Assembly: GCF_030062155.1 (NCBI RefSeq)
Contig: NZ_CP118269.1
Location: 1-64,000, forward strand
Length of the DNA stretch: 64,000 nt
Reading direction: 5' to 3'
DNA from: Pantoea sp. Lij88
Lineage (GTDB): Bacteria; Pseudomonadota; Gammaproteobacteria; Enterobacterales; Enterobacteriaceae
Position numbers and translations under genes: made by a program. The stretch's first letter is position 1. Each line of letters opens with the position of its first letter. Below, in pieces: positions 1 through 64,000 of this stretch. The notes beneath the pieces are model-generated. The model saw only the letters and a program-made list of their open reading frames with translations. It was not told the origin of the DNA and did no database searches.

Positions 1-1416
1 GTGTCACTTACGCTTTGGCAACAGTGTCTTGCCCGTTTGCAGGATGAGCTTCCTGCCACCGAATTCAGCATGTGGATCCGTCCACTGCAGGCTGAGTTAA
101 ACGACAATACGCTTGCCTTGTATGCTCCAAATCGCTTCGTACTCGACTGGGTTCGGGACAAATACCTTAATAGTATCAATGCACTGCTGAATGAATTCTG
201 CGGTCCAAACGTGCCAGCACTGCGTTTTGAAGTGGGTACGCGTCCGGTTCAGCAGCAGGCGGCAGCGGTCAGCCAGCCGGTCATGGCCAGCGTCAGCGCG
301 CCCGTGATGCCTGTACAGAGTCACATCCGTCCGGCCCCGACGCAGATCATGCGTCCCAGCTGGGATAATGTCCCGGCACCGGCCGACGTCACCTATCGCT
401 CGAATGTGAATAACCGTCATAACTTCGATAACTTCGTCGAGGGTAAATCTAACCAGCTGGCGCGCGCGGCGGCACGTCAGGTAGCGGATAACCCAGGCGG
501 CGCTTACAACCCGCTGTTTCTGTATGGCGGCACCGGTCTCGGTAAAACGCATCTGTTGCACGCGGTAGGCAATGGCATCATTGCCCGCAAGCCGAATGCG
601 AAAGTGGTTTACATGCACTCCGAGCGCTTTGTACAGGATATGGTTAAAGCGCTGCAGAACAATGCGATTGAAGAGTTCAAACGCTATTACCGTTCTGTCG
701 ATGCGTTGCTGATCGATGACATTCAGTTCTTTGCTAATAAAGAGCGATCGCAGGAAGAGTTCTTCCACACCTTTAATGCCTTGTTAGAGGGGAATCAGCA
801 GATCATCCTCACCTCGGATCGCTATCCAAAAGAGATCAACGGGGTGGAAGATCGTCTCAAATCACGTTTCGGCTGGGGTTTAACGGTGGCGATCGAGCCG
901 CCTGAGCTGGAAACGCGTGTGGCGATCCTGATGAAAAAAGCGGATGAGAACGACATCCGTCTGCCGGGTGAAGTCGCCTTCTTTATTGCCAAGCGTTTAC
1001 GCTCTAATGTGCGTGAGCTGGAAGGCGCGCTGAATCGCGTAATTGCCAACGCCAACTTTACCGGCCGGGCAATCACGATCGACTTCGTGCGCGAAGCGCT
1101 GCGCGATCTGCTGGCGCTGCAGGAAAAGCTGGTCACCATCGATAATATTCAGAAGACCGTGGCTGAGTACTACAAGATTAAGGTGGCGGATCTGCTTTCC
1201 AAGCGCCGTTCGCGCTCGGTAGCGCGTCCGCGCCAGATGGCGATGGCGATGGCGAAAGAGTTGACGAACCACAGCTTGCCAGAAATTGGCGATGCTTTTG
1301 GGGGGCGCGACCACACAACGGTGCTTCATGCCTGCCGCAAGATTGAGCAGCTGCGTGAAGAGAGCCACGATATCAAAGAAGATTTCTCTAATCTCATCAG
1401 AACATTATCTTCCTGA
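1..1416 (+). CDS. dnaA: Chromosomal replication initiator DnaA
   Basis: This is the initiator ATPase that binds DnaA boxes in oriC, melts the AT-rich unwinding element and loads DnaB with DnaC. The 471 residues compare with 467 in E. coli. The order is an N-terminal helicase-interaction domain ([18 protein letters not shown]), a variable Pro/Gln-rich linker at about 85-130, an AAA+ core with Walker A GGTGLGKT from residue 176 and Walker B LLIDDIQF near 236-243, and a C-terminal box-recognition helix-turn-helix with [12 protein letters not shown]. The start is GTG at base 1, which matches the conserved N-terminus, so the gene is complete although its promoter is outside the window. dnaN begins 4 bases after the stop, as expected for an operon. 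The linker accounts for the small length difference. Confidence 0.98.
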
Positions 1417-1420
1417 CGCT

Positions 1421-2521
1421 ATGAAATTTATTGTTGAACGTGAGCAGCTGCTGAAGCCGCTGCAACAAGTAAGTGGCCCCCTGGGTGGTCGTCCGACACT
1501 GCCGATCCTCGGAAACCTGCTGCTGCAGGTAACAGAAGGTTCGCTGCTGCTGACCGGTACCGATCTGGAAATGGAGATGGTTGCCCGCGTGGCGCTGACT
1601 CAGCCCCACGAGCCAGGCTCCACCACCGTTCCGGCGCGCAAATTCCTCGATATCTGTCGCGGATTGCCGGATGGCGCAGAAATCACGCTGGCGCTGGAAG
1701 GCGATCGCATGCTGGTTCGCTCTGGCCGCAGCCGTTTTTCGCTGTCGACCCTGCCCGCCAGTGACTTCCCGAATCTTGATGACTGGCAGAGTGAAGTTGA
1801 ATTCACCCTGCCGCAGGCGACCCTGAAACGGCTGATCGAAGCGACGCAGTTCTCGATGGCCCATCAGGATGTGCGTTACTACCTCAACGGCATGATGTTT
1901 GAAACCGAAGGGGAAGAGCTGCGCACCGTGGCCACTGACGGTCACCGTCTGGCCGTCTGCTCGATGCCGATTGGTCAGGCGCTGCCGAGTCACTCGGTGA
2001 TCGTGCCGCGTAAAGGCGTGATTGAGCTGCTGCGTCTGCTGGATGGCGGCGATACGCCGCTGCAGGTCCGGATTGGCGGCAGCAATATCCGCGCACACGT
2101 CGGCGACTATATCTTCACATCTAAGCTGGTTGATGGCCGTTTCCCGGATTATCGCCGCGTGTTGCCGAAGAATCCCGACAAAGCGCTGGAAGCGGGCTGC
2201 GATTTGCTCAAACAGGCTTTTGCCCGTGCAGCCATTCTCTCTAACGAGAAGTTCCGCGGTGTTCGCCTCTATATCACCGAAAATCAGCTTAAAATCACCG
2301 CCAACAACCCTGAACAGGAAGAAGCGGAAGAGATGCTGGATGTCAGCTACAACGGCACGGAGCTGGAGATCGGCTTCAACGTCAGTTACGTGCTGGATGT
2401 GCTGAACGCGCTGAAGTGCGAAAACGTCCGCCTGCTGCTGACGGATTCGGTGTCGAGCGTGCAGATCGAGGATGTGGCGAGTCCTGCAGCGGCCTATGTC
2501 GTCATGCCCATGCGCTTGTAG
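1421..2521 (+). CDS. dnaN: DNA polymerase III beta sliding clamp
   Basis: This encodes the ring-shaped processivity clamp of the replicative polymerase, which also docks mismatch-repair and translesion proteins. The product is 366 residues, the usual enteric length, beginning MKFIVEREQLLKPLQQVSGPLGG and ending AAYVVMPMRL, the conserved C-terminus that forms part of the binding cleft. The start ATG at 1421 lies 4 bases after the dnaA stop, which points to translational coupling. An in-frame opening runs further upstream inside dnaA, but the 1421 start gives the conserved N-terminus. In E. coli recF follows almost directly, whereas here a 245-base gap intervenes. Confidence 0.98.
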   Translation: MKFIVEREQLLKPLQQVSGPLGGRPTLPILGNLLLQVTEGSLLLTGTDLEMEMVARVALTQPHEPGSTTVPARKFLDICRGLPDGAEITLALEGDRMLVRSGRSRFSLSTLPASDFPNLDDWQSEVEFTLPQATLKRLIEATQFSMAHQDVRYYLNGMMFETEGEELRTVATDGHRLAVCSMPIGQALPSHSVIVPRKGVIELLRLLDGGDTPLQVRIGGSNIRAHVGDYIFTSKLVDGRFPDYRRVLPKNPDKALEAGCDLLKQAFARAAILSNEKFRGVRLYITENQLKITANNPEQEEAEEMLDVSYNGTELEIGFNVSYVLDVLNALKCENVRLLLTDSVSSVQIEDVASPAAAYVVMPMRL

Positions 2522-2550
2522 GTGTTACATATCGGCCTGGCTTACTTGCC

Positions 2551-2631
2551 ATTCTGATTCCGGGCAGTGCTCGCCCCTGGTCACATACTTCAGTATGCTC
2601 CCAGGGCCTGTGCGCTGGCCGGAACCAGACT
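2551..2631. repeat. Imperfect inverted-repeat element between dnaN and recF
   Basis: The left arm (about 2551-2588) and right arm (about 2593-2631) are imperfect reverse complements. They meet at a 4-base loop ttca (2589-2592) flanked by CATAC/GTATG, with CCTGG/CCAGG further out and TTCTGATTCCGG/CCGGAACCAGA at the base. The transcript could form a hairpin of nearly 40 base pairs with mismatches. The motif GTATGCTCCC at 2593-2602 recurs in inverted form as the left end of the element at 10365, which suggests one repeat family. The rest of the 2522-2766 gap shows no convincing gene. Confidence 0.7.
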
Positions 2632-2766
2632 GGCGTCGACGCCGACGGCCTGGTGACGAAGATATCGGGCAAACCTGCTTCGACTTCGACGCCCTGGATC
2701 GTTAAAGGTAAGTCCTGAATTTTTACCATTTCATCCCGATTATTGCCCTTCACGCTGGATTGATTC

Positions 2767-3852
2767 ATGGCTTTAACCCGCCTTCTTATCAAAGATTTTC
2801 GTAATATCGAGCAGGCTGACCTGCAGCTGGCACCCGGCTTTAATTTCCTGGTGGGTGCCAACGGCAGTGGGAAAACCAGCGTTTTAGAGGCGATCCATAC
2901 GCTGGGACATGGCCGTTCGTTTCGCAGTTTGCAGGCGGGGCGCGTGATCCGTCACGACGAGGCAGCGTTTGTGCTGCATGGACGTCTGGAAAATAAAGAG
3001 CGGGAAATCTCTGTCGGGCTGACCAAAAACCGGGCCGGTGACAGCAAAGTGCGCATTGATGGCAGCGATGGTCACAAGGTCGCGGAGCTGGCGCAGCTGC
3101 TGCCGATGCAGCTCATCACGCCGGAAGGCTTTAGTCTGCTGAATGGCGGCCCCAAATACCGCAGAGCCTATGTCGACTGGGGCTGTTTCCATAACACCCC
3201 CGGCTTCTTTAACGCCTGGAACAACATGCGTCGCCTGCTTAAACAGCGGAACGCGGCGCTGCGCCAGGTCTCACGTTACAGCCAGATTCGTCCCTGGGAT
3301 CAGGAGCTGGTCCCGCTGGCTGAACAGATCAGCCAGTGGCGTGCTGAATACAGTACGGCGATTTCCGCGGAGATCACCGCGACCTGTGCCCAGTTCCTGC
3401 CGGAGTTTGAGCTGCGCTTCTCCTTCCAGCGTGGCTGGGACAAAGAGAGCGACTACGCCGAGCTGCTGGAACGTAACTTCGAGCGCGATCGCGCGCTGAC
3501 CTATACCGCCAGCGGTCCTCATAAAGCCGATTTTCGTATTCGGGCTGAAGGGACGCCGGTAGAAGATTTACTCTCACGCGGGCAGTTAAAACTGCTGATG
3601 TGTGCATTGCGTCTGGCACAGGGCGAGTTCCTGACAAGCCAGAGCGGACGCCGCTGTATTTACCTCATTGATGACTTTGCTTCTGAGCTGGATGAGAGCC
3701 GCCGACGCCTGCTGGCGGACCGGTTAAAAGCCACTCAGGCTCAGGTGTTTGTCAGCGCAATTTCTGCCGGACATGTAATCGACATGACCGACGAAAAGGG
3801 CAAGATGTTCCGCGTGGAACAGGGTAAAATAGCGGTTCAACCTGAAGATTAA
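2767..3852 (+). CDS. recF: Recombination and gap-repair ATPase RecF
   Basis: RecF is an SMC-like ATPase that acts with RecO and RecR to load RecA at single-strand gaps and stalled forks. The 361 residues compare with 357 in E. coli. Walker A GANGSGKT is at residues 30-37, an ABC-type signature [17 protein letters not shown] lies near 275-290, and Walker [14 protein letters not shown] follows. The start is the ATG of [16 protein letters not shown], the conserved N-terminus. It sits 245 bases downstream of dnaN, further than in E. coli, so it may rely on its own promoter or on readthrough past the hairpin. gyrB follows after 18 bases. Confidence 0.97.
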
Positions 3853-6279
<2,427 letters not shown>

Positions 6280-6295
6280 CCGGCAGCGGACGAAC

Positions 6296-6328
6296 AGGCC
6301 ATCACTCAGGTGATGGCCTTTTTTTTTG
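6296..6328 (+). terminator. Rho-independent terminator after gyrB
   Basis: AGGCCATCAC and GTGATGGCCT form a 10-base-pair stem with a short loop, followed by an uninterrupted run of T. This closes the gyrB transcript. Confidence 0.93.
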
Positions 6329-6470
6329 TGCTGTACGGGCGGAAACCCACCAGGCTGCGGCATCCTGCCCGCATGCTGCGACCCCGATCACGTTTTAACC
6401 CGGTCAGCTCCCTTACTCTTGCCTCTCTTTGCGCTATTCCGGCGCACGAATGATTACAGGGAGTTACACC

Positions 6471-6950
6471 ATGATTGTTTGCGATCGTCACGACTGGGAC
6501 AGAGAACGTCACGCCTTTCATCCGGTAGTCGATCAGGCGATAAGCTGGATTGCCGGAACAGACTTCAGCCAGCTGGAAACCGGCAAATATGAGATCCTGC
6601 CCGACAATAAGATGTTCTGTCTGGTGCAGGAGATGATGACAGAACCGGCCAGCGCACGTCGTGCGGAGTCCCACTTCAGCTACATCGATATTCAGTATCT
6701 GCTGGCAGGCAGCGAAAATATCGGCGTGGCTCGCGCCCATCCCGACCAGCACATCACCGAAGATTTCGCCCAGGCGCGTGACGTCGTTTTTTATCAGAAG
6801 ATACTGAATGAGTCAGTGATTACGCTGCTGCCGGGCATGTTCGCGCTCTTTTTCCCGCACGATATTCATCGCCCCTGCTGCGCGCCAGGCGAACCCGCAA
6901 CTATCCGAAAAGCCGTGATTAAAATCCACCGCGACCTCTTTGCCGCCTGA
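6471..6950 (+). CDS. YhcH/YjgK/YiaL family protein
   Basis: This 159-residue protein belongs to the small cupin-like family that includes E. coli YhcH, YiaL and EbgC. Members are linked to sugar or sialic acid metabolism, but the reaction of most is unproven. Supporting motifs are SHFSYIDIQYLLAGSENIGVA in the middle and the metal-ligand-like FFPHDIHRPC near the C-terminus. The ATG at 6471 is preferred because AGGGAG lies about 8 bases upstream; in-frame alternatives at 6429 and 6450 lack this. It stands alone between the gyrB terminator and yidA, where E. coli has yidB. No sugar catabolic partner is adjacent, so the substrate cannot be given. Confidence 0.85.
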   Translation: MIVCDRHDWDRERHAFHPVVDQAISWIAGTDFSQLETGKYEILPDNKMFCLVQEMMTEPASARRAESHFSYIDIQYLLAGSENIGVARAHPDQHITEDFAQARDVVFYQKILNESVITLLPGMFALFFPHDIHRPCCAPGEPATIRKAVIKIHRDLFAA

Positions 6951-7049
6951 AGCTGGCGGTTTGCTGACCGTCCTCGCCTGCCATGGAACTGGTCAATGTG
7001 CGCTGAATCGCGCTAGCATTGAACAAAACCCAGACGCTACGAGGACTCT

Positions 7050-7859
7050 ATGGCTATTAAATTGATCGCTATCGACATGGATGGCACCCTGCTCAACCCG
7101 CAACATGAAATCACGCCGGGGGTGAAATCTGCACTGGATCGCGCCCGCCAGAAAGGGGTGTCGATTGTGCTGACCACCGGCCGGCCATTTGTGGGTATCC
7201 AGCGCTATCTGATGGAGCTGGATATGCAGGCGCCCGGTCAGTATGCGATCAGCAACAACGGTGCGCTGGTTCATCAGGCCGAAGATGGTGAGTGCGTAGC
7301 GGAAGTGACGCTGACCTTTGACGACTACCTCTACATTGAGAATCTGGCGCGCGAGCTTGGCGTGCATTTCCAGGCGTTCGACAAATCCCATCTCTACACC
7401 CCTAACAAAGACATCAGTGAATACACCATCCATGAGGCGAGCCTGACCGGTATTCCGGTACGCTATCGTGCCGTGGAAGAGATGGATCGCGCCACGCGCT
7501 TCCCGAAACTGATGATGATTGACCGCCCGGATCTGCTCGACGCAGCGATTGCCCGCCTGCCCGAACACGCCCACCAGACTTACACCATCCTGAAGAGCGC
7601 GCCGTACTACCTGGAAATCCTCGATCGTCGGGTGAATAAAGGTCAGGGCGTCAAAATGCTGGCTGAGAAGCTGGGTCTGAAGCAGGAAGAGGTCATGGCG
7701 ATTGGCGATCAGGAAAATGACCTGGCGATGATCGACTATGCCGGAACCGGCGTCGCGATGGGAAATGCCATTGATTCGGTTAAAAAAATCGCGCAGTTCA
7801 TCACTAAAACCAATATGGAAGATGGCGTTGCGCATGCCATTGAAGAGTTAGTGCTGTAA
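7050..7859 (+). CDS. yidA: HAD-superfamily sugar phosphatase YidA
   Basis: This is a Cof-type haloacid dehalogenase phosphatase that dephosphorylates small sugar phosphates in the cytoplasm. The 269 residues compare with 270 in E. coli. The catalytic DMDGT motif gives Asp9 as nucleophile and Asp11 as acid/base. TTGRP is motif II, and GDQENDLAMIDYAGTGVAMGNA carries the motif IV aspartates. The ATG at 7050 follows a GAGG-type ribosome-binding site in ACGAGGACTCT. It appears to be monocistronic: the flanking gaps are 99 and 117 bases, and a GC-rich hairpin lies downstream. Confidence 0.95.
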   Translation: MAIKLIAIDMDGTLLNPQHEITPGVKSALDRARQKGVSIVLTTGRPFVGIQRYLMELDMQAPGQYAISNNGALVHQAEDGECVAEVTLTFDDYLYIENLARELGVHFQAFDKSHLYTPNKDISEYTIHEASLTGIPVRYRAVEEMDRATRFPKLMMIDRPDLLDAAIARLPEHAHQTYTILKSAPYYLEILDRRVNKGQGVKMLAEKLGLKQEEVMAIGDQENDLAMIDYAGTGVAMGNAIDSVKKIAQFITKTNMEDGVAHAIEELVL

Positions 7860-7874
7860 CGGCCCTGTTCTCTT

Positions 7875-7895
7875 GCCGGGCCGCTGCGGCCCGGC
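7875..7895 (+). terminator. GC-rich hairpin after yidA
   Basis: GCCGGGCC and GGCCCGGC form a perfect 8-base-pair stem around GCTGC. There is no T-run directly after it, so termination here would be weak or Rho-assisted. Confidence 0.45.
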
Positions 7896-7976
7896 TCCCT
7901 TAACCCGGCAAAAAAGCTGCACCGAAAAACAGAATCGCGTAATTTGTCGGGCAACTCTTTCTCCGCGGGTTTCATC

Positions 7977-9245
7977 ATGTCAGAAAAACAGATCACCTTT
8001 GCTGCCCGTCAGCATCAGCTCACCAATATCAATGTCTGGACGGCCGACAGTCAGTGGCTGGCGTTTGACGTCCGTCCCTCGGGCGCGTCGTTTACCAGCC
8101 AGACTATTGAGCGGGTCAATGTGATGACCGGTGAGGTGGAGGTGCTCTATCAGGCCCGGCACGGTGCCCACGTCGGCGTCGTCACGGTCAGCCCCGATCT
8201 GCCTCCGCGCTACGTCTGCATTCATGGCCCGGAACATCCTGATGCCAGCTGGCAGTATGACTTCCATCACCGGCGCGGTGTGATCGTTCAGAACGGTGCG
8301 GCGGTCAATCTTGATGCCTGTGATATCACGCCGCCCTTTACCCCTGGCGCGCTGCGCGGCGGCTCGCATGTACACGTCTTCAGCCCCGACGGTTCTCGCC
8401 TGAGTTTTACCTACAACGATCATGTGATGCATGAGCTGGATAGCCGTCTCGATTTGCGCAACGTCGGCATCGCGGTGCCGCTGCACGCGGTGACGCCGGT
8501 TAAACAGCATCCGCGCGAATATGACGGCAGCTATTTCTGCCTGCTGGTGAGCAGGACGCATGCGGAACCCCAACCCGGCAGTGACCAGATCAATCGTGCT
8601 TATGAGGAGTGCTGGGTCGGTGATCGCGGCTATCAGAAACCGGATGGCAGCTGGCAGCGCTGGGCCATCGCCTTTATTGGCGACACCGTGACGGCGCAGG
8701 GCGAGAAACGGCCTGACGTGTTTATTGTTGATCTGCCGGACGCGCTGGAGGATTACGCCCGCGCCGGAGAGATGCCGCTGGAGGGCAGCAGTCAGCAGTT
8801 GCCTGCACCACCGGCTGGCGTGCAGCAGCGCCGCCTGACGCACGGCCGCGGCGTGGCTCTGCAACCGCGCCACTGGCTGCGTACAGCACCCGATGGCAGC
8901 CAGATCGCGTTTCTGATGGCGGATGCCGGAGGGGTCATTCAGCTCTGGACGGTCTCTCCCAACGGCGGCGAACCGCGTCAGATCACCCGGCTCAGCCACA
9001 GCATTCAGTCCGCCTTTAGCTGGCATCCTGACGGCAAGTCGATCGCCTTTATCTGCGATAACAGCGTGATGCGATGTGACGTTGAGAGCGGCGCGTGTCA
9101 GCGACTGACCCGCAGAACAGAAGAGGCGCCATCAGGTGACGCGGTGGTCTGGTCACCTGACGGAACACAGATTGCTTTTATGCGTGAGGTTAACGGCTGG
9201 CGGCAACTCTTTACGGTTGCGGCTGTGACCGCACAGGAGGCATAG
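7977..9245 (+). CDS. yidR: YidR, DUF3748 beta-propeller-like protein
   Basis: This 422-residue protein matches YidR of E. coli, a DUF3748 protein of unknown function. WD40/TolB-like propeller repeats are visible as recurring SPDGSRLSF, APDGSQIAFLM, HPDGKSIAFICD and SPDGTQIAFMR blocks, which suggests a six- or seven-bladed propeller. Related oligogalacturonate lyase folds share this pattern, but no catalytic set was identified. There is no signal peptide. ATG at 7977 (MSEKQITFAARQHQLTN) is chosen; an upstream in-frame TTG at 7944 lacks support. The order yidR-yidQ-ibpA is the same as in E. coli. Its 3' end overlaps the convergent yidQ by about 35 bases. Confidence 0.88.
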   Translation: MSEKQITFAARQHQLTNINVWTADSQWLAFDVRPSGASFTSQTIERVNVMTGEVEVLYQARHGAHVGVVTVSPDLPPRYVCIHGPEHPDASWQYDFHHRRGVIVQNGAAVNLDACDITPPFTPGALRGGSHVHVFSPDGSRLSFTYNDHVMHELDSRLDLRNVGIAVPLHAVTPVKQHPREYDGSYFCLLVSRTHAEPQPGSDQINRAYEECWVGDRGYQKPDGSWQRWAIAFIGDTVTAQGEKRPDVFIVDLPDALEDYARAGEMPLEGSSQQLPAPPAGVQQRRLTHGRGVALQPRHWLRTAPDGSQIAFLMADAGGVIQLWTVSPNGGEPRQITRLSHSIQSAFSWHPDGKSIAFICDNSVMRCDVESGACQRLTRRTEEAPSGDAVVWSPDGTQIAFMREVNGWRQLFTVAAVTAQEA

Positions 9246-9582
9246 GCTGCGCCTGCGCCAGGCTTTCACTGGTATGCGCCAGCCTTTCGCTCTGCAGGAT
9301 CCGTTCACGCGGGGAGTCGAGGGTTTTATCTTTGTCGCTACGGTAGTAATCCCACGGCAGCAGCAGCGTATCCAGCACGGCAGAGAAAGGAAGATCGATT
9401 AACGCCAGCGGCTTCAGTGCCCAGCTGGTATCACCATCGGCCAGCATGTCAGCGCTGGCACGGGTGCCGGGATAGTAGCCCTGACTCGCACCGGTGTGAG
9501 ACATCACGCTGGAACAGCCGGTTGTTGCCATTGCGCAGCACACCATTCCAGCCAGAGGTAAAGTCTTCATTAATTTCATCAT
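9211..9582 (-). CDS. yidQ: YidQ family lipoprotein (DUF1375)
   Basis: A small predicted outer-membrane lipoprotein of unknown function. The signal peptide MKLMKTLPLAGMVCCAMATTGC ends in a lipobox-like TTGC, followed by SSVMSHTGASQGYYPGTRASADML, which is highly similar to E. coli YidQ. The body contains LIDLPFSAVLDTLLLPWDYYRSD. The start is uncertain because four ATG codons run in tandem (9588 to 9577). A GAAGGG sequence just upstream best serves the ATG at 9582. An in-frame ATG at 9600 is possible but has no good ribosome-binding site. It is convergent with yidR and overlaps its 3' end. Confidence 0.85.
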   Translation of the reverse strand: MMKLMKTLPLAGMVCCAMATTGCSSVMSHTGASQGYYPGTRASADMLADGDTSWALKPLALIDLPFSAVLDTLLLPWDYYRSDKDKTLDSPRERILQSERLAHTSESLAQAQPMPPVRSQPQP

Positions 9583-9732
9583 CATCATCCCTTCAGTCAT
9601 GGCATAAGCCTGGCTGAGTTGGCTTGCCAGACAACGTCAACACTCTGGGGCGAAGTCCGTTCTGGTCTGGCAAAAGTAGTCCTGAGTGTATGTCATTTCC
9701 TCAATTTGGCGAAAAAAATTGCATTTTGCCCT

Positions 9733-9758
9733 CTTGAAAATCGTCTTATGACACCCAT
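9733..9758 (+). promoter_or_regulatory. Sigma-32 heat-shock promoter of ibpA
   Basis: CTTGAAA at 9733-9739 and the CCCAT-containing -10 element at 9754-9758 match the RpoH consensus (CTTGAAA, 13-15 bases, CCCATnT). Their position about 110 bases upstream of ibpA leaves room for the long leader seen in this gene family. Confidence 0.85.
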
Positions 9759-9764
9759 TTTTAG

Positions 9765-9869
9765 TTTACGGACGCACTCACGGTTGCCGCAAGGGACAGT
9801 GAGGTGCCGTAACCAGCCTGTCCAGTCGTGGAAGGTTGCCAAAACTTGCTGAATTTCAGGAGTCTTAAT
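9765..9869 (+). promoter_or_regulatory. ROSE-like RNA thermometer in ibpA leader
   Basis: The leader just before ibpA is about 100 bases long and rich in complementary segments. In the last hairpin the TTGCT at 9846-9850 faces the AGGAG ribosome-binding site at 9858-9862 across a short loop. This is the diagnostic arrangement of ROSE elements, in which the U(U/C)GCU strand masks the Shine-Dalgarno sequence at low temperature. Heat would melt it and permit IbpA translation. The assignment rests on position and sequence pattern, not on a folding calculation. Confidence 0.75.
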
Positions 9870-10286
9870 ATGCGTAATTTTGATCTCACCCCACTTTATC
9901 GCTCTGCTATCGGTTTTGATCGCCTGTTTAACCTGCTCGAATCTAATCAGAATCAGAGCAACGGCGGCTATCCTCCTTATAACGTTGAACTGGTCGATGA
10001 AAATCACTATCGCATTACCATTGCGGTGGCCGGTTTTTCGCAGAGCGAACTGGATATCACGGCGCACGATAACGTGCTGATCGTGCGGGGTGCCCATCCT
10101 GAAGAGCAGGCCGAGCGTAAATACCTGTATCAGGGAATCGCCGAACGTAACTTCGAGCGTAAATTCCAGCTCGCCGACCACATTGTGGTGCGCGATGCCC
10201 GTCTCGAAAATGGTCTGCTGAGCATCGACCTTGAACGTCTGGTGCCGGAAGAGGCGAAACCACGCCGTATTGAGATTCTGAAGTAA
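9870..10286 (+). CDS. ibpA: Small heat-shock protein IbpA
   Basis: IbpA is an alpha-crystallin-type holdase that coats aggregating proteins and hands them to DnaK/ClpB. The 138 residues compare with 137 in E. coli. An N-terminal arm [25 protein letters not shown] precedes the alpha-crystallin domain (about 35-125) and the C-terminal IEI motif (RRIEILK). Residues 66 and 109 are His and Asp, where E. coli has Gln and Gly. ATG at 9870 follows CAGGAG. A strong terminator comes directly after it and there is no ibpB, so this organism appears to run a one-protein IbpA system, as known for Erwiniaceae. Confidence 0.96.
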
Positions 10287-10313
10287 TATTCAGATTCTGA
10301 AGTCATCCTGACA

Positions 10314-10340
10314 AACGCCGCTAATGCGGCGTTTTTTTTT
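10314..10340 (+). terminator. Rho-independent terminator after ibpA
   Basis: AACGCCGC and GCGGCGTT pair around TAAT and are followed by nine or more T. Just upstream, AGATTCTGAAGT is present twice (end of ibpA and about 20 bases later), a small tandem duplication. Confidence 0.93.
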
Positions 10341-10364
10341 GATGTCAGTGGGAGCACAGGCTCA

Positions 10365-10464
10365 GGGAGCATACGCCTTTCGCAAAGACGCAAAAGCGCC
10401 ATCCATGGCGGCTCAGCGCGGGCCGTCCCTGGCCCGCTATGCTTTGCTACAGGCATATGCTCCC
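10365..10464. repeat. 100-base inverted-repeat element (MITE/REP-like)
   Basis: The terminal arms GGGAGCATACGCCT (10365-10378) and AGGCATATGCTCCC (10451-10464) are reverse complements with one mismatch. Between them are two further palindromes: CGCCATCCATGGCG, and CGGGCC with GGCCCG around a 6-base loop. The element has no coding potential of its own. It lies between the ibpA terminator and the 3' end of the eamA gene. Its terminal GGGAGCATAC is the reverse complement of GTATGCTCCC in the dnaN-recF hairpin. The remaining 105 bases up to 10569 show only short imperfect hairpins. Confidence 0.75.
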
Positions 10465-10569
10465 ATCGCTTTGAATTTATGAGCTGCCTGAAAAAGAGGG
10501 TAGCGCCAGCGCTGTTTTGCGCTCTGAGCTAAAACGCTTACAAAGGCCGCGTCAGCGGAGATTTTTAAC

Positions 10570-11481
10570 TTACAGCTGCGTCCGCATCGCCAGACGCTGC
10601 CCCAGCACGCCACCAAACACATTAACCAGCAGCCCCAGAATAATCACCACCGCCCCCAGCATCTGCTGACCGGAAAGACGCTCATCCAGCACCAGCGCAG
10701 CAGTAATAATCCCCACGACCGGCACCAGCAGCGACAGCGGCGCGATACGCCAGGTTTCGTAGCGACTCAGCAAATTCCCCCAGATGGCGTAGCCCACAAT
10801 CGTGGCGACAAACGCCAGATAGATCAGCGCCAGCACGGTCTGCAGGCCGATATGCAGCAGGCTGTTAACGATGGCGGCCTCGCCATCAAACAGCAGCGAA
10901 CAGGCAAAGAACGGAATGACCGGCACCAGCGCACTCCAGACCACCAGCGACATGATCGGCACGCTACGGTTACGCATGATGATCTTATTGGTGATATTCC
11001 CCAGCCCCCATGACAGCGCCGCCGACAGCGTCAGCATCATAGTCGTCAGCGTAATGCCGGCGCTGGTCTGCCCCTCCATTCCTGCCGTCGCCAGCATAAA
11101 CATCCCCAGCGTGGCGATGATAATCCCGACGATATGATTCCAGCGCAGCTTCTCCGCCAGCAACAGCGCGCCCAGCAACAGGGTAAAGAATGCCTGCGCC
11201 TGCAGCACTAGTGAGGCCAGCCCGGCGGGCATGCCGAGCTTGATCGCCAGAAACAGAAACGCGAACTGACCAAAGCTGATAGTCATGCCATAAACCACCA
11301 GCCAGTGCAGCGGGATCGGTGGGCGTCGCACAAAGAAAATGGCGGGAAAGGCGACCAGAGTAAAACGCAGTCCGGCGAGCAAAAAAGGCGGCATGCCCTG
11401 TAGCCCCAGCTTAATCACCACAAAATTCACGCCCCACGCCACCACCACGCACAGCGCTAACAGCATATCTTTTACCGACAT
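10570..11481 (-). CDS. eamA: EamA-type cysteine/O-acetylserine exporter
   Basis: This is an inner-membrane drug/metabolite transporter of 303 residues with two EamA repeats and about ten membrane segments. It is closely similar to E. coli EamA (YdeD), which exports cysteine and O-acetylserine. Conserved stretches include WGVNFVVIKLGLQGMPP, MPAGLASLVLQAQAFFT and YETWRIAPLSLLVPVVG. ATG at 11481 follows AAGGAG. It begins 21 bases after the stop of the YeaK-like gene on the same strand and so probably ends the block that starts at 16304. In that setting it could export the locus product instead of, or as well as, cysteine; that is an inference. Confidence 0.9.
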   Translation of the reverse strand: MSVKDMLLALCVVVAWGVNFVVIKLGLQGMPPFLLAGLRFTLVAFPAIFFVRRPPIPLHWLVVYGMTISFGQFAFLFLAIKLGMPAGLASLVLQAQAFFTLLLGALLLAEKLRWNHIVGIIIATLGMFMLATAGMEGQTSAGITLTTMMLTLSAALSWGLGNITNKIIMRNRSVPIMSLVVWSALVPVIPFFACSLLFDGEAAIVNSLLHIGLQTVLALIYLAFVATIVGYAIWGNLLSRYETWRIAPLSLLVPVVGIITAALVLDERLSGQQMLGAVVIILGLLVNVFGGVLGQRLAMRTQL

Positions 11482-11502
11482 CAGAAACTCCTTGTCCCGC
11501 CG

Positions 11503-12003
11503 TCAGGCGGTGATCGCCATCGGGGACGCGATATCAGCACAGCACGCGTCACCCACGATGCGAAAATAATCATCTGCAGCCAGCGCGATCGACTTCTCCA
11601 GCTCGCCCGCGTTAAACCATAACGTGCCGACCTGCTGCAGCCGGGTATCCACCCGCAGCGCCAGCCGGTCATCAAAACTAAACGGCGGCACCGCGCCCAT
11701 CACACAGTCGGTCAGCGCCTGCGCCAGCTCCGGCGCGGCGAACGAGGATTTCTTACCGCCGATAGCGCGCGCCGCGTTTTTGAAATTGATCCGGCAGTCG
11801 CCCGGCACAATGGCCAGCAGCTGTCGCGACGGTGCACCGTCCGGCATGATCACCTCCAGTACCATCGCTTTGGCCGCCTGACCCAGCTGGTTACCGCGTA
11901 TCTGGCTAATCTGCTCGGTCTGCCCTACCGCCTCATGCTCCACCACATGGTAGCTGGCCTGATGCTGATCCAGCAGCGCAGTAATCTTTTCAAACGTCGT
12001 CAT
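11503..12003 (-). CDS. YbaK/YeaK-type aminoacyl-tRNA deacylase
   Basis: A 166-residue free-standing editing domain of the YbaK/ProX superfamily, closest in my reading to E. coli YeaK. Such proteins hydrolyse wrongly charged aminoacyl-tRNAs in trans. Diagnostic features are HEAVGQTEQISQIRG, the conserved Lys in LGQAAKAMVLEV, the GAVPPFSF loop and FNAGELEKSIAL. ATG at 12003 follows a strong AAGGAGAAGGGA; a longer in-frame opening upstream has no such site. It lies 41 bases after the oxygenase gene and 21 before eamA on one strand, with no terminator visible. It could protect the host from an amino-acid analogue made by the upstream genes, but it may equally be a housekeeping editor. Confidence 0.85.
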   Translation of the reverse strand: MTTFEKITALLDQHQASYHVVEHEAVGQTEQISQIRGNQLGQAAKAMVLEVIMPDGAPSRQLLAIVPGDCRINFKNAARAIGGKKSSFAAPELAQALTDCVMGAVPPFSFDDRLALRVDTRLQQVGTLWFNAGELEKSIALAADDYFRIVGDACCADIASPMAITA

Positions 12004-12044
12004 TCCCTTCTCCTTTTCTGGCACAACTTCTGGCATAACCCGGC

Positions 12045-12845
12045 TTAGCTCCAGGCGATAGCGTGTTTCATCTTTTTATCGGTCAGCCCGAAAAAGAACC
12101 CCATGGTGATGCGGGTATCGCCTTCGACCCGGTCGATCTCATGATAAAAAGCAGGATTAAACAGATAGATATCGCCACTGCGCGGTGAAAACTCACAGAT
12201 CTCGTTGTGACCAATCACCCCACTGCGATAACCCAGTTCACCGGCGGTCTTGAACTGCTCATCCTCCGGCGTCCACTTTTTGTTATAGATGCGCAGCGCC
12301 CCGCCCGCATTGCACTCCTGCAGGCAGACCACACAGCTGAGCTGATGCAGGATCTGCGTCACCACCAGCGAGGTCCCTGCGGCGTCGCGCACGATATTGT
12401 CGTTATGCAGCGGATTCGCGACGCCATCGGCATGAAAGCGCACGATGGAGCCGGCGTAGTCACCACAACCCGGTTCGTAGGCGATGTTTAAACTCTCCAG
12501 CCGCAGCGCATGCTGCACCCAGCCGTAAATCTGTTCGCGCAGCTGGTTCAGCGAAGGTGGCAATGCCGGCTGGATATCACGCAGCTCCGTAAAGTAGTTA
12601 TCGGGTGCCGCGGTGTGGCGCGCCAGATAGGGGCCCAGCGTGGTCAGTGCGCCATTGGGATAGTGAGAGACACGGATCTTTTCCCGGCAGCTCTGCAGGT
12701 CAGCCACCACTGCCTGCCGCACCTCTGGCGTCAGGAAATTACGCAGCACCAGCAGCGGCACCCGTGCGGTGACGATGTCATCCAGCCAGGTTGATTCCAC
12801 AAACATGTTGGGATTAATCACGCGGAACTGATTGAAAATTGCCAT
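12045..12845 (-). CDS. 2-oxoglutarate/Fe(II)-dependent oxygenase
   Basis: A 266-residue double-stranded beta-helix oxygenase. The Fe(II) facial triad is readable as His147-x-Asp149 (PLHNDN) and His235 (FNPAFYHEIDR), with Arg245 (GDTRITMGF) placed to bind 2-oxoglutarate. These enzymes hydroxylate, desaturate or otherwise oxidise a substrate while converting 2-oxoglutarate to succinate. ATG at 12845 has AGGGAG about 8 bases upstream; that site overlaps the end of the amidotransferase gene, whose stop is only 5 bases before. A GTG three codons upstream is less likely. I do not recognise a named orthologue. Tight coupling to ligase genes suggests it tailors an amino-acid-like product. Confidence 0.85.
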   Translation of the reverse strand: MAIFNQFRVINPNMFVESTWLDDIVTARVPLLVLRNFLTPEVRQAVVADLQSCREKIRVSHYPNGALTTLGPYLARHTAAPDNYFTELRDIQPALPPSLNQLREQIYGWVQHALRLESLNIAYEPGCGDYAGSIVRFHADGVANPLHNDNIVRDAAGTSLVVTQILHQLSCVVCLQECNAGGALRIYNKKWTPEDEQFKTAGELGYRSGVIGHNEICEFSPRSGDIYLFNPAFYHEIDRVEGDTRITMGFFFGLTDKKMKHAIAWS

Positions 12846-12850
12846 GTTTA

Positions 12851-13558
12851 TCACTCCCTAAACGGTATTTCATAGAGTTCATGATTATTCATTCGCCGCC
12901 AGCTGCCGGCGCTGCCTGGTATTGCCACGGGTTCAGAGGCGATCAGCGTGCAACCGTCCTGTTGCCGAAAATGCATCGTAAAATAGTCGGGCCAGGGCGT
13001 GTCGTGCGGATACCACTGCCACGCCCAGGCTTTGTCGCGGGTGACGAAAATGGCATTGCCTGCGCTGCCGCCCGGCTCAACCTGCGCCATCTTTGCGCGC
13101 AGATAGTCGCGGGTGAAATCGGCGGGCGTGGTCTGATCCACCAGATAGCGCAGATACTCTTCGGAATCGAAGCGTGACTCCGCCAGGCCAAGCTGGCGGT
13201 AAATAGTCGGCAGAAAACCGTTATGCATCATGTACCACTGATGTCCGGCGCTGTTGCGCCACAGCGGATGTGAAAATTCGATCCCCTGATTTTTAGTCAG
13301 CGTGGCGTGACGCACATGCACCGCCAGAAACCGGCTGCGCAGGCGATCCACATCAATACCCGGCAGGGCGTCTGCGAACGGGCCGGTGCCGTGCAGGGTG
13401 CGGATTTCGCCCTCTTCCAGCCACAGACAGCCCCAGCCGTTGGGATGCGATTTGATCGGGCCGTCGTGTTCGGCGCCTTCACCGCAACTCATGGCGCGCG
13501 CCGCCTCTAAAATCTGTGCGCTGTCGAACCGGCCATGCGCCAGAATCATCCTGCACAT
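12851..13558 (-). CDS. Stand-alone class II glutamine amidotransferase
   Basis: This 235-residue protein is an Ntn-hydrolase glutaminase. The start MCRM leaves Cys2 as the N-terminal nucleophile after Met removal. Conserved family elements follow in order: HPNGWG at 38-43, HVRHAT at 81-86 (Arg83 would hold the glutamine carboxylate), and MMHNGFL with Asn113-Gly114 as the oxyanion site. It resembles YafJ-type proteins and has no synthetase domain. Its ATG overlaps the last 13 bases of the ATP-grasp gene, and the oxygenase gene starts 5 bases after its stop. With the PP-loop protein two genes upstream it could make a split asparagine-synthetase-like pair, supplying ammonia for amidation. Its acceptor is unknown. 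Confidence 0.87.
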   Translation of the reverse strand: MCRMILAHGRFDSAQILEAARAMSCGEGAEHDGPIKSHPNGWGCLWLEEGEIRTLHGTGPFADALPGIDVDRLRSRFLAVHVRHATLTKNQGIEFSHPLWRNSAGHQWYMMHNGFLPTIYRQLGLAESRFDSEEYLRYLVDQTTPADFTRDYLRAKMAQVEPGGSAGNAIFVTRDKAWAWQWYPHDTPWPDYFTMHFRQQDGCTLIASEPVAIPGSAGSWRRMNNHELYEIPFRE

Positions 13559-14820
13559 ACTTTGTCTCTCCCTGCGGTGACGGACTGCGCGGCAATCACC
13601 TGTTGAAACGTGGTCATGATCGGCTCACGCGCCGTGGCCGTCAGGCTGAAGGTGGCGAGAATGCCCGCATGACGGGTCAGATCGGCATAGAGCGAGGAGC
13701 GCGGTGAAACCTGCAATGCAGGCAATCTGAGGGGGGGCAACAGCGCGCCCTGCTGATGCTGAGCGATCCAGCGTTCGGCTGCCTGCAGCTGCGCCGGTTG
13801 CCGTAAACGCAGCTGGCCGACGGCACCGGGTGTGGTGAAGGTAAAGGCGGGTAACACGCCGCCCGCTTCCAGCCGGAAGGTGACATCCGCCCAGTTGATG
13901 CCCGTCGCCTCCTGCACCAGCGTCGCGACGCCCATGCCGGAGAGCCGGAACCCCATCTCCAGGAAATGCGGCACACCGTTCACTACAATGAAATCAATAT
14001 GAAACGCGCCCTGACGATAGCCAAAGGTTTCGCAACAGAAGGTCATCAGGCTGCTGAACGACGCCGGTAACGCCGCTGCCGCCATCGCCACATGGCCCGA
14101 CTCATAAAAACTGACGCAACCCTCCGCATCACGGTGCTGCTCAATCACCTTCTGGCAGCAGGTCAGCGCCTGGGGATGGCCCTGATGCACCACGCCCTGC
14201 AGCGAAAACTCCTCGCCGATCAGGGCACTCTCCACAATGAAACCGCTGAAGCCGCGTCCGCCGTAGTTCATGGTCTGCACCAGCTGTTTCACCACGCGGT
14301 GCAGCTGATCGGCGCGCTCAATGAGCCAGATGCCCAGCCCGCCGCCGCCATCTACCGGTTTCACGACGCAGGGATAGATCAGCGCCTGTTCCGCATCCAG
14401 AATGCTGAGCGGCGAGGCGAAAAAGCGGAACTCCGGCTGCGGGAAGCGCGGCCAGGCTTTTTTCAGCGCCATGCGCTGCGCATATTTATCCAGCGGAATA
14501 AAGGCGGCGGGTGCGTCCGGTCCGGCCAGCATCTCGCGCAGTCGTCCGGCGCTGGCGTTGTAGGCCTCAAAGCCCGCCAGCACCACCAGCGGATGCGCCA
14601 GTAAACCGGCGTGCAGATAGGCCTGCATGACCTCCCACGGATTCTCAGGACGGTCGAGGCGGATGATCAGATCAAACGGCAGCGCCAGGCTGATGGACTG
14701 GTAATCGACAAAGTCACCCATCTCTGCCAGCACGGTGAAATAGCCATCGCGCTTCGCCACCGCGCAGTAGGGGTTTTGTCCGTCGCGGGTGGCGCCAATT
14801 TGCAGGAAAATCTTCTTCAT
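13546..14820 (-). CDS. ATP-grasp carboxylate-amine ligase-like protein
   Basis: A 424-residue ATP-grasp enzyme. The nucleotide-binding strand and glycine-rich loop read YPCVVKPVDGGGGLGIWLI (Lys154, Gly158-161), and the C-terminal metal-binding part includes FHIDFIVVNGVPHFLEMGFRLSG. Family members form an acylphosphate and join a carboxylate to an amine, as in dipeptide or amino-acid ligases. ATG at 14820 follows AAGGCGAGG. It starts 17 bases after the PP-loop gene and overlaps the amidotransferase gene. The C-terminal 100 residues (after about 320) are poorly conserved to my eye. The substrates are unknown; the context suggests condensation of amino-acid-like building blocks. Confidence 0.82.
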   Translation of the reverse strand: MKKIFLQIGATRDGQNPYCAVAKRDGYFTVLAEMGDFVDYQSISLALPFDLIIRLDRPENPWEVMQAYLHAGLLAHPLVVLAGFEAYNASAGRLREMLAGPDAPAAFIPLDKYAQRMALKKAWPRFPQPEFRFFASPLSILDAEQALIYPCVVKPVDGGGGLGIWLIERADQLHRVVKQLVQTMNYGGRGFSGFIVESALIGEEFSLQGVVHQGHPQALTCCQKVIEQHRDAEGCVSFYESGHVAMAAAALPASFSSLMTFCCETFGYRQGAFHIDFIVVNGVPHFLEMGFRLSGMGVATLVQEATGINWADVTFRLEAGGVLPAFTFTTPGAVGQLRLRQPAQLQAAERWIAQHQQGALLPPLRLPALQVSPRSSLYADLTRHAGILATFSLTATAREPIMTTFQQVIAAQSVTAGRDKVCAG

Positions 14821-14837
14821 CGCCTCGCCTTACCGGG

Positions 14838-16304
14838 TTAACGCCCGGAAATGATTTCTGTCACGATGTCATTGAGCACACCGTTATTGACCTGAATCAC
14901 CGCTTTGTGGGGATCAAAACGCAGCACGCGCGACAGCGGGTCGCTGCTTTTGCCCTCCAGCAGCGAACTGACCGGTTTACTCTGCCAGCAGTGGCGCATC
15001 TGCGTCAGCGTCAGGCCAGAGAGCTGCGTTAACTGCTGTGCCAGCGCGAGATCCTCACTGCGCTGCTCAAGCAGGTCGCGAATGGCTGTTTCATCCAGCG
15101 CAATCTGCTGCTGCGACAGCCAGTCTCCGAGCTGCGCGCCCTGCGCGAGGAAAGGTGAGTAGATCATGCAGATCAGCTGATCTTCACTGAGATCAAATGC
15201 CTGCATGGCGAAGTCCGCCGCGCGCTGCCGCTGCTGCCGGATGGCGTCGTCATCCTGATAGCGCGCCGCCATCTCATTGATAAGCGCGGGCGGAAAATCC
15301 TTCTTCGCCATCAGCCCCAGCGCAAAGCGCACATACTCGCGGATCCCTTCGGCATAGTTGCGCTGCAGCAGCGTTTCTGCCCGCAGTCCGCGCAGATGTG
15401 CCATCAGCGTTGGATTACCGCAGTCGGACTCCGAAAAGCTGAACATCAGTTCATCAAACCGGAAGCGCATAAATTCGCTGAGCAGCGCCCAGTGCGCGCC
15501 CGCTTCATAGGCAGTGTCCTGATAGATGTTGAAAAACAGCGGATCGCGCGCCAGCTGGTGGGTGATGCGGTGCGCAGGCGTCAGCTGATCGGCGCCGTAA
15601 ACCTCGCTGAAGTAGCGCTCAGCAACGCCGTCCAGCGTCTGGAGAAACCCGCTGAAGCCCCGGCTTTTACTGGTGACCTGCGCATCAAACAGCCGGGAAA
15701 GGTGCCGCGCCCAGGCGACATAGGCAGCCTGCTCCTGCGGGGAGTCGCCGGTGATAATCAGATCCACGCCGCCGTTGTAGTCAGCCGCCAGGCCAAAGGA
15801 GTTCACCATGCTGAGATTACAGGCGTTGCAGAAGGTCGAGCGCGCATCGGCGCGAAAGCGGTGGCCATTCATCAGCACGTCATTACGGTTCTGCTGCCGC
15901 ACGCTCTCCGGCATCGGCAGGTCGCGGGCAAACGGCCGGATCAGCAGGCCATCCACCACCAGACATTCTGCCCGTTCATCGTCATGCATCGCCAGCGCCT
16001 GATAAACGCGATGGATGTTCTCCATCACGCTCTGATTCATTGCCGCATGACGGTTGGTACTGACCCGCAGATGAAACGTGCTGCCCTGCTGCAGCCAGAT
16101 CAGTCCCTGAATGTAACGCACGTACGCCACCATGTAGCTGCTGTCTTTTCCACCGCCGTAGGCGAGCAGCACACGGTTATTCTCCAGCTGCTGCTGATCC
16201 GGCAGCGCCGCCAGCAGGCGCACAGCGCAGCGCTGAGCCGACTCAATGATGGCGGGTGACAGATACGCTTCAATCTCCTTCATCATGGCGGGCAGATTAT
16301 TCAT
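14838..16304 (-). CDS. PP-loop ATP pyrophosphatase (asparagine synthase-like)
   Basis: A 488-residue adenylating enzyme. VLLAYGGGKDSSYMVAYVR at about 45-63 is a PP-loop motif in which the usual first Ser of SGGxDS is Gly. ARSTFCNACNL supplies a Cys159-x2-Cys162 pair that may bind metal or act in catalysis, and LIITGDSPQEQAAYV is a likely second substrate loop. Such enzymes activate a carboxylate or base as AMP ester before attack by ammonia, an amine or sulfur. No glutaminase domain is fused; the separate amidotransferase two genes downstream could fill that role. ATG at 16304 follows GAGGG. It is the first gene of the block and is divergent from the MocR regulator. I do not recognise a named orthologue. 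Confidence 0.75.
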   Translation of the reverse strand: MNNLPAMMKEIEAYLSPAIIESAQRCAVRLLAALPDQQQLENNRVLLAYGGGKDSSYMVAYVRYIQGLIWLQQGSTFHLRVSTNRHAAMNQSVMENIHRVYQALAMHDDERAECLVVDGLLIRPFARDLPMPESVRQQNRNDVLMNGHRFRADARSTFCNACNLSMVNSFGLAADYNGGVDLIITGDSPQEQAAYVAWARHLSRLFDAQVTSKSRGFSGFLQTLDGVAERYFSEVYGADQLTPAHRITHQLARDPLFFNIYQDTAYEAGAHWALLSEFMRFRFDELMFSFSESDCGNPTLMAHLRGLRAETLLQRNYAEGIREYVRFALGLMAKKDFPPALINEMAARYQDDDAIRQQRQRAADFAMQAFDLSEDQLICMIYSPFLAQGAQLGDWLSQQQIALDETAIRDLLEQRSEDLALAQQLTQLSGLTLTQMRHCWQSKPVSSLLEGKSSDPLSRVLRFDPHKAVIQVNNGVLNDIVTEIISGR

Positions 16305-16419
16305 TTTTCACGTTTCCCTCAGGTGAACAGAATCACTTTATGGCCTGAAGCCGGGCGGCTGGCGGGGTCGCCGTGCCGCTTAGCGTCATGAATAATTAAG
16401 AGATGCAGCCTAAACTACT

Positions 16420-16439
16420 TTGAATGTACTCTGTTGAAT
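16420..16439. promoter_or_regulatory. Direct repeat upstream of the MocR regulator
   Basis: TTGAAT occurs at 16420-16425 and again at 16434-16439 with a 14-base period, within the divergent region of the PP-loop and MocR genes. MocR/GntR-type regulators often bind direct repeats. This is therefore a candidate site, weakly supported by sequence alone. Confidence 0.3.
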
Positions 16440-16472
16440 ATGCACAGATCAGCGCGATATGGGGTGGAACAG

Positions 16473-17933
16473 ATGGCCGATATTATCGGAGAACAGGAGA
16501 GTCAGAGCAGTCGTTATCGCCAGATCGCAGAACAGATTAAGCAGGCCATTCACGCCGGTTCGCTGGCACCTGACAGCCGCCTGCCGTCGGTACGGACGCT
16601 GGCGACACAGTACAATGTCAGCCTCACCACCGCTCTGAAAACCCTGCGTACGCTGGAAGATGAACGCTACGCCGTCGCCCGTCCTAAATCGGGCTTTTTT
16701 GTCGCCCCGCAGCGGCCCGCTTCACGTCAGCTGCCCGCCGTCAGCGAACAGCCGCGCGCCATCGCGCCGCTGGATGAGCAGACAGAACTGCATCTGGCGA
16801 TGCTCGGCTCAGACTGCCGGGTGCGTCTCGATCTGGCCAACGGCGACAGCGCGCTCTATCCGGTCAAACGCATCGGCCTGCTGATGCGCCAGATGGGCTA
16901 CAGCAAACCGGCCCTGCTCGGCAATACGGTCAAGGGCACCGGCTATGCGCCGCTGAAAACGGAGATTGCCCGTCGCGCGGTCGATTACGGCTGCAATATC
17001 AGCGCCGACGATATTCTGATCACCAACGGCTGCATTGAGGCGATCTCGCTGTCGCTGCGCGCCACCACCCAGCCGGGCGACGTGGTGGCGGTGGAGTCCC
17101 CCTGCTATTTCGTGCTGCTGCAGATGCTGCATAACCTGAATTTACGGGTGATTGAGGTGGAAGCCGGTCCGGAAGGGTATGTGAATGTGGCGAAGCTGAC
17201 CGGCCTGTTTCAGCGCAAGGCGGTGCGGGTCTTTCTCACCCTGTGCAACGTCAATAATCCGCTGGGCAAGAGCATTCCCAACGAACATAAAGCCTATATC
17301 GCACGGCAGGCCGATGAAAACGATGTGGTGATCATTGAGGATGACATTTTTGGTGACACCGCCTTTGGTGAGCGGCGTCCGTTCCCGATGCGCGCCTTCA
17401 GCCCCAACGCCATTCTCTGCAGCGGCTTTTCCAAAACCGTGGCTCCGGGCATTCGTATTGGCTGGGTTCACAGCGTCAACTACATGCGCAAAATCGCCTC
17501 ACTGAAATATACCTCCACCATGGGCACCTCGGTGCTGTCACAGGCGGCGGTAGCGGAGCTGCTGCGCAGCGGCGGCTATGATGCTCACCTGCGCAAGCTG
17601 CGGCGCGAGCTGGCGCGGCAAATCCGTGAGATGCGTCAGTCGGTGCTGCGGGAATTTCCGGCAGGCACGCGGGTGTCCGATCCGGAAGGAGGCTATGTGC
17701 TGTGGGTTGAGATGCCGCGAGCGGCGCTGAACGTGCGCGAGCTGTTTCTGAAAGCGCGTAATGGGGGTATCGGGATTGCGCCGGGCCACATTTTTGCCAC
17801 CGATCAGCGCTACGATCACTGTTTCCGGCTGAATGCCGGTTTCGGCTGGAATGATGAAGTGGAACAGGCCATTAAGCAGCTGGCACAGTGGTGCCAGCTG
17901 TCGTTAACCGATTCACAGGAAGAGCAGGTTTAG
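16473..17933 (+). CDS. MocR-type regulator (GntR HTH plus PLP aminotransferase fold)
   Basis: This 486-residue protein joins an N-terminal GntR winged helix (RYRQIAEQIKQAIHAGSLAPDSRLPSVRTLATQYNVS) to a fold-type I aminotransferase domain. The predicted PLP lysine lies in CSGFSKTVAPGIRIGW. It resembles E. coli YdcR. MocR proteins sense pyridoxal phosphate adducts or amino compounds and control nearby genes. ATG at 16473 is used because GGGTGG precedes it; ATG at 16440 is an alternative. It is divergent from the PP-loop gene with a gap of about 170 bases, so it is the obvious candidate regulator of the minus-strand block. Its stop overlaps the stop of convergent avtA by 4 bases. Confidence 0.9.
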   Translation: MADIIGEQESQSSRYRQIAEQIKQAIHAGSLAPDSRLPSVRTLATQYNVSLTTALKTLRTLEDERYAVARPKSGFFVAPQRPASRQLPAVSEQPRAIAPLDEQTELHLAMLGSDCRVRLDLANGDSALYPVKRIGLLMRQMGYSKPALLGNTVKGTGYAPLKTEIARRAVDYGCNISADDILITNGCIEAISLSLRATTQPGDVVAVESPCYFVLLQMLHNLNLRVIEVEAGPEGYVNVAKLTGLFQRKAVRVFLTLCNVNNPLGKSIPNEHKAYIARQADENDVVIIEDDIFGDTAFGERRPFPMRAFSPNAILCSGFSKTVAPGIRIGWVHSVNYMRKIASLKYTSTMGTSVLSQAAVAELLRSGGYDAHLRKLRRELARQIREMRQSVLREFPAGTRVSDPEGGYVLWVEMPRAALNVRELFLKARNGGIGIAPGHIFATDQRYDHCFRLNAGFGWNDEVEQAIKQLAQWCQLSLTDSQEEQV

Positions 17934-19180
17934 CTGTCGCGCCAGGCGATCTCAACCTCTTCCGCCAGAATCTGCACCGCCCGCTCAATGTTCTCTGCAT
18001 CCGGCACATAGTTCATCCGCATACATTGATGGGTGTGTGGCCACGCCTGCTCCAGTCCCGGGAAGAAGAAGTGGCCTGGCACCATCAGCACGCCACGCGC
18101 TTTAAGCCGCTGATAAAGCAATTCAGTGGTGATCGGCAGATCGCGGAACCAGAGCCAGAGGAAAATCGCCCCTTCCGGCTTGTGAATCAGGCAGCGCTCT
18201 TCCGGCAGATAACGCCGCAGGATCGCGAGGGTCTGCTGCACCTTCTGCTGATAGAACGGCTTAATCACCTCTTCGGAGAGCCGCAACAGATCGCCACGAC
18301 GGATCATCTCATTAGCGATAGCCGGTCCGATGCTGCCTGGTGCCAGACTAATGATGCCGTTCATGTTACTCAGTGCAGAAATCGTTTTCTCGTCCGCGAT
18401 AATGATGCCGCAACGCGCGCCCGGCAGGCCGAGCTTCGACAGACTCATGCAGAGAATGATGTTGGGATTCCACAGCGGGCGCACCTCGCTGAAGATGATA
18501 CCGGGGAACGGCACGCCATAGGCATTGTCGATCAGCAGCGGCACGTCATGCTGCTGGGCCAGCGCATCGAGCTGCATCAGCTCATCATCGGTGATCACAT
18601 TGCCGGTCGGGTTAGTCGGGCGCGAGACGCAGATCAGCCCGACATCCTCGTTCATCGGCAGATGCTCGAAATCGACATGATATTTAAACTGGCCTTCCGG
18701 CAGCAGCTCAATGTTCGGCTTCGCCGAGACAAACAGCCCCTCTTCCAGACCGGCATCCGCGTAGCCAAGATATTCAGGCGCCAGCGGGAACAGCACCCGC
18801 TTTTTGCTGCCATCGGCCCGGCGACCGGCGTACAGGTTAAACAGATAGAAGAAGGCGCTCTGGCTGCCGTTGGTCAGCGCGATGTTCTCTGCGGTGATCG
18901 GCCAGCCAAGCTGTTCACGCAGCAGTTCAGCCAGCGACGCCAGCAGCGTCGCTTTACCACGCGGGCCGTCGTAATTGCACAGTGCCTCGCTGAGTTTGCC
19001 TTCCTCATGCAACTGCTGCAGCAGTTGCTGAAAGTAGTCGTTCATGGCCGGAATTTGCGCCGGATTACCGCCACCCAGCATGATGGTGCCGGGCGTGCGG
19101 AGGCCCGCGCCCATATCTTCCATCAGACGTGAGATGCCGGAATGTTGGGTAAATTTGTCGCCGAACTGAGAAAAGGACAT
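17930..19180 (-). CDS. avtA: Valine-pyruvate aminotransferase AvtA
   Basis: AvtA is a fold-type I PLP aminotransferase that interconverts valine plus pyruvate with 2-oxoisovalerate plus alanine, and is a main alanine-forming route. The 416 residues compare with 417 in E. coli. It begins MSFSQFGDKFTQHSGISRLMEDMG; it contains VSRPTNPTGNV, and the PLP lysine is in CMSLSKLGLPGARCG. Its ATG lies at 19180. It has an 81-base gap to kguD on the same strand, with a GC-rich hairpin in between, and it is convergent with the MocR gene. E. coli also carries avtA close to its xyl genes, so this is an ancestral neighbourhood. Confidence 0.96.
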   Translation of the reverse strand: MSFSQFGDKFTQHSGISRLMEDMGAGLRTPGTIMLGGGNPAQIPAMNDYFQQLLQQLHEEGKLSEALCNYDGPRGKATLLASLAELLREQLGWPITAENIALTNGSQSAFFYLFNLYAGRRADGSKKRVLFPLAPEYLGYADAGLEEGLFVSAKPNIELLPEGQFKYHVDFEHLPMNEDVGLICVSRPTNPTGNVITDDELMQLDALAQQHDVPLLIDNAYGVPFPGIIFSEVRPLWNPNIILCMSLSKLGLPGARCGIIIADEKTISALSNMNGIISLAPGSIGPAIANEMIRRGDLLRLSEEVIKPFYQQKVQQTLAILRRYLPEERCLIHKPEGAIFLWLWFRDLPITTELLYQRLKARGVLMVPGHFFFPGLEQAWPHTHQCMRMNYVPDAENIERAVQILAEEVEIAWRDS

Positions 19181-19223
19181 AGCGGTTAAATATTTGTGAT
19201 AGCGAATCGGGGGTCCACCATAA

Positions 19224-19242
19224 CGCCCGCCATCGGCGGGCG
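19224..19242 (-). terminator. GC-rich hairpin between kguD and avtA
   Basis: CGCCCGCC and GGCGGGCG form a perfect 8-base-pair stem with loop ATC directly after the kguD stop on the minus strand. No T-run follows, so it may act mainly to protect the 3' end of the kgu transcript. Confidence 0.45.
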
Positions 19243-19261
19243 CAATGGGAAGGCGTGGGGA

Positions 19262-20236
19262 TTACTTCAGCGCCTGCGGGTTAACGCAGTTTTTCTCAAC
19301 GCTGCCGCCGAGTGCGGCGATAAGATTTTCTACCGCATCCTGCATCATGCCGTAGCGGGTTTCATGCGTTGCAGAACCGATGTGCGGCAGCGTCACCACA
19401 TTAGGCAGCGACAACAGCGGCGAGTCAGCTGAAACCGGCTCCTGCTCAAACACATCCAGCCCGGCGGCATGCAGTTTGCCTGCCTGCAACGCGGCGATCA
19501 GCGCCTTCTCGTCCACCACCGGCCCGCGACCGGCGTTGATCAGCACCGCATCCGGCTTCATCAGTTCCAGCTCGGCGGCACCAATCAGATGGTGCGTCTC
19601 TTCAGTCAGCGGCAGGCTGATGCAGACGAAATCACTCTGCTTCAGCAGCGCCTCCAGTTCACAGCGCTGCGCACCAAAGCGCGACTGCGCCTCTTCATGC
19701 TCGCGGCGGGCGTTGTAGAGGATTTTCATGCCGAAGCCAAAGTGGGCGCGCTGTGCCAGCGCCATCCCGATACGCCCCATGCCAAGAATACCCAGCGTTT
19801 TATGATGTACATCGATGCCGAACTGCGCCGGACCGATGCTCTTCTGCCAGTTGCCCGCTTTGACCCAGGCATCCAGTTCCGGCACCCGGCGTGCTGTGCT
19901 CAGCACCAGCGCCATCATGGTGTCCGCCACGGTTTCTGTCAGCACGGTCGGCGTGTGCATCAGCACCACGTTATGCTGATTCAGCGCTTCTACATCAAAA
20001 TTGTCGTAGCCCACAGAGACGCTGGAGCAGACGCGCAGATTGGGCATTTTCGCCAGCAGTTCGCCATTCACTTTACCGCCGGATCCCAGCAGACCTTCTG
20101 CCTGCCGGAATGCCGCAGCATGTTCCTGCTGGCTTTCCGGTGAGAGATCGCTGATTTCCGTCACGTCACACTGTTCAGCCAGGCGCGCAAAGAGATCGTC
20201 AGGCAGTTTTTTATAAAGAATTACAGCGGGTTTCAT
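19262..20236 (-). CDS. ghrB: 2-keto-6-phosphogluconate / glyoxylate-hydroxypyruvate reductase (KguD/GhrB)
   Basis: A 324-residue D-2-hydroxyacid dehydrogenase, the exact length of E. coli GhrB. The N-terminus [42 protein letters not shown], the Rossmann loop [20 protein letters not shown] and the catalytic [11 protein letters not shown] and [14 protein letters not shown] are all conserved. As the last gene after kguE-kguK-kguT it should also serve as KguD, reducing 2-keto-6-phosphogluconate to 6-phosphogluconate. Synteny (tag, yiaD and ghrB are near neighbours in E. coli) supports the GhrB name. ATG at 20236 follows GGGAG. Both activities may reside in this one enzyme. Confidence 0.9.
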
Positions 20237-20261
20237 TCGGTGGCTCCCGGTCAATACGTTG

Positions 20262-20283
20262 CGGGCGGCTTGCAGGCCGCCCG
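20262..20283 (-). repeat. Intercistronic hairpin between kguT and kguD
   Basis: CGGGCGGC and GCCGCCCG pair perfectly over 8 bases around a 6-base loop in the 74-base gap. It may set differential expression or mRNA stability within the operon. Confidence 0.5.
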
Positions 20284-20310
20284 GAGAAATAGAGGCTAAC
20301 GTTTACGCTT

Positions 20311-21591
20311 TCAGGCCGGCTTCGCACCCTGCAGCGGTGGCGCTTTATTCTGCGCCGGTTTCACAATCAGCGTCAGCCACACCGAAACCAGCAGGGCCGA
20401 TCCCATAAAGATGTACGAGGCGGACGGGCTGCCGGTGGCACCATTAAGATAGCCGACAATCCAGGAACCGATAAACGACCCCAGCGCACCCATGCTGTTG
20501 ATCAGCGCCATCGCGCCACCTGCGACATTACGCGGCAGCATCTCAGGAATGATGGCGAAGAACGGTCCGTAAGGCGCATACATCGCGGCACCGGCAATCA
20601 CTAACAGGGTGTAGGACATCCAGAAGTGGTTCGATCCCACCAGATAAGAGCCGAGGAACGCCAGCGCACCGATCAGCAGCAGCGGCCAGACGAACAGCTT
20701 ACGGTTCTGGGTTTTGTCCGACGCCCACGAGACAACCACCATCGCAATGGTCGCCGCCAGATAAGGTACCGCTGACAGCCAGCCCGCTTCTACCATGCCC
20801 ATCTGCGTGCCGTTACGCAGAATCGACGGCAGCCACAGCACAAAGCCATACACGCCGATGCTCCAGGCAAAATATTGCAGGCAGAGAATGATCACGTTAC
20901 GGTTACGGAACGCTTCACTGTAGTTGCGCACCGCTTTGATGTTTTCCTGCTCTTTCTGCAGTTCAGCCTGCAACGCCGCTTTCTCGGTATCACTCATCCA
21001 GCGCGCCTGCGCCGGTTTATCCTGCACCAGGAACCACCAGGCAATCGCCCAGACCACTGCCGGAATCCCTTCGAAGATAAACATCTCACGCCAGCCAAAG
21101 GATTCGATCAGATAGCCCGACACCACCGACATCCACAGTACCGTGACCGGATTCCCCAGGATCAGGAAGGTGTTGGCGCGTGAGCGTTCGGATTTGGTGA
21201 ACCAGTTACTGATGTAAATCAGCATCGCAGGCATTACGGCGGCTTCCACCACGCCCAGCACAAAGCGAATCGCTGCCAGCATGGGAATATTGCTGACCAC
21301 GCCGGTCAGGGAGGCGCAGCCGCCCCACAGAATCAGGCACCAGAAGATCAGTTTCTTGACGCTGCGACGTTCGGCGTAAATTGCACCCGGGATCTGGAAG
21401 AAGAAGTAACCCAGGAAGAACAGCGCACCCAGCAGCGAGGACATGCCTTTGGTGATGCCGAGATCGTCGTTAATCCCGGCAGCAGAAGCGAAGCTAAAAT
21501 TTGCACGATCGAGATACGCCAGGCTGTAGGTGATAAACACGATGGGCATGATGAACCACCAGCGTTTTGGCGCGATTGTCTGCTTTTTCAT
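20311..21591 (-). CDS. kguT: 2-ketogluconate MFS transporter KguT
   Basis: A 426-residue major facilitator permease of the anion:cation symporter type with 12 predicted membrane helices. The N-terminus KRWWFIMPIVFITYSLAYLDRANFSFASAAG, then LGALFFLGYFFFQIPGAIYAERRSVKK, and the second-half motif PYGPFFAIIPEMLPRNVAGGAMALINSMGALGSFIGSW agree with KguT of pseudomonads and enteric bacteria. It should bring 2-keto-D-gluconate across the inner membrane. It lies between kguK (32 bases) and kguD (74 bases) on one strand. Other sugar-acid symporters share the fold, so the substrate depends on the neighbouring kinase and reductase. Confidence 0.88.
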   Translation of the reverse strand: MKKQTIAPKRWWFIMPIVFITYSLAYLDRANFSFASAAGINDDLGITKGMSSLLGALFFLGYFFFQIPGAIYAERRSVKKLIFWCLILWGGCASLTGVVSNIPMLAAIRFVLGVVEAAVMPAMLIYISNWFTKSERSRANTFLILGNPVTVLWMSVVSGYLIESFGWREMFIFEGIPAVVWAIAWWFLVQDKPAQARWMSDTEKAALQAELQKEQENIKAVRNYSEAFRNRNVIILCLQYFAWSIGVYGFVLWLPSILRNGTQMGMVEAGWLSAVPYLAATIAMVVVSWASDKTQNRKLFVWPLLLIGALAFLGSYLVGSNHFWMSYTLLVIAGAAMYAPYGPFFAIIPEMLPRNVAGGAMALINSMGALGSFIGSWIVGYLNGATGSPSASYIFMGSALLVSVWLTLIVKPAQNKAPPLQGAKPA

Positions 21592-21623
21592 CGGGAACTC
21601 CTGTGTCTGTAGAGGGGCGCGGA

Positions 21624-22583
21624 CTACACGTCGCCCAGTTGCTGACGCGTCGGCAGACCTTCGCTGTCACCAATGACCTGAATTGCCATCGAACCAATTT
21701 TGTTGCCGCGACGAATCGCCTGCGGCAGCGACTGACCTTCCAGCAGGGCGCTGATGACGCCAACGGCAAAGCCGTCACCGGCCCCCACGGTATCCACCAC
21801 GTTATCGACTTTGATCGCCTCAACCTGGCCCTGTTCACCCTGCGCCGTTTTATACCAGGCACCGTCACAACCGGTTTTAATCACGACGGCTTTCACACCC
21901 CTGTCGAGATAGAAATCCGCGATCGCTTCCGGCTGGCGATAACCCGTCAGAATCAGCCCCTCTTTTTCACCCGGCAGCACCCAGTCGGCATACTCCGCCA
22001 GCAGATTGAGCTGCTTGCGCATCTCCTCTTCGCTGCGCCACAGCACCGGCCGCAGGTTAGGGTCAAACGAAATGGTTTTACCGCGCGAGCGCATCTCTTT
22101 GGCGGTGTATTTCAGCAGCTCCAGCGAACTCTCTGACAGCGCCGCAGCCACCCCGCTCAGGTGCAGATGACGCGCCGAGCCAAAGTAGTCGGCGTCAAAA
22201 TCGTCAACCGACAGATGGCTGGCCGCCGAGCCTTTCCGAAAATATTCCACCAGCGGATCGGAACCGTCATCGACTTTAGACTTGAGCTGAAAACCGGTGG
22301 GATAGCGCTTATCGACCGTCACACAGGCATGATCGATCCCCTCTTTTTCCAGCTGCTGGCAGATAAACCGGCCAAAGGCGTCATCACCGATACGGCTGAC
22401 CCAGCCGACTTTCAGGCCAAGACGTGCCAGACCGGTCGCCACATTGAGCTCAGCCCCCGCCGCGCGTTTAACAAAGGTCTCTGCTGCGGCCAGATCGCCG
22501 GTCTCGCGGGCGATGAACATCGCCATCGCTTCGCCGATGGTGACAACATCAAGTGGACCGTTGTGATGATTAGTGTGCGTCAT
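21624..22583 (-). CDS. kguK: 2-ketogluconate kinase KguK (PfkB family)
   Basis: A 319-residue ribokinase/PfkB-family sugar kinase. VTIGEAMAMFIARETGDL is the N-terminal motif and DTVGAGDGFAVGVISALLEG carries the catalytic Asp of the C-terminal PfkB signature. In this operon it should phosphorylate 2-ketogluconate to 2-keto-6-phosphogluconate. KDG kinases (KdgK) are close relatives, so the transporter and reductase next door decide the call. It begins 9 bases after the kguE stop, which suggests translational coupling. Confidence 0.85.
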   Translation of the reverse strand: MTHTNHHNGPLDVVTIGEAMAMFIARETGDLAAAETFVKRAAGAELNVATGLARLGLKVGWVSRIGDDAFGRFICQQLEKEGIDHACVTVDKRYPTGFQLKSKVDDGSDPLVEYFRKGSAASHLSVDDFDADYFGSARHLHLSGVAAALSESSLELLKYTAKEMRSRGKTISFDPNLRPVLWRSEEEMRKQLNLLAEYADWVLPGEKEGLILTGYRQPEAIADFYLDRGVKAVVIKTGCDGAWYKTAQGEQGQVEAIKVDNVVDTVGAGDGFAVGVISALLEGQSLPQAIRRGNKIGSMAIQVIGDSEGLPTRQQLGDV

Positions 22584-22592
22584 ATCTGTTCC

Positions 22593-23342
22593 TTACACGT
22601 TACGCAGCAGCGACACATAGTGGCGTGTCACCGCCGTCAGATCGTCGCCTTCCAGCGGAAATTCGATACCGCGCGGTACCTGTGCGGGCAGCTGTTGCAA
22701 CAGTGTGCGCCAGTGGTCGTCTGCCTCATCCAGTGCAATCGCCCGGAAGCTATCCTGATGCGGCACGGCTGCTTTGACATGCACATAGCCCACCTGCGCG
22801 GCCAGCTGCTGCGCCGCCTGATCGGCATCCTCGCCGGTCCAGCGCCAGTTCCCCATATCAAAGGTCATGGTGATCGGCAGATCGGCTTCCCTGACCGCCG
22901 TGAAAAACGCAACTGAAGGTGCCAGTCGGCCATGTTCGGTCTGGTCGTTTTCCACGGTCAGCTGAAACGGCAGATCCGCCAGCAGCGCCTGCAACGTTTC
23001 GCGAGGCAGCGCACCGGTAAAGTCTCCCAGCGCCACTTTCAGCCGCTGAGCATCTAACTGGCGTGCTTCTTCAACGTAGTGGGTTATGCGTGGATTGATT
23101 TCGCCGCCGTCACAAAACAGCGTATCGGGTACCGAATAACTGGCGTGCAGCTCATGCTGCGCCACCGCCCGGCCCAGCGCCGGCAGATCGGTGAGCGCCG
23201 CATCATCAAGCAGTTCGCGGCGGATTTCGACCCCGTCAGCGCCCGCCCGCTGGATGATCGGCAGCAGCGCAGATTGACCGCCGAGAGCGGCGATCTGCGT
23301 ATGGCCATAAGCGGCGGTCACCACGATGATGTCAGGTTTCAT
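22593..23342 (-). CDS. kguE: Sugar phosphate isomerase/epimerase-like KguE
   Basis: A 249-residue TIM-barrel protein of the xylose-isomerase-like AP endonuclease-2 family. It starts MKPDIIVVTAAYGH, has GADGVEIRRELL and LTVENDQTEHGRL in the barrel strands, and carries a likely metal-binding set in TFDMGNWRWTGED and YVHVKAAV. KguE opens the kgu operon in pseudomonads, but its exact reaction is not established. It is the first gene here and lies directly downstream of the perfect palindrome at 23393-23406. Confidence 0.82.
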   Translation of the reverse strand: MKPDIIVVTAAYGHTQIAALGGQSALLPIIQRAGADGVEIRRELLDDAALTDLPALGRAVAQHELHASYSVPDTLFCDGGEINPRITHYVEEARQLDAQRLKVALGDFTGALPRETLQALLADLPFQLTVENDQTEHGRLAPSVAFFTAVREADLPITMTFDMGNWRWTGEDADQAAQQLAAQVGYVHVKAAVPHQDSFRAIALDEADDHWRTLLQQLPAQVPRGIEFPLEGDDLTAVTRHYVSLLRNV

Positions 23343-23392
23343 GTTCTACTCCATGGCAGGGTTCTGCCGATAACGAATACAAAAACCCTAAA

Positions 23393-23406
23393 TGGAACCG
23401 GTTCCA
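23393..23406. promoter_or_regulatory. PtxS/LacI-type operator of the kgu operon
   Basis: TGGAACCGGTTCCA is a perfect 14-base palindrome about 50 bases upstream of the kguE start. Its CCGG centre is typical of LacI-family operators. It resembles the TGAAACCGGTTTCA operator that I recall for Pseudomonas PtxS. It sits between kguE and the LacI gene at 23482. Confidence 0.8.
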
Positions 23407-23481
23407 AAGCAAAGCATCAAACTGTGAAATTATGATCGTGCTCACGAAGCGAGCATGTAAACGGAAGGTTAAATCTGAAAT

Positions 23482-24507
23482 TCAGCCCAGAGGCTGGCTG
23501 GAGCCGCGAACGATCAGTTCGCCTGAGAAGACCTGCTCGGTAACCGGCAATTCGCTGCCCTCGATACGCGCAATCAACCGTTCCAGCGCACTGAAGCCAA
23601 TCTGCCAGGTCGGTTGTTTCAGCGTGGTGATACCGACACCGGCCAGCGCCGCCCACTCCAGTTCATCAAAACCGAGCAGGCCGATATCGCGGCCCCAGTG
23701 CAGATTGAGCCGCTGCAGCGCTCGCGCCACCTGCAGCGTCAGCGCGCCGTTGGCGACCATCACCGCACAGCGTTTGCCGGTATAACGCTGATGGAAGGCC
23801 AGCAACGCCTGATCCAGCGCATCGGGATGATGCAGCGCCACCTCGGTATTCTCATGCTCAACCTGCGGATGCGCCGCCAGCAGCTGGCGGAAAGCCTGCA
23901 GACGCTCGCGGCGCGTATTCACGCTGCCCAGCGGCTCACTGAGGAACAGCAGCGCGTCATAACCATTGTCGACCAGATGACGCGTGGCCGTTTCGGCCGC
24001 CTCGGCGTTGTTCAGGCCCACTACATCGCAGGGGAAAGCGGGAATTTTACGGTCAATCAGCACCATCGGCAGCAGGGACTGTTGCAGATGGTTCAGCACC
24101 TCTTCACGCATCCCGACCGCGTTCACCACGATGCCCTCGACCTGATAGCTGCTCAGCAGTTGCAGATAGTGCTGCTCCAGATCCACTTCGTTGTTGGTGT
24201 TACACATCAGCAGCGTAAAGCCCTGCTCGCGGCAGGCGGCTTCAATGCCGCTCATGACATCAACAGAATAGGGATTAGTGATATCGGCGATAATCAGCCC
24301 GATCAGGCGGGTGCGTCCGCGCTTCAGGCCGCGCGCCATCTGGCTTGGACGATAGCTGAGATCGGCAATCGCCTGTTCAATCCGCGCTTTTAATCCGGCA
24401 GAGAGCAGATGCAGTTCACCATTCAGATAACGTGAAACGCTGGTTTTACCGGTTCGTGCCGCGTGAGCAACATCGCTGATGGTGGCGCGAGGCGGCCTGA
24501 TTTTCAT
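23482..24507 (-). CDS. LacI-family repressor, PtxS-like
   Basis: A 341-residue LacI/GalR regulator. The N-terminal helix-turn-helix reads ATISDVAHAARTGKTSVSRYLNGE with the hinge SYRPSQMARGLKRGRTRLIGLI. The periplasmic-binding-like core holds DITNPYSVDVMSGIEAACREQGF and ends in TTLKQPTWQIGFSALERLI. PtxS proteins repress kgu genes until 2-ketogluconate binds. ATG at 24507 has AGGA upstream. It is upstream of and on the same strand as the kgu operon, with the operator in the gap. The role is inferred from position and from this operator. Confidence 0.85.
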   Translation of the reverse strand: MKIRPPRATISDVAHAARTGKTSVSRYLNGELHLLSAGLKARIEQAIADLSYRPSQMARGLKRGRTRLIGLIIADITNPYSVDVMSGIEAACREQGFTLLMCNTNNEVDLEQHYLQLLSSYQVEGIVVNAVGMREEVLNHLQQSLLPMVLIDRKIPAFPCDVVGLNNAEAAETATRHLVDNGYDALLFLSEPLGSVNTRRERLQAFRQLLAAHPQVEHENTEVALHHPDALDQALLAFHQRYTGKRCAVMVANGALTLQVARALQRLNLHWGRDIGLLGFDELEWAALAGVGITTLKQPTWQIGFSALERLIARIEGSELPVTEQVFSGELIVRGSSQPLG

Positions 24508-24572
24508 GAGATATCCTGCGAAAGAAGAAACCTGGCAGAGACTAGCACAAGCAAAGCCCACCGCAAAAAGTG

Positions 24573-25556
24573 CTACGCCGGTAATTGCAGCCAGGGTTGC
24601 CACAGGGTCTGTAACGTTTCCGGGGGCGCGCCGTTGATCAGCTGCATCACCATTTCAGCCACCTGCTCACCCGCCTGATGCGGTGTTGCCTGGCGAATAG
24701 CAGCAATGGGATGATCGAGAATCGCATCCCGCGGCAATCCTTCCCAGCCCGCCAGCAGAATGGCACCCTCGCCCGCTGCGCGTCCGGCCTGTTGCAGCGC
24801 CAGGGCTGCGCCTTCAGCCAGCACAGCGCAGTCGGTGATGATCACTTCCGGCGTGGGAGCCTCTGCCAGCCATTCACGGGTCTGGTGATAGCCGGCACGG
24901 CGCGATGGTGTGACCGCTGCCATCGCATAAGGCGCAACATCTCCCAGCGCCGTCAGATAACCCTGACGACGGTCACGTACCCGCGTGCTGTTTTCATTGC
25001 TGCCAAGCCAGGCTATCCGCTGTCGTCCCTGCGCCAGCGACCAGCCCACCGCCAGCTGTGAACCTGCAACGTGATCAACATCAAACCAGGCATAGGTAGA
25101 GGGCAAATCGCTGCGACCCAGTGCCAGAAAGCGAAAACTGGTTTGTTGCAGAGCGCGAAGCCGACTGTCTTCAGGCGTGGTGTGACCGACAATCAGGGCA
25201 TCAACGGCTCCACTGCGCAGCAGGCGTGTCAGGGTCGACTGGCTCTGCTGCTGTTTATCCGCCAGCAACAGCAGGTTAATTTCATAACGGGCAAGGTGAT
25301 GATCCAGCGCCAGCAGCATATCGCTGAAGTCGCTGCCACCCAGGGGAGAGGCACTGATCGGGTAGACGAGTCCCACCGCGTTGGCACGACCGGTTTTCAG
25401 ACGCTGCGCCGCCGCATTGGGCCGGTAGCCACGCCGCTGCGCTTCCTCTTCGATGCGTTTACGCGTCTCGTGAGCGACATCCTGATAACCATTGAGGGCG
25501 CGGCTGACTGTGGTAACGGAAAGACCTAAAACTGCAGCGATGGCTTTAAGAGACAT
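24573..25556 (-). CDS. Second LacI-family transcriptional regulator
   Basis: A 327-residue LacI-type regulator. MSLKAIAAVLGLSVTTVSRALNGYQDVAHETRKRIEEEAQRRGYRPNAAAQRLKTGRANAVGLV is a standard DNA-binding domain and hinge, followed by a ligand-binding core. It starts without the usual few residues before the helix-turn-helix. It lies 65 bases upstream of the PtxS-like gene. The effector is unknown: no transport or catabolic operon other than kgu is adjacent, and its core is quite unlike its neighbour's. A palindrome at 25571-25589, right before its start, may be an autoregulatory site. Confidence 0.85.
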   Translation of the reverse strand: MSLKAIAAVLGLSVTTVSRALNGYQDVAHETRKRIEEEAQRRGYRPNAAAQRLKTGRANAVGLVYPISASPLGGSDFSDMLLALDHHLARYEINLLLLADKQQQSQSTLTRLLRSGAVDALIVGHTTPEDSRLRALQQTSFRFLALGRSDLPSTYAWFDVDHVAGSQLAVGWSLAQGRQRIAWLGSNENSTRVRDRRQGYLTALGDVAPYAMAAVTPSRRAGYHQTREWLAEAPTPEVIITDCAVLAEGAALALQQAGRAAGEGAILLAGWEGLPRDAILDHPIAAIRQATPHQAGEQVAEMVMQLINGAPPETLQTLWQPWLQLPA

Positions 25557-25570
25557 GGGAGAGGAGTCCG

Positions 25571-25589
25571 CTGATCAATTTTTGATCAG
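25571..25589. promoter_or_regulatory. Palindrome upstream of the second LacI gene
   Basis: CTGATCAA (25571-25578) and TTGATCAG (25582-25589) are perfect inverted arms around TTT, ending 15 bases before the gene start at 25556. It could be an operator for autoregulation. The odd-spaced TGATCA arms differ from the classical CG-centred LacI operator, so this is tentative. Confidence 0.45.
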
Positions 25590-25659
25590 GCTACCATAAA
25601 GCCACTTCTGGCTCTATCTGCAGAAAGATTACTGGTGCGTTTAACGTGATACTTTACAG

Positions 25660-25688
25660 AAAAGGTTCGCCCCCGGGCGGGGGCGACC
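25660..25688 (-). terminator. Terminator after yiaD
   Basis: On the minus strand TCGCCCCC and GGGGGCGA form an 8-base-pair stem around GCCC directly after the yiaD stop. It is followed by ACCTTTTCTG, a modest T-rich tail. Confidence 0.7.
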
Positions 25689-25692
25689 GCGA

Positions 25693-26355
25693 TTATCCCA
25701 GTGGGCTGAGCGTGATCTCAACACGACGGTTTTGTGCTTTGCCTGCTTCGGTGCTGTTGGTGGCAACCGGGTTATCCGGGCCTGCACCCTGCGTACGCAG
25801 GCGATCGCTGGCAACACCCTGCACGATCAGCGCGCTGGCGACACTTTCAGCACGCTGCTGTGACAGACGCATGTTCAGCGCGCGGCTGCCGGTGCTGTCG
25901 GTGTAACCCACTACGTTTACCGCCGTTTTTGGATACTCTTTCAGCACCATTGAAACACCGGTAAGCGTGTTCGCGCCTGCAGGTTTCAGATTGCTGCTGC
26001 TGGAGTCGAAGGTGACATTGTTTGGCATATTCAGAACGATGTTATCGCCATTACGGGTCACGCTGACGCCGGTACCGCGCATCTTGTCGCGCAGTTTCGC
26101 TTCCTGCACGTCCATGTAGTAGCCCACGCCACCGCCCAGTGCAGCACCACCAGCGGCACCAATCAGCGCACCTTTACGGCGATCTTTCTTCGACGAGGAG
26201 AGCACGCCGACACCCGCACCCACTAATGCACCCAGGCCTGCGCCCACGCCCGACTTACCCGCCTGAGATTCGCCGGTGTAAGGATTGGTTGTACAGCCTG
26301 GCAGGGCCAGACTGCCGCTTAATAACAAGGTGATGGCGATTAATTTCTTCTGCAT
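25693..26355 (-). CDS. yiaD: OmpA-family lipoprotein YiaD
   Basis: A 220-residue outer-membrane lipoprotein. The signal peptide ends at the lipobox LPGC with Cys21 as the lipidated residue. A glycine-zipper stretch (about 35-80, GVGAGLGALVGAGVGVL and GAAGGAALGGGVGYY) precedes a C-terminal OmpA-like peptidoglycan-binding domain with VVGYTDSTGSRALNMRLSQQRA and KAQNRRVEI. E. coli YiaD, of similar length, is a multicopy suppressor of a BamD defect. ATG at 26355 follows AAGGGAAC. It lies between tag and a LacI gene; in E. coli it is close to tag and directly next to ghrB, so the LacI and kguEKT genes appear inserted between yiaD and ghrB. Confidence 0.95.
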   Translation of the reverse strand: MQKKLIAITLLLSGSLALPGCTTNPYTGESQAGKSGVGAGLGALVGAGVGVLSSSKKDRRKGALIGAAGGAALGGGVGYYMDVQEAKLRDKMRGTGVSVTRNGDNIVLNMPNNVTFDSSSSNLKPAGANTLTGVSMVLKEYPKTAVNVVGYTDSTGSRALNMRLSQQRAESVASALIVQGVASDRLRTQGAGPDNPVATNSTEAGKAQNRRVEITLSPLG

Positions 26356-26465
26356 TTTTGTTCCCTTACATTCGACACACAGGGGAAAACCTTTCCCATA
26401 AGTGGCACGATTATGCCGCGTGGTCACGGGGAATGTAGTGCAGAAAAATCCTGATTTACCGGGAA

Positions 26466-27032
26466 TCACCCCTTTTGATTATCAGGATGACAAAAACAGT
26501 TGCTCTGATGATCGTTTATCAGTCCACAGGCCTGCAAAAACGAGTAGCAAATTGTGGGACCGATGAATTTGAAACCACGTGTCTTAAGTGCCTTCGAGAG
26601 CGCAATAGCGTGCTCTGACGTGGTGGGCGCCTGGCTGTAGTCAGGATAATGATGAACGATTTGCACGTTATCGACAAATTGCCAGACGAAGTGGCTGAAA
26701 TCCTCCCCTTTCGCTTCCATCTCCAGATAAGCGCGGGCATTAGCAATAATGGCGGCGATTTTCCCGGCGTGGCGGATAATGCCGCTGTTGAGCATCAGCG
26801 AGTCGATATCTGCAGCATCCATCTGCGCAATCGCCTGCGGGTCAAACTGGTGAAACGCCGCCCGATAGTTTTCCCGCTTTTTCAGCACGGTGATCCAGGA
26901 TAATCCCGCCTGCTGTCCTTCCAGACAGAGCATCTCAAACAGCGCATGTTTGTCCCGCTGCGCCACACCCCATTCCCTGTCGTGATAAGCCAGATAGAGG
27001 GGATCCTGCGTTACCCAACCACATCGTTGCAT
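26466..27032 (-). CDS. tag: 3-methyladenine DNA glycosylase I
   Basis: Tag removes 3-methyladenine from alkylated DNA as the first step of base excision repair. The 188 residues compare with 187 in E. coli. The zinc site is complete (Cys4, His17, His175, Cys179), and the recognition residue Glu38 is in CLEGQQAGLSW. It begins MQRCGWVTQDPLYLAYHDREWG. It is followed 110 bases later by yiaD on the same strand. It appears constitutive, as nothing in the 155-base upstream region suggests an Ada-type site. Confidence 0.96.
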   Translation of the reverse strand: MQRCGWVTQDPLYLAYHDREWGVAQRDKHALFEMLCLEGQQAGLSWITVLKKRENYRAAFHQFDPQAIAQMDAADIDSLMLNSGIIRHAGKIAAIIANARAYLEMEAKGEDFSHFVWQFVDNVQIVHHYPDYSQAPTTSEHAIALSKALKTRGFKFIGPTICYSFLQACGLINDHQSNCFCHPDNQKG

Positions 27033-27187
27033 CGCTTTGTTCCTTAAATATCGAGAATATTTTAGCGGTCCGCTTGATCTTAGAATTAATGGGTTGATAG
27101 TTAAACGATCAGCGGTTAAATAACAGAGACGGGCCGAAAATTTAATTCAGACGCCGGATAATAACTTCAGTTTTGCCCGGAGAATCA

Positions 27188-27874
27188 ATGTTGCCGAGAA
27201 GCGGTTGGAAAGGTCTGCGGATCTGCTGTGCTGTAGGGCTGTTCATCTTTACGCAACCGACTTTTGCCCGCGGAGGCGCCTCTGCGCCTCAACATCCTGA
27301 GTTTCTTCCCGACTACGACACGATTCTGGCGGAGAAGATCGCCCTGACCCCACTCGCTTTCAGCGATGAGAGTCGCGCCCTGTTTGAAGCCGCCATTAAC
27401 TCGCCCACCGCCTCTCCCATCGCCCTGCACAGTGAAACCGGCAGCGTAGGCACCACGCCGCTGGGCAAACGCTATCGCGCTGGCGTTGATATGCCCATCG
27501 CCCCGTCACTGACCACCGGACCTGTGGCGCAGTATGCGGTCGATCCGCAGCAGATGAACTGTCTGCAATGCGACTACAGCGATCAGCAGAGCCGTGAGCA
27601 GAGCGCCAGCGTTGGCTGGAGAATCGATTCGCAGCAGGGATGGATCTCGCCCTGGGCGCAGCTGAGTTACCACTATCTGATGGCAGATTCGCCGCAGAAT
27701 CCCCGGCATGAAACGACGAACAGCACCGATCAATCTAACGGCATCGATGTGAGCATCGGTGCACAGATGCCACTGAACGATAATCTGGCGGCTTTCGCTT
27801 CGTTTTCACAAAGCGAAGCGCTGAATAATCAGGATCAGCAACTTTATACCTTCGGCTTCAGCGCCAGCTTCTAG
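27188..27874 (+). CDS. Orphan autotransporter-like beta-barrel protein
   Basis: A 228-residue secreted protein that I cannot name. An N-terminal signal peptide (LRICCAVGLFIFTQPTFARG) is followed by about 60 residues resembling the linker to a barrel (DYDTILAEKIALTPLAFSDESRALFEAAINS). Alternating strands follow, such as YRAGVDMPIAPSLTTGPVAQYA, SASVGWRIDSQQGWISPWAQLSYHYLM and LAAFASFSQSE. The C-terminal FGFSASF ends in Phe, as BAM-assembled outer-membrane proteins do. The pattern recalls the barrel of EstA-type autotransporters but lacks a passenger and seems too short for 12 strands. ATG at 27188 has CGGAG upstream. It may be a truncated autotransporter remnant or a small barrel. Confidence 0.7.
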   Translation: MLPRSGWKGLRICCAVGLFIFTQPTFARGGASAPQHPEFLPDYDTILAEKIALTPLAFSDESRALFEAAINSPTASPIALHSETGSVGTTPLGKRYRAGVDMPIAPSLTTGPVAQYAVDPQQMNCLQCDYSDQQSREQSASVGWRIDSQQGWISPWAQLSYHYLMADSPQNPRHETTNSTDQSNGIDVSIGAQMPLNDNLAAFASFSQSEALNNQDQQLYTFGFSASF

Positions 27875-27948
27875 CGGGGCATGAAAAGAGAAAGGGAATC
27901 GGGCGTTTAAAATATAATGAGTCCGCTAATCATTATACTGGTAACAAA

Positions 27949-28629
27949 ATGCGCAACGATTTGACAATTATTGGCCGCGAAATAGCGGTCTTCCTTCTGG
28001 CAGCACTGGTTCTCGCTTTGACTCTCGTCCCTGTCTACATTGATGTGGCCTGGATGAACGATGCACTTCACGAAACCTCTTTTACTGAAACCACCCAGGA
28101 ATGCATGCTGGCGATGATCGCCGCGCTGTTTTTCATTGCGGCTCAACGCCGTCCCGCCCAGCGCGGGGCGCTGACCTTAGTCGCGGGCTTTTACAGCTGC
28201 ATGCTGATCCGCGAGCTCGACTTCGTGTTTGATACCATCCAGCACGGCAGCTGGGTCTGGTTTGCCCTGGCCGTTACGGCGGGTTCGCTGGCCGTTGCGC
28301 TGCGGACGCCAGAGAAAACCGTGCATGCGCTGGCTAACCTGCTGCTGCATCGCAGCTGGCCGGTGATGGCTTCCGGCTTTTTAGTGGTGCTGGTTTTCTC
28401 CCGGCTGTTTGGTGTGCACGCGCTGTGGCAGCATCTGATGCTGGACGATTACAACCGCGTGGTGAAAAACATGGCCGAAGAGGGCACCGAGCTTCTGGGG
28501 TACAGCCTCTGCTGGCTCGCCTCAGTGCGCTATTTATGGCAGACCCGTCCGGCCGCAGTTGCCGTCAGCGCGCGCGCCACCGAATCTGCATCGGCCCGTC
28601 ACCACGCCTCTCCGGTCACCTCGCACTGA
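27949..28629 (+). CDS. Integral membrane protein of unknown function
   Basis: A 226-residue protein with about five or six hydrophobic helices: VFLLAALVLALTLVPVYIDVAWM, MLAMIAALFFIAAQRR, LTLVAGFYSCMLIREL, VWFALAVTAGSLAVALR, VMASGFLVVLVFSRLFG and a possible last one near LLGYSLCWLASVRYL. Acidic and polar residues (RELDFVFD, EEGTELLGY) lie at the helix ends. The C-terminal 25 residues are Ala/Ser/His-rich and likely disordered. I recognise no family. ATG at 27949 is the first start in frame; a weak upstream site makes it less than certain. It has no operon partner: dnaT follows after 111 bases on the same strand. Confidence 0.75.
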   Translation: MRNDLTIIGREIAVFLLAALVLALTLVPVYIDVAWMNDALHETSFTETTQECMLAMIAALFFIAAQRRPAQRGALTLVAGFYSCMLIRELDFVFDTIQHGSWVWFALAVTAGSLAVALRTPEKTVHALANLLLHRSWPVMASGFLVVLVFSRLFGVHALWQHLMLDDYNRVVKNMAEEGTELLGYSLCWLASVRYLWQTRPAAVAVSARATESASARHHASPVTSH

Positions 28630-28740
28630 TTTGCCCTCAAGCTTTTTAAGCGATCCGCACTCTTAAAACAGGTACAATAAACACTTCTGCGTCGGCGACG
28701 GGTTCCCGACGCAAGGTGTTCGTTAACCTCAGGTCTTTTC

Positions 28741-29277
28741 ATGTCAGCTAAAATCTTAACTTCAACGCTCATTGGCCTGGATGCCTTCCGACAGGATCCG
28801 CTGACTGCGCTGCAGCAGGCGGAAAAGGGCACGCTGGCGGTGTTAGATAATTATGCGCCGGTGATGTACGCCATCACGCCGGCGCGTCTGGCTGAGCTGC
28901 TGGCGCTGGAAGCCGCCGCCCGGCAGCCGAATGATGTGGCGCTGGATGACAGCCTGTATGACGATGCGCCCGCCGCGATCCATACACCGGTAGGCAAGTT
29001 CGCCATGTATCAGGGCTGGCAGCCGGATGCCGACTTTACGCGTCAGGCCGCCATCTGGGGCGTGGCGCTGGGTGAACCGGTCACGCCCAGCGAGCTGGCG
29101 GCCTTTGTGGCCTACTGGCAGGCGGAAGGCCGGATGTTCCATCATGTGCAGTGGCAACAGAAGCTGGCGCGCAGCATTCAGATGAACCGCGCCGCAAACG
29201 GCGGGCAACCGAAGCGTGATATCACGCAGTTGCCTGATCCTGACCGTACCATTCCCGATGGTTTCCGAGGTGAATGA
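28741..29277 (+). CDS. dnaT: Primosomal protein DnaT
   Basis: DnaT takes part in the PriA-PriB-DnaT route that reloads DnaB-DnaC at collapsed forks. The 178 residues compare with 179 in E. coli. It begins [54 protein letters not shown] and has the C-terminal ssDNA-binding region with [18 protein letters not shown] and [26 protein letters not shown]. It precedes dnaC with overlapping stop and start (TGATG). A hairpin (TGCGTCGG/CCGACGCA, 28688-28713) lies in the leader. Confidence 0.95.
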
Positions 29278-30017
29278 TGAAAACGCCAGATGATCTCTTT
29301 AACCGTCTGAAAAGAATGATGCCTGCGGGCACCCGTCCTAAATTTGCCAATGGCGAAGAGCTGCTGGCGTGGAATCAGGAGCAGGGTCGCCTGCGTTCAG
29401 AGGCGATTGTGCGTGAGAACCGCGCAATGAAAATGCAGCGCGTGATGGGCCGTTCCGGCATTCGCGAGCTGCACATGAACTGCTCATTTGATAATTACCG
29501 GGTAGAGAACGAGGGACAGCGCAAAGCGCTGGAGCTGGCACGTCAGTACGCTGCTGAGTTTGATGGCAGCATCGCGAGCTTTGTCTTTTCAGGCCGCCCC
29601 GGCACCGGTAAAAACCATCTGGCCGCCGCGATTGGCAATGACCTGATCCTGCGCGGTAAGAGCGTGCTGATTGTGACGGTTGCCGATCTCATGTCGAGCA
29701 TGAAGGGCACCTTCAGTGGCAGCAGCGGCATTACTGAAGAGCGGCTGATTCAGGATCTCAGTAGCGTTGATCTGCTGGTGATTGATGAGATCGGTATGCA
29801 GAGCGAATCGCGCTACGAAAAAGTGATCATCAACCAGATTGTCGATCGCCGCTCTTCGTCAAAACGCCCGACCGGCATGTTATCCAACCTCGACCATGCG
29901 GGTATGAATGCGCTGCTGGGCGAACGCGTCATGGATCGTATGCGCCTCGGCAACAGCCTGTGGGTGCGTTTCGACTGGGAAAGCTATCGCAGCAGGGTGC
30001 GTGGCGACGAATATTAA
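29277..30017 (+). CDS. dnaC: Helicase loader DnaC
   Basis: DnaC is an AAA+ loader that carries the DnaB helicase to oriC or, with DnaT, to stalled forks. The 246 residues compare with 245 in E. coli. An N-terminal DnaB-binding segment ([21 protein letters not shown]) precedes Walker A GRPGTGKNHLA, Walker B DLLVIDEIG and the sensor region NQIVDRRSSSKRPTGMLSN. Two ATGs run in tandem; the second (29277) gives the MK start seen in the family and better spacing to GAGGTGA. The first base is shared with the dnaT stop. Confidence 0.95.
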   Translation: MKTPDDLFNRLKRMMPAGTRPKFANGEELLAWNQEQGRLRSEAIVRENRAMKMQRVMGRSGIRELHMNCSFDNYRVENEGQRKALELARQYAAEFDGSIASFVFSGRPGTGKNHLAAAIGNDLILRGKSVLIVTVADLMSSMKGTFSGSSGITEERLIQDLSSVDLLVIDEIGMQSESRYEKVIINQIVDRRSSSKRPTGMLSNLDHAGMNALLGERVMDRMRLGNSLWVRFDWESYRSRVRGDEY

Positions 30018-30284
30018 ACAGAGCCTGCAGCGGGCCTGACAAAACGCGTTATTGCATCCGGCTCCCTTTCCCCAGCCTTTCAGCCACTGCCCGGCGCAGC
30101 CGGGCACGCTGCACCCAGGCTCACTCCGGCCAGCCGGTACAGCAGAAAACCCAGCGATCTGATCGCCGTCACGATCTCAGCCACACCCGATCGGGTTGTG
30201 TGAAACAGCACGCAAAAGTGTGGGATGTGGAAAGCGTATGGGCTGATACACTCAATTCTTACTCCTCTGTTGAGTGAACCCGTG
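30018..30284. other. Gene-free gap between dnaC and the ROK gene
   Basis: No gene is seen. A perfect hairpin TGCCCGGC/GCCGGGCA with a 3-base loop (30088-30106) may end the dnaTC transcript, though no T-run follows. ACTCAA (30250-30255) and TTGAGT (30270-30275) form an inverted repeat 10 bases before the ROK start, a possible operator for that regulator. Confidence 0.5.
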
Positions 30285-31418
30285 ATGAAAACAAACGGCA
30301 AAGGCCCTGCACTACTGCGACTGAATAACCAGAAACGGGTGATGACTCAGCTGCGCAAGCTGCGCGTGACATCGCGTCAGGATCTGGCCGAGACGCTGAC
30401 ACTCAGCAAAAACACTGTCTCATTAATCATTGATGACCTGCTGGAACAGGGCCTGATAGAGGAACTGGGGCCGGTCAGCGTTGCGGCTGCCGGACGGCCT
30501 AAAATCGGGATTACCCTTCGGCCGGAAAAACTCAAGAGCGCAGGCATCATGGTGGAACGTAACGTTATCCACTGGCGGGTCTGCGACTATTTCTCTCAGG
30601 TGCTGGCGGAAGCGACGCTGCGCACCGACACCAGTAACCCGACGCGACTGCTGGCTGAGCTGGCCATGCTGTGCCGGGAACTGATAGAACACTATCCCGA
30701 TCTGCTCGGCATTGGCCTGGGCTTCCCTGGAATCGTCGATCCCCGCCGCGGCTGGATGCACATTTCATTACCGCTTGAATGGCAGGATGTTGACCTGCTG
30801 AGCGCACTACGCAAGCACGTCCGTCTGCCCATTCGCATTATGAATAATGTTAAAGCCGCTGCGCTGCTGGCTGTGGAGCAGCGTGGATTATCGGTAGAAA
30901 GCGGGCACTTTTATCTGCGAATTTCTGAGGGAATTGGCGGCGCACTGGTACAGCATGGCGAAGTGTTTACCGGGCACAGCTGGACGGCGGGTGAAGCGGG
31001 ACATCTGGTTGTGCAGCCCGAAGGACCGCGTTGCAGCTGTGGCCGCCGGGGTTGCCTGGAAGTGCTGGTCAGCCAGCCTGCGATTAAACAGCAGCTGGCG
31101 CAGCGTCAGCCTGGTCTGAGCTGGGAGAACCGCGACAGCGCGCCGCGCGTAGTGGATGAGGTGATGGCGCAGGCGGGGGGATATCTGGGGGCGGCGCTGA
31201 GCCAGATTATGCTGCTGCTCAATCCCGCCACCATCATCATTGATTGCCAGTGGAGCGCCAGTGAAGTCTTCTGCAAAGCGGTGCGCGATACGGCTCACGG
31301 CAACGCGCTGGCCTTTACCGCCGCGCATACCCAGCTGCACTTCCCGGAAAACCGGATTGATCCGGCTAACGGGCTGGCGCTGGCTGTACTGGAGCAGAGT
31401 GAGCAGCGGATGATCTAG
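30285..31418 (+). CDS. ROK-family transcriptional regulator
   Basis: A 377-residue repressor-type ROK protein. An N-terminal winged helix (RVMTQLRKLRVTSRQDLAETLTLSKNTVSLIIDDLLEQGLIEELG) is fused to a sugar-kinase-like domain with the zinc motif CSCGRRGCLEV and GEAGHLVV. The phosphate-binding DxGxT of active ROK kinases is not seen, which fits a sensor. ATG at 30285 gives MKTNGKGPALLRLNNQ. It is convergent with the AraC-type xylR, and ROK XylR proteins control xylose genes in other phyla. A link to xylose is therefore possible but unproven; NagC/Mlc-like roles are alternatives. Confidence 0.85.
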   Translation: MKTNGKGPALLRLNNQKRVMTQLRKLRVTSRQDLAETLTLSKNTVSLIIDDLLEQGLIEELGPVSVAAAGRPKIGITLRPEKLKSAGIMVERNVIHWRVCDYFSQVLAEATLRTDTSNPTRLLAELAMLCRELIEHYPDLLGIGLGFPGIVDPRRGWMHISLPLEWQDVDLLSALRKHVRLPIRIMNNVKAAALLAVEQRGLSVESGHFYLRISEGIGGALVQHGEVFTGHSWTAGEAGHLVVQPEGPRCSCGRRGCLEVLVSQPAIKQQLAQRQPGLSWENRDSAPRVVDEVMAQAGGYLGAALSQIMLLLNPATIIIDCQWSASEVFCKAVRDTAHGNALAFTAAHTQLHFPENRIDPANGLALAVLEQSEQRMI

Positions 31419-31477
31419 CAGGTCAGACCGTGTGGGGTCATCCGGTCTCACTTCACACCACACTCAGCCTGTTCCCC

Positions 31478-32656
31478 TCACAACACATTCTCCCCATGAT
31501 GCTGGCGATACTCTTTCGGCGTGGTGTCGTAGCTTTTGCGGAAGACTGAGTAAAAGTATTGCAGCGAAGGATAGCCGCACATCTGCGAGATCTCATTGAT
31601 GTTAAGCGACGAAGAAGCCAGCAGTTCGCGGGCTTTTTCCAGTTTTTCGCGATGGATCATTGCATGAATAGTGTCGCCGGTCTCATCCCGGAAGCGTTTT
31701 TCAAGATTAGAGCGTGACAGCCCGACCGCATCCAGTACCTGCTCCACTTTTATCCCCTTACAGGCGTTGAAGCGGATGTAGTGCATCGCCTGAATCACTG
31801 CCGGATCGCGCAGCGAGCGGAAATCGGTAGAGCGCCTGGCAATAACCTTTACCGGCGGCACCAGAATGCGCTGAAGCGGCAGAGGCTGATTATCCAGCAG
31901 CCGGTGCAGCAGTTTAGCTGCCTGATAGCCCATCTGTCGTGAGCCCTGCGCCACGGACGAGAGCGCCACGCGTGACAGGTAGCGGGTCAGCTCCTCATTA
32001 TCAATCCCGATCACCGTAAGCTTCTCGGGCACCGGTATTTTCAGGTGCTCACACGCCTGCAGCAGATGTCGCGCCCGTGAGTCAGTGACGGCGATGATGC
32101 CGGTTTGCGGCGGCAGCGTCTGCAGCCAGTCGGCGAGTCGGTTCTGGGCGTGCTGCCAGTTTTCCGGCGCGGTTTCCATGCCCTGATAGACCACGCCCTG
32201 ATAACGTTCACGCCCCACCAGCTGGCGGAACGCCTGTTCCCGCTCCTGCGCCCAGCGCTTGCCGCTGGACGCCGGTAAACCATAAAAGGCAAAGCGGTTG
32301 ATGCCCTTCTCTTTCAGATGCAGAAAGGCTTTCTCCACCAGCGCGGCGTTGTCCGTAGCGATGTAATGCACCGGGGGATAATCTTCCTGACGATGGTAAG
32401 AGCCGCCAACGCCGACAATCGGGACAGAAACATTCGACAGCAGGGTTTCGATGGAGCGATCGTCGTAATCGGCGATCACCCCATCGCCCAGCCACTCACG
32501 GATGTTGTCGATGCGGCAGCGGAAATCTTCTTCGATGAAGATATCCCAGTCAGTCTGCGACGCCTGTAAATACTCACCGACGCCCTCCACAACCTGACGG
32601 TCATACACTTTATTGGCGTTAAACAACAGCGTAATGCGATAACGTTTATCATGCAT
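31478..32656 (-). CDS. xylR: Xylose operon activator XylR (AraC family)
   Basis: XylR activates xylFGHR and xylAB when D-xylose binds. The 392 residues equal the E. coli length. A LacI-type xylose-binding domain comes first (KRYRITLLFNANKVYDRQVVEGVGEYLQ, with IATDNAALVEKAF), followed by a C-terminal AraC pair of helix-turn-helices (about 285-390) with GLSRSNLEKRFRDETGDTIHAMIHREKLEKAREL and SQMCGYPSLQYFYSVFRKSYDTTPKEYR. ATG at 32656 fits the conserved N-terminus. It is last in the minus-strand xyl group, 93 bases after xylH, and its targets lie in the divergent xylF-xylA gap. Confidence 0.96.
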   Translation of the reverse strand: MHDKRYRITLLFNANKVYDRQVVEGVGEYLQASQTDWDIFIEEDFRCRIDNIREWLGDGVIADYDDRSIETLLSNVSVPIVGVGGSYHRQEDYPPVHYIATDNAALVEKAFLHLKEKGINRFAFYGLPASSGKRWAQEREQAFRQLVGRERYQGVVYQGMETAPENWQHAQNRLADWLQTLPPQTGIIAVTDSRARHLLQACEHLKIPVPEKLTVIGIDNEELTRYLSRVALSSVAQGSRQMGYQAAKLLHRLLDNQPLPLQRILVPPVKVIARRSTDFRSLRDPAVIQAMHYIRFNACKGIKVEQVLDAVGLSRSNLEKRFRDETGDTIHAMIHREKLEKARELLASSSLNINEISQMCGYPSLQYFYSVFRKSYDTTPKEYRQHHGENVL

Positions 32657-32749
32657 GATGGCGCGTTCCCTTAAATCCTCAGCGCATTGCATAACACGGC
32701 TGAAAGGGGCAAAAAAATTGTTTGCGCCACAATGTGATCGCCCGCGCGA

Positions 32750-33934
32750 TTACACCCGACGCCGCGTTGCGGTATCCATCCACACCGCCAGCAGCAGAAT
32801 CGCGCCTTTGACGATGTACTGCCAGAAGGTCGGCACATCCATCATGCTCATGCCGTTATCCAGCGAGGCCATAATAAAGGCCCCCATTACCGCGCCCGCA
32901 ACCGATCCCACGCCACCCGCCAGGCTGGTGCCGCCAATCACGCAGGCGGCGATAGCGTCGAGTTCCGCGATGTTACCCGCCGACGGCGAACCTGCGCCAA
33001 GCCGCGAGCTGAGGATCAGCCCGGCAATCGCCACCATTACACCGTTGATGGCAAATACCGCCAGCTTGGTGCGCGCCACGTTAATGCCAGACAGGCGGGC
33101 AGCATCAATGTTGCCGCCGATGGCGTAGATACGACGGCCAAATGCGGTGCGGGTTGCCATAAACATGCCCGCCAGCAACAGTACGGCCAGCAGTAACACC
33201 GGCGTCGGCACGCCGCGATAGTCGTTGAGTAACCAGATGGCACCGAGCACTAAGATTGCGGTGATCGCCTGACGTCCCACGGTGCCGCTGGCAGCGCCCT
33301 GCGGTAACCCGAGTTGCTGACGACGCAGCCGCAGCCGCCACTGCCACAGGGTAAACAGCGCCAGACCGGCAACGCCAAAGCCGAAACCGACGCCGCCCGG
33401 CAGATAACTCTGTCCAATCTGTGACATGCCCGGCGTGATTGGCGCAACCGTGGTGCCATCCGTAATCCCGACCAGAATGCCGCGAAACGCCAGCATCCCC
33501 GCCAGCGTCACGATAAACGACGGCACTTTGCGGTAGGCCACCCACCAGCCATTCCAGGTGCCGAGCAGCAGCCCCATCACCAGCGTCACCACGATGGTCA
33601 GCGGCAGCGGCCAGCCGAGCCAGACGTCAAATATCGCCGCTGCGCCGCCGAGCAGGCCCATCATGGAACCCACTGACAGGTCGATCTCCGCCGAGATAAT
33701 CACGAACACCATACCCACGGCCAGAATGCCGGTGATGGCGGTCTGGCGCAGCAGGTTGGAGACGTTACGCGCGCTGAGCCAGGAGCCGTCGGTAGTCCAG
33801 GTAAAGAACAGCGCAATCAGCACAATCGCGCCCAGCATCACCAGCACCTGCAGATTAGGCAGCGTGAACCTGCCCGGTGACGGTTTGCCCGGCGTGCCGG
33901 AGAGGCGGCTTTGGGTACTTTCACTTTTAAGCAT
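32750..33934 (-). CDS. xylH: D-xylose ABC transporter permease XylH
   Basis: XylH is the membrane channel of the high-affinity xylose importer, probably as a dimer with XylG and XylF. The 394-residue protein has about ten membrane helices and the conserved blocks [41 protein letters not shown] and [40 protein letters not shown] at 33934 has GGAG 8 bases upstream; a GTG three codons earlier is an alternative. It overlaps the 3' end of xylG by 8 bases. Confidence 0.95.
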
Positions 33935-35447
33935 AATGTTCACTCCGCAGGGCAGCTTCCATCACCTGCTCCTGAGTCAGGTTATCGTTAATCAAGTCGG
34001 CTTTGATCTGTCCTTCGTGCATCACCAGCACCCGATCGCTCAGGCCCAGCACTTCCGGCAGCTCAGATGAAATCACAATCACCGCGATACCCTGCTGAAC
34101 CAGCGCATTGATCAGCAGATAGATCTCCTGACGTGCACCCACATCAATGCCACGCGTCGGTTCATCCAGGATCAGGATTTTGGGATTAAGCAGCAGGCAC
34201 TTCGCCAGAATCGCTTTCTGCTGGTTGCCGCCGCTCAGGCGGCCAATCGGCAGCTCCGATGAGGAGGTTTTCACCCGCAGCCGGCTAATCGCATCGTTGA
34301 TCGCCTGCTGCTCCTGCGCTTCATCCAGCGTTGAGAGGCGATGGCTGAACTGGTCCAGCGCCGCCAGGGTAATATTTTTGCCCACCGCCATCAGCGGCAC
34401 GATGCCATCCTTTTTGCGATCTTCCGGCACCATCGCGATGCCGTGCGCAATGGCAGCGCGGCAATCAGTAATGGTGACCTGCTGGCCATTGATCCAGATA
34501 TCGCCCTGCCAGCGCCCTGGCCAGACGCCAAACAGACACTGCACTGTTTCAGTCCTGCCCGCGCCCACCAGCCCGGCAATACCAAGGATTTCACCGCGTC
34601 TGAGCGTGAACGAGACATTGTTAACGCGACGGATGTGGCGGTTAACCGGATGCCAGGCGGTGAGGTTTTCGACTTTCAGAATCTCATCGCCAATCTGATG
34701 GGGCGCGTGGGGATAGAGCGCGGTCAGCTCGCGTCCGACCATCATGGTGATGATGTCATCTTCGCTCAGGCCCGCCGCCGGACGGGTGGCGATATGCTGG
34801 CCGTCACGGATCACGCAGATGGTGTCGGAGATCGCCTTAACCTCATTCAGCTTGTGCGAGATGTAGATGCAGGCGATTCCGTGTTCACGCAGATTACGGA
34901 TGATGCCAAGCAGCACATCCGTCTCCTGCTCTGTCAGGGAAGAGGTCGGCTCATCGAGAATCAGCAGCCGGACCTGTTTGTTCAGGGCGCGGGCAATCTC
35001 TACCAGCTGCTGCTGGCCCAGACCTAACTCACCGACCCGGGTCGCAGGAGAGACGTTCAGCCCGACCCGCGCCAGCAGCTGCTGGCAGCGCAGAGTCATG
35101 GTTTCATCATCCACCATGCCGAAACGGCTCAGTTCGGCACCAAGGAAGATGTTCTCCATCACCGTCAGTTGTCGCACCAGCGCCAGCTCCTGATGGATAA
35201 TCACAATGCCTTTACGCTCCGTATCGCGAATGGTCTGCGCCTGAATGTCGTCGCCAGAGAAGTGAATCTGCCCCTCAAAATCACCGTGCGGATAGAGTCC
35301 GCACAGGATTTTCATCAGCGTCGATTTGCCCGATCCATTCTCACCGCACAGCGACATCACTTCGCCCGCCTCAAGTTGCAGGCTGACATCATTCAGCGCC
35401 TTCACCGCACCGAAACGTTTGGTGATGTTTTTCATTTCCAGCAGCAT
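33927..35447 (-). CDS. xylG: D-xylose ABC transporter ATPase XylG
   Basis: XylG is the double ATPase that energises xylose uptake. Its 506 residues contain two ABC domains. The first has Walker [10 protein letters not shown], signature [15 protein letters not shown] and Walker [12 protein letters not shown]; the second has the degenerate GLVGAGRTE, signature [15 protein letters not shown] and [15 protein letters not shown]. The pattern is standard for sugar importers of this family, in which the second P-loop is altered. It lies 28 bases after xylF. Confidence 0.96.
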
Positions 35448-35475
35448 CGACTGTTCTCCCTCACGCTATGCGCGG

Positions 35476-36468
35476 TCAGAGTTCGCTCTGTTTGTGGAAA
35501 CCGTCTTTCACCACGGTGCTTTCGATATTGTCTTTGTTGACCGGAATCGGCTTCAGCAGTCGTGACGGCACATCTTTCAGGCCATTGTTCAGTTTGCTGT
35601 TGCTGGCCGGCGTTTTGCCCTCGCCCAGCTCGACGGCAATTTTCGCCGCTTCGGTGGCCAGCTCGGTAATCGGTTTATAAACCGTCATGGTCTGGGTGCC
35701 CGCTTTGATACGTTTAATCGCGGCCAGATCGGCATCCTGTCCGGAGATCGCCACTTTTCCGGCCAGCCCCTGCGCACTCAGCGCCTGAATTGCGCCGCCA
35801 GCGGTGGCATCGTTAGAGGCGACGACCGCATCGATGTGGTTGCTGTTGGCGGTCAGGGCGTTTTCCATAATTTTGAGGGCGTTTTCTGGCAGCCAGGCAT
35901 CGACCCACTGATCGCCGACAATTTTAATGCTGCCATTATCAATATAAGGTTTTAACACTTTCATCTGTCCGGCGCGGAACAGGCGGGCGTTATTATCCAC
36001 AGGCGATCCACCCATTAAAAAATAGTTGCCCTTAGGCACCTGTTTCACAATGCTTTCGGCCTGCAGTTCGCCTACTTTTTCATTATCGAAAGAGATATAA
36101 AAATCGATATCGGCGTTATTTATCATTCGGTCATAGGCCAGCACTTTAATGCCTTCCCGTTTCGCTTCAGCGACAACGTTACTCAATACCTGACCGTTGT
36201 AGGGAATTATCACCAGCACATCGACACCGCGGTTGATCATATTTTCAATCTGCGACATCTGCGTCTCTTCGTTGCCATTGGCTGACTGAACAAACACCTT
36301 AGCGCCCAGCGTTTCCGCCTGTTTAACGAAAATGTCGCGGTCTTTCTGCCAGCGCTCAAGGCGCAAATCGTCAATCGCCATGCCGATCTTCACTTCTTTT
36401 GCCACGCTGGTCTGGCTGAACAGCGCCAGCGCCGCGCAGGCGGCGAACAGTGCATGTTTCATCTTCAT
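35476..36468 (-). CDS. xylF: D-xylose-binding periplasmic protein XylF
   Basis: XylF captures D-xylose in the periplasm and delivers it to XylGH. The 330-residue precursor has a signal peptide MKMKHALFAACAALALFSQTSVAKE that is probably cleaved after SVA. The mature protein follows E. coli XylF closely (KIGMAIDDLRLERWQKDRDIFVKQAETLGAKVFVQSANGNEETQM, and DAVVASNDATAGGAIQALSAQGL). It is the first gene of the minus-strand xyl group and is divergent from xylA across a 344-base regulatory gap. Confidence 0.97.
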   Translation of the reverse strand: MKMKHALFAACAALALFSQTSVAKEVKIGMAIDDLRLERWQKDRDIFVKQAETLGAKVFVQSANGNEETQMSQIENMINRGVDVLVIIPYNGQVLSNVVAEAKREGIKVLAYDRMINNADIDFYISFDNEKVGELQAESIVKQVPKGNYFLMGGSPVDNNARLFRAGQMKVLKPYIDNGSIKIVGDQWVDAWLPENALKIMENALTANSNHIDAVVASNDATAGGAIQALSAQGLAGKVAISGQDADLAAIKRIKAGTQTMTVYKPITELATEAAKIAVELGEGKTPASNSKLNNGLKDVPSRLLKPIPVNKDNIESTVVKDGFHKQSEL

Positions 36469-36554
36469 TGTGATTATCCTGTAGGTTGAGGCTATTGTCG
36501 TTTCAGGCCGATAAACCAGGCGGATGAATTGTTGCCCTTCTTTTCGGATTACAG

Positions 36555-36598
36555 CAATTACTGATTTTTATCCGGCTATTACGTTTTTTGGTTTATTT
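36555..36598 (-). promoter_or_regulatory. XylR binding region for xylF
   Basis: On the minus strand two tandem AT-rich units occur: GAAATAAACCAAAAAACGTAAT (in 36577-36598) and GATAAAAATCAGTAATTG (in 36555-36572). They closely resemble the direct-repeat XylR site upstream of E. coli xylF (CAAAAATCGTAAT and AAAAATCTGTAATTG as I recall it). Confidence 0.75.
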
Positions 36599-36682
36599 CC
36601 TTTTTTATGAGCGCGATCGAGGTTTCATCTTTTTCGGACACGCGAGTGATAATGATAAACCGCCCCTCAAATAACATTATTT

Positions 36683-36698
36683 TGCGAGCCAGCGCACA
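36683..36698. promoter_or_regulatory. CRP-like site between xylF and xylA
   Basis: TGCGA-N6-GCACA matches the cAMP-CRP consensus TGTGA-N6-TCACA at 8 of 10 positions. It lies centrally between the divergent xyl operons, where catabolite control is expected. Confidence 0.55.
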
Positions 36699-36812
36699 AA
36701 TAATAATTATCTGATGCCCGGAGTGAAATATCGTAATTGAGCTGAGGCAGCAGCCCATATTGAATATTGCTTCTACGCAGACCATTCGGGTACTGATGCT
36801 AAGGAGCAAACC

Positions 36813-38135
36813 ATGCACGCTTATTTCGATCAGATCGATCGGGTTCGTTATGAAGGCACCCAGTCGACTCATCCTCTCGCTTTCCGCCATTACAACCCTG
36901 ATGAAGTGATCCTCGGCAAGACCATGGCGGAGCATCTGCGCTTTGCTGCCTGTTACTGGCACACCTTCTGCTGGAATGGTGCGGATATGTTTGGTGTTGG
37001 CGCCTTTGATCGTCCGTGGCAGAAAAGCGGAGATGCGCTGCAGCAGGCAAAACTGAAGGCGGATGTGGCCTTTGAGTTTTTCCACAAGCTGAATGTGCCG
37101 TGGTACTGCTTCCATGACGTTGATGTCTCACCGGAAGGCGATTCGCTGCACAGCTACAAAGAAAACTTTGCCGCCATGACCGATAAACTGCTGGAGAAAC
37201 AGCAGGAGACAGGCGTGAAACTGTTGTGGGGCACGGCTAACTGCTTTACCCATCCGCGCTACGGTGCGGGCGCTGCCACCAATCCCGATCCGGAGGTCTT
37301 TGCCTGGGCCGCGACGCAGGTCTGCAGCGCAATGCAGGCGACCAAAACCCTGGGTGGCGAAAACTATGTGTTATGGGGCGGGCGTGAAGGCTATGAAACC
37401 CTGCTGAATACCGATCTGCGCCAGGAACGCGAGCAGATCGGCCGCTTTATGCAGATGGTGGTCGAGCACAAACACAAAATTGGCTTCCAGGGAACGTTGC
37501 TGATCGAGCCGAAACCGCAGGAGCCGACCAAACATCAGTATGACTATGATGTCGCGACGGTATATGGCTTCCTGAAACAGTTCGGGCTGGAGAAAGAGAT
37601 CAAGGTTAACGTTGAGGCGAACCACGCCACGCTGGCCGGCCACTCTTTCCATCATGAAATTGCGACCGCCATCGCGCTGGGTATTTTCGGTTCCGTGGAT
37701 GCCAACCGCGGCGATCCGCAGTGCGGCTGGGATACCGATCAGTTCCCGGTCAGCGTGGAAGAGAATGCGCTGGTGATGTACGAAATCCTTAAGGCGGGTG
37801 GCTTTACCACCGGCGGCTTAAACTTTGATGCCAAAGTACGTCGTCAGAGCACGGATAAATATGATCTCTTCTACGGCCATATTGGTGCGATGGACACCAT
37901 GGCGCTGGCACTGAAAGTGGCGGCCCGCATGATCAGCGATGGGGAACTCGATAAGCGTGTGGCACAGCGCTACAGCGGCTGGAATGGTGAGTTCGGCCAG
38001 CAAATTTTGAAAGGGGAGTTTTCACTGGAGGCGCTGGCGGCGCATGCTCAGCAGCAGCAGCTCAATCCGAAGCATCAGAGCGGACGTCAGGAGCAGCTGG
38101 AAAATCTGGTGAATCACTACCTGTTTGATTTCTAA
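36813..38135 (+). CDS. xylA: Xylose isomerase XylA
   Basis: XylA converts D-xylose to D-xylulose in the cytoplasm. The 440 residues equal the E. coli length. Catalytic and metal residues are recognisable in [16 protein letters not shown] (His and Asp pair), [35 protein letters not shown] and DTDQFP. ATG at 36813 follows AAGGAGCAAACC. It leads the xylAB operon, with xylB 17 bases later. Confidence 0.98.
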
Positions 38136-38152
38136 CCCTTCAGGAGCAGAGC

Positions 38153-39595
38153 ATGTTTATCGGGATCGATTTAGGCACCTCTGGCGTCAAAGTGGTGCTG
38201 ATGGATGCACAGGGCAACGTGGTGGCGACCGAAACGTCGCCCCTGCAGGTTTCGCGTCCACAGCCCTTGTGGAGCGAGCAGGATCCCGAAAGCTGGTGGC
38301 AGGCGCTGGATTTATCCATGCAGGCGCTGAGTGCGCAGCAGGACCTGCGCGCGGTGCAGGCCATCGGGCTGAGCGGACAGATGCACGGTGCCACGCTGCT
38401 CGACAGCGCTCACCAGGTGCTGCGTCCGGCCATGCTCTGGAATGACGGGCGCAGCGAGGCGCAGTGCCGTGAGCTGGAGCAGAAGGTACCGGATTCGCGG
38501 TCGATCACCGGCAACCTGATGATGCCCGGCTTCACGGCACCCAAACTGCTGTGGGTGCAGCAGCATGAACCGGCCATCTTCAGTCAGATTGCGCACGTGC
38601 TGCTGCCCAAGGATTATCTGCGCTGGCGACTGAGTGGCGACTTCGCCACCGATATGTCCGATGCCGCAGGCACAATGTGGCTGGATGTGGCGCAGCGTGA
38701 CTGGAGCGATGTGATGCTCCAGGCCTGCGACCTCAGCCGCGATCAGATGCCGCAGCTTTATGAAGGCAATGCCCTGACCGGCACCTTACAGGCTGAACTG
38801 GCCGCACGCTGGAAGATGAACGCGGTGCCGCTGGCGGCGGGCGGAGGCGACAACGCGGCGGGTGCCATTGGTGTCGGCATGACCGAACCAGGCCAGGGAA
38901 TGCTGTCGCTGGGAACGTCGGGCGTCTATTTCGTGGTGAGCGACGGCTATCTCAGCAATCCGGAGCGCGCAGTGCACAGCTTCTGTCATGCGTTACCGCA
39001 GCGCTGGCATTTAATGTCGGTGATGCTCAGCGCGGCCTCCTGTCTCGACTGGGCGGCAACGCTGACCGGTTGCAAAGATGTTCCTGAGCTGCTGGCTGAA
39101 GCCGGGCGGGCGCGCGATGACGTGCCCGGCCTGTGGTTTCTGCCCTATCTTTCCGGCGAACGCACGCCGCATAACAACCCCAATGCTTTGGGCGCTTTCT
39201 TTGGCTTCACCCACCAGCATGGTCGCCCCGAGCTGGCACGATCGGTGCTGGAAGGCGTGGGATTTGCTCTGGCGCAGGGCATGGACGTGCTGCATGACTG
39301 TGGCGTTCAGCCAGAGAGTATTATGTTGATCGGCGGCGGCGCACGCAGTGCACTGTGGCGTCAGATGCTGGCGGATATCAGTGGTCAGACGCTGGATTAC
39401 TGCCATGGCGGTGAAGTGGGTCCGGCACTGGGCGCCGCAAGGCTGGCGCAGCAGGCGCTGGATCCCGCGGTCACCGTCCCGACGCCGGTTCTGGTGCAGC
39501 GACATCAGCCGGATCCGGACAGGCTGGCACATTATCAGTCGCGTCGGGAGACCTTTGCGACCCTGTATCAGCAGCTCCTGCCGCTGATGAAGTAA
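38153..39595 (+). CDS. xylB: Xylulokinase XylB
   Basis: XylB phosphorylates D-xylulose to xylulose 5-phosphate for the pentose phosphate pathway. It is a 480-residue FGGY-family kinase (E. coli 484). It starts MFIGIDLGTSGVKVVLMD (phosphate-binding DLGTS), has IGLSGQMHGATLLD and WNDGRS, and the C-terminal ATP-binding GGGARSALWRQMLADISG. It follows xylA after 17 bases with a GGAG site, and is closed by a hairpin at 39600. Confidence 0.97.
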   Translation: MFIGIDLGTSGVKVVLMDAQGNVVATETSPLQVSRPQPLWSEQDPESWWQALDLSMQALSAQQDLRAVQAIGLSGQMHGATLLDSAHQVLRPAMLWNDGRSEAQCRELEQKVPDSRSITGNLMMPGFTAPKLLWVQQHEPAIFSQIAHVLLPKDYLRWRLSGDFATDMSDAAGTMWLDVAQRDWSDVMLQACDLSRDQMPQLYEGNALTGTLQAELAARWKMNAVPLAAGGGDNAAGAIGVGMTEPGQGMLSLGTSGVYFVVSDGYLSNPERAVHSFCHALPQRWHLMSVMLSAASCLDWAATLTGCKDVPELLAEAGRARDDVPGLWFLPYLSGERTPHNNPNALGAFFGFTHQHGRPELARSVLEGVGFALAQGMDVLHDCGVQPESIMLIGGGARSALWRQMLADISGQTLDYCHGGEVGPALGAARLAQQALDPAVTVPTPVLVQRHQPDPDRLAHYQSRRETFATLYQQLLPLMK

Positions 39596-39599
39596 AAAC

Positions 39600-39634
39600 A
39601 ACGCCAGGCAGAGTGAGTTATTTTGCCTGGCGTT
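39600..39634 (+). terminator. Hairpin after xylB
   Basis: AACGCCAGGCA and TGCCTGGCGTT form a perfect 11-base-pair stem around a 13-base AT-rich loop, 5 bases after the xylB stop. The T-rich tail is short (CTGCTT). Confidence 0.7.
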
Positions 39635-39705
39635 CTGCTTCGCGGGTGATAACTCGCCGTAATCGCGGGGATCACACGCCTCCCGGCCTCACTCTCAAAG
39701 CCGCA

Positions 39706-40944
39706 TCAGCCAATCGCGCCCAGCGCATCTTCCTGACTCTGTTTCTTCGGCAGCAGGAACAGCGTCGCCGCAATATCCAGCAGATAAATCAGCGCCAGCA
39801 GGGTAATCGCCGCCGTGAATGAGAACTGGCTCGCCAGCAGACCAATCACTACCGGACCGAAGCCGCCCACGCCGCGTCCAAGATTGAACAGGACATTTTG
39901 CGCGGTGGCACGTACCTGCGGCGGGAAGGTATCGGAAATCAGCGCACCGTAGCCGCCAATCATGCCGTTAACAAACATCCCCATGATCGCGCCGGTAAAC
40001 AGCATGATGTTCGGGTCGCGCAGCTGGGCATAGATCACCACCATGACTACCGCACCAAACTGATAGAGCAGGAAGATTTTCCAGCGCGCAAAACGGTCGG
40101 CCAGCACGCCAAACAGCCAGATGCCAAAGGTCATTCCGACCACCGTCACCGCCGTCCAGAGGCCCGACTTCGTCAGGCTGAAGCCAAAGCTGGAGGAGAG
40201 GTAGCTCGGCATCCAGATCATCAGCCCGTAGTAACCAAAGTTCTGTACTGAACAGAGGATGAAGATACCCAGGCTGGCTTTGGCGGTGGCACGATCGCGT
40301 ACCAGCAGCTTCAGGCGTGCCGGAAACGAGAGTGACGGCACATGTTTAACCTGCCGCTGATACGCCTCCGGTTCGCCCATGCCGCGACGAATAGCGAACG
40401 AGACCAGCGCAGGCAGTAAACCGACCAGGAACATGCCACGCCAGCCGATAATATTCAGCAGCGGTGGCGTGATAAAGGCCGCCATCAGCACCCCGAGCTG
40501 CCAGCCGATACCGACCCAGGCCGACGCACGATTACGCTTCTCTGCGGGCCAGGCTTCGGCAATCAGCGCCATGCCGATACCAAACTCACCCCCCAGCCCC
40601 ACACCCGCCAGCGTGCGCCAGGCGAGCAGATCCCAGTAACCCTGCGCCACCGCGCACAGGCCGGTAAAGACTGAGAAGACCAGAATCGTGACGGTCAGCA
40701 TGCGGATGCGGCCATAACGGTCGCTGAGATGACCGAAGACGATGCCACCGATGACCGCGCCAATCAGCGTCCAGGTCACCAGCGATCCCGCCTGTGATGG
40801 ATTGAGCGCCAGCGAAACACTGATAGCCGGCAGCATAAAGCCGAGTATCAGCAGGTCAAATCCATCCATGGCATAACCGCTGACCGCAGCCAGCATCGCT
40901 TTGCCCGGCGTGACGCCTGGCTTAGATTGGGGAGAAGGGGACAT
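39706..40944 (-). CDS. MFS transporter, aromatic/sugar-acid symporter type
   Basis: A 412-residue inner-membrane permease with 12 predicted helices. GYAMDGFDLLILGFMLPAISVSL and the loop GHLSDRYGRIRML place it in the metabolite:H+ symporter branch of the major facilitator superfamily. LAGVGLGGEFGIGMALIAEAWPAEKRNRASAW is the conserved fourth-to-fifth helix region. It is convergent with xylAB and has no catabolic gene beside it, so the substrate cannot be fixed. It is not a XylE-type sugar porter. Confidence 0.82.
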   Translation of the reverse strand: MSPSPQSKPGVTPGKAMLAAVSGYAMDGFDLLILGFMLPAISVSLALNPSQAGSLVTWTLIGAVIGGIVFGHLSDRYGRIRMLTVTILVFSVFTGLCAVAQGYWDLLAWRTLAGVGLGGEFGIGMALIAEAWPAEKRNRASAWVGIGWQLGVLMAAFITPPLLNIIGWRGMFLVGLLPALVSFAIRRGMGEPEAYQRQVKHVPSLSFPARLKLLVRDRATAKASLGIFILCSVQNFGYYGLMIWMPSYLSSSFGFSLTKSGLWTAVTVVGMTFGIWLFGVLADRFARWKIFLLYQFGAVVMVVIYAQLRDPNIMLFTGAIMGMFVNGMIGGYGALISDTFPPQVRATAQNVLFNLGRGVGGFGPVVIGLLASQFSFTAAITLLALIYLLDIAATLFLLPKKQSQEDALGAIG

Positions 40945-41009
40945 CGTTGCGCACCTCAGAGAGAAAAGTGCCGCAATTATAAAGAGAGTTCAGGATGTGA
41001 CCAATTTAA

Positions 41010-41047
41010 AAGACTTATCCCTGCGCCGGACAGACGCAGAGATAAGG
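41010..41047 (-). terminator. Terminator of the pst-phoU operon
   Basis: On the minus strand just after the phoU stop, CTTATCTCTGCG pairs with CGCAGGGATAAG (41035-41046 and 41014-41025) and is followed by TCTTTTAAATT. Confidence 0.75.
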
Positions 41048-41051
41048 TTTA

Positions 41052-41786
41052 TCAGGAAGGTTTGTTGCTGCCGTCGTCGCCCGACAGTAATTCATCGAGC
41101 CGATCGCCGCCAACGTGACGGAAATCCTGACCTTTGACGAAATAGAAGATGATTTCGCAGATGTTCTGGCAACGATCGCCGATGCGCTCAATGGCGCGGG
41201 CACAGAACAGCGCTGTCAGCACGCTGGGAATGGTGCGTGGATCTTCCATCATGTAGGTCATCAGCTGACGCACAATGCCTTCGTACTCTTTATCCACCTT
41301 TTTGTCTTCACGGTAGATGGTGATCGCTTCATTAAGATCCATGCGGGCAAAGGCGTCCAGAACATCATGCAGCATCTGTACGGTGTGACGCCCCAGCGAC
41401 TCAAGGCTCACCAGCAGCGGAAGATGCTGCTGACCAAACTTCTCCAGCGCCGTGCGGCTGATCTTCTCCGCCACGTCACCAATGCGCTCCAGCTCGGAAA
41501 TGGTTTTGATGATCGCCATCACCAGGCGCAAATCGATCGCGGTCGGCTGACGTTTGGCGATGATGCGCACGCAGGCTTCATCAATCTCCACTTCCATCAT
41601 GTTGACCTTCTGGTCGCCGTCGATCACCCGCTGCGCCAGTTCGCCATCCAGATTATGCATCGCGGTAATGGCATCGGTCAGCTGCTGCTCGACCATGCCG
41701 CCCATGATCATCACCTGGGTACGGATATGCTCCAGTTCGGCATTGAACTGACCGGAGATGTGCTTATTCAGATTCAGATTATCCAT
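41052..41786 (-). CDS. phoU: Phosphate signalling regulator PhoU
   Basis: PhoU links the Pst transporter to the PhoR sensor kinase and damps the Pho response when phosphate is plentiful. The 244 residues compare with 241 in E. coli. Two PhoU repeats are visible, with the metal-binding-type motifs [16 protein letters not shown] (near 70) and [24 protein letters not shown] (near 195). It is the last gene of pstSCAB-phoU, 17 bases after pstB. Confidence 0.97.
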
Positions 41787-41803
41787 GTCGATCTCCTGTC
41801 AGA

Positions 41804-42580
<777 letters not shown>

Positions 42581-42621
42581 TCATCTCTCTTATTCGGCGC
42601 CGCGCAGGGCCACGCCGGAAG

Positions 42622-43512
42622 TTAACCGTGTTTACCTTTGGCGAAAATCACCCGCGCCACAATATTCAGCAGCAGCACGCAGAGGGTAATGATCAGCACA
42701 CCCGCCCAGGCCAGGCTCTGCCATTCGGCGAACGGGCTCATGGCGAACTTGAAGATGGTGACCGGCAGGTTCGCCAGCGGCTGCATCATGTCGGTGCTCC
42801 AGAACTGGTTCGACAGCGCCGTAAACAGCAGCGGGGCCGTTTCCCCTGCGATGCGGGCAATCGCCAGCAGCACGCCGGTGATGATGCCGGAGACCGAGGC
42901 TTTCAGAGTGATGGCCGAGATCATCTTCCACTTAGGCGTGCCAAGCGCGTAAGCCGCTTCGCGCATGCTGTCGGGCACCAGACGCAGCATGTTTTCGGTG
43001 GTACGAATCACAATCGGCACCTGCAGCAGCGCCAGCGCAATCACCCCGGCCCAGCCGGAGAAGTGCTGCATCTTCGCCACCACCAGGGTGTAGACGAACA
43101 GGCCAACCACAATTGAGGGGGCCGAAAGCAGAATGTCGTTAATAAAACGGATCACTTCTGACAGGGCCGATTTGCGCCCATATTCCGCCAGATAGATACC
43201 CGCCATAATGCCCAGTGGTGTGCCAAAGAAAGTAGACCAGAAAATCAGTAATCCACTGCCGGCCAGGGCGTTCGCCAGACCGCCGCCCGCGGTATTCGGC
43301 GGTGGCGTTGATTCGGTGAACAGGGACCAGGAGAGTCCATCCACGCCCCGTGTGACGGTGGTGAACAGGATCCACACCAGCCAGAACAGGCCAAACGCCA
43401 TGGTCAGCAGCGACAGGGACAGCGCAATTTTATTTTTAGTACTGCGCCAGGACTGCATTTTACGGCGTGATGCGTCCAGTTCGGCGCGCGCCTGAATTTC
43501 AATCGTGGTCAT
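42622..43512 (-). CDS. pstA: Phosphate ABC transporter permease PstA
   Basis: PstA is one of the two membrane subunits of the phosphate channel. The 296-residue protein has about six membrane helices. The coupling-loop region [37 protein letters not shown] is conserved. The start overlaps the pstC stop by 4 bases (ATGA), which indicates translational coupling. Confidence 0.97.
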
Positions 43513-44471
43513 GAGCGCGCTCCTTCACTTTTCTGCAGTCGCATAATCATCAGTTTTGAAATCGCCAGCACGATAAAGGTAATCACAAACAGGATCAGTC
43601 CCAGCTCCATCAGCGCGGCAACATGCACGCCCGACTCCGCTTCAGCGAATTCGTTGGCCAGCGCGGAGGTAATGCTGTTACCCGGCATAAACAGCGACGG
43701 GCTGTCGAGCTGGTAGGTGTTGCCGATGATAAAGGTCACCGCCATGGTCTCACCCAGCGCACGACCCAGTCCCAGCATCACGCCGCCAATCACGCCATTT
43801 TTGGTAAATGGCAGTACGACGCGCCAGATCACTTCCCAGGTGGTGCAGCCGATACCGTAGGCTGACTCTTTCATCATTACCGGGGTCTGCTCAAACACGT
43901 CGCGCATGACCGAGGCGATGTACGGGATGATCATGATTGCCAGAATCACCCCCGCCGCAAGAATACCGATACCGAAAGCGGGGCCGGAGAAGAGCTCGCC
44001 GACAATCGGAATACCCGACATCACGTCGTTAACCGGCGTCTGAAAATATTCGGCAAACAGCGGCGCGAAGACAAACAGGCCCCACATGCCGTAAACGATA
44101 CTCGGGATTGCTGCCAGCAGCTCAATGGCGGTACCCAGCGGGCGACGCAGCCAGGCGGGTGAGAGTTCGGTCAGGAACAGCGCGATACCAAAACTCACCG
44201 GCACGGCGATAATCAGGGCGATGATGGAGGTCACAAGGGTGCCGTAGATCGGTACCAGTGCGCCAAATTGTTCGTTGGGTGCATCCCAGGTTTTGGTCCA
44301 CAAAAAGGCGAAACCAAACTTCTGGATGCTGGGCCACGAAGAGATGATCAGGGAGACAATAATGCCGCCCATCAGTAACAGCACAATCAGCGCAGCCAGC
44401 CTGACCAGCGCGCCAAAAATCCTGTCACCTTGTTTACCTGGGGCTTTGAATGCCGGCTTCGTTGCAGCCAT
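43509..44471 (-). CDS. pstC: Phosphate ABC transporter permease PstC
   Basis: PstC is the partner permease of PstA. Its 320 residues hold about six membrane helices. The coupling loop reads [36 protein letters not shown]. It follows pstS after 86 bases, a gap that holds two hairpins, and it overlaps pstA by 4 bases. Confidence 0.97.
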
Positions 44472-44500
44472 AGAAGTCTCAGTCTTCAGAAGTTATCAGG

Positions 44501-44547
44501 GCGGCATGAGCCGCCCGTTGGGTCTGACCGGACCGCTGTCCGGTCAG
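44501..44547 (-). repeat. Paired hairpins between pstS and pstC
   Basis: CTGACCGGAC/GTCCGGTCAG (44524-44547) is a perfect 10-base-pair stem with a 4-base loop, starting 11 bases after the pstS stop. GCGGC/GCCGC (44501-44514) follows. Stem structures here would protect the pstS message or attenuate readthrough, which would explain excess binding protein over permeases. Confidence 0.65.
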
Positions 44548-44557
44548 GGTCGGTCAA

Positions 44558-45601
44558 TTACTGATAAAGCGCTTTACCAGAACTGTCTTTGATGTTGGCT
44601 TTCCAGGCGGCGCGAATCTGCTCGGTCACGCTCTCTGGCAGCGCAGCATAATCCAGCGCCGTGGCCGTTTTGCTGCCTTTCTTATAAGCCCAGTCGAAGA
44701 ACTTCAGCACTTCAGCGCCTTTGGCCGCATTTGCCTGATCTTTGTAGATCAGGATGAAGGTGGTTGAGGAGATTGGCCAGGCATCCGCGCCCTTCTGGAA
44801 GGTCAGATCCTGTGCGAACGATTTGCTCCAGTCCGCGCCTTTCGCGGCATTACTGAAGCTGGTCTCGCTTGGAGCGACCGCTTTGCCATCGGCATCAACC
44901 AGTTTGGTGTAGGTCAGGTTGTTCTGTTTGGCGTAGGCATATTCCACGTAGCCGATGGAACCTGGCAGACGCTGAACAAACGCGGCGACGCCGTCGTTGC
45001 CTTTACCGCCCAGACCCACTGGCCAGTTAACGGTGTTGCCTTTACCAATTTTGCTGTTCCAGTCCGGGTTCACTTTGGCCAGATAGCTGGTGAAGACGAA
45101 CGAGGTGCCTGAACCATCCGCGCGACGTACTACGTTGATGTTGGTTTCTGGCAGTTTTACGCCTGGGTTAAGTTTGGCGATCGCCGGGTCGTTCCACTTT
45201 TTGATGGTGCCGAGGTAGATATCACCGATGGTTTTGCCATCCAGCGTCAGCTGGCCTGACTTGATGCCCGGCAGGTTTACCGCCAGTACCACGCCACCGA
45301 TCACGGTAGGGAACTGGAACAGGCCATTTTTCTGCAGATCTTCATCTTTCATTGGCGCATCGGACGCACCGAAATCAACGGTTTTGGCGATGATCTGTTT
45401 AACGCCGCCAGAGGAACCGATGCCCTGGTAGTTAATTTTGCTACCGGTGGCTTGCTGATATTCTGCTGCCCACTTGGCATAAACCGGCGCCGGGAACGTC
45501 CCGCCTGCGCCAGTCAGATCGGTGGCCGCAAAAGCAGATACCGCGCTTACGGCGAAGGTGGTGGCGAGGATTCGGGCTACGGTGCTACGCATCAGTGTCA
45601 T
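44558..45601 (-). CDS. pstS: Phosphate-binding periplasmic protein PstS
   Basis: PstS binds inorganic phosphate in the periplasm and feeds PstCAB. The 347-residue precursor has the signal peptide [25 protein letters not shown], then mature [24 protein letters not shown]. The phosphate-contact motifs [10 protein letters not shown] and [15 protein letters not shown] are present. ATG at 45601 follows GGAGGGAAC. Tandem Pho boxes lie about 75-125 bases upstream, so it opens a phosphate-starvation operon. Confidence 0.98.
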
Positions 45602-45674
45602 GTTCCCTCCAGGGGAGAAAAGTCAGGCTAGGGGCCGTTTTAGTAAGAGTCTGTGATTGCTGCAGGAGGGAAAA

Positions 45675-45726
45675 TAGGACAGTTTGATGACAGTGAAATG
45701 TACGAAATATGACAGTTATATGACAG
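45675..45726 (-). promoter_or_regulatory. Tandem Pho boxes of the pst operon
   Basis: On the minus strand CTGTCATATAACTGTCATA (45708-45726) is a full PhoB box made of two 7-base CTGTCAT units 11 bases apart. A second, slightly degenerate box, CTGTCATCAAACTGTCCTA, lies at 45675-45693, nearer pstS. PhoB-phosphate should activate pstS from these sites. Confidence 0.93.
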
Positions 45727-45740
45727 AGGGCCAGAATGAA

Positions 45741-45762
45741 GTGGGCCCGCGACGGGGCCCAC
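45741..45762 (-). terminator. Hairpin after glmS
   Basis: GTGGGCCC and GGGCCCAC form a perfect 8-base-pair stem just after the glmS stop on the minus strand. The tail TTCATTCT is only weakly T-rich. Confidence 0.6.
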
Positions 45763-45766
45763 CAGG

Positions 45767-47596
45767 TTATTCTACGGTAACCGATTTTGCCAGGTTACGA
45801 GGCTGATCGACGTCAGTGCCTTTGATCAGGGCAACGTGATAGGAGAGTAGCTGCAACGGCACGGTGTAGAAGATAGGCGCAATCACCTCTTCGACATGCG
45901 GCAACGGAATAATCTTCATGCCGTCACTGTCGCTGAAGCCTGCATCCTGATCGGCAAACACATAGAGCAGACCGCCGCGTGCGCGCACCTCTTCGATGTT
46001 GGATTTGAGCTTCTCCAGCAGTTCGTTGTTAGGTGCCACCACGATCACCGGCATGTCAGCATCAATCAGCGCCAGCGGACCATGTTTCAGCTCGCCTGCG
46101 GCGTAGGCTTCCGCATGAATGTAGGAGATCTCCTTGAGCTTCAGCGCCCCTTCCATGGCAATCGGGTATTGATCGCCACGGCCCAGGAACAGCGCGTGAT
46201 GCTTGTCAGAGAAGCCTTCTGCCAGATTCTCAATCAGCTTATCCTGCGCCAGCATCTGCTCAATGCGGTTCGGCAACGCCTGCAGGGCATGAACGATCTC
46301 ATGCTCCTTCCCGGCAGACATGCCTTTCAGACGGCCCAGTTTCGCCACCAGCATCAGCAGCACCGCTAACTGGGTGGTGAACGCTTTGGTAGAGGCGACG
46401 CCGATTTCGGTGCCCGCTTTGGTCATCAGTGCCAGGTCAGATTCCCGCACCAGTGACGAACCGGCCACGTTGCAGACCGCCAGCGAGCCCAGGTAGCCCA
46501 GCTCTTTAGAGAGACGCAGCGCAGCCAGAGTATCTGCCGTTTCACCCGATTGAGACAGGGTGATCAGCAGGCTGTTTTTGCGTACGGCTGACTTGCGATA
46601 GCGGAACTCGGAGGCGATCTCCACATCACAGGGGATATTTGCCAGCGACTCAAACCAGTAGCGTGACACCATGCCCGAGTTGTAGGAGGTGCCGCAGGCG
46701 ATAATCTGAATATGTTCTACCTGGCTCAGCAGCGCTTCTGCACCCGCGCCCAGTTCGCTGAGATCAACCTGACCCTGGCTGAACCGGCCGCTCAGGGTGC
46801 TTTTCAGCGCCATCGGCTGTTCGTAGATCTCTTTCTGCATGTAGTGACGGTAAATGCCTTTGTCACCGGCATCATATTGCAGGTTCGATTCGATCTCGGC
46901 ACGCGTCACGGTGTTACCTTCACGGTCAATCACCGTAACATCACGACGGCTGATCTCGGCGATATCACCCTCTTCCAGATAGATGAACCGACGGGTCACC
47001 GGCAGCAGGGCCAGCTGATCGGAGGCGATAAAGTTTTCGCCCATCCCCCGGCCAATCACCAGCGGGCTGCCGGAACGGGCCGCCACCAGCAGTGACGGAT
47101 CGCGGCTGTCCATGATCACCATGCCATAGGCACCGCGCAGCTGTGGGATCACACGCAGCACGACTTCGCGCAGCGAACCGCCCTGCTTCTGCTCCCAGTG
47201 AACCAGATGCGCCACCACTTCGGTGTCGGTTTCAGAGGCAAAGACGTAGCCGCGCTCAATCAGCTCTGCGCGCAGCGGCTCATGGTTTTCAATGATGCCG
47301 TTGTGCACGATGATGATGTGCTCTGAGATATGCGGATGCGCATTCGCTTCCGACGGCTCACCATGGGTTGCCCAGCGCGTGTGCGCGATGCCGGTTCCAC
47401 CGATCAGCGGCTGCTCTTCAGCGGCTTCGGCCAGTTTCTGCACTTTTCCTAACCGCCGCAGGCGCGTGACGTGCCCCTGACGATCGACCACGGCCAGACC
47501 GGCCGAATCATATCCGCGATATTCAAGACGACGCAGACCTTCCAGCAGAATTTCTGCGATATCGCGTTGTGCTACTGCACCAACAATTCCACACAT
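45767..47596 (-). CDS. glmS: Glucosamine-6-phosphate synthase GlmS
   Basis: GlmS makes glucosamine 6-phosphate from fructose 6-phosphate and glutamine, the first step to UDP-GlcNAc for cell wall and LPS. The 609 residues equal E. coli. The N-terminal class II glutaminase starts [12 protein letters not shown] with Cys2 as nucleophile and has [13 protein letters not shown]. Two SIS isomerase domains follow ([57 protein letters not shown]), and the C-terminus [13 protein letters not shown] is typical. It lies 154 bases after glmU on the same strand. Confidence 0.98.
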
Positions 47597-47720
47597 AATG
47601 ATGTTTTCCTGACTACATGGCTTTTCGCCACTTCTGTTGTCATGCGACCTGATATCCGGCTTTGCCGGTTCCCCGAGCCTTGTAGAGAGTGGGGATTATA
47701 GTTTTGGCACTGCACTGCAT

Positions 47721-47741
47721 CGGCCCGCATAAAGCGGGCCG
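47721..47741. repeat. Hairpin between glmU and glmS
   Basis: CGGCCCGC and GCGGGCCG pair over 8 bases around ATAAA. It lies 10 bases after the glmU stop. On the transcribed (minus) strand no T-run follows, so it is more likely a processing or stability element of the glmUS transcript than a full stop. Confidence 0.5.
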
Positions 47742-47750
47742 TTAAAAAAT

Positions 47751-49121
47751 TTATTTTTTCTTCACCGGACGCTGCCAGTCCGCTTTGTGATTCTGCTCTT
47801 TACGGTTATAGACCAGTCCGGCCTCGGTCACATCCTTCATGATGGTGGTGCCCGCCGCAATGGTGGTGCCTGCCGCGACGCTGACCGGGGCCACCAGCTG
47901 CGTATCTGAGCCGACAAACACGTTATCGCCAATCACGGTTTTGAATTTATTCGCGCCGTCGTAGTTGCAGGTGATCGTACCCGCACCGATGTTCACGTTG
48001 TCGCCAATCTCCGCATCACCCAGATAGGAGAGGTGACCCGCTTTCGATCCTTTGCCGAGACGCGCCTTCTTCATTTCGACAAAGTTGCCTACGTGGGCGG
48101 CGTCAGCCAGCTCACTGCCAGGACGCAGACGGGCAAAGGGCCCGACGGTGCAGGCGGTGGCGAGATTGGCATCCTCGATCACCGTATAGGGGCTGATTTC
48201 ACAATCATCGCCAATCACACTGTTTTTGATGATGCAGCCCGCGCCGATTTTGACGCGCGAGCCCAGCGTGACCTGGCCTTCAATAATGACGTTGGTGTCG
48301 ATTTCGACATCCCGTCCATGCGTCAGCGTCCCGCGCAGGTCAAAACGCGCCGGATCGCGCAGCATCACACCGGCCAGCAGCAGTTTTTCCGCCTGCTCAG
48401 CCTGGTAAGTGCGCTCTAATGTCGCCAGCTGCAGCCGGTTATTCACGCCATCGGTTTCACTGATACGTGCCGGATGGACCGCGTTGATCACCCGGCCTTC
48501 CTGATGCGCCAGCGCGATAATATCGGTGATGTAATACTCACCCTGCGCATTGTTGTTGGTGAGCTGCGCCAGCCAGCGTTTTAAATCACCGCCGTTGGCG
48601 ATCAGGATGCCGGTGTTGATCTCTTTAATGGTGAGCTGCGCCGGGCTGGCATCTTTCTGTTCAATAATGCCGGTGATGGTGTCGTTCTCACGCACAATGC
48701 GCCCGTAGCCGGTAGGGTCATCCAGTACCACGGTGAGTAAGCCGATGCCACCCTGCGGTTTTGCTTCGCGCAGGCGCTGTAATGTCGCCTGAGTGATCAG
48801 CGGCACGTCGCCATAGAGCATCATGATATCTTCATCATCGGCGAAGGCAGGCGCGGCCTGCTGCATCGCATGGCCGGTGCCGAGCTGTTCAGCCTGCAGC
48901 ACCCAGTTAAGCGAGCTGTCAGTGAGGGTCGCTTTCAGCCGATCGCCGCCGTGACCATAAACCAGATGCACCTGCTGTGCGCCCAGCCCTTTGGCTGCGT
49001 CGATCACGTGCTGAACCATCGGTTTGCCTGCCAGCGTATGCAGAACTTTAGGCAGATCGGAATACATACGGGTGCCCTTGCCAGCAGCAAGGATCACCAC
49101 ACTCATCGCACTGTTAGACAT
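47751..49121 (-). CDS. glmU: Bifunctional GlcNAc-1-P uridyltransferase / GlcN-1-P acetyltransferase GlmU
   Basis: GlmU acetylates glucosamine 1-phosphate and then couples it to UTP, giving UDP-GlcNAc. The 456 residues equal E. coli. The N-terminal pyrophosphorylase domain has [25 protein letters not shown]. The C-terminal left-handed beta-helix (about 250 onward) shows hexapeptide repeats such as [22 protein letters not shown] and [25 protein letters not shown]. It is co-directional with glmS downstream and follows the atpC terminator. Confidence 0.98.
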
Positions 49122-49230
49122 AACTATCCTGAGTGAATTTTTACGGGTGAAAGTAAAACGGTTTGGGGGTGAGATTACTACATTTTTCTCAGGCCGAAAT
49201 TAGGCGGACAGGCAGATCGGGCGTCGCAGA

Positions 49231-49262
49231 CAAAAAAAATGCCAGCCCGAGGGCTGGCATTT
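49231..49262 (-). terminator. Terminator of the atp operon
   Basis: On the minus strand ATGCCAGCCC and GGGCTGGCAT form a 10-base-pair stem around a short loop and are followed by eight T. It starts 20 bases after the atpC stop. Confidence 0.95.
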
Positions 49263-49281
49263 CGTGACGCATAAAGCTGGA

Positions 49282-49701
49282 TTACATCGCTTTTTTGGTC
49301 AGTTCGATCACGCGCAGTTTAGCAATGGCTTTCGCCAGCTCGGCAGAGGCCTGAGCATAGTCCACGTCGCCGTGGCTGCTGTTCATGTGCTCTTCTGCTT
49401 TGCGTTTTGCTTCCAGAGCACGCGCTTCATCCAGATCGGTACCGCGAATCGCGGTATCGGCCAGAACGGTGCTGCTGCATGGTTGCACTTCCAGCACGCC
49501 GCCAGAGAGGTAGATATACTCCTCTTCGCCGTGCTGTTTCACGATACGGATCATTCCAGGCTTAATGGCAGTCAGTAGCGGCGCATGGCCAGGGAAAATC
49601 CCCAGTTCACCTTCGCTACCTGACACCTGAATTTTCTGTACCAGACCAGAGAACAACTGCTCCTCTGCGCTGACCACATCCAGGTGATAAGTCATAGCCA
49701 T
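49282..49701 (-). CDS. atpC: ATP synthase epsilon subunit
   Basis: Epsilon is part of the F1 central stalk and inhibits ATP hydrolysis through its C-terminal helices. The 139 residues equal E. coli. It begins [43 protein letters not shown] and ends [19 protein letters not shown] ([17 protein letters not shown]). It is the last gene of the atp operon, 24 bases after atpD. Confidence 0.97.
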
Positions 49702-49725
49702 AATCTTCCTCCCGGGAAACCGTTA

Positions 49726-51153
<1,428 letters not shown>

Positions 51154-52020
51154 TTAAACCGCGGAGGCCCCCGAGACGATCTCGGTAAGTTCCTGGGTGA
51201 TGCTGGCCTGACGAGCTTTGTTGTAAACCAACTGCAGCTCTTTGATCAGATTTCCGCCGTTATCGGTTGCGGCTTTCATCGCTACCATACGTGCGGCCTG
51301 CTCACTGGCCAGATTTTCCACCACACCCTGATAAACCTGCGATTCGACATAACGACGCAGCAGGGTATCCAGCAGCGCTTTCGGATCGGGTTCGTACAGG
51401 TAATCCCAGGTCTTCGCCTTCATCTCTTCTTCACCTTCCGCTGGCGCTAACGGCAGCAGTTGGGTGATGGTCGGAGTCTGAGACATGGTGTTATTGAACT
51501 TGTTACTGACGATCATCAGTTTGTCGATGCGGCCTTCATCATAAGCCTGCAACATCACTTTTACCGGGCCAATCAGATCAGACAGGGCAGGTTTATCGCC
51601 CATGCCGCTGACTTGCGCCACAATGTTGCCACCCACAGCACTGAAGAATGACGCCCCTTTTGAACCGATAATCGACAGATCGCTCTGCACGCCTTTATCG
51701 GACCAGGACTTCATATCCGCCAGTAATTTTTTGAACAGGTTAATGTTCAAACCACCACAAAGCCCGCGGTCTGTTGAAACGACCAGGTAGCCGACGCGCT
51801 TCACGTCGCGCTCTTCCAGGTAAGGGTGCTTGTATTCCAGATTACCCAACGCAAGGTGACCAATCACTTTGCGCATGGTGTCTGCATACGGACGGCTGGC
51901 CGCCATGCGTTCCTGCGTTTTACGCATCTTGGAGGCGGCGACCATTTCCATCGCTTTGGTGATCTTCTGCGTGTTTTTCACGCTTCCGATCTTGCTTCGT
52001 ATCTCTTTTGCGCCGGCCAT
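51154..52020 (-). CDS. atpG: ATP synthase gamma subunit
   Basis: Gamma is the rotating axle of F1. The 288 residues compare with 287 in E. coli. N- and C-terminal long helices form the coiled coil ([34 protein letters not shown] and [41 protein letters not shown]). It sits between atpA (52 bases) and atpD (30 bases). Confidence 0.97.
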
Positions 52021-52072
52021 TAGCTTCTCCTCAAAGCCTTGCGGCCTGCCTTTTCAGACAGGCCGCCAGACA

Positions 52073-53614
52073 TTACCAGGACTGGGTTGCTTTAAACGTA
52101 TCGATCAGGCCTTTCAGCTTCGCTTCGATATCGTTGTTAAAGTTACCCGACTGGTTGATTTCAGCCATCAGCTCAGCGTGGTCGCGATCGGCGAAGGCCA
52201 GCAGTGCAGCTTCGAAGCTGCCAATTTTTGCCAGTTCAACGTCGTTCAGGTAGCCACGCTCTGCAGCGAACAGAACCAGACCCTGCTGCGCGACTGACAT
52301 CGGCGCATACTGTTTCTGCTTCAGCAGCTCAGTCACTTTCTGACCATGGCTCAGCTGTTTGCGGGTTGCATCGTCCAGATCAGACGCGAACTGCGAGAAC
52401 GCCGCCAGTTCACGATACTGTGCCAGCGCGGTACGGATACCACCGGACAGTTTCTTGATGATCTTGGTCTGTGCAGCACCACCTACGCGGGATACCGAAA
52501 TACCTGGGTTAACGGCCGGACGAATACCGGAGTTAAACAGGTTCGATTCCAGGAAGATCTGACCATCAGTAATCGAGATTACGTTGGTCGGAACGAACGC
52601 AGAAACGTCGCCCGCCTGGGTTTCGATGATCGGGAGCGCGGTCAGTGAACCGGTTTTACCTGTCACTGCGCCATTGGTGAAACGTTCAACATAATCAGCG
52701 CTTACGCGTGATGCACGTTCCAGCAGACGGGAGTGGAGATAGAACACGTCGCCAGGGAAAGCTTCACGGCCTGGTGGACGGCGCAGCAGCAGAGAGATTT
52801 GACGGTAAGCGATAGCCTGCTTGGAGAGGTCATCGTATACGATCAGCGCATCTTCACCACGGTCACGGAAGTATTCGCCCATCGCACAACCTGCGTACGG
52901 AGAGAGATACTGCAGTGCAGCAGATTCAGAAGCAGACGCCACAACAACGATGGTGTTCTGCAGTGCGCCATGCTCTTCCAGCTTACGAACCACGTTAGAG
53001 ATGGTTGAGGCTTTCTGACCAATCGCAACGTAGACACACTTGATGCCTGAGTCGCGCTGGTTGATGATCGCATCGATCGCCATCGCGGTTTTACCGGTCT
53101 GACGGTCACCGATGATCAGCTCACGCTGGCCACGGCCGATTGGAATCATCGCATCGACCGACTTATAACCGGTCTGAACCGGCTGGTCGACTGACTGACG
53201 ATCGATAACGCCAGGTGCAATCACTTCGACCGGTGAGAAACCGTCGTTGTCGATTGCGCCTTTACCGTCGATCGGCGCACCCAGGGTGTTCACGACGCGG
53301 CCCAGCAGGCCACGGCCTACCGGTACTTCAAGAATACGGCCAGTACACTTAACCTTCATGCCTTCGGCGAGGTCAGCGTAAGGACCCATCACCACTGCAC
53401 CAACCGAGTCACGCTCGAGGTTCAGGGCGATAGCGTAACGGTTACCCGGCAGGGCAATCATCTCACCCTGCATCACATCGGCCAGGCCGTGTACGCGGAT
53501 GATACCGTCACTTACAGAAACAATCGTACCTTCGTTGTGAGCTTCACTCACGACATTGAACTGAGCAATGCGCTGCTTGATCAGTTCGCTGATTTCGGTG
53601 GAATTCAGTTGCAT
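52073..53614 (-). CDS. atpA: ATP synthase alpha subunit
   Basis: Alpha forms the non-catalytic nucleotide sites of F1 and contributes the arginine finger. The 513 residues equal E. coli. It begins [21 protein letters not shown], with Walker [16 protein letters not shown] and the C-terminal region with [31 protein letters not shown]. It is 14 bases after atpH. Confidence 0.98.
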
Positions 53615-53628
53615 ATGCTCCAGTCCCC

Positions 53629-54162
53629 TTAAGACTGCAAGACGTCAGCCAGACGGTCAAGTCGGCCGCGTACGCTGCCGTCAATAACCAGATCACCCGA
53701 ACGGATGATCACGCCTGCCATCACAGACTTATCAATTTTGCAATTCAGCTTAACTTTGCGTGACAGACGTTTTTCCATCGCGGCGCTGATTTTATTCAGC
53801 TGGTCGTCACTCAGCGTACTGGCGGAGATAACATCAACTTCAGCGGTGGCTTCATAAGCGTCACGCAGTTCGATGTATTGAGCCAGTACAGCCGGAAGCG
53901 CTGTCAAACGTCCGTTTTCCGCCATCACCTTAATCAGGTTCTGCGCGGGTTCATCCAGTTGATCACCACAGACTGCGTTGAACGACGCTGCCAGCGCTTC
54001 GGGTGCTAATGCACCTGAGAGAAGATCAGCCATCTGTTCATTGCGAGCCACTTCTGCGGCAAACGCCAGCATCTGTTGCCAGCGTTCTATACTTTGATGC
54101 TCAACAGCAAAGTCAAAAGCTGCTTTGGCGTAGGGGCGAGCTACAGTAATCAGATCAGACAT
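53629..54162 (-). CDS. atpH: ATP synthase delta subunit
   Basis: Delta caps F1 and ties it to the peripheral b stalk. The 177 residues equal E. coli. The N-terminal helical bundle ([41 protein letters not shown]) and the conserved end [36 protein letters not shown] identify it. It is 14 bases after atpF. Confidence 0.97.
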
Positions 54163-54176
54163 CAGCCCCTCCCTCC

Positions 54177-54647
54177 TTACAGTTCAGCGACCAGTTTATC
54201 AACGATGTCGCTGTTAGCAGCTTCATCCACGGAGCGTTCGATGATCTTCTCGGCGCCAGCCATAGCCAGCAACGCAACCTGCTTACGCAGTTCTTCACGC
54301 GCACGTTTGCGTTCGGCATCAATTTCAGCCTGCGCTTGTGTCACGATGCGATTACGTTCGTTTTCAGCTTCGGTTTTGGCTTCGTCCAGAATCTGCGCGC
54401 GACGCTTGTTCGCTTGCTCGATAATGACCTGAGCGTCTTCTTTGGCTTTTTTCAGCTGGTCGGTCGCATTAGCCTGCGCGAGATCCAAATCTTTCTTAGC
54501 ACGTTCAGCAGAAGCAAGGCCTTCAGCAATTTCTTTCTGGCGCTTTTCGATAGCAGCCATAAGCGGCGGCCATACGTACTTCATGCAGAACGCGACAAAC
54601 AGGATGAACGCGATAGCCTGGCCGAGGATTGTTGCATTAATGTTCAC
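54177..54647 (-). CDS. atpF: ATP synthase b subunit
   Basis: The b dimer is the peripheral stalk holding F1 static. The 156 residues equal E. coli. One N-terminal membrane helix ([29 protein letters not shown]) precedes a long charged coiled coil ending [18 protein letters not shown]. It starts 107 bases after atpE. Confidence 0.97.
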
Positions 54648-54719
54648 AGCACAATGCCTCTAGATTGAGTATTTAACTTTTCTGCCGTTATCGTTGTGAT
54701 AAGCGGCAGAATCCGTTCA

Positions 54720-55012
<293 letters not shown>

Positions 55013-55099
55013 TCAGTTAAATGCTCCCTTCATCTCCCGGGCTTCAGCGGTGTGCGCCGTAACCCGGAATCAAGAGGGAAAGTAGTGTTGAGAAAAAAA

Positions 55100-56307
<1,208 letters not shown>

Positions 56308-56399
56308 GACGCTGATACTCTCCTGCCCCGTTAGGGGTATGTCGCGTGTCGTATAAGACTGCCTTTGCGCAGTTGAGTCAAGCAGCAAAAGCCGTGCAA

Positions 56400-56427
56400 A
56401 TTATACGGGCCGCACCTGCGATTTCAA
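56400..56427 (-). promoter_or_regulatory. Sigma-70 promoter of the atp operon
   Basis: On the minus strand TTGAAA (56422-56427), a 16-base spacer and TATAAT (56400-56405) form a near-consensus promoter about 95 bases upstream of atpI. It points into the operon. Confidence 0.8.
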
Positions 56428-56996
56428 TCGGTAAGTAGCGAAAAGGTGAACAATTATTTAAATTTCTTTCCGGAGGGCTATTTTTCCAAAGATTACCCTG
56501 CAGAGATTCACGCTAATCTGACTGAAAATTCCCTCGCATCTTGCTTTTAAAGCGTGCTTTAGATCACATAATAAGCACTCACACTACACTGAGTTTTATC
56601 TGGCACCTATTTAAGAACAATCTGTAAAACAGATTAAACCTTTAAAATCAGTGTATTGAAATTATAAAATTGCGCATGCAAGCCTATTTTCACCTAAAAC
56701 ACGCTATTGACATCGAAGTATGCTTAAGAATCGTGAAATTGATATTACGCACGCAAAGTTATTACCACGATATATTTTCCGGCGTGACTACTTTTATTCC
56801 GCGACCCGCCTATACAAGTGATATTTCTGATAAATAAATGTGAACTAATCGTTAAATGTAACAGAGCTTTTCGGATAATTTCCGTGGCCCTTTTTAACCT
56901 TCTGCCAGCCAGGGGTTAATCAAAATCTTTTATTGATAGCGCATCATATGCACTTTTTTCATTGGAACCCTGATAAAACCCCTGGTAAATAAAGGC
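56428..56996. other. AT-rich gene-free region between atp promoter and rsmG
   Basis: No gene is seen in these 569 bases, which are clearly more AT-rich than the flanks. AATCTGT/ACAGATT is a perfect palindrome with loop AAA at 56619-56635. A half CRP-like site TAGATCACA lies at 56560-56568, inside an inverted pair GTGCTT/AAGCAC (56554-56578). Additional promoters for the atp operon are plausible here. Confidence 0.6.
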
Positions 56997-57614
56997 CTAC
57001 TGGTGACGAATGATGACCAGATGACGGTCACCTTCCAGCTGCGGCACCTGCAGCTTAATCACCGCATCGGAGACATAACCGGCCGGTAATTCAGCGATTT
57101 CATCATCCGGACGCACACCTTTGAGCGCAAAGAACCGCCCTTCTCTTCCCGGCAGATGATGACACCAGTTCACCATGTCGGTCAGCGAGGCAAATGCGCG
57201 ACTGATTACGCCATCAAAAGGCGGCTCAGCCGGGAATGCCTCAACCCGGCTCTGCACCGGAGTAATGTTAGTGAGTCCTAACTCATGCTGAACCTGACGC
57301 AGGAAACGCACCCGCTTGCCCAGGCTGTCGAGCAGCGTAAAGTGCGCATCGGGCATCACGATAGCCAGCGGAATGCCAGGCAATCCGGGTCCGGTTCCGA
57401 CATCAATAAAACGTGAGCCTTTCAGATGCGGCGCCACCACGATGCTGTCGAGAATATGGCGGACCAGCATCTGCTGCGGGTCGCGCACGGATGTCAGATT
57501 GTAGGCTTTGTTCCACTTGTCCAGCAGGCCGACATAGGCAACCAGCTGCTGTTTTTGTTGATCGGAGAGGGAAATACCGGCTGCTTTTAGCAGCGACGTG
57601 AGTGTGTTGATCAC
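56997..57614 (-). CDS. rsmG: 16S rRNA (guanine-527-N7) methyltransferase RsmG
   Basis: RsmG (GidB) methylates G527 of 16S rRNA with S-adenosylmethionine. The 205 residues compare with 207 in E. coli. The SAM-binding motif is [30 protein letters not shown], and the substrate-side [17 protein letters not shown] follows. It is 47 bases after mnmG on the same strand, the usual gidAB pair. Confidence 0.96.
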
Positions 57615-57661
57615 AGCATAAGTCCATTCAGCGGGGGCGAGTCGCCTCGCCCCGTTTCAGA

Positions 57662-59551
57662 TCAGGCGCTTTTGCGCAGCAGACCCTGTTTTTTCAGATA
57701 GATAAGCAGAATTGAGATGGCCGCCGGCGTAATGCCGGAAATGCGCGTTGCCTGACCAATCGACGACGGCTTGTGATCGTTCAGCTTGGCGATCACCTCA
57801 TTCGACAGCCCGTTCACCTGACGGTAGTCGAGGTCTACCGGTAACAGCGTATTCTCGTTACGCAACTGGCGGTCGATCTCTTCCTGCTGGCGCGCAATAT
57901 ACCCTTCATATTTGACCTGAATCTCAACTTGCTCAGCGGCCTGCTCATCAGTCAGAGCCGGACCAAAGGCATCCAGTGTCATCAGCTTCAGGTAAGTCAG
58001 CTCCGGACGGCGCAGCAGATCTTCCCCGCTGGCTTCTTTGGTCAGCGGCGCGCTGAGGACGGTGTTCACTTCTGTCACGTGTTCTGACTTCGGATGAACC
58101 CAGATATCGCGCAGGCGCTGACGCTCCAGTTCAATCGCTTCCAGTTTCTGATTGAAACGCGCCCAGCGCGCATCGTCCACCAGACCCAGCTCACGACCGG
58201 TTTCGGTCAGACGCAGATCGGCGTTGTCTTCGCGCAGCATCAGACGGTATTCAGCACGGGAGGTAAACATCCGGTACGGCTCTTTGGTGCCGAGTGTGCA
58301 GAGATCATCAACCAGCACGCCCAGATAAGCCTGGTCACGACGCGGCGCCCAGCCCTCTTTGTCGGCAGACTGGCGGGCCGCATTCAGACCAGCCAGCATC
58401 CCCTGCGCAGCCGCTTCTTCGTAGCCGGTGGTGCCGTTGATCTGTCCGGCAAAGAACAGGCCGTGAATAAATTTACTTTCCAGCGTCGGTTTGAGATCGC
58501 GCGGATCGAAGAAGTCATACTCAATGGCATAACCCGGACGCACGATCTTCGCATTCTCCATACCCTGCATCGAGCGGACGATCTGAATCTGCACGTCAAA
58601 CGGCAGACTGGTCGAAATCCCGTTCGGGTAGATCTCATTACTGGTCAGCCCTTCCGGCTCCAGGAAAATCTGATGCGAGTTACGATCGGCAAAACGCATG
58701 ACTTTGTCTTCGATCGACGGGCAGTAGCGAGGGCCGATCCCCTCAATGATCCCGGCATACATCGGGCTGCGATCCAGATTATTGCGGATCACATCATGGG
58801 TTTTCTCGTTGGTATAGGTGATCCAGCACGGCACCTGCTGCGGATGCTGAGAGGCATTGCCCATGAACGAGAACACCGGCATCGGGTTATCGCCGTGCTG
58901 CGGACTGAGCACTGAAAAATCGATGGTGCGCGCATCGATACGCGGTGGCGTACCGGTCTTGAGGCGGTTGACCCGCAGCGGCAGCGCACGCAGTCGTTTT
59001 GCCAGCGGAATGGACGGGGGATCGCCAGCGCGACCGCCACTGTAATTGTCCAGACCGATATGAATTTTGCCGTCAAGGAATGTACCGACGGTGAGGACCA
59101 CGGTTTTCGCGCGGAACTTCAGTCCCATCTGGGTGACTGCACCCACCACCCGATCGTTTTCCACGATAAGATCGTCAACCGCCTGCTGGAAGATCATCAG
59201 ATTGGGCTGGTTCTCCAGTGCGGTGCGCACTGCCTGGCGATAGAGCACGCGATCCGCCTGAGCACGGGTAGCCCGCACTGCCGGACCTTTGCTGGCGTTT
59301 AGTATCCTAAACTGGATACCCGCCTGGTCAATCGCACTGGCCATCAGACCACCCAGGGCATCCACTTCCTTCACCAAATGTCCTTTGCCAATACCACCAA
59401 TCGCCGGGTTACAGGACATTTGTCCAAGCGTATCAATGTTATGGGTGAGTAACAGGGTTTGCTGACCCATTCGGGCTGCCGCCATTGCGGCTTCGGTGCC
59501 CGCATGACCACCACCAATTACGATGACGTCAAAAGGATCCTGATAAAACAT
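57662..59551 (-). CDS. mnmG: tRNA uridine-5-carboxymethylaminomethyl modification enzyme MnmG
   Basis: MnmG (GidA) acts with MnmE to modify U34 in several tRNAs, using FAD and methylene-tetrahydrofolate. The 629 residues equal E. coli. The FAD-binding motif is [21 protein letters not shown], family signatures are [22 protein letters not shown] and [25 protein letters not shown], and the C-terminal helical domain binds MnmE. Its start lies about 100 bases from oriC, and transcription runs away from the origin. Confidence 0.98.
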
Positions 59552-59649
59552 GAAGTGGTACCTCGGTTGATGAACTTGCAGGATCGTCGTCCTGGGGCGT
59601 GGATTCTACTCAAATTCCGTCTGGGGTGAAAGCCGCGGGATCGTCCGGT

Positions 59650-59910
59650 TTTAAAAGAAAGGATCTTAGATCTGTATATGATCTTTCTGTTAGATCTCTT
59701 ATTAGGATCCCGGTTTTCTGTGGATATGTGCCAGAAGCACAGCAGAAACAACAGGATGAAGAGGATCACTACCTGTTAGTGATCGGTGATCCTGATCCGT
59801 ATAAGCTGGGATCAAAATGGCACGTTATCCACAGCTCAAAAATCATTCTCCCGTTGTTCTTTGGGTAACTACCGGTTATACGCAGTAAAATAGGGTAGTT
59901 ATCCACAAAA
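59650..59910. other. oriC: Chromosomal replication origin oriC
   Basis: The segment between mnmG and mioC shares blocks with E. coli oriC, such as GATCTCTTATTAGGATC, GTGATCGGTGATCCTG and CCGTATAAGCTGGGATCA. The AT-rich unwinding part (about 59655-59710) has four overlapping GATCT-type repeats. DnaA boxes are R1 TGTGGATAT (59719-59727), R2 TTATCCACA (59825-59833, perfect), an R3-like TTTGGGTAA (59860-59868), TTATACGCA (59876-59884) and R4 TTATCCACA (59899-59907, perfect). At least nine GATC sites for Dam and SeqA are present. Confidence 0.96.
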
Positions 59911-59983
59911 TAAACGAGTCCAAAAGGATAAAATCAGCATCTTCCACTGGGGATCGTCACTATTTCGCGATCCCCAGCCCCAT

Positions 59984-60424
59984 TCAGATCGCCTTTTTCC
60001 AGCTTTCCAGCCAGGCTTCCGCCGGATCTTCAGGGATCTCATGCTCCAGCACGTCAATCTCCAGACGATCGCCAATCTGACGGGCACCCTGAGCAATTAA
60101 CAGCGCTTCAATCTGGCGGATCGCGCCACAAAAGAGATCATATTCATGATTGCCGAGTCCAATGGCACCAAACCGGACCTGCGAGAGATCGGGCTGGCTT
60201 TCCGTGATGGCTTCGAACAGCGGCAGCAGGTTGTCGGGAATATCGCCGGCACCGTGAGTTGAACAGACCACCAGCCAGATACCCTCGAGCGGCACCTCGT
60301 CCAGCTCCGGGCCGTGCAGCATCTGGGTTGAGAAGCCCGCTTCCTGTAATTTTTCTTCGAGATGTTCAGCCACATACTCTGCGCTACCCAGAGTACTGCC
60401 ACTGATTAAGGTAATATCGGCCAT
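59984..60424 (-). CDS. mioC: Flavodoxin-like protein MioC
   Basis: MioC is a small FMN-binding flavodoxin-type protein linked to biotin synthase electron transfer in vitro; its transcription also runs toward oriC. The 146 residues compare with 147 in E. coli. FMN loops read SGSTLGSAEYVAEHLEE, CSTHGAGDIPDN and GLGNHEYDLFCGA. ATG at 60424 follows GGGAG-type sequence; an in-frame upstream opening is not conserved. DnaA-box-like sites precede it. Confidence 0.95.
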   Translation of the reverse strand: MADITLISGSTLGSAEYVAEHLEEKLQEAGFSTQMLHGPELDEVPLEGIWLVVCSTHGAGDIPDNLLPLFEAITESQPDLSQVRFGAIGLGNHEYDLFCGAIRQIEALLIAQGARQIGDRLEIDVLEHEIPEDPAEAWLESWKKAI

Positions 60425-60482
60425 CTTGCTCTCCCGGACATTAAGGCGAGCATTGTACGCTGTGATCAAGCGGTGATCCACC

Positions 60483-60491
60483 TGTGGACAA
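60483..60491. promoter_or_regulatory. DnaA-box-like site upstream of mioC
   Basis: TGTGGACAA differs from the strong box TGTGGATAA at one position and lies about 60 bases upstream of the mioC start. DnaA repression of mioC is known in E. coli. Confidence 0.6.
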
Positions 60492-60557
60492 CAGGGTTAA
60501 TAGATCAAGAGAGGCGAAGGCAGCCGTTGTCAGCCGCCACATTCGTCAGGGATAAGA

Positions 60558-60566
60558 TTATGCACA
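60558..60566. promoter_or_regulatory. DnaA box between asnC and mioC
   Basis: TTATGCACA fits the consensus TTATNCACA. It lies directly after the asnC stop, so it could affect both readthrough into mioC and origin activity. Confidence 0.6.
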
Positions 60567-60578
60567 GGGCGGAGAGGA

Positions 60579-61040
60579 TCAGGGCTTGATGGTCCGCATG
60601 ATCGGGTTTTGCAGCGAGATCAGGGTTTCTGTCGACTGGATTTCATCAATGGTCTGGATCTTGTTGATCAGCACCTGTTGCAGGGCATCGATTGACCGGC
60701 ACATGACTTTAATAAAGATGCTGTAGTGGCCGGTCGTGTACCAGGCCTCGACGACTTCATCCAGCGCATCCAGTTTGCTCAGCGCCGCCGGATAGTCACG
60801 CGCACTCTTGAGGATAATGCCGATAAAACAGCAGACATCAAACCCCAGCTGGCGCGGATCGATATCTACCCGGGTGCCCAGAATAATGCCCGCCTGCTTC
60901 ATCTTTTCCACACGCACATGAATGGTGCCGGGGCTGACATTAAACTGTTTTGCCAGCTCGGCGTAAGCGGTGCGCGCGTTATCCAGCAGGGCATTCAGAA
61001 TGCCGCGATCCAGGTTATCGAGCTGCAGATGTTCGGCCAT
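60579..61040 (-). CDS. asnC: Lrp/AsnC-type regulator AsnC
   Basis: AsnC is a feast/famine regulator that responds to asparagine. The 153 residues compare with 152 in E. coli. The N-terminal helix-turn-helix is LDNLDRGILNALLDNARTAYAELAKQFNVSPGTIHVRVEKMKQAGII, and the C-terminal RAM domain has YYTTGHYSIFIKVMCRSIDAL-type sequence (AWYTTGHYSIFIKVM). ATG at 61040 is chosen because GAGG lies 6 bases before it; ATG at 61046 is an alternative. Its usual divergent target asnA is not present next to it; ovoA stands there instead. Confidence 0.95.
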   Translation of the reverse strand: MAEHLQLDNLDRGILNALLDNARTAYAELAKQFNVSPGTIHVRVEKMKQAGIILGTRVDIDPRQLGFDVCCFIGIILKSARDYPAALSKLDALDEVVEAWYTTGHYSIFIKVMCRSIDALQQVLINKIQTIDEIQSTETLISLQNPIMRTIKP

Positions 61041-61143
61041 GGCCATCCTCGTTATTGGTCTGCTTGAGTAAACAAAGGTGAATGTGCAGCAAAATAACGG
61101 TTCAGGCAACTACCGGCAGCGACGGGCGCCGCTGCCGGTTCAC

Positions 61144-63282
61144 TTAGCGTTTGCGCCAGACGGTGACCTGCGCCAGCGTGTGCTGGAACTTGCGGGCCGT
61201 TTCGCGGATCACAAACGGTTTATCCTGCGGTTCATCGACCAGGTCGAAGTCGGCCGCCAGCAGACGTTGCAGTGCTTGCAGTGTGGTCAGTGCCTCACCA
61301 TTCTCACGCACGCCGCCCAGCCAGTTCTCCTTCGGCGTGAAATCTTCCAGCCAGGTGTAAGGCGATGAGAGCAGCAGAATGCCGCCCTGACGCAGCATCG
61401 GTGTGATGTCACGCAGGAAGCGTGCAGGCTGACGCAGACGATCGATCAGGTTGGAGGCGAGTACCAGATCGTAACGGCCAGGCTGCGGCTTCAGGTTACA
61501 GGCGTCGCCCTGAACAAACTGAATCCGCTGCGCCAGTTCGCTCTCCAGTGAGAAATCTTTCAGGCGAACCTGACGATACTCCACCAGATCGCCTTCCTGC
61601 GGCAGCAGATAACGGAAGTCTTCGCCGCTGGCCAGCTGCAGCGCCACATCAATGAAGCGTGCCGAATAGTCCATCCCGGTAACGCGTTCAAAGTGGCGTG
61701 CCAGTTCAAAACTGGCGCGTCCGGTGGCACAGCCGATATCCAGAGCATCGCCACGGGCCGGGGTGTAGTTAAGCGCCAGCTTCACCAGGCTTTCGGCATA
61801 GTTATCCACGCCGAAATAGCGCGGGCCATACTGGAAGTCGAGGTACTGCGACACCATCGCGTCTGATTCATACGGGTTCAGCGCCATGGTCTCCTGATGG
61901 CTGGAAACCACGTAGCGGAAACCGGCATGCTGGAAGAAGTGGCGGCGGAACGCATAGCGTGCTGATTTCAGCGCTTCGTTGCCGGTCGAGATCCAGCTGC
62001 CGCCTTTAATCAGCGAATGTTTGCCATCGAAGGTCGGAGTAGAGAAATCATCGTAAAGCGGGTGGACTTTGAAGCCTTCAAAGCCGTTAGTTGGCGTGGT
62101 TGTCCACTGCCAGACGTTACCGACGATATCGAAGAATTCGCCCTGGGCGAAGAGATCGACTGGCGAGGAGGAAGCCCAGTACGCCAGGTTGATGTTGCCC
62201 GGCGCCCGCTCCCAGTCCGGCTGATCGCCCACGACCTGTTCGCGCAGCTGAGCCCACTCCGCTTCACAGGGAAGCTGAACGCTCATGCCGGTCTGATCCG
62301 CCTTCCATCGGCAGAACGCCGCCGCTTCCAGCTGATTCACCTCGGCAGGCCAGTCCCATGGCATAGTGACTTCTTCACACATCAGACGCAGTTTAAGCTG
62401 ATCGGGCATCGCAGGCGTGCCGACCCAGAAAGTGGGCATCTCTGCTTTGGCAAACTGACACCAGCCCCAGCCTTCATCATCCCACCAGCGGGCATCCTGA
62501 TAACCGCCCGCCTCAACGAACGCCAGAAATTCTGCGTTGCTGACCAGCATTTTGCTCGCCCTGAACGGCTGCAGCGCAACCTGCTGGCGGCCATATTCGT
62601 TATCCCAGCCGTAGGTATCGTCGGTTTTACCCAGCGTGACGGTGCCGCCAGGCATCGGCAGCAGCGTGTTGGCCGGCACAGCTTCGCGCTGGTGGCGCGC
62701 CATCGGACAGGCCGGCCACGCGGCCTGCGGTCTGACCCACTCAACCGGTAACTGGCGGATCAGCACGCTGGAGGTTTCCAGATGGATACGCTCATGCTCA
62801 ATACCCATCAGGATCACCCAGGCCGGGCTCTCCCAGCTGATCGGCAGCGTAATCGGCATGGTCTGGATCAGATCGCTGACCAGCGCTTTCACGCGTCCGC
62901 GGTATTCACGGACTTCTTCAATAGTGGGCCAGTCATAGTGGCTGTCGTTGAGATCGTCCCAGCTCATCTCATCCACACCAATCGCCATCATCGCTTCGAT
63001 ACGATCGTCCAGACGCGCGTCAATCAGGCGTCCGGCCATCAGCTTATTAATGTAGAAGGTGGCAGTATGGCCAAAATAGAAGATAAGCGGATGGCGCAGC
63101 GGAATGGCTTTGGTAAACCAGGCCTTCGAATCGGCCAGACAGGTGAACAGACTTTCATACTGTTCCCAGGTCTGATGAAAATAGGCCAGCAATTCGGCAC
63201 GTTTTTGTTCTGTATTCTGGCCGGAGAGCAATAACGTCCGCGTCGGTGCAGGCAAATCGCGGTGGGGTTGAGCAAGCGTCAC
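61144..63282 (-). CDS. ovoA: 5-histidylcysteine sulfoxide synthase / 4-mercaptohistidine N1-methyltransferase OvoA
   Basis: OvoA joins histidine and cysteine with oxygen on a non-haem iron centre and carries the methyltransferase for ovothiol synthesis. The 712 residues hold three domains. A DinB-like part (about 30-190) has the iron motif His163-x3-His167-x-Glu169 (EHERIHLETS). A formylglycine-generating-enzyme-like part (about 205-460) has FDIVGNVWQWTTTPTNGFEG and LIKGGSWISTGNEALKSARYAFR. A C-terminal SAM methyltransferase has ALDIGCATGRASFELA. The start is GTG at 63282 with GGAG 7 bases upstream. The known model enzyme is from Erwinia tasmaniensis. The lyase for the next step is not in this window. 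Confidence 0.9.
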   Translation of the reverse strand: MTLAQPHRDLPAPTRTLLLSGQNTEQKRAELLAYFHQTWEQYESLFTCLADSKAWFTKAIPLRHPLIFYFGHTATFYINKLMAGRLIDARLDDRIEAMMAIGVDEMSWDDLNDSHYDWPTIEEVREYRGRVKALVSDLIQTMPITLPISWESPAWVILMGIEHERIHLETSSVLIRQLPVEWVRPQAAWPACPMARHQREAVPANTLLPMPGGTVTLGKTDDTYGWDNEYGRQQVALQPFRASKMLVSNAEFLAFVEAGGYQDARWWDDEGWGWCQFAKAEMPTFWVGTPAMPDQLKLRLMCEEVTMPWDWPAEVNQLEAAAFCRWKADQTGMSVQLPCEAEWAQLREQVVGDQPDWERAPGNINLAYWASSSPVDLFAQGEFFDIVGNVWQWTTTPTNGFEGFKVHPLYDDFSTPTFDGKHSLIKGGSWISTGNEALKSARYAFRRHFFQHAGFRYVVSSHQETMALNPYESDAMVSQYLDFQYGPRYFGVDNYAESLVKLALNYTPARGDALDIGCATGRASFELARHFERVTGMDYSARFIDVALQLASGEDFRYLLPQEGDLVEYRQVRLKDFSLESELAQRIQFVQGDACNLKPQPGRYDLVLASNLIDRLRQPARFLRDITPMLRQGGILLLSSPYTWLEDFTPKENWLGGVRENGEALTTLQALQRLLAADFDLVDEPQDKPFVIRETARKFQHTLAQVTVWRKR

Positions 63283-63353
63283 AGGAAGCTCCAGATTGCT
63301 GAGTAAGTGAAACGGTAATTTACTATAGCAAAGAAGCTTTTCTGTCAGATGAC

Positions 63354-64000
63354 TTAACGGCGCCAGTGGCGCAGCAGGCGGCTTTTCATGCCGGTATCGA
63401 AGCGCCAGATATGGTCGAAGATGCGCAGAATGCCTGGTTTCCCGTGGGCCGACATGGCGACGGCGTGAAAACGTTGCTGATTGTGTCGCTGGCGCGTTTT
63501 AATCGCCCCGATCACCTCTTCCGGCAGACGCTGGGCAATAAAATCGGAGACGATCACCGCATCGGCCTCCTGCCACAGTGCGCCTTCCATCCGGGTGACA
63601 ACAGAGGACAGACAGGCAGCCAGATCGGTACCGCCGCGAAAACGCTGACTGAGAAAGCGAATCGCCTGTTCCAGTCCGTCATCACCGGTCAGCTCATAGC
63701 CAATCACCTCATGAGCAAACAGCATGATGTAGCAGCGACGGCGATCGGCCAGCGCGACCTTCAGCAGTGCCAGACAAAATGCCTTGGCGCAGCGCTCATT
63801 GAAGCCACCCATCGAACCGGAGGTATCAACGCAGACGATAAACGGCCCGCGCGGCTGCTCTTCATGCTGCTGGTGGCTGGCCGGACGCATCGTCACCTTT
63901 TCATGCCAGGCATCGCCCTGCAGCTTGTAAGTCAGCAGCCGTTTTTCCACCAGCCGCCGGTAAAATTCCAGCTCCAGTTCGCTGATGCTCAGCGCGGCTA
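63354..64000 (-). CDS. viaA: ViaA, VWA-domain partner of RavA (C-terminal part)
   Basis: This is the 3' part of viaA; the reading frame stays open to the window edge at 64000, so the start is missing. The visible 215 residues match the C-terminus of E. coli ViaA (484 residues). The von Willebrand A MIDAS motif is [13 protein letters not shown], followed by [11 protein letters not shown] and [17 protein letters not shown], and it ends [22 protein letters not shown]. ViaA works with the MoxR-type ATPase RavA, which should lie beyond the edge. ovoA follows 71 bases downstream on the same strand. Confidence 0.95.

Follow-up and report, generated by a model that had tools for sequence, protein, structure and literature searches.

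A conserved six-gene block of Pantoea centered on a PP-loop enzyme family is a candidate NRPS-independent pathway to an amino-acid antimetabolite

CtaC, the [4Fe-4S] AANH thioamide synthetase of closthioamide synthesis, has cysteines C154, C157, and C284 according to the available part of its description (PMC6772006), and the cluster ligands of NcsA are given as C142, C145, and C233 in the accessible text of PMC10067955. Small gene clusters of Pantoea are easily overlooked: in the portion of PMC7744662 that is available, antiSMASH is reported to have missed the PNP-1, PNP-2, and pantocin A clusters, as well as PNP-3 in one of two strains. Genome-mining tools poorly detect small NRPS-free clusters. 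Among the papers listed in our literature searches, we recognized none as describing the cluster presented below.

The window analyzed here is a 64,000-nt stretch of DNA from Pantoea sp. Lij88 (contig NZ_CP118269.1, positions 1 to 64,000). In its sequence, six adjacent open reading frames (ORFs), all on the minus strand, occupy 5.7 kb (16304 to 10570). The gaps between them, calculated from ORF coordinates in this direction, are 17, −13, 5, 41, and 21 bases, in exact agreement with the initial annotation. The features of the region are as follows.

14838..16304, minus strand: PP-loop (AANH superfamily) enzyme, 488 amino acids, of no Pfam or NCBIfam family
16140..16157, minus strand: PP-loop ATP motif GGGKDS, residues 50 to 55
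15819..15833, minus strand: FCNAC motif with Cys159 and Cys162
15420..15431, minus strand: ESDC motif with Cys295, the proposed third cluster ligand
13546..14820, minus strand: ATP-grasp ligase of the L-amino acid ligase type (ATP-grasp_4 and profile match)
12851..13558, minus strand: stand-alone class II amidotransferase-like Ntn hydrolase (GATase_4)
12045..12845, minus strand: 2OG-Fe(II) oxygenase (WelO5, PF22814), with an alternative GTG start 9 bases upstream, at 12854
11503..12003, minus strand: YbaK/ProX-like (INS superfamily) aminoacyl-tRNA editing protein (tRNA_edit), longest possible start at 12036
10570..11481, minus strand: EamA (DMT) exporter (EamA domain)
16305..16433, no strand assigned: divergent promoter region, with a block conserved among close relatives
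16434..17933, plus strand: divergent MocR-type regulator, start probably the ATG near 16473

The divergent position of the regulator, which has GntR and class I/II aminotransferase domains, is as initially annotated. MocR proteins bind PLP. The divergent promoter region contains a 9-nt inverted pair (16296–16304 and 16388–16396); a promoter scan gave no sigma-70–like match near the start of the six-gene block. Four terminator-like matches on the minus strand lie within genes, and the whole region has 9 such matches compared to 5.1 in shuffled sequences.

Related loci were collected using search patterns that contained the Cys motifs, and the best 80 of 193 confirmed places, corresponding to 78 loci, were retained; locus counts and Cys conservation are therefore biased toward close relatives. 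Protein searches, for which the best 120 matches were listed, were independent of these motifs. Neighboring ORFs were called by a simple script, and some high-GC neighbors were mis-framed. Counts rest on tblastn, which reports presence and is not proof that each copy is intact. Among the best 80 of 193 places, all six genes were found in the same order and on the same strand in 33 of 35 Enterobacterales loci, and a MocR match lies beside the block in all 35 (a partial one in L034). Among the same best 80 places, the four-gene core (PP-loop, ATP-grasp, amidotransferase-like, and oxygenase genes) keeps its order and strand in 9 of 43 non-Enterobacterales loci, which span three phyla and include Streptomyces, Micromonospora, Myxococcus, and Azospirillum; by tblastn, eight of these nine loci have a trans-editing (YbaK-like) gene and eight an EamA-type exporter. 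Thus, the four core enzymes are not scattered and unlinked in relatives, an outcome that the initial annotation had named as contradicting its proposal. At one locus, L017, the matches were incomplete: that of the PP-loop protein was shortened, and those of the ATP-grasp enzyme and the oxygenase were partial. The tree comprises 47 rows; 31 enteric loci that were nearly identical, truncated, or broken were left out, and L067 had no usable ORF. A plasmid-borne island was considered separately and rejected: the only matching plasmid record is from Methylobacter, at 39.5% identity.

All six genes are under purifying selection, with dN/dS values of 0.06 to 0.22 in four pairwise comparisons (a fifth, with Hafnia, was saturated). 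Together with the synteny of Enterobacterales loci, these values indicate that the gene block is more than a chance arrangement. In Pantoea, the block is a near-core trait and not a sporadic island: 51 of 61 genomes, Lij88 included, gave a match, and 47 genomes have a single full-length uninterrupted PP-loop gene. The near-core distribution and the purifying selection speak for an alternative in which the genes tailor amino acids or detoxify as part of house-keeping, while the editing protein and the exporter dispose of a normal metabolite. The closest model of the EamA protein, the O-acetylserine/cysteine exporter NF008523 (401.7 bits, below the cut-off of 472), points in the same direction. 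However, of the 61 Pantoea genomes, 10 gave no match and 4 have a broken copy, the presence in distant phyla is patchy, in cluster-like settings, and an E. coli collection gave no match to the cluster at the DNA sensitivity used. We therefore consider a house-keeping role improbable; the block likely encodes a pathway to a small molecule, together with the means of self-protection against it and of its export.

The key novelty of the locus is the PP-loop enzyme family. The PP-loop motif of the window protein was spotted by eye and was borne out by structure matches. No Pfam or NCBIfam match was found up to an E value of 0.001, a Pfam scan of 25 family members with E values up to 5 gave scattered chance matches only, and the PP-loop alignment, used as a profile against PDB sequences, returned no meaningful match. 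When predicted structures were compared using Foldseek, NcsA was the top match in both cases, with E = 2e-3 for the model of the entire protein and E = 3.4e-4 for that of the domain. Asparagine synthetase ranked next, the lists include TtuA entries, and the domain model also matched the 6-thioguanine thiolase YcfA. A strict split asparagine synthetase was rejected, since Pfam gave no Asn_synthase domain for the protein; the structural resemblance stays. For profile comparisons, the sets contained 20 TtcA sequences, QueC from 30 of 30 loci, WbuX from 25 of 30, 10 AsnB, and 1 TilS, while the PAPS set retained 2 of 30 only, the rest having been dropped by the motif filter. The family matched TtcA with P = 1.5e-5, centered on GGGKDS, and cluster-borne AsnB with P = 0.052; profile-profile comparison did not place the PP-loop protein with any one of TtcA, QueC, and WbuX.

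Each residue of GGGKDS is present in at least 97%, and all three cysteines in 100% (211/211), of an aligned set that is redundant and about one-third of which was fetched by a pattern containing the Cys motif, which makes the Cys conservation partly circular. Of the best 120 proteins listed in a word-based search, 115 are full-length, and literal FCNAC and literal ESDC are each present in 113 of these 115; alignment A1 contains 24 of the 120 listed proteins and the window protein. The Gly of the following strand motif comes 24 residues after the second Cys in the PP-loop protein and 23 residues after it in the genome’s own TtcA. Judging from the pair at the end of the alignment, Cys295 falls no more than one residue from the position of NcsA Cys233. 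The residue four positions after the second Cys is Met166 both in the window protein and in the family consensus, and not a basic one; the equivalent residues, close to the cluster, are Arg149 in NcsA and Lys135 in PhTtuA (PMC10067955, accessible text). Both the third ligand and this position were compared using alignments, alignment ends, and published numbering rather than coordinates.

These observations bear on two readings of the PP-loop step. That it inserts sulfur is, in our estimate, evenly balanced: the lack of profile separation from QueC and sugar amidotransferases, the missing basic residue, and the VIA alignment, which ranks N-acetyl sugar amidotransferase first, all count against it. 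The alternative is an ammonia-using amide, amidine, or nitrile synthase that would act on an adenylated carboxylate or amide, as do asparagine synthetase, QueC, ArtA/NitB, and N-acetyl sugar amidotransferase. In that case, the amidotransferase-like protein would hydrolyze glutamine and deliver the ammonia, and the cysteines would be structural or zinc-binding. Yet their placement resembles that of [4Fe-4S] thiolases and differs from QueC and WbuX, whose conserved cysteines occupy other positions; we judge the ammonia-using alternative rather unlikely.

Searching with the ATP-grasp profile A5, for which 4 of 20 script-picked alignment rows were left out (one of them wrong), gave the BL00235 ligase (3vot) as the best match (E = 8.5e-23) and BacD (3wo1) at E = 3.8e-7. 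The protein scored 40.5 bits with the dapdiamide synthase DdaF model NF041595, far below the cut-off of 840; a dapdiamide identity was rejected on this basis, in line with the initial annotation, which had seen no match to dapdiamide genes. The amidotransferase-like protein reached 36.3 bits with GATase_4 (cut-off, 23), and its best profile match was 1te5. Its N-terminal catalytic Cys2 (13553–13555) is present in 16 of 16 rows of alignment A3, in which rows were started by a script at an MC/VC motif. The stand-alone class II enzymes EgtC and DUG3 hydrolyze γ-glutamyl amides and are not known to feed synthetases, which also argues against the ammonia-using alternative.

The oxygenase scored 71.5 bits (cut-off, 27) with PF22814, the family of the carrier-protein–independent halogenase WelO5, a name that some source annotations also use; if it were such a halogenase, the product would be a chlorinated amino acid. 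In WelO5-type halogenases, Gly replaces Asp (HxG for HxD). The window protein, in contrast, has H150 and D152 with a distal H238 (numbered from the GTG at 12854), and HxD is kept in 113 of 114 aligned sequences. The enzyme is therefore of the hydroxylase type, and we rejected WelO5-type halogenation as very improbable. PADLOC returned a generic 2OG model, for the oxygenase only.

The YbaK-like protein scored 73.6 bits with tRNA_edit (cut-off, 25.5) and 61.5 bits with the Cys-tRNA(Pro) deacylase model TIGR00011, below its cut-off of 153.25. The initial label “YeaK-like deacylase” is better replaced by YbaK/INS superfamily. From its alignment, 8 of 19 script picks were left out (6 from a wrong place and 2 short or redundant), and L043 was swapped for a longer ORF. 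We propose that this protein is a candidate for self-protection by tRNA trans-editing. The initial reading, in which the block makes, tailors, tolerates, and exports a small amino-acid–like compound, is strengthened by the linkage across phyla and by the recurrence of editing and exporter genes; compound production and the role in tolerance are what we infer from these patterns.

Besides the Pantoea type, the PP-loop family is found in four further cluster types, labeled B to E in this analysis. Among the best 80 of 193 places, an amide-forming enzyme lies within 5 kb of the PP-loop gene in 39 of 43 non-enteric loci, compared to 3 of 122 control loci (453 kb), and 6 of 13 type B clusters have a protein with a LeuRS-type editing domain. 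Type C clusters combine the PP-loop family with a Lys N-oxygenase, a cupin, a MetRS-like protein, and an FAD oxidase, and some settings in distant phyla add hydrazine-forming, adenylation-thiolation, or second ATP-grasp genes. The three glutaminase types that were sought by search were found in none of the type C and D clusters among these best 80 places, a further point against ammonia use. The family occurs in Pseudomonadota, Actinomycetota, Myxococcota, Chloroflexota, and Thermodesulfobacteriota and marks a set of NRPS-free clusters across at least five phyla.

The product is best read as an amino acid or dipeptide that would carry a hydroxyl group and perhaps a thio modification. In the scheme that we put forward, the ATP-grasp enzyme would form an amide, in the simplest case between the substrate amino acid and another amino acid. 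The PP-loop enzyme would adenylate a carbonyl of this substrate, and sulfide held on a three-cysteine [4Fe-4S] cluster would then replace oxygen by sulfur, yielding a thioamide or thiocarboxylate as in the case of CtaC. The HxD oxygenase would hydroxylate the carbon skeleton, and the amidotransferase-like protein may cut a glutamyl-type amide for release or deprotection or, alternatively, supply ammonia; the order of these steps is provisional. The YbaK-like protein would hydrolyze tRNA onto which the product has been wrongly loaded, the EamA protein would export the product, and the MocR protein may sense an amino-acid signal. Taken as a whole, this NRPS-independent route to a thio-type amino-acid antimetabolite is plausible, with a likelihood just short of even.

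More tentatively, the PP-loop family may comprise a new kind of synthase that inserts sulfur, in the Pantoea type without a carrier, and so converts amino-acid amides or carboxylates to thioamides or thioacids. These enzymes could represent a warhead module reused in at least five architectures, often alongside a YbaK- or LeuRS-type tRNA-editing domain that would confer immunity, and most members of Pantoea, a plant-associated genus, might make such an antimetabolite. Sulfur insertion, if true, would provide a mining handle for a nearly unknown class of thio-antimetabolites; amide, amidine, or nitrile synthesis, if true instead, would still be a new branch of such chemistry. The trans-editing genes that accompany the family suggest that the products gain entry to the translation machinery. 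Since the block is compact, with six genes, and near-core in Pantoea, these proposals are directly testable.

When compared to known systems, the tRNA thiolases NcsA, TtuA, and TtcA share with the PP-loop protein the fold and a CxxC plus a third Cys, but the protein has an extra C-terminal region, Met166, and a biosynthetic gene context, and its stretch between the second and third cysteines is ~45 residues longer than that of NcsA. The Pantoea antibiotics dapdiamide, PNP-1, PNP-3, and cluster 675 are likewise encoded by small operons, with an ATP-grasp ligase in the case of dapdiamide, and PNP-1 has a divergent GntR-aminotransferase regulator, pnp1A (PMC4010436, available text); the gene lists of PNP-1 and cluster 675, as far as they are visible, do not include the present set. 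In the 6-thioguanine pathway of Erwinia, the PP-loop protein YcfA also makes a thio-antimetabolite but serves thiolated guanine together with the PLP protein YcfC, as stated in the accessible part of PMC6225789. The azaserine and triacsin hydrazinoacetate clusters resemble type C relatives in their Lys N-oxygenase, cupin, MetRS-like protein, and FAD oxidase (azs table, PMC10445470, seen in part), whereas the Pantoea six-gene block has no hydrazine genes. The closthioamide cluster is similarly NRPS-independent and pairs an ATP-grasp enzyme (CtaD) with a PP-loop enzyme (CtaC) having three comparably spaced cysteines, a likeness drawn from the published residue layout rather than from direct alignment (PMC6772006, available part); in contrast to it, the six Pantoea genes include no carrier protein and add oxygenase, amidotransferase-like, and editing genes.

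The six-gene operon of Pantoea sp. Lij88 is a conserved cross-phylum pathway built around a PP-loop enzyme family without a name. The initial annotation had placed a six-gene candidate natural-product operon beside a MocR regulator, and the block is real: its genes (PP-loop, ATP-grasp, amidotransferase-like, oxygenase, YbaK-like and EamA) lie on the minus strand with successive gaps of 17, −13, 5, 41 and 21 bases. The PP-loop motif is carried by the first gene product; Pfam families in the block are ATP-grasp_4, GATase_4, WelO5, tRNA_edit and EamA. The genome comprises three contigs (4.74 Mb). Features in and around the block are as follows:

16434-17933, plus strand: MocR-type regulator gene, one flank of the block
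14841-14849, minus strand: (S/A/T)GR tail of the PP-loop protein (last three codons)
9828-10286, plus strand: IbpA-type small heat-shock gene, other flank, recognised by eye

An upstream block at 16305-16440 containing GTACATTCAAAGTAGTTTAGGCTGCATC recurs, slightly altered, in the closest relatives and is possibly the MocR operator. A hairpin of nine pairs followed by a T-run lies at 10313-10334, between the convergent ibpA-like and EamA genes and downstream of the former. G+C content dips to 0.474 at 36001-37000 and 0.439 at 56001-57000, other 1-kb steps being 0.50-0.63.

Scans of Pfam and NCBIfam gave no match to the PP-loop protein up to E 0.001; the nearest proteins among the matches listed are from Pantoea (93-96% identity). 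The protein was matched in 51 of 61 genus genomes, Lij88 included: a single full-length copy without interruptions was found in 47 of the 61, broken remnants in 4 and no match in 10. All 210 homologues end in (S/A/T)GR (201 SGR, 7 AGR, 2 TGR). We compared 78 loci from named genomes (best 80 of 193 confirmed places), 35 of them from Enterobacterales. All six genes were detected with order and strand kept in 33 of these 35, the exceptions being L028, at the end of a contig, and L034, whose copy is decayed. For every gene, dN/dS was 0.06-0.22 in four comparisons, the Hafnia comparison being saturated.

The finding goes beyond what the first reading could show. Among the 43 non-Enterobacterales loci of the same set, the PP-loop/ATP-grasp/amidotransferase-like/oxygenase core keeps order and strand in nine:

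Myxococcus: L035, L050
Streptomyces/Streptantibioticus: L037, L039, L040, L049
Micromonospora: L041
Azospirillum: L038
Gammaproteobacterial MAG: L043, one inserted gene

YbaK-like and EamA-type exporter genes are each present in eight of the nine, sometimes differing in order or strand; no MocR match was found at any of them. In Pseudomonas fragi (L067), the PP-loop gene is split over two frames, and the ATP-grasp and YbaK-like genes had no match.

By its BL00235 match (E 8.5e-23), the ATP-grasp protein belongs with the L-amino acid ligases; an NCBIfam scan ruled out DdaF. All 16 rows for the stand-alone amidotransferase-like protein keep Cys2 and an H-x-x-GWG motif; these rows were picked to begin at the Cys2 motif. 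The stand-alone class II enzymes EgtC and DUG3 cleave gamma-glutamyl amides, so this protein could either release a protecting residue or supply ammonia. Since HxD is present in 113 of 114 oxygenase sequences, the halogenase name given by databases should be dropped. YbaK (2dxa, E 5.2e-12) and relatives such as 3op6 (E 1.4e-12) are the structures nearest to the editing protein, but its score stays under the cut-off for YbaK. The exporter likewise falls short of the cut-off of its nearest model, the cysteine/O-acetylserine exporter. The operon would likely be an antimetabolite pathway, one that builds, tolerates and exports a small amino-acid-like compound. For the chemistry we hypothesize sulfur insertion by the PP-loop enzyme, with use of ammonia as a serious rival.

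Of the 78 loci, 75 gave a match to an amide-forming enzyme, either an ATP-grasp protein or an asparagine synthetase; L064, L067 and L068 gave none. In 39 of the 43 non-enteric loci (best 80 of 193 places) this match is no more than 5 kb away, versus 3 of 122 control loci (453 kb in total); the control is imperfect, and the queries were drawn partly from the PP-loop loci themselves. This suggests one common rule, that the PP-loop enzyme targets an amide or a site beside it. In L043, a gene for a sodium:dicarboxylate symporter separates the PP-loop and ATP-grasp genes, which weakly hints at a substrate resembling aspartate or glutamate.

The family is wider than the Pantoea-type cluster (type A), with members of 42-49% identity in other architectures, labeled B-E in this analysis. 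Type B (13 loci) surrounds the PP-loop gene with an HMGL-like protein, FAA hydrolase, adenylation-thiolation protein, thioesterase, EamA and SDR, plus asparagine synthetase (12/13) and a protein with a LeuRS-type editing domain (6/13). L065 (3879-12518), L079 (3722-15051) and relatives combine the PP-loop enzyme with asparagine synthetase, adenylation-thiolation protein and thioesterase; the editing-domain protein of L079 has 480 aa. Type C (n = 11: L036, L045, L047, L052, L055, L058, L060, L063, L064, L069, L074) has lysine N-oxygenase (9/11), MetRS-like protein (10/11), L-amino acid ligase (10/11) and a glutamate-mutase-like gene (5/11), with cupin, FAD oxidase, peptide-binding protein, P450 and MFS genes. 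Type D (three loci; MocR-like matches in two) has a LysRS-like protein, luciferase-like oxygenase, glutamate-mutase-like proteins, two ATP-grasp enzymes and ketopantoate hydroxymethyltransferase; its mutase-like genes would be consistent with the substrate hint. This gene set, PP-loop included, is seen in Pseudomonas/Ramlibacter L076 (6041-14811), L077 and L078, the hydroxymethyltransferase gene being noted in L076. Type E (five loci) has ATP-grasp and CN_hydrolase beside the PP-loop gene.

When 47 PP-loop proteins were placed in a maximum-likelihood tree, the type C members clustered on a single branch, as did those of type D (100% bootstrap for both). Type A is spread over separate lines: enteric, Myxococcus and actinobacterial sequences, plus two long branches formed by L038 and L043. 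Types B and E are likewise divided, and support for the deep forks is weak. Type A is therefore either ancient with repeated reshuffling or spread by transfer.

As far as its gene table goes, the azaserine cluster shares with type C the hydrazinoacetate genes (PMC10445470). A divergent regulator of the GntR-aminotransferase type stands at the head of the Pantoea operon and also, in P. ananatis, of the PNP-1 antibiotic cluster (PMC4010436).
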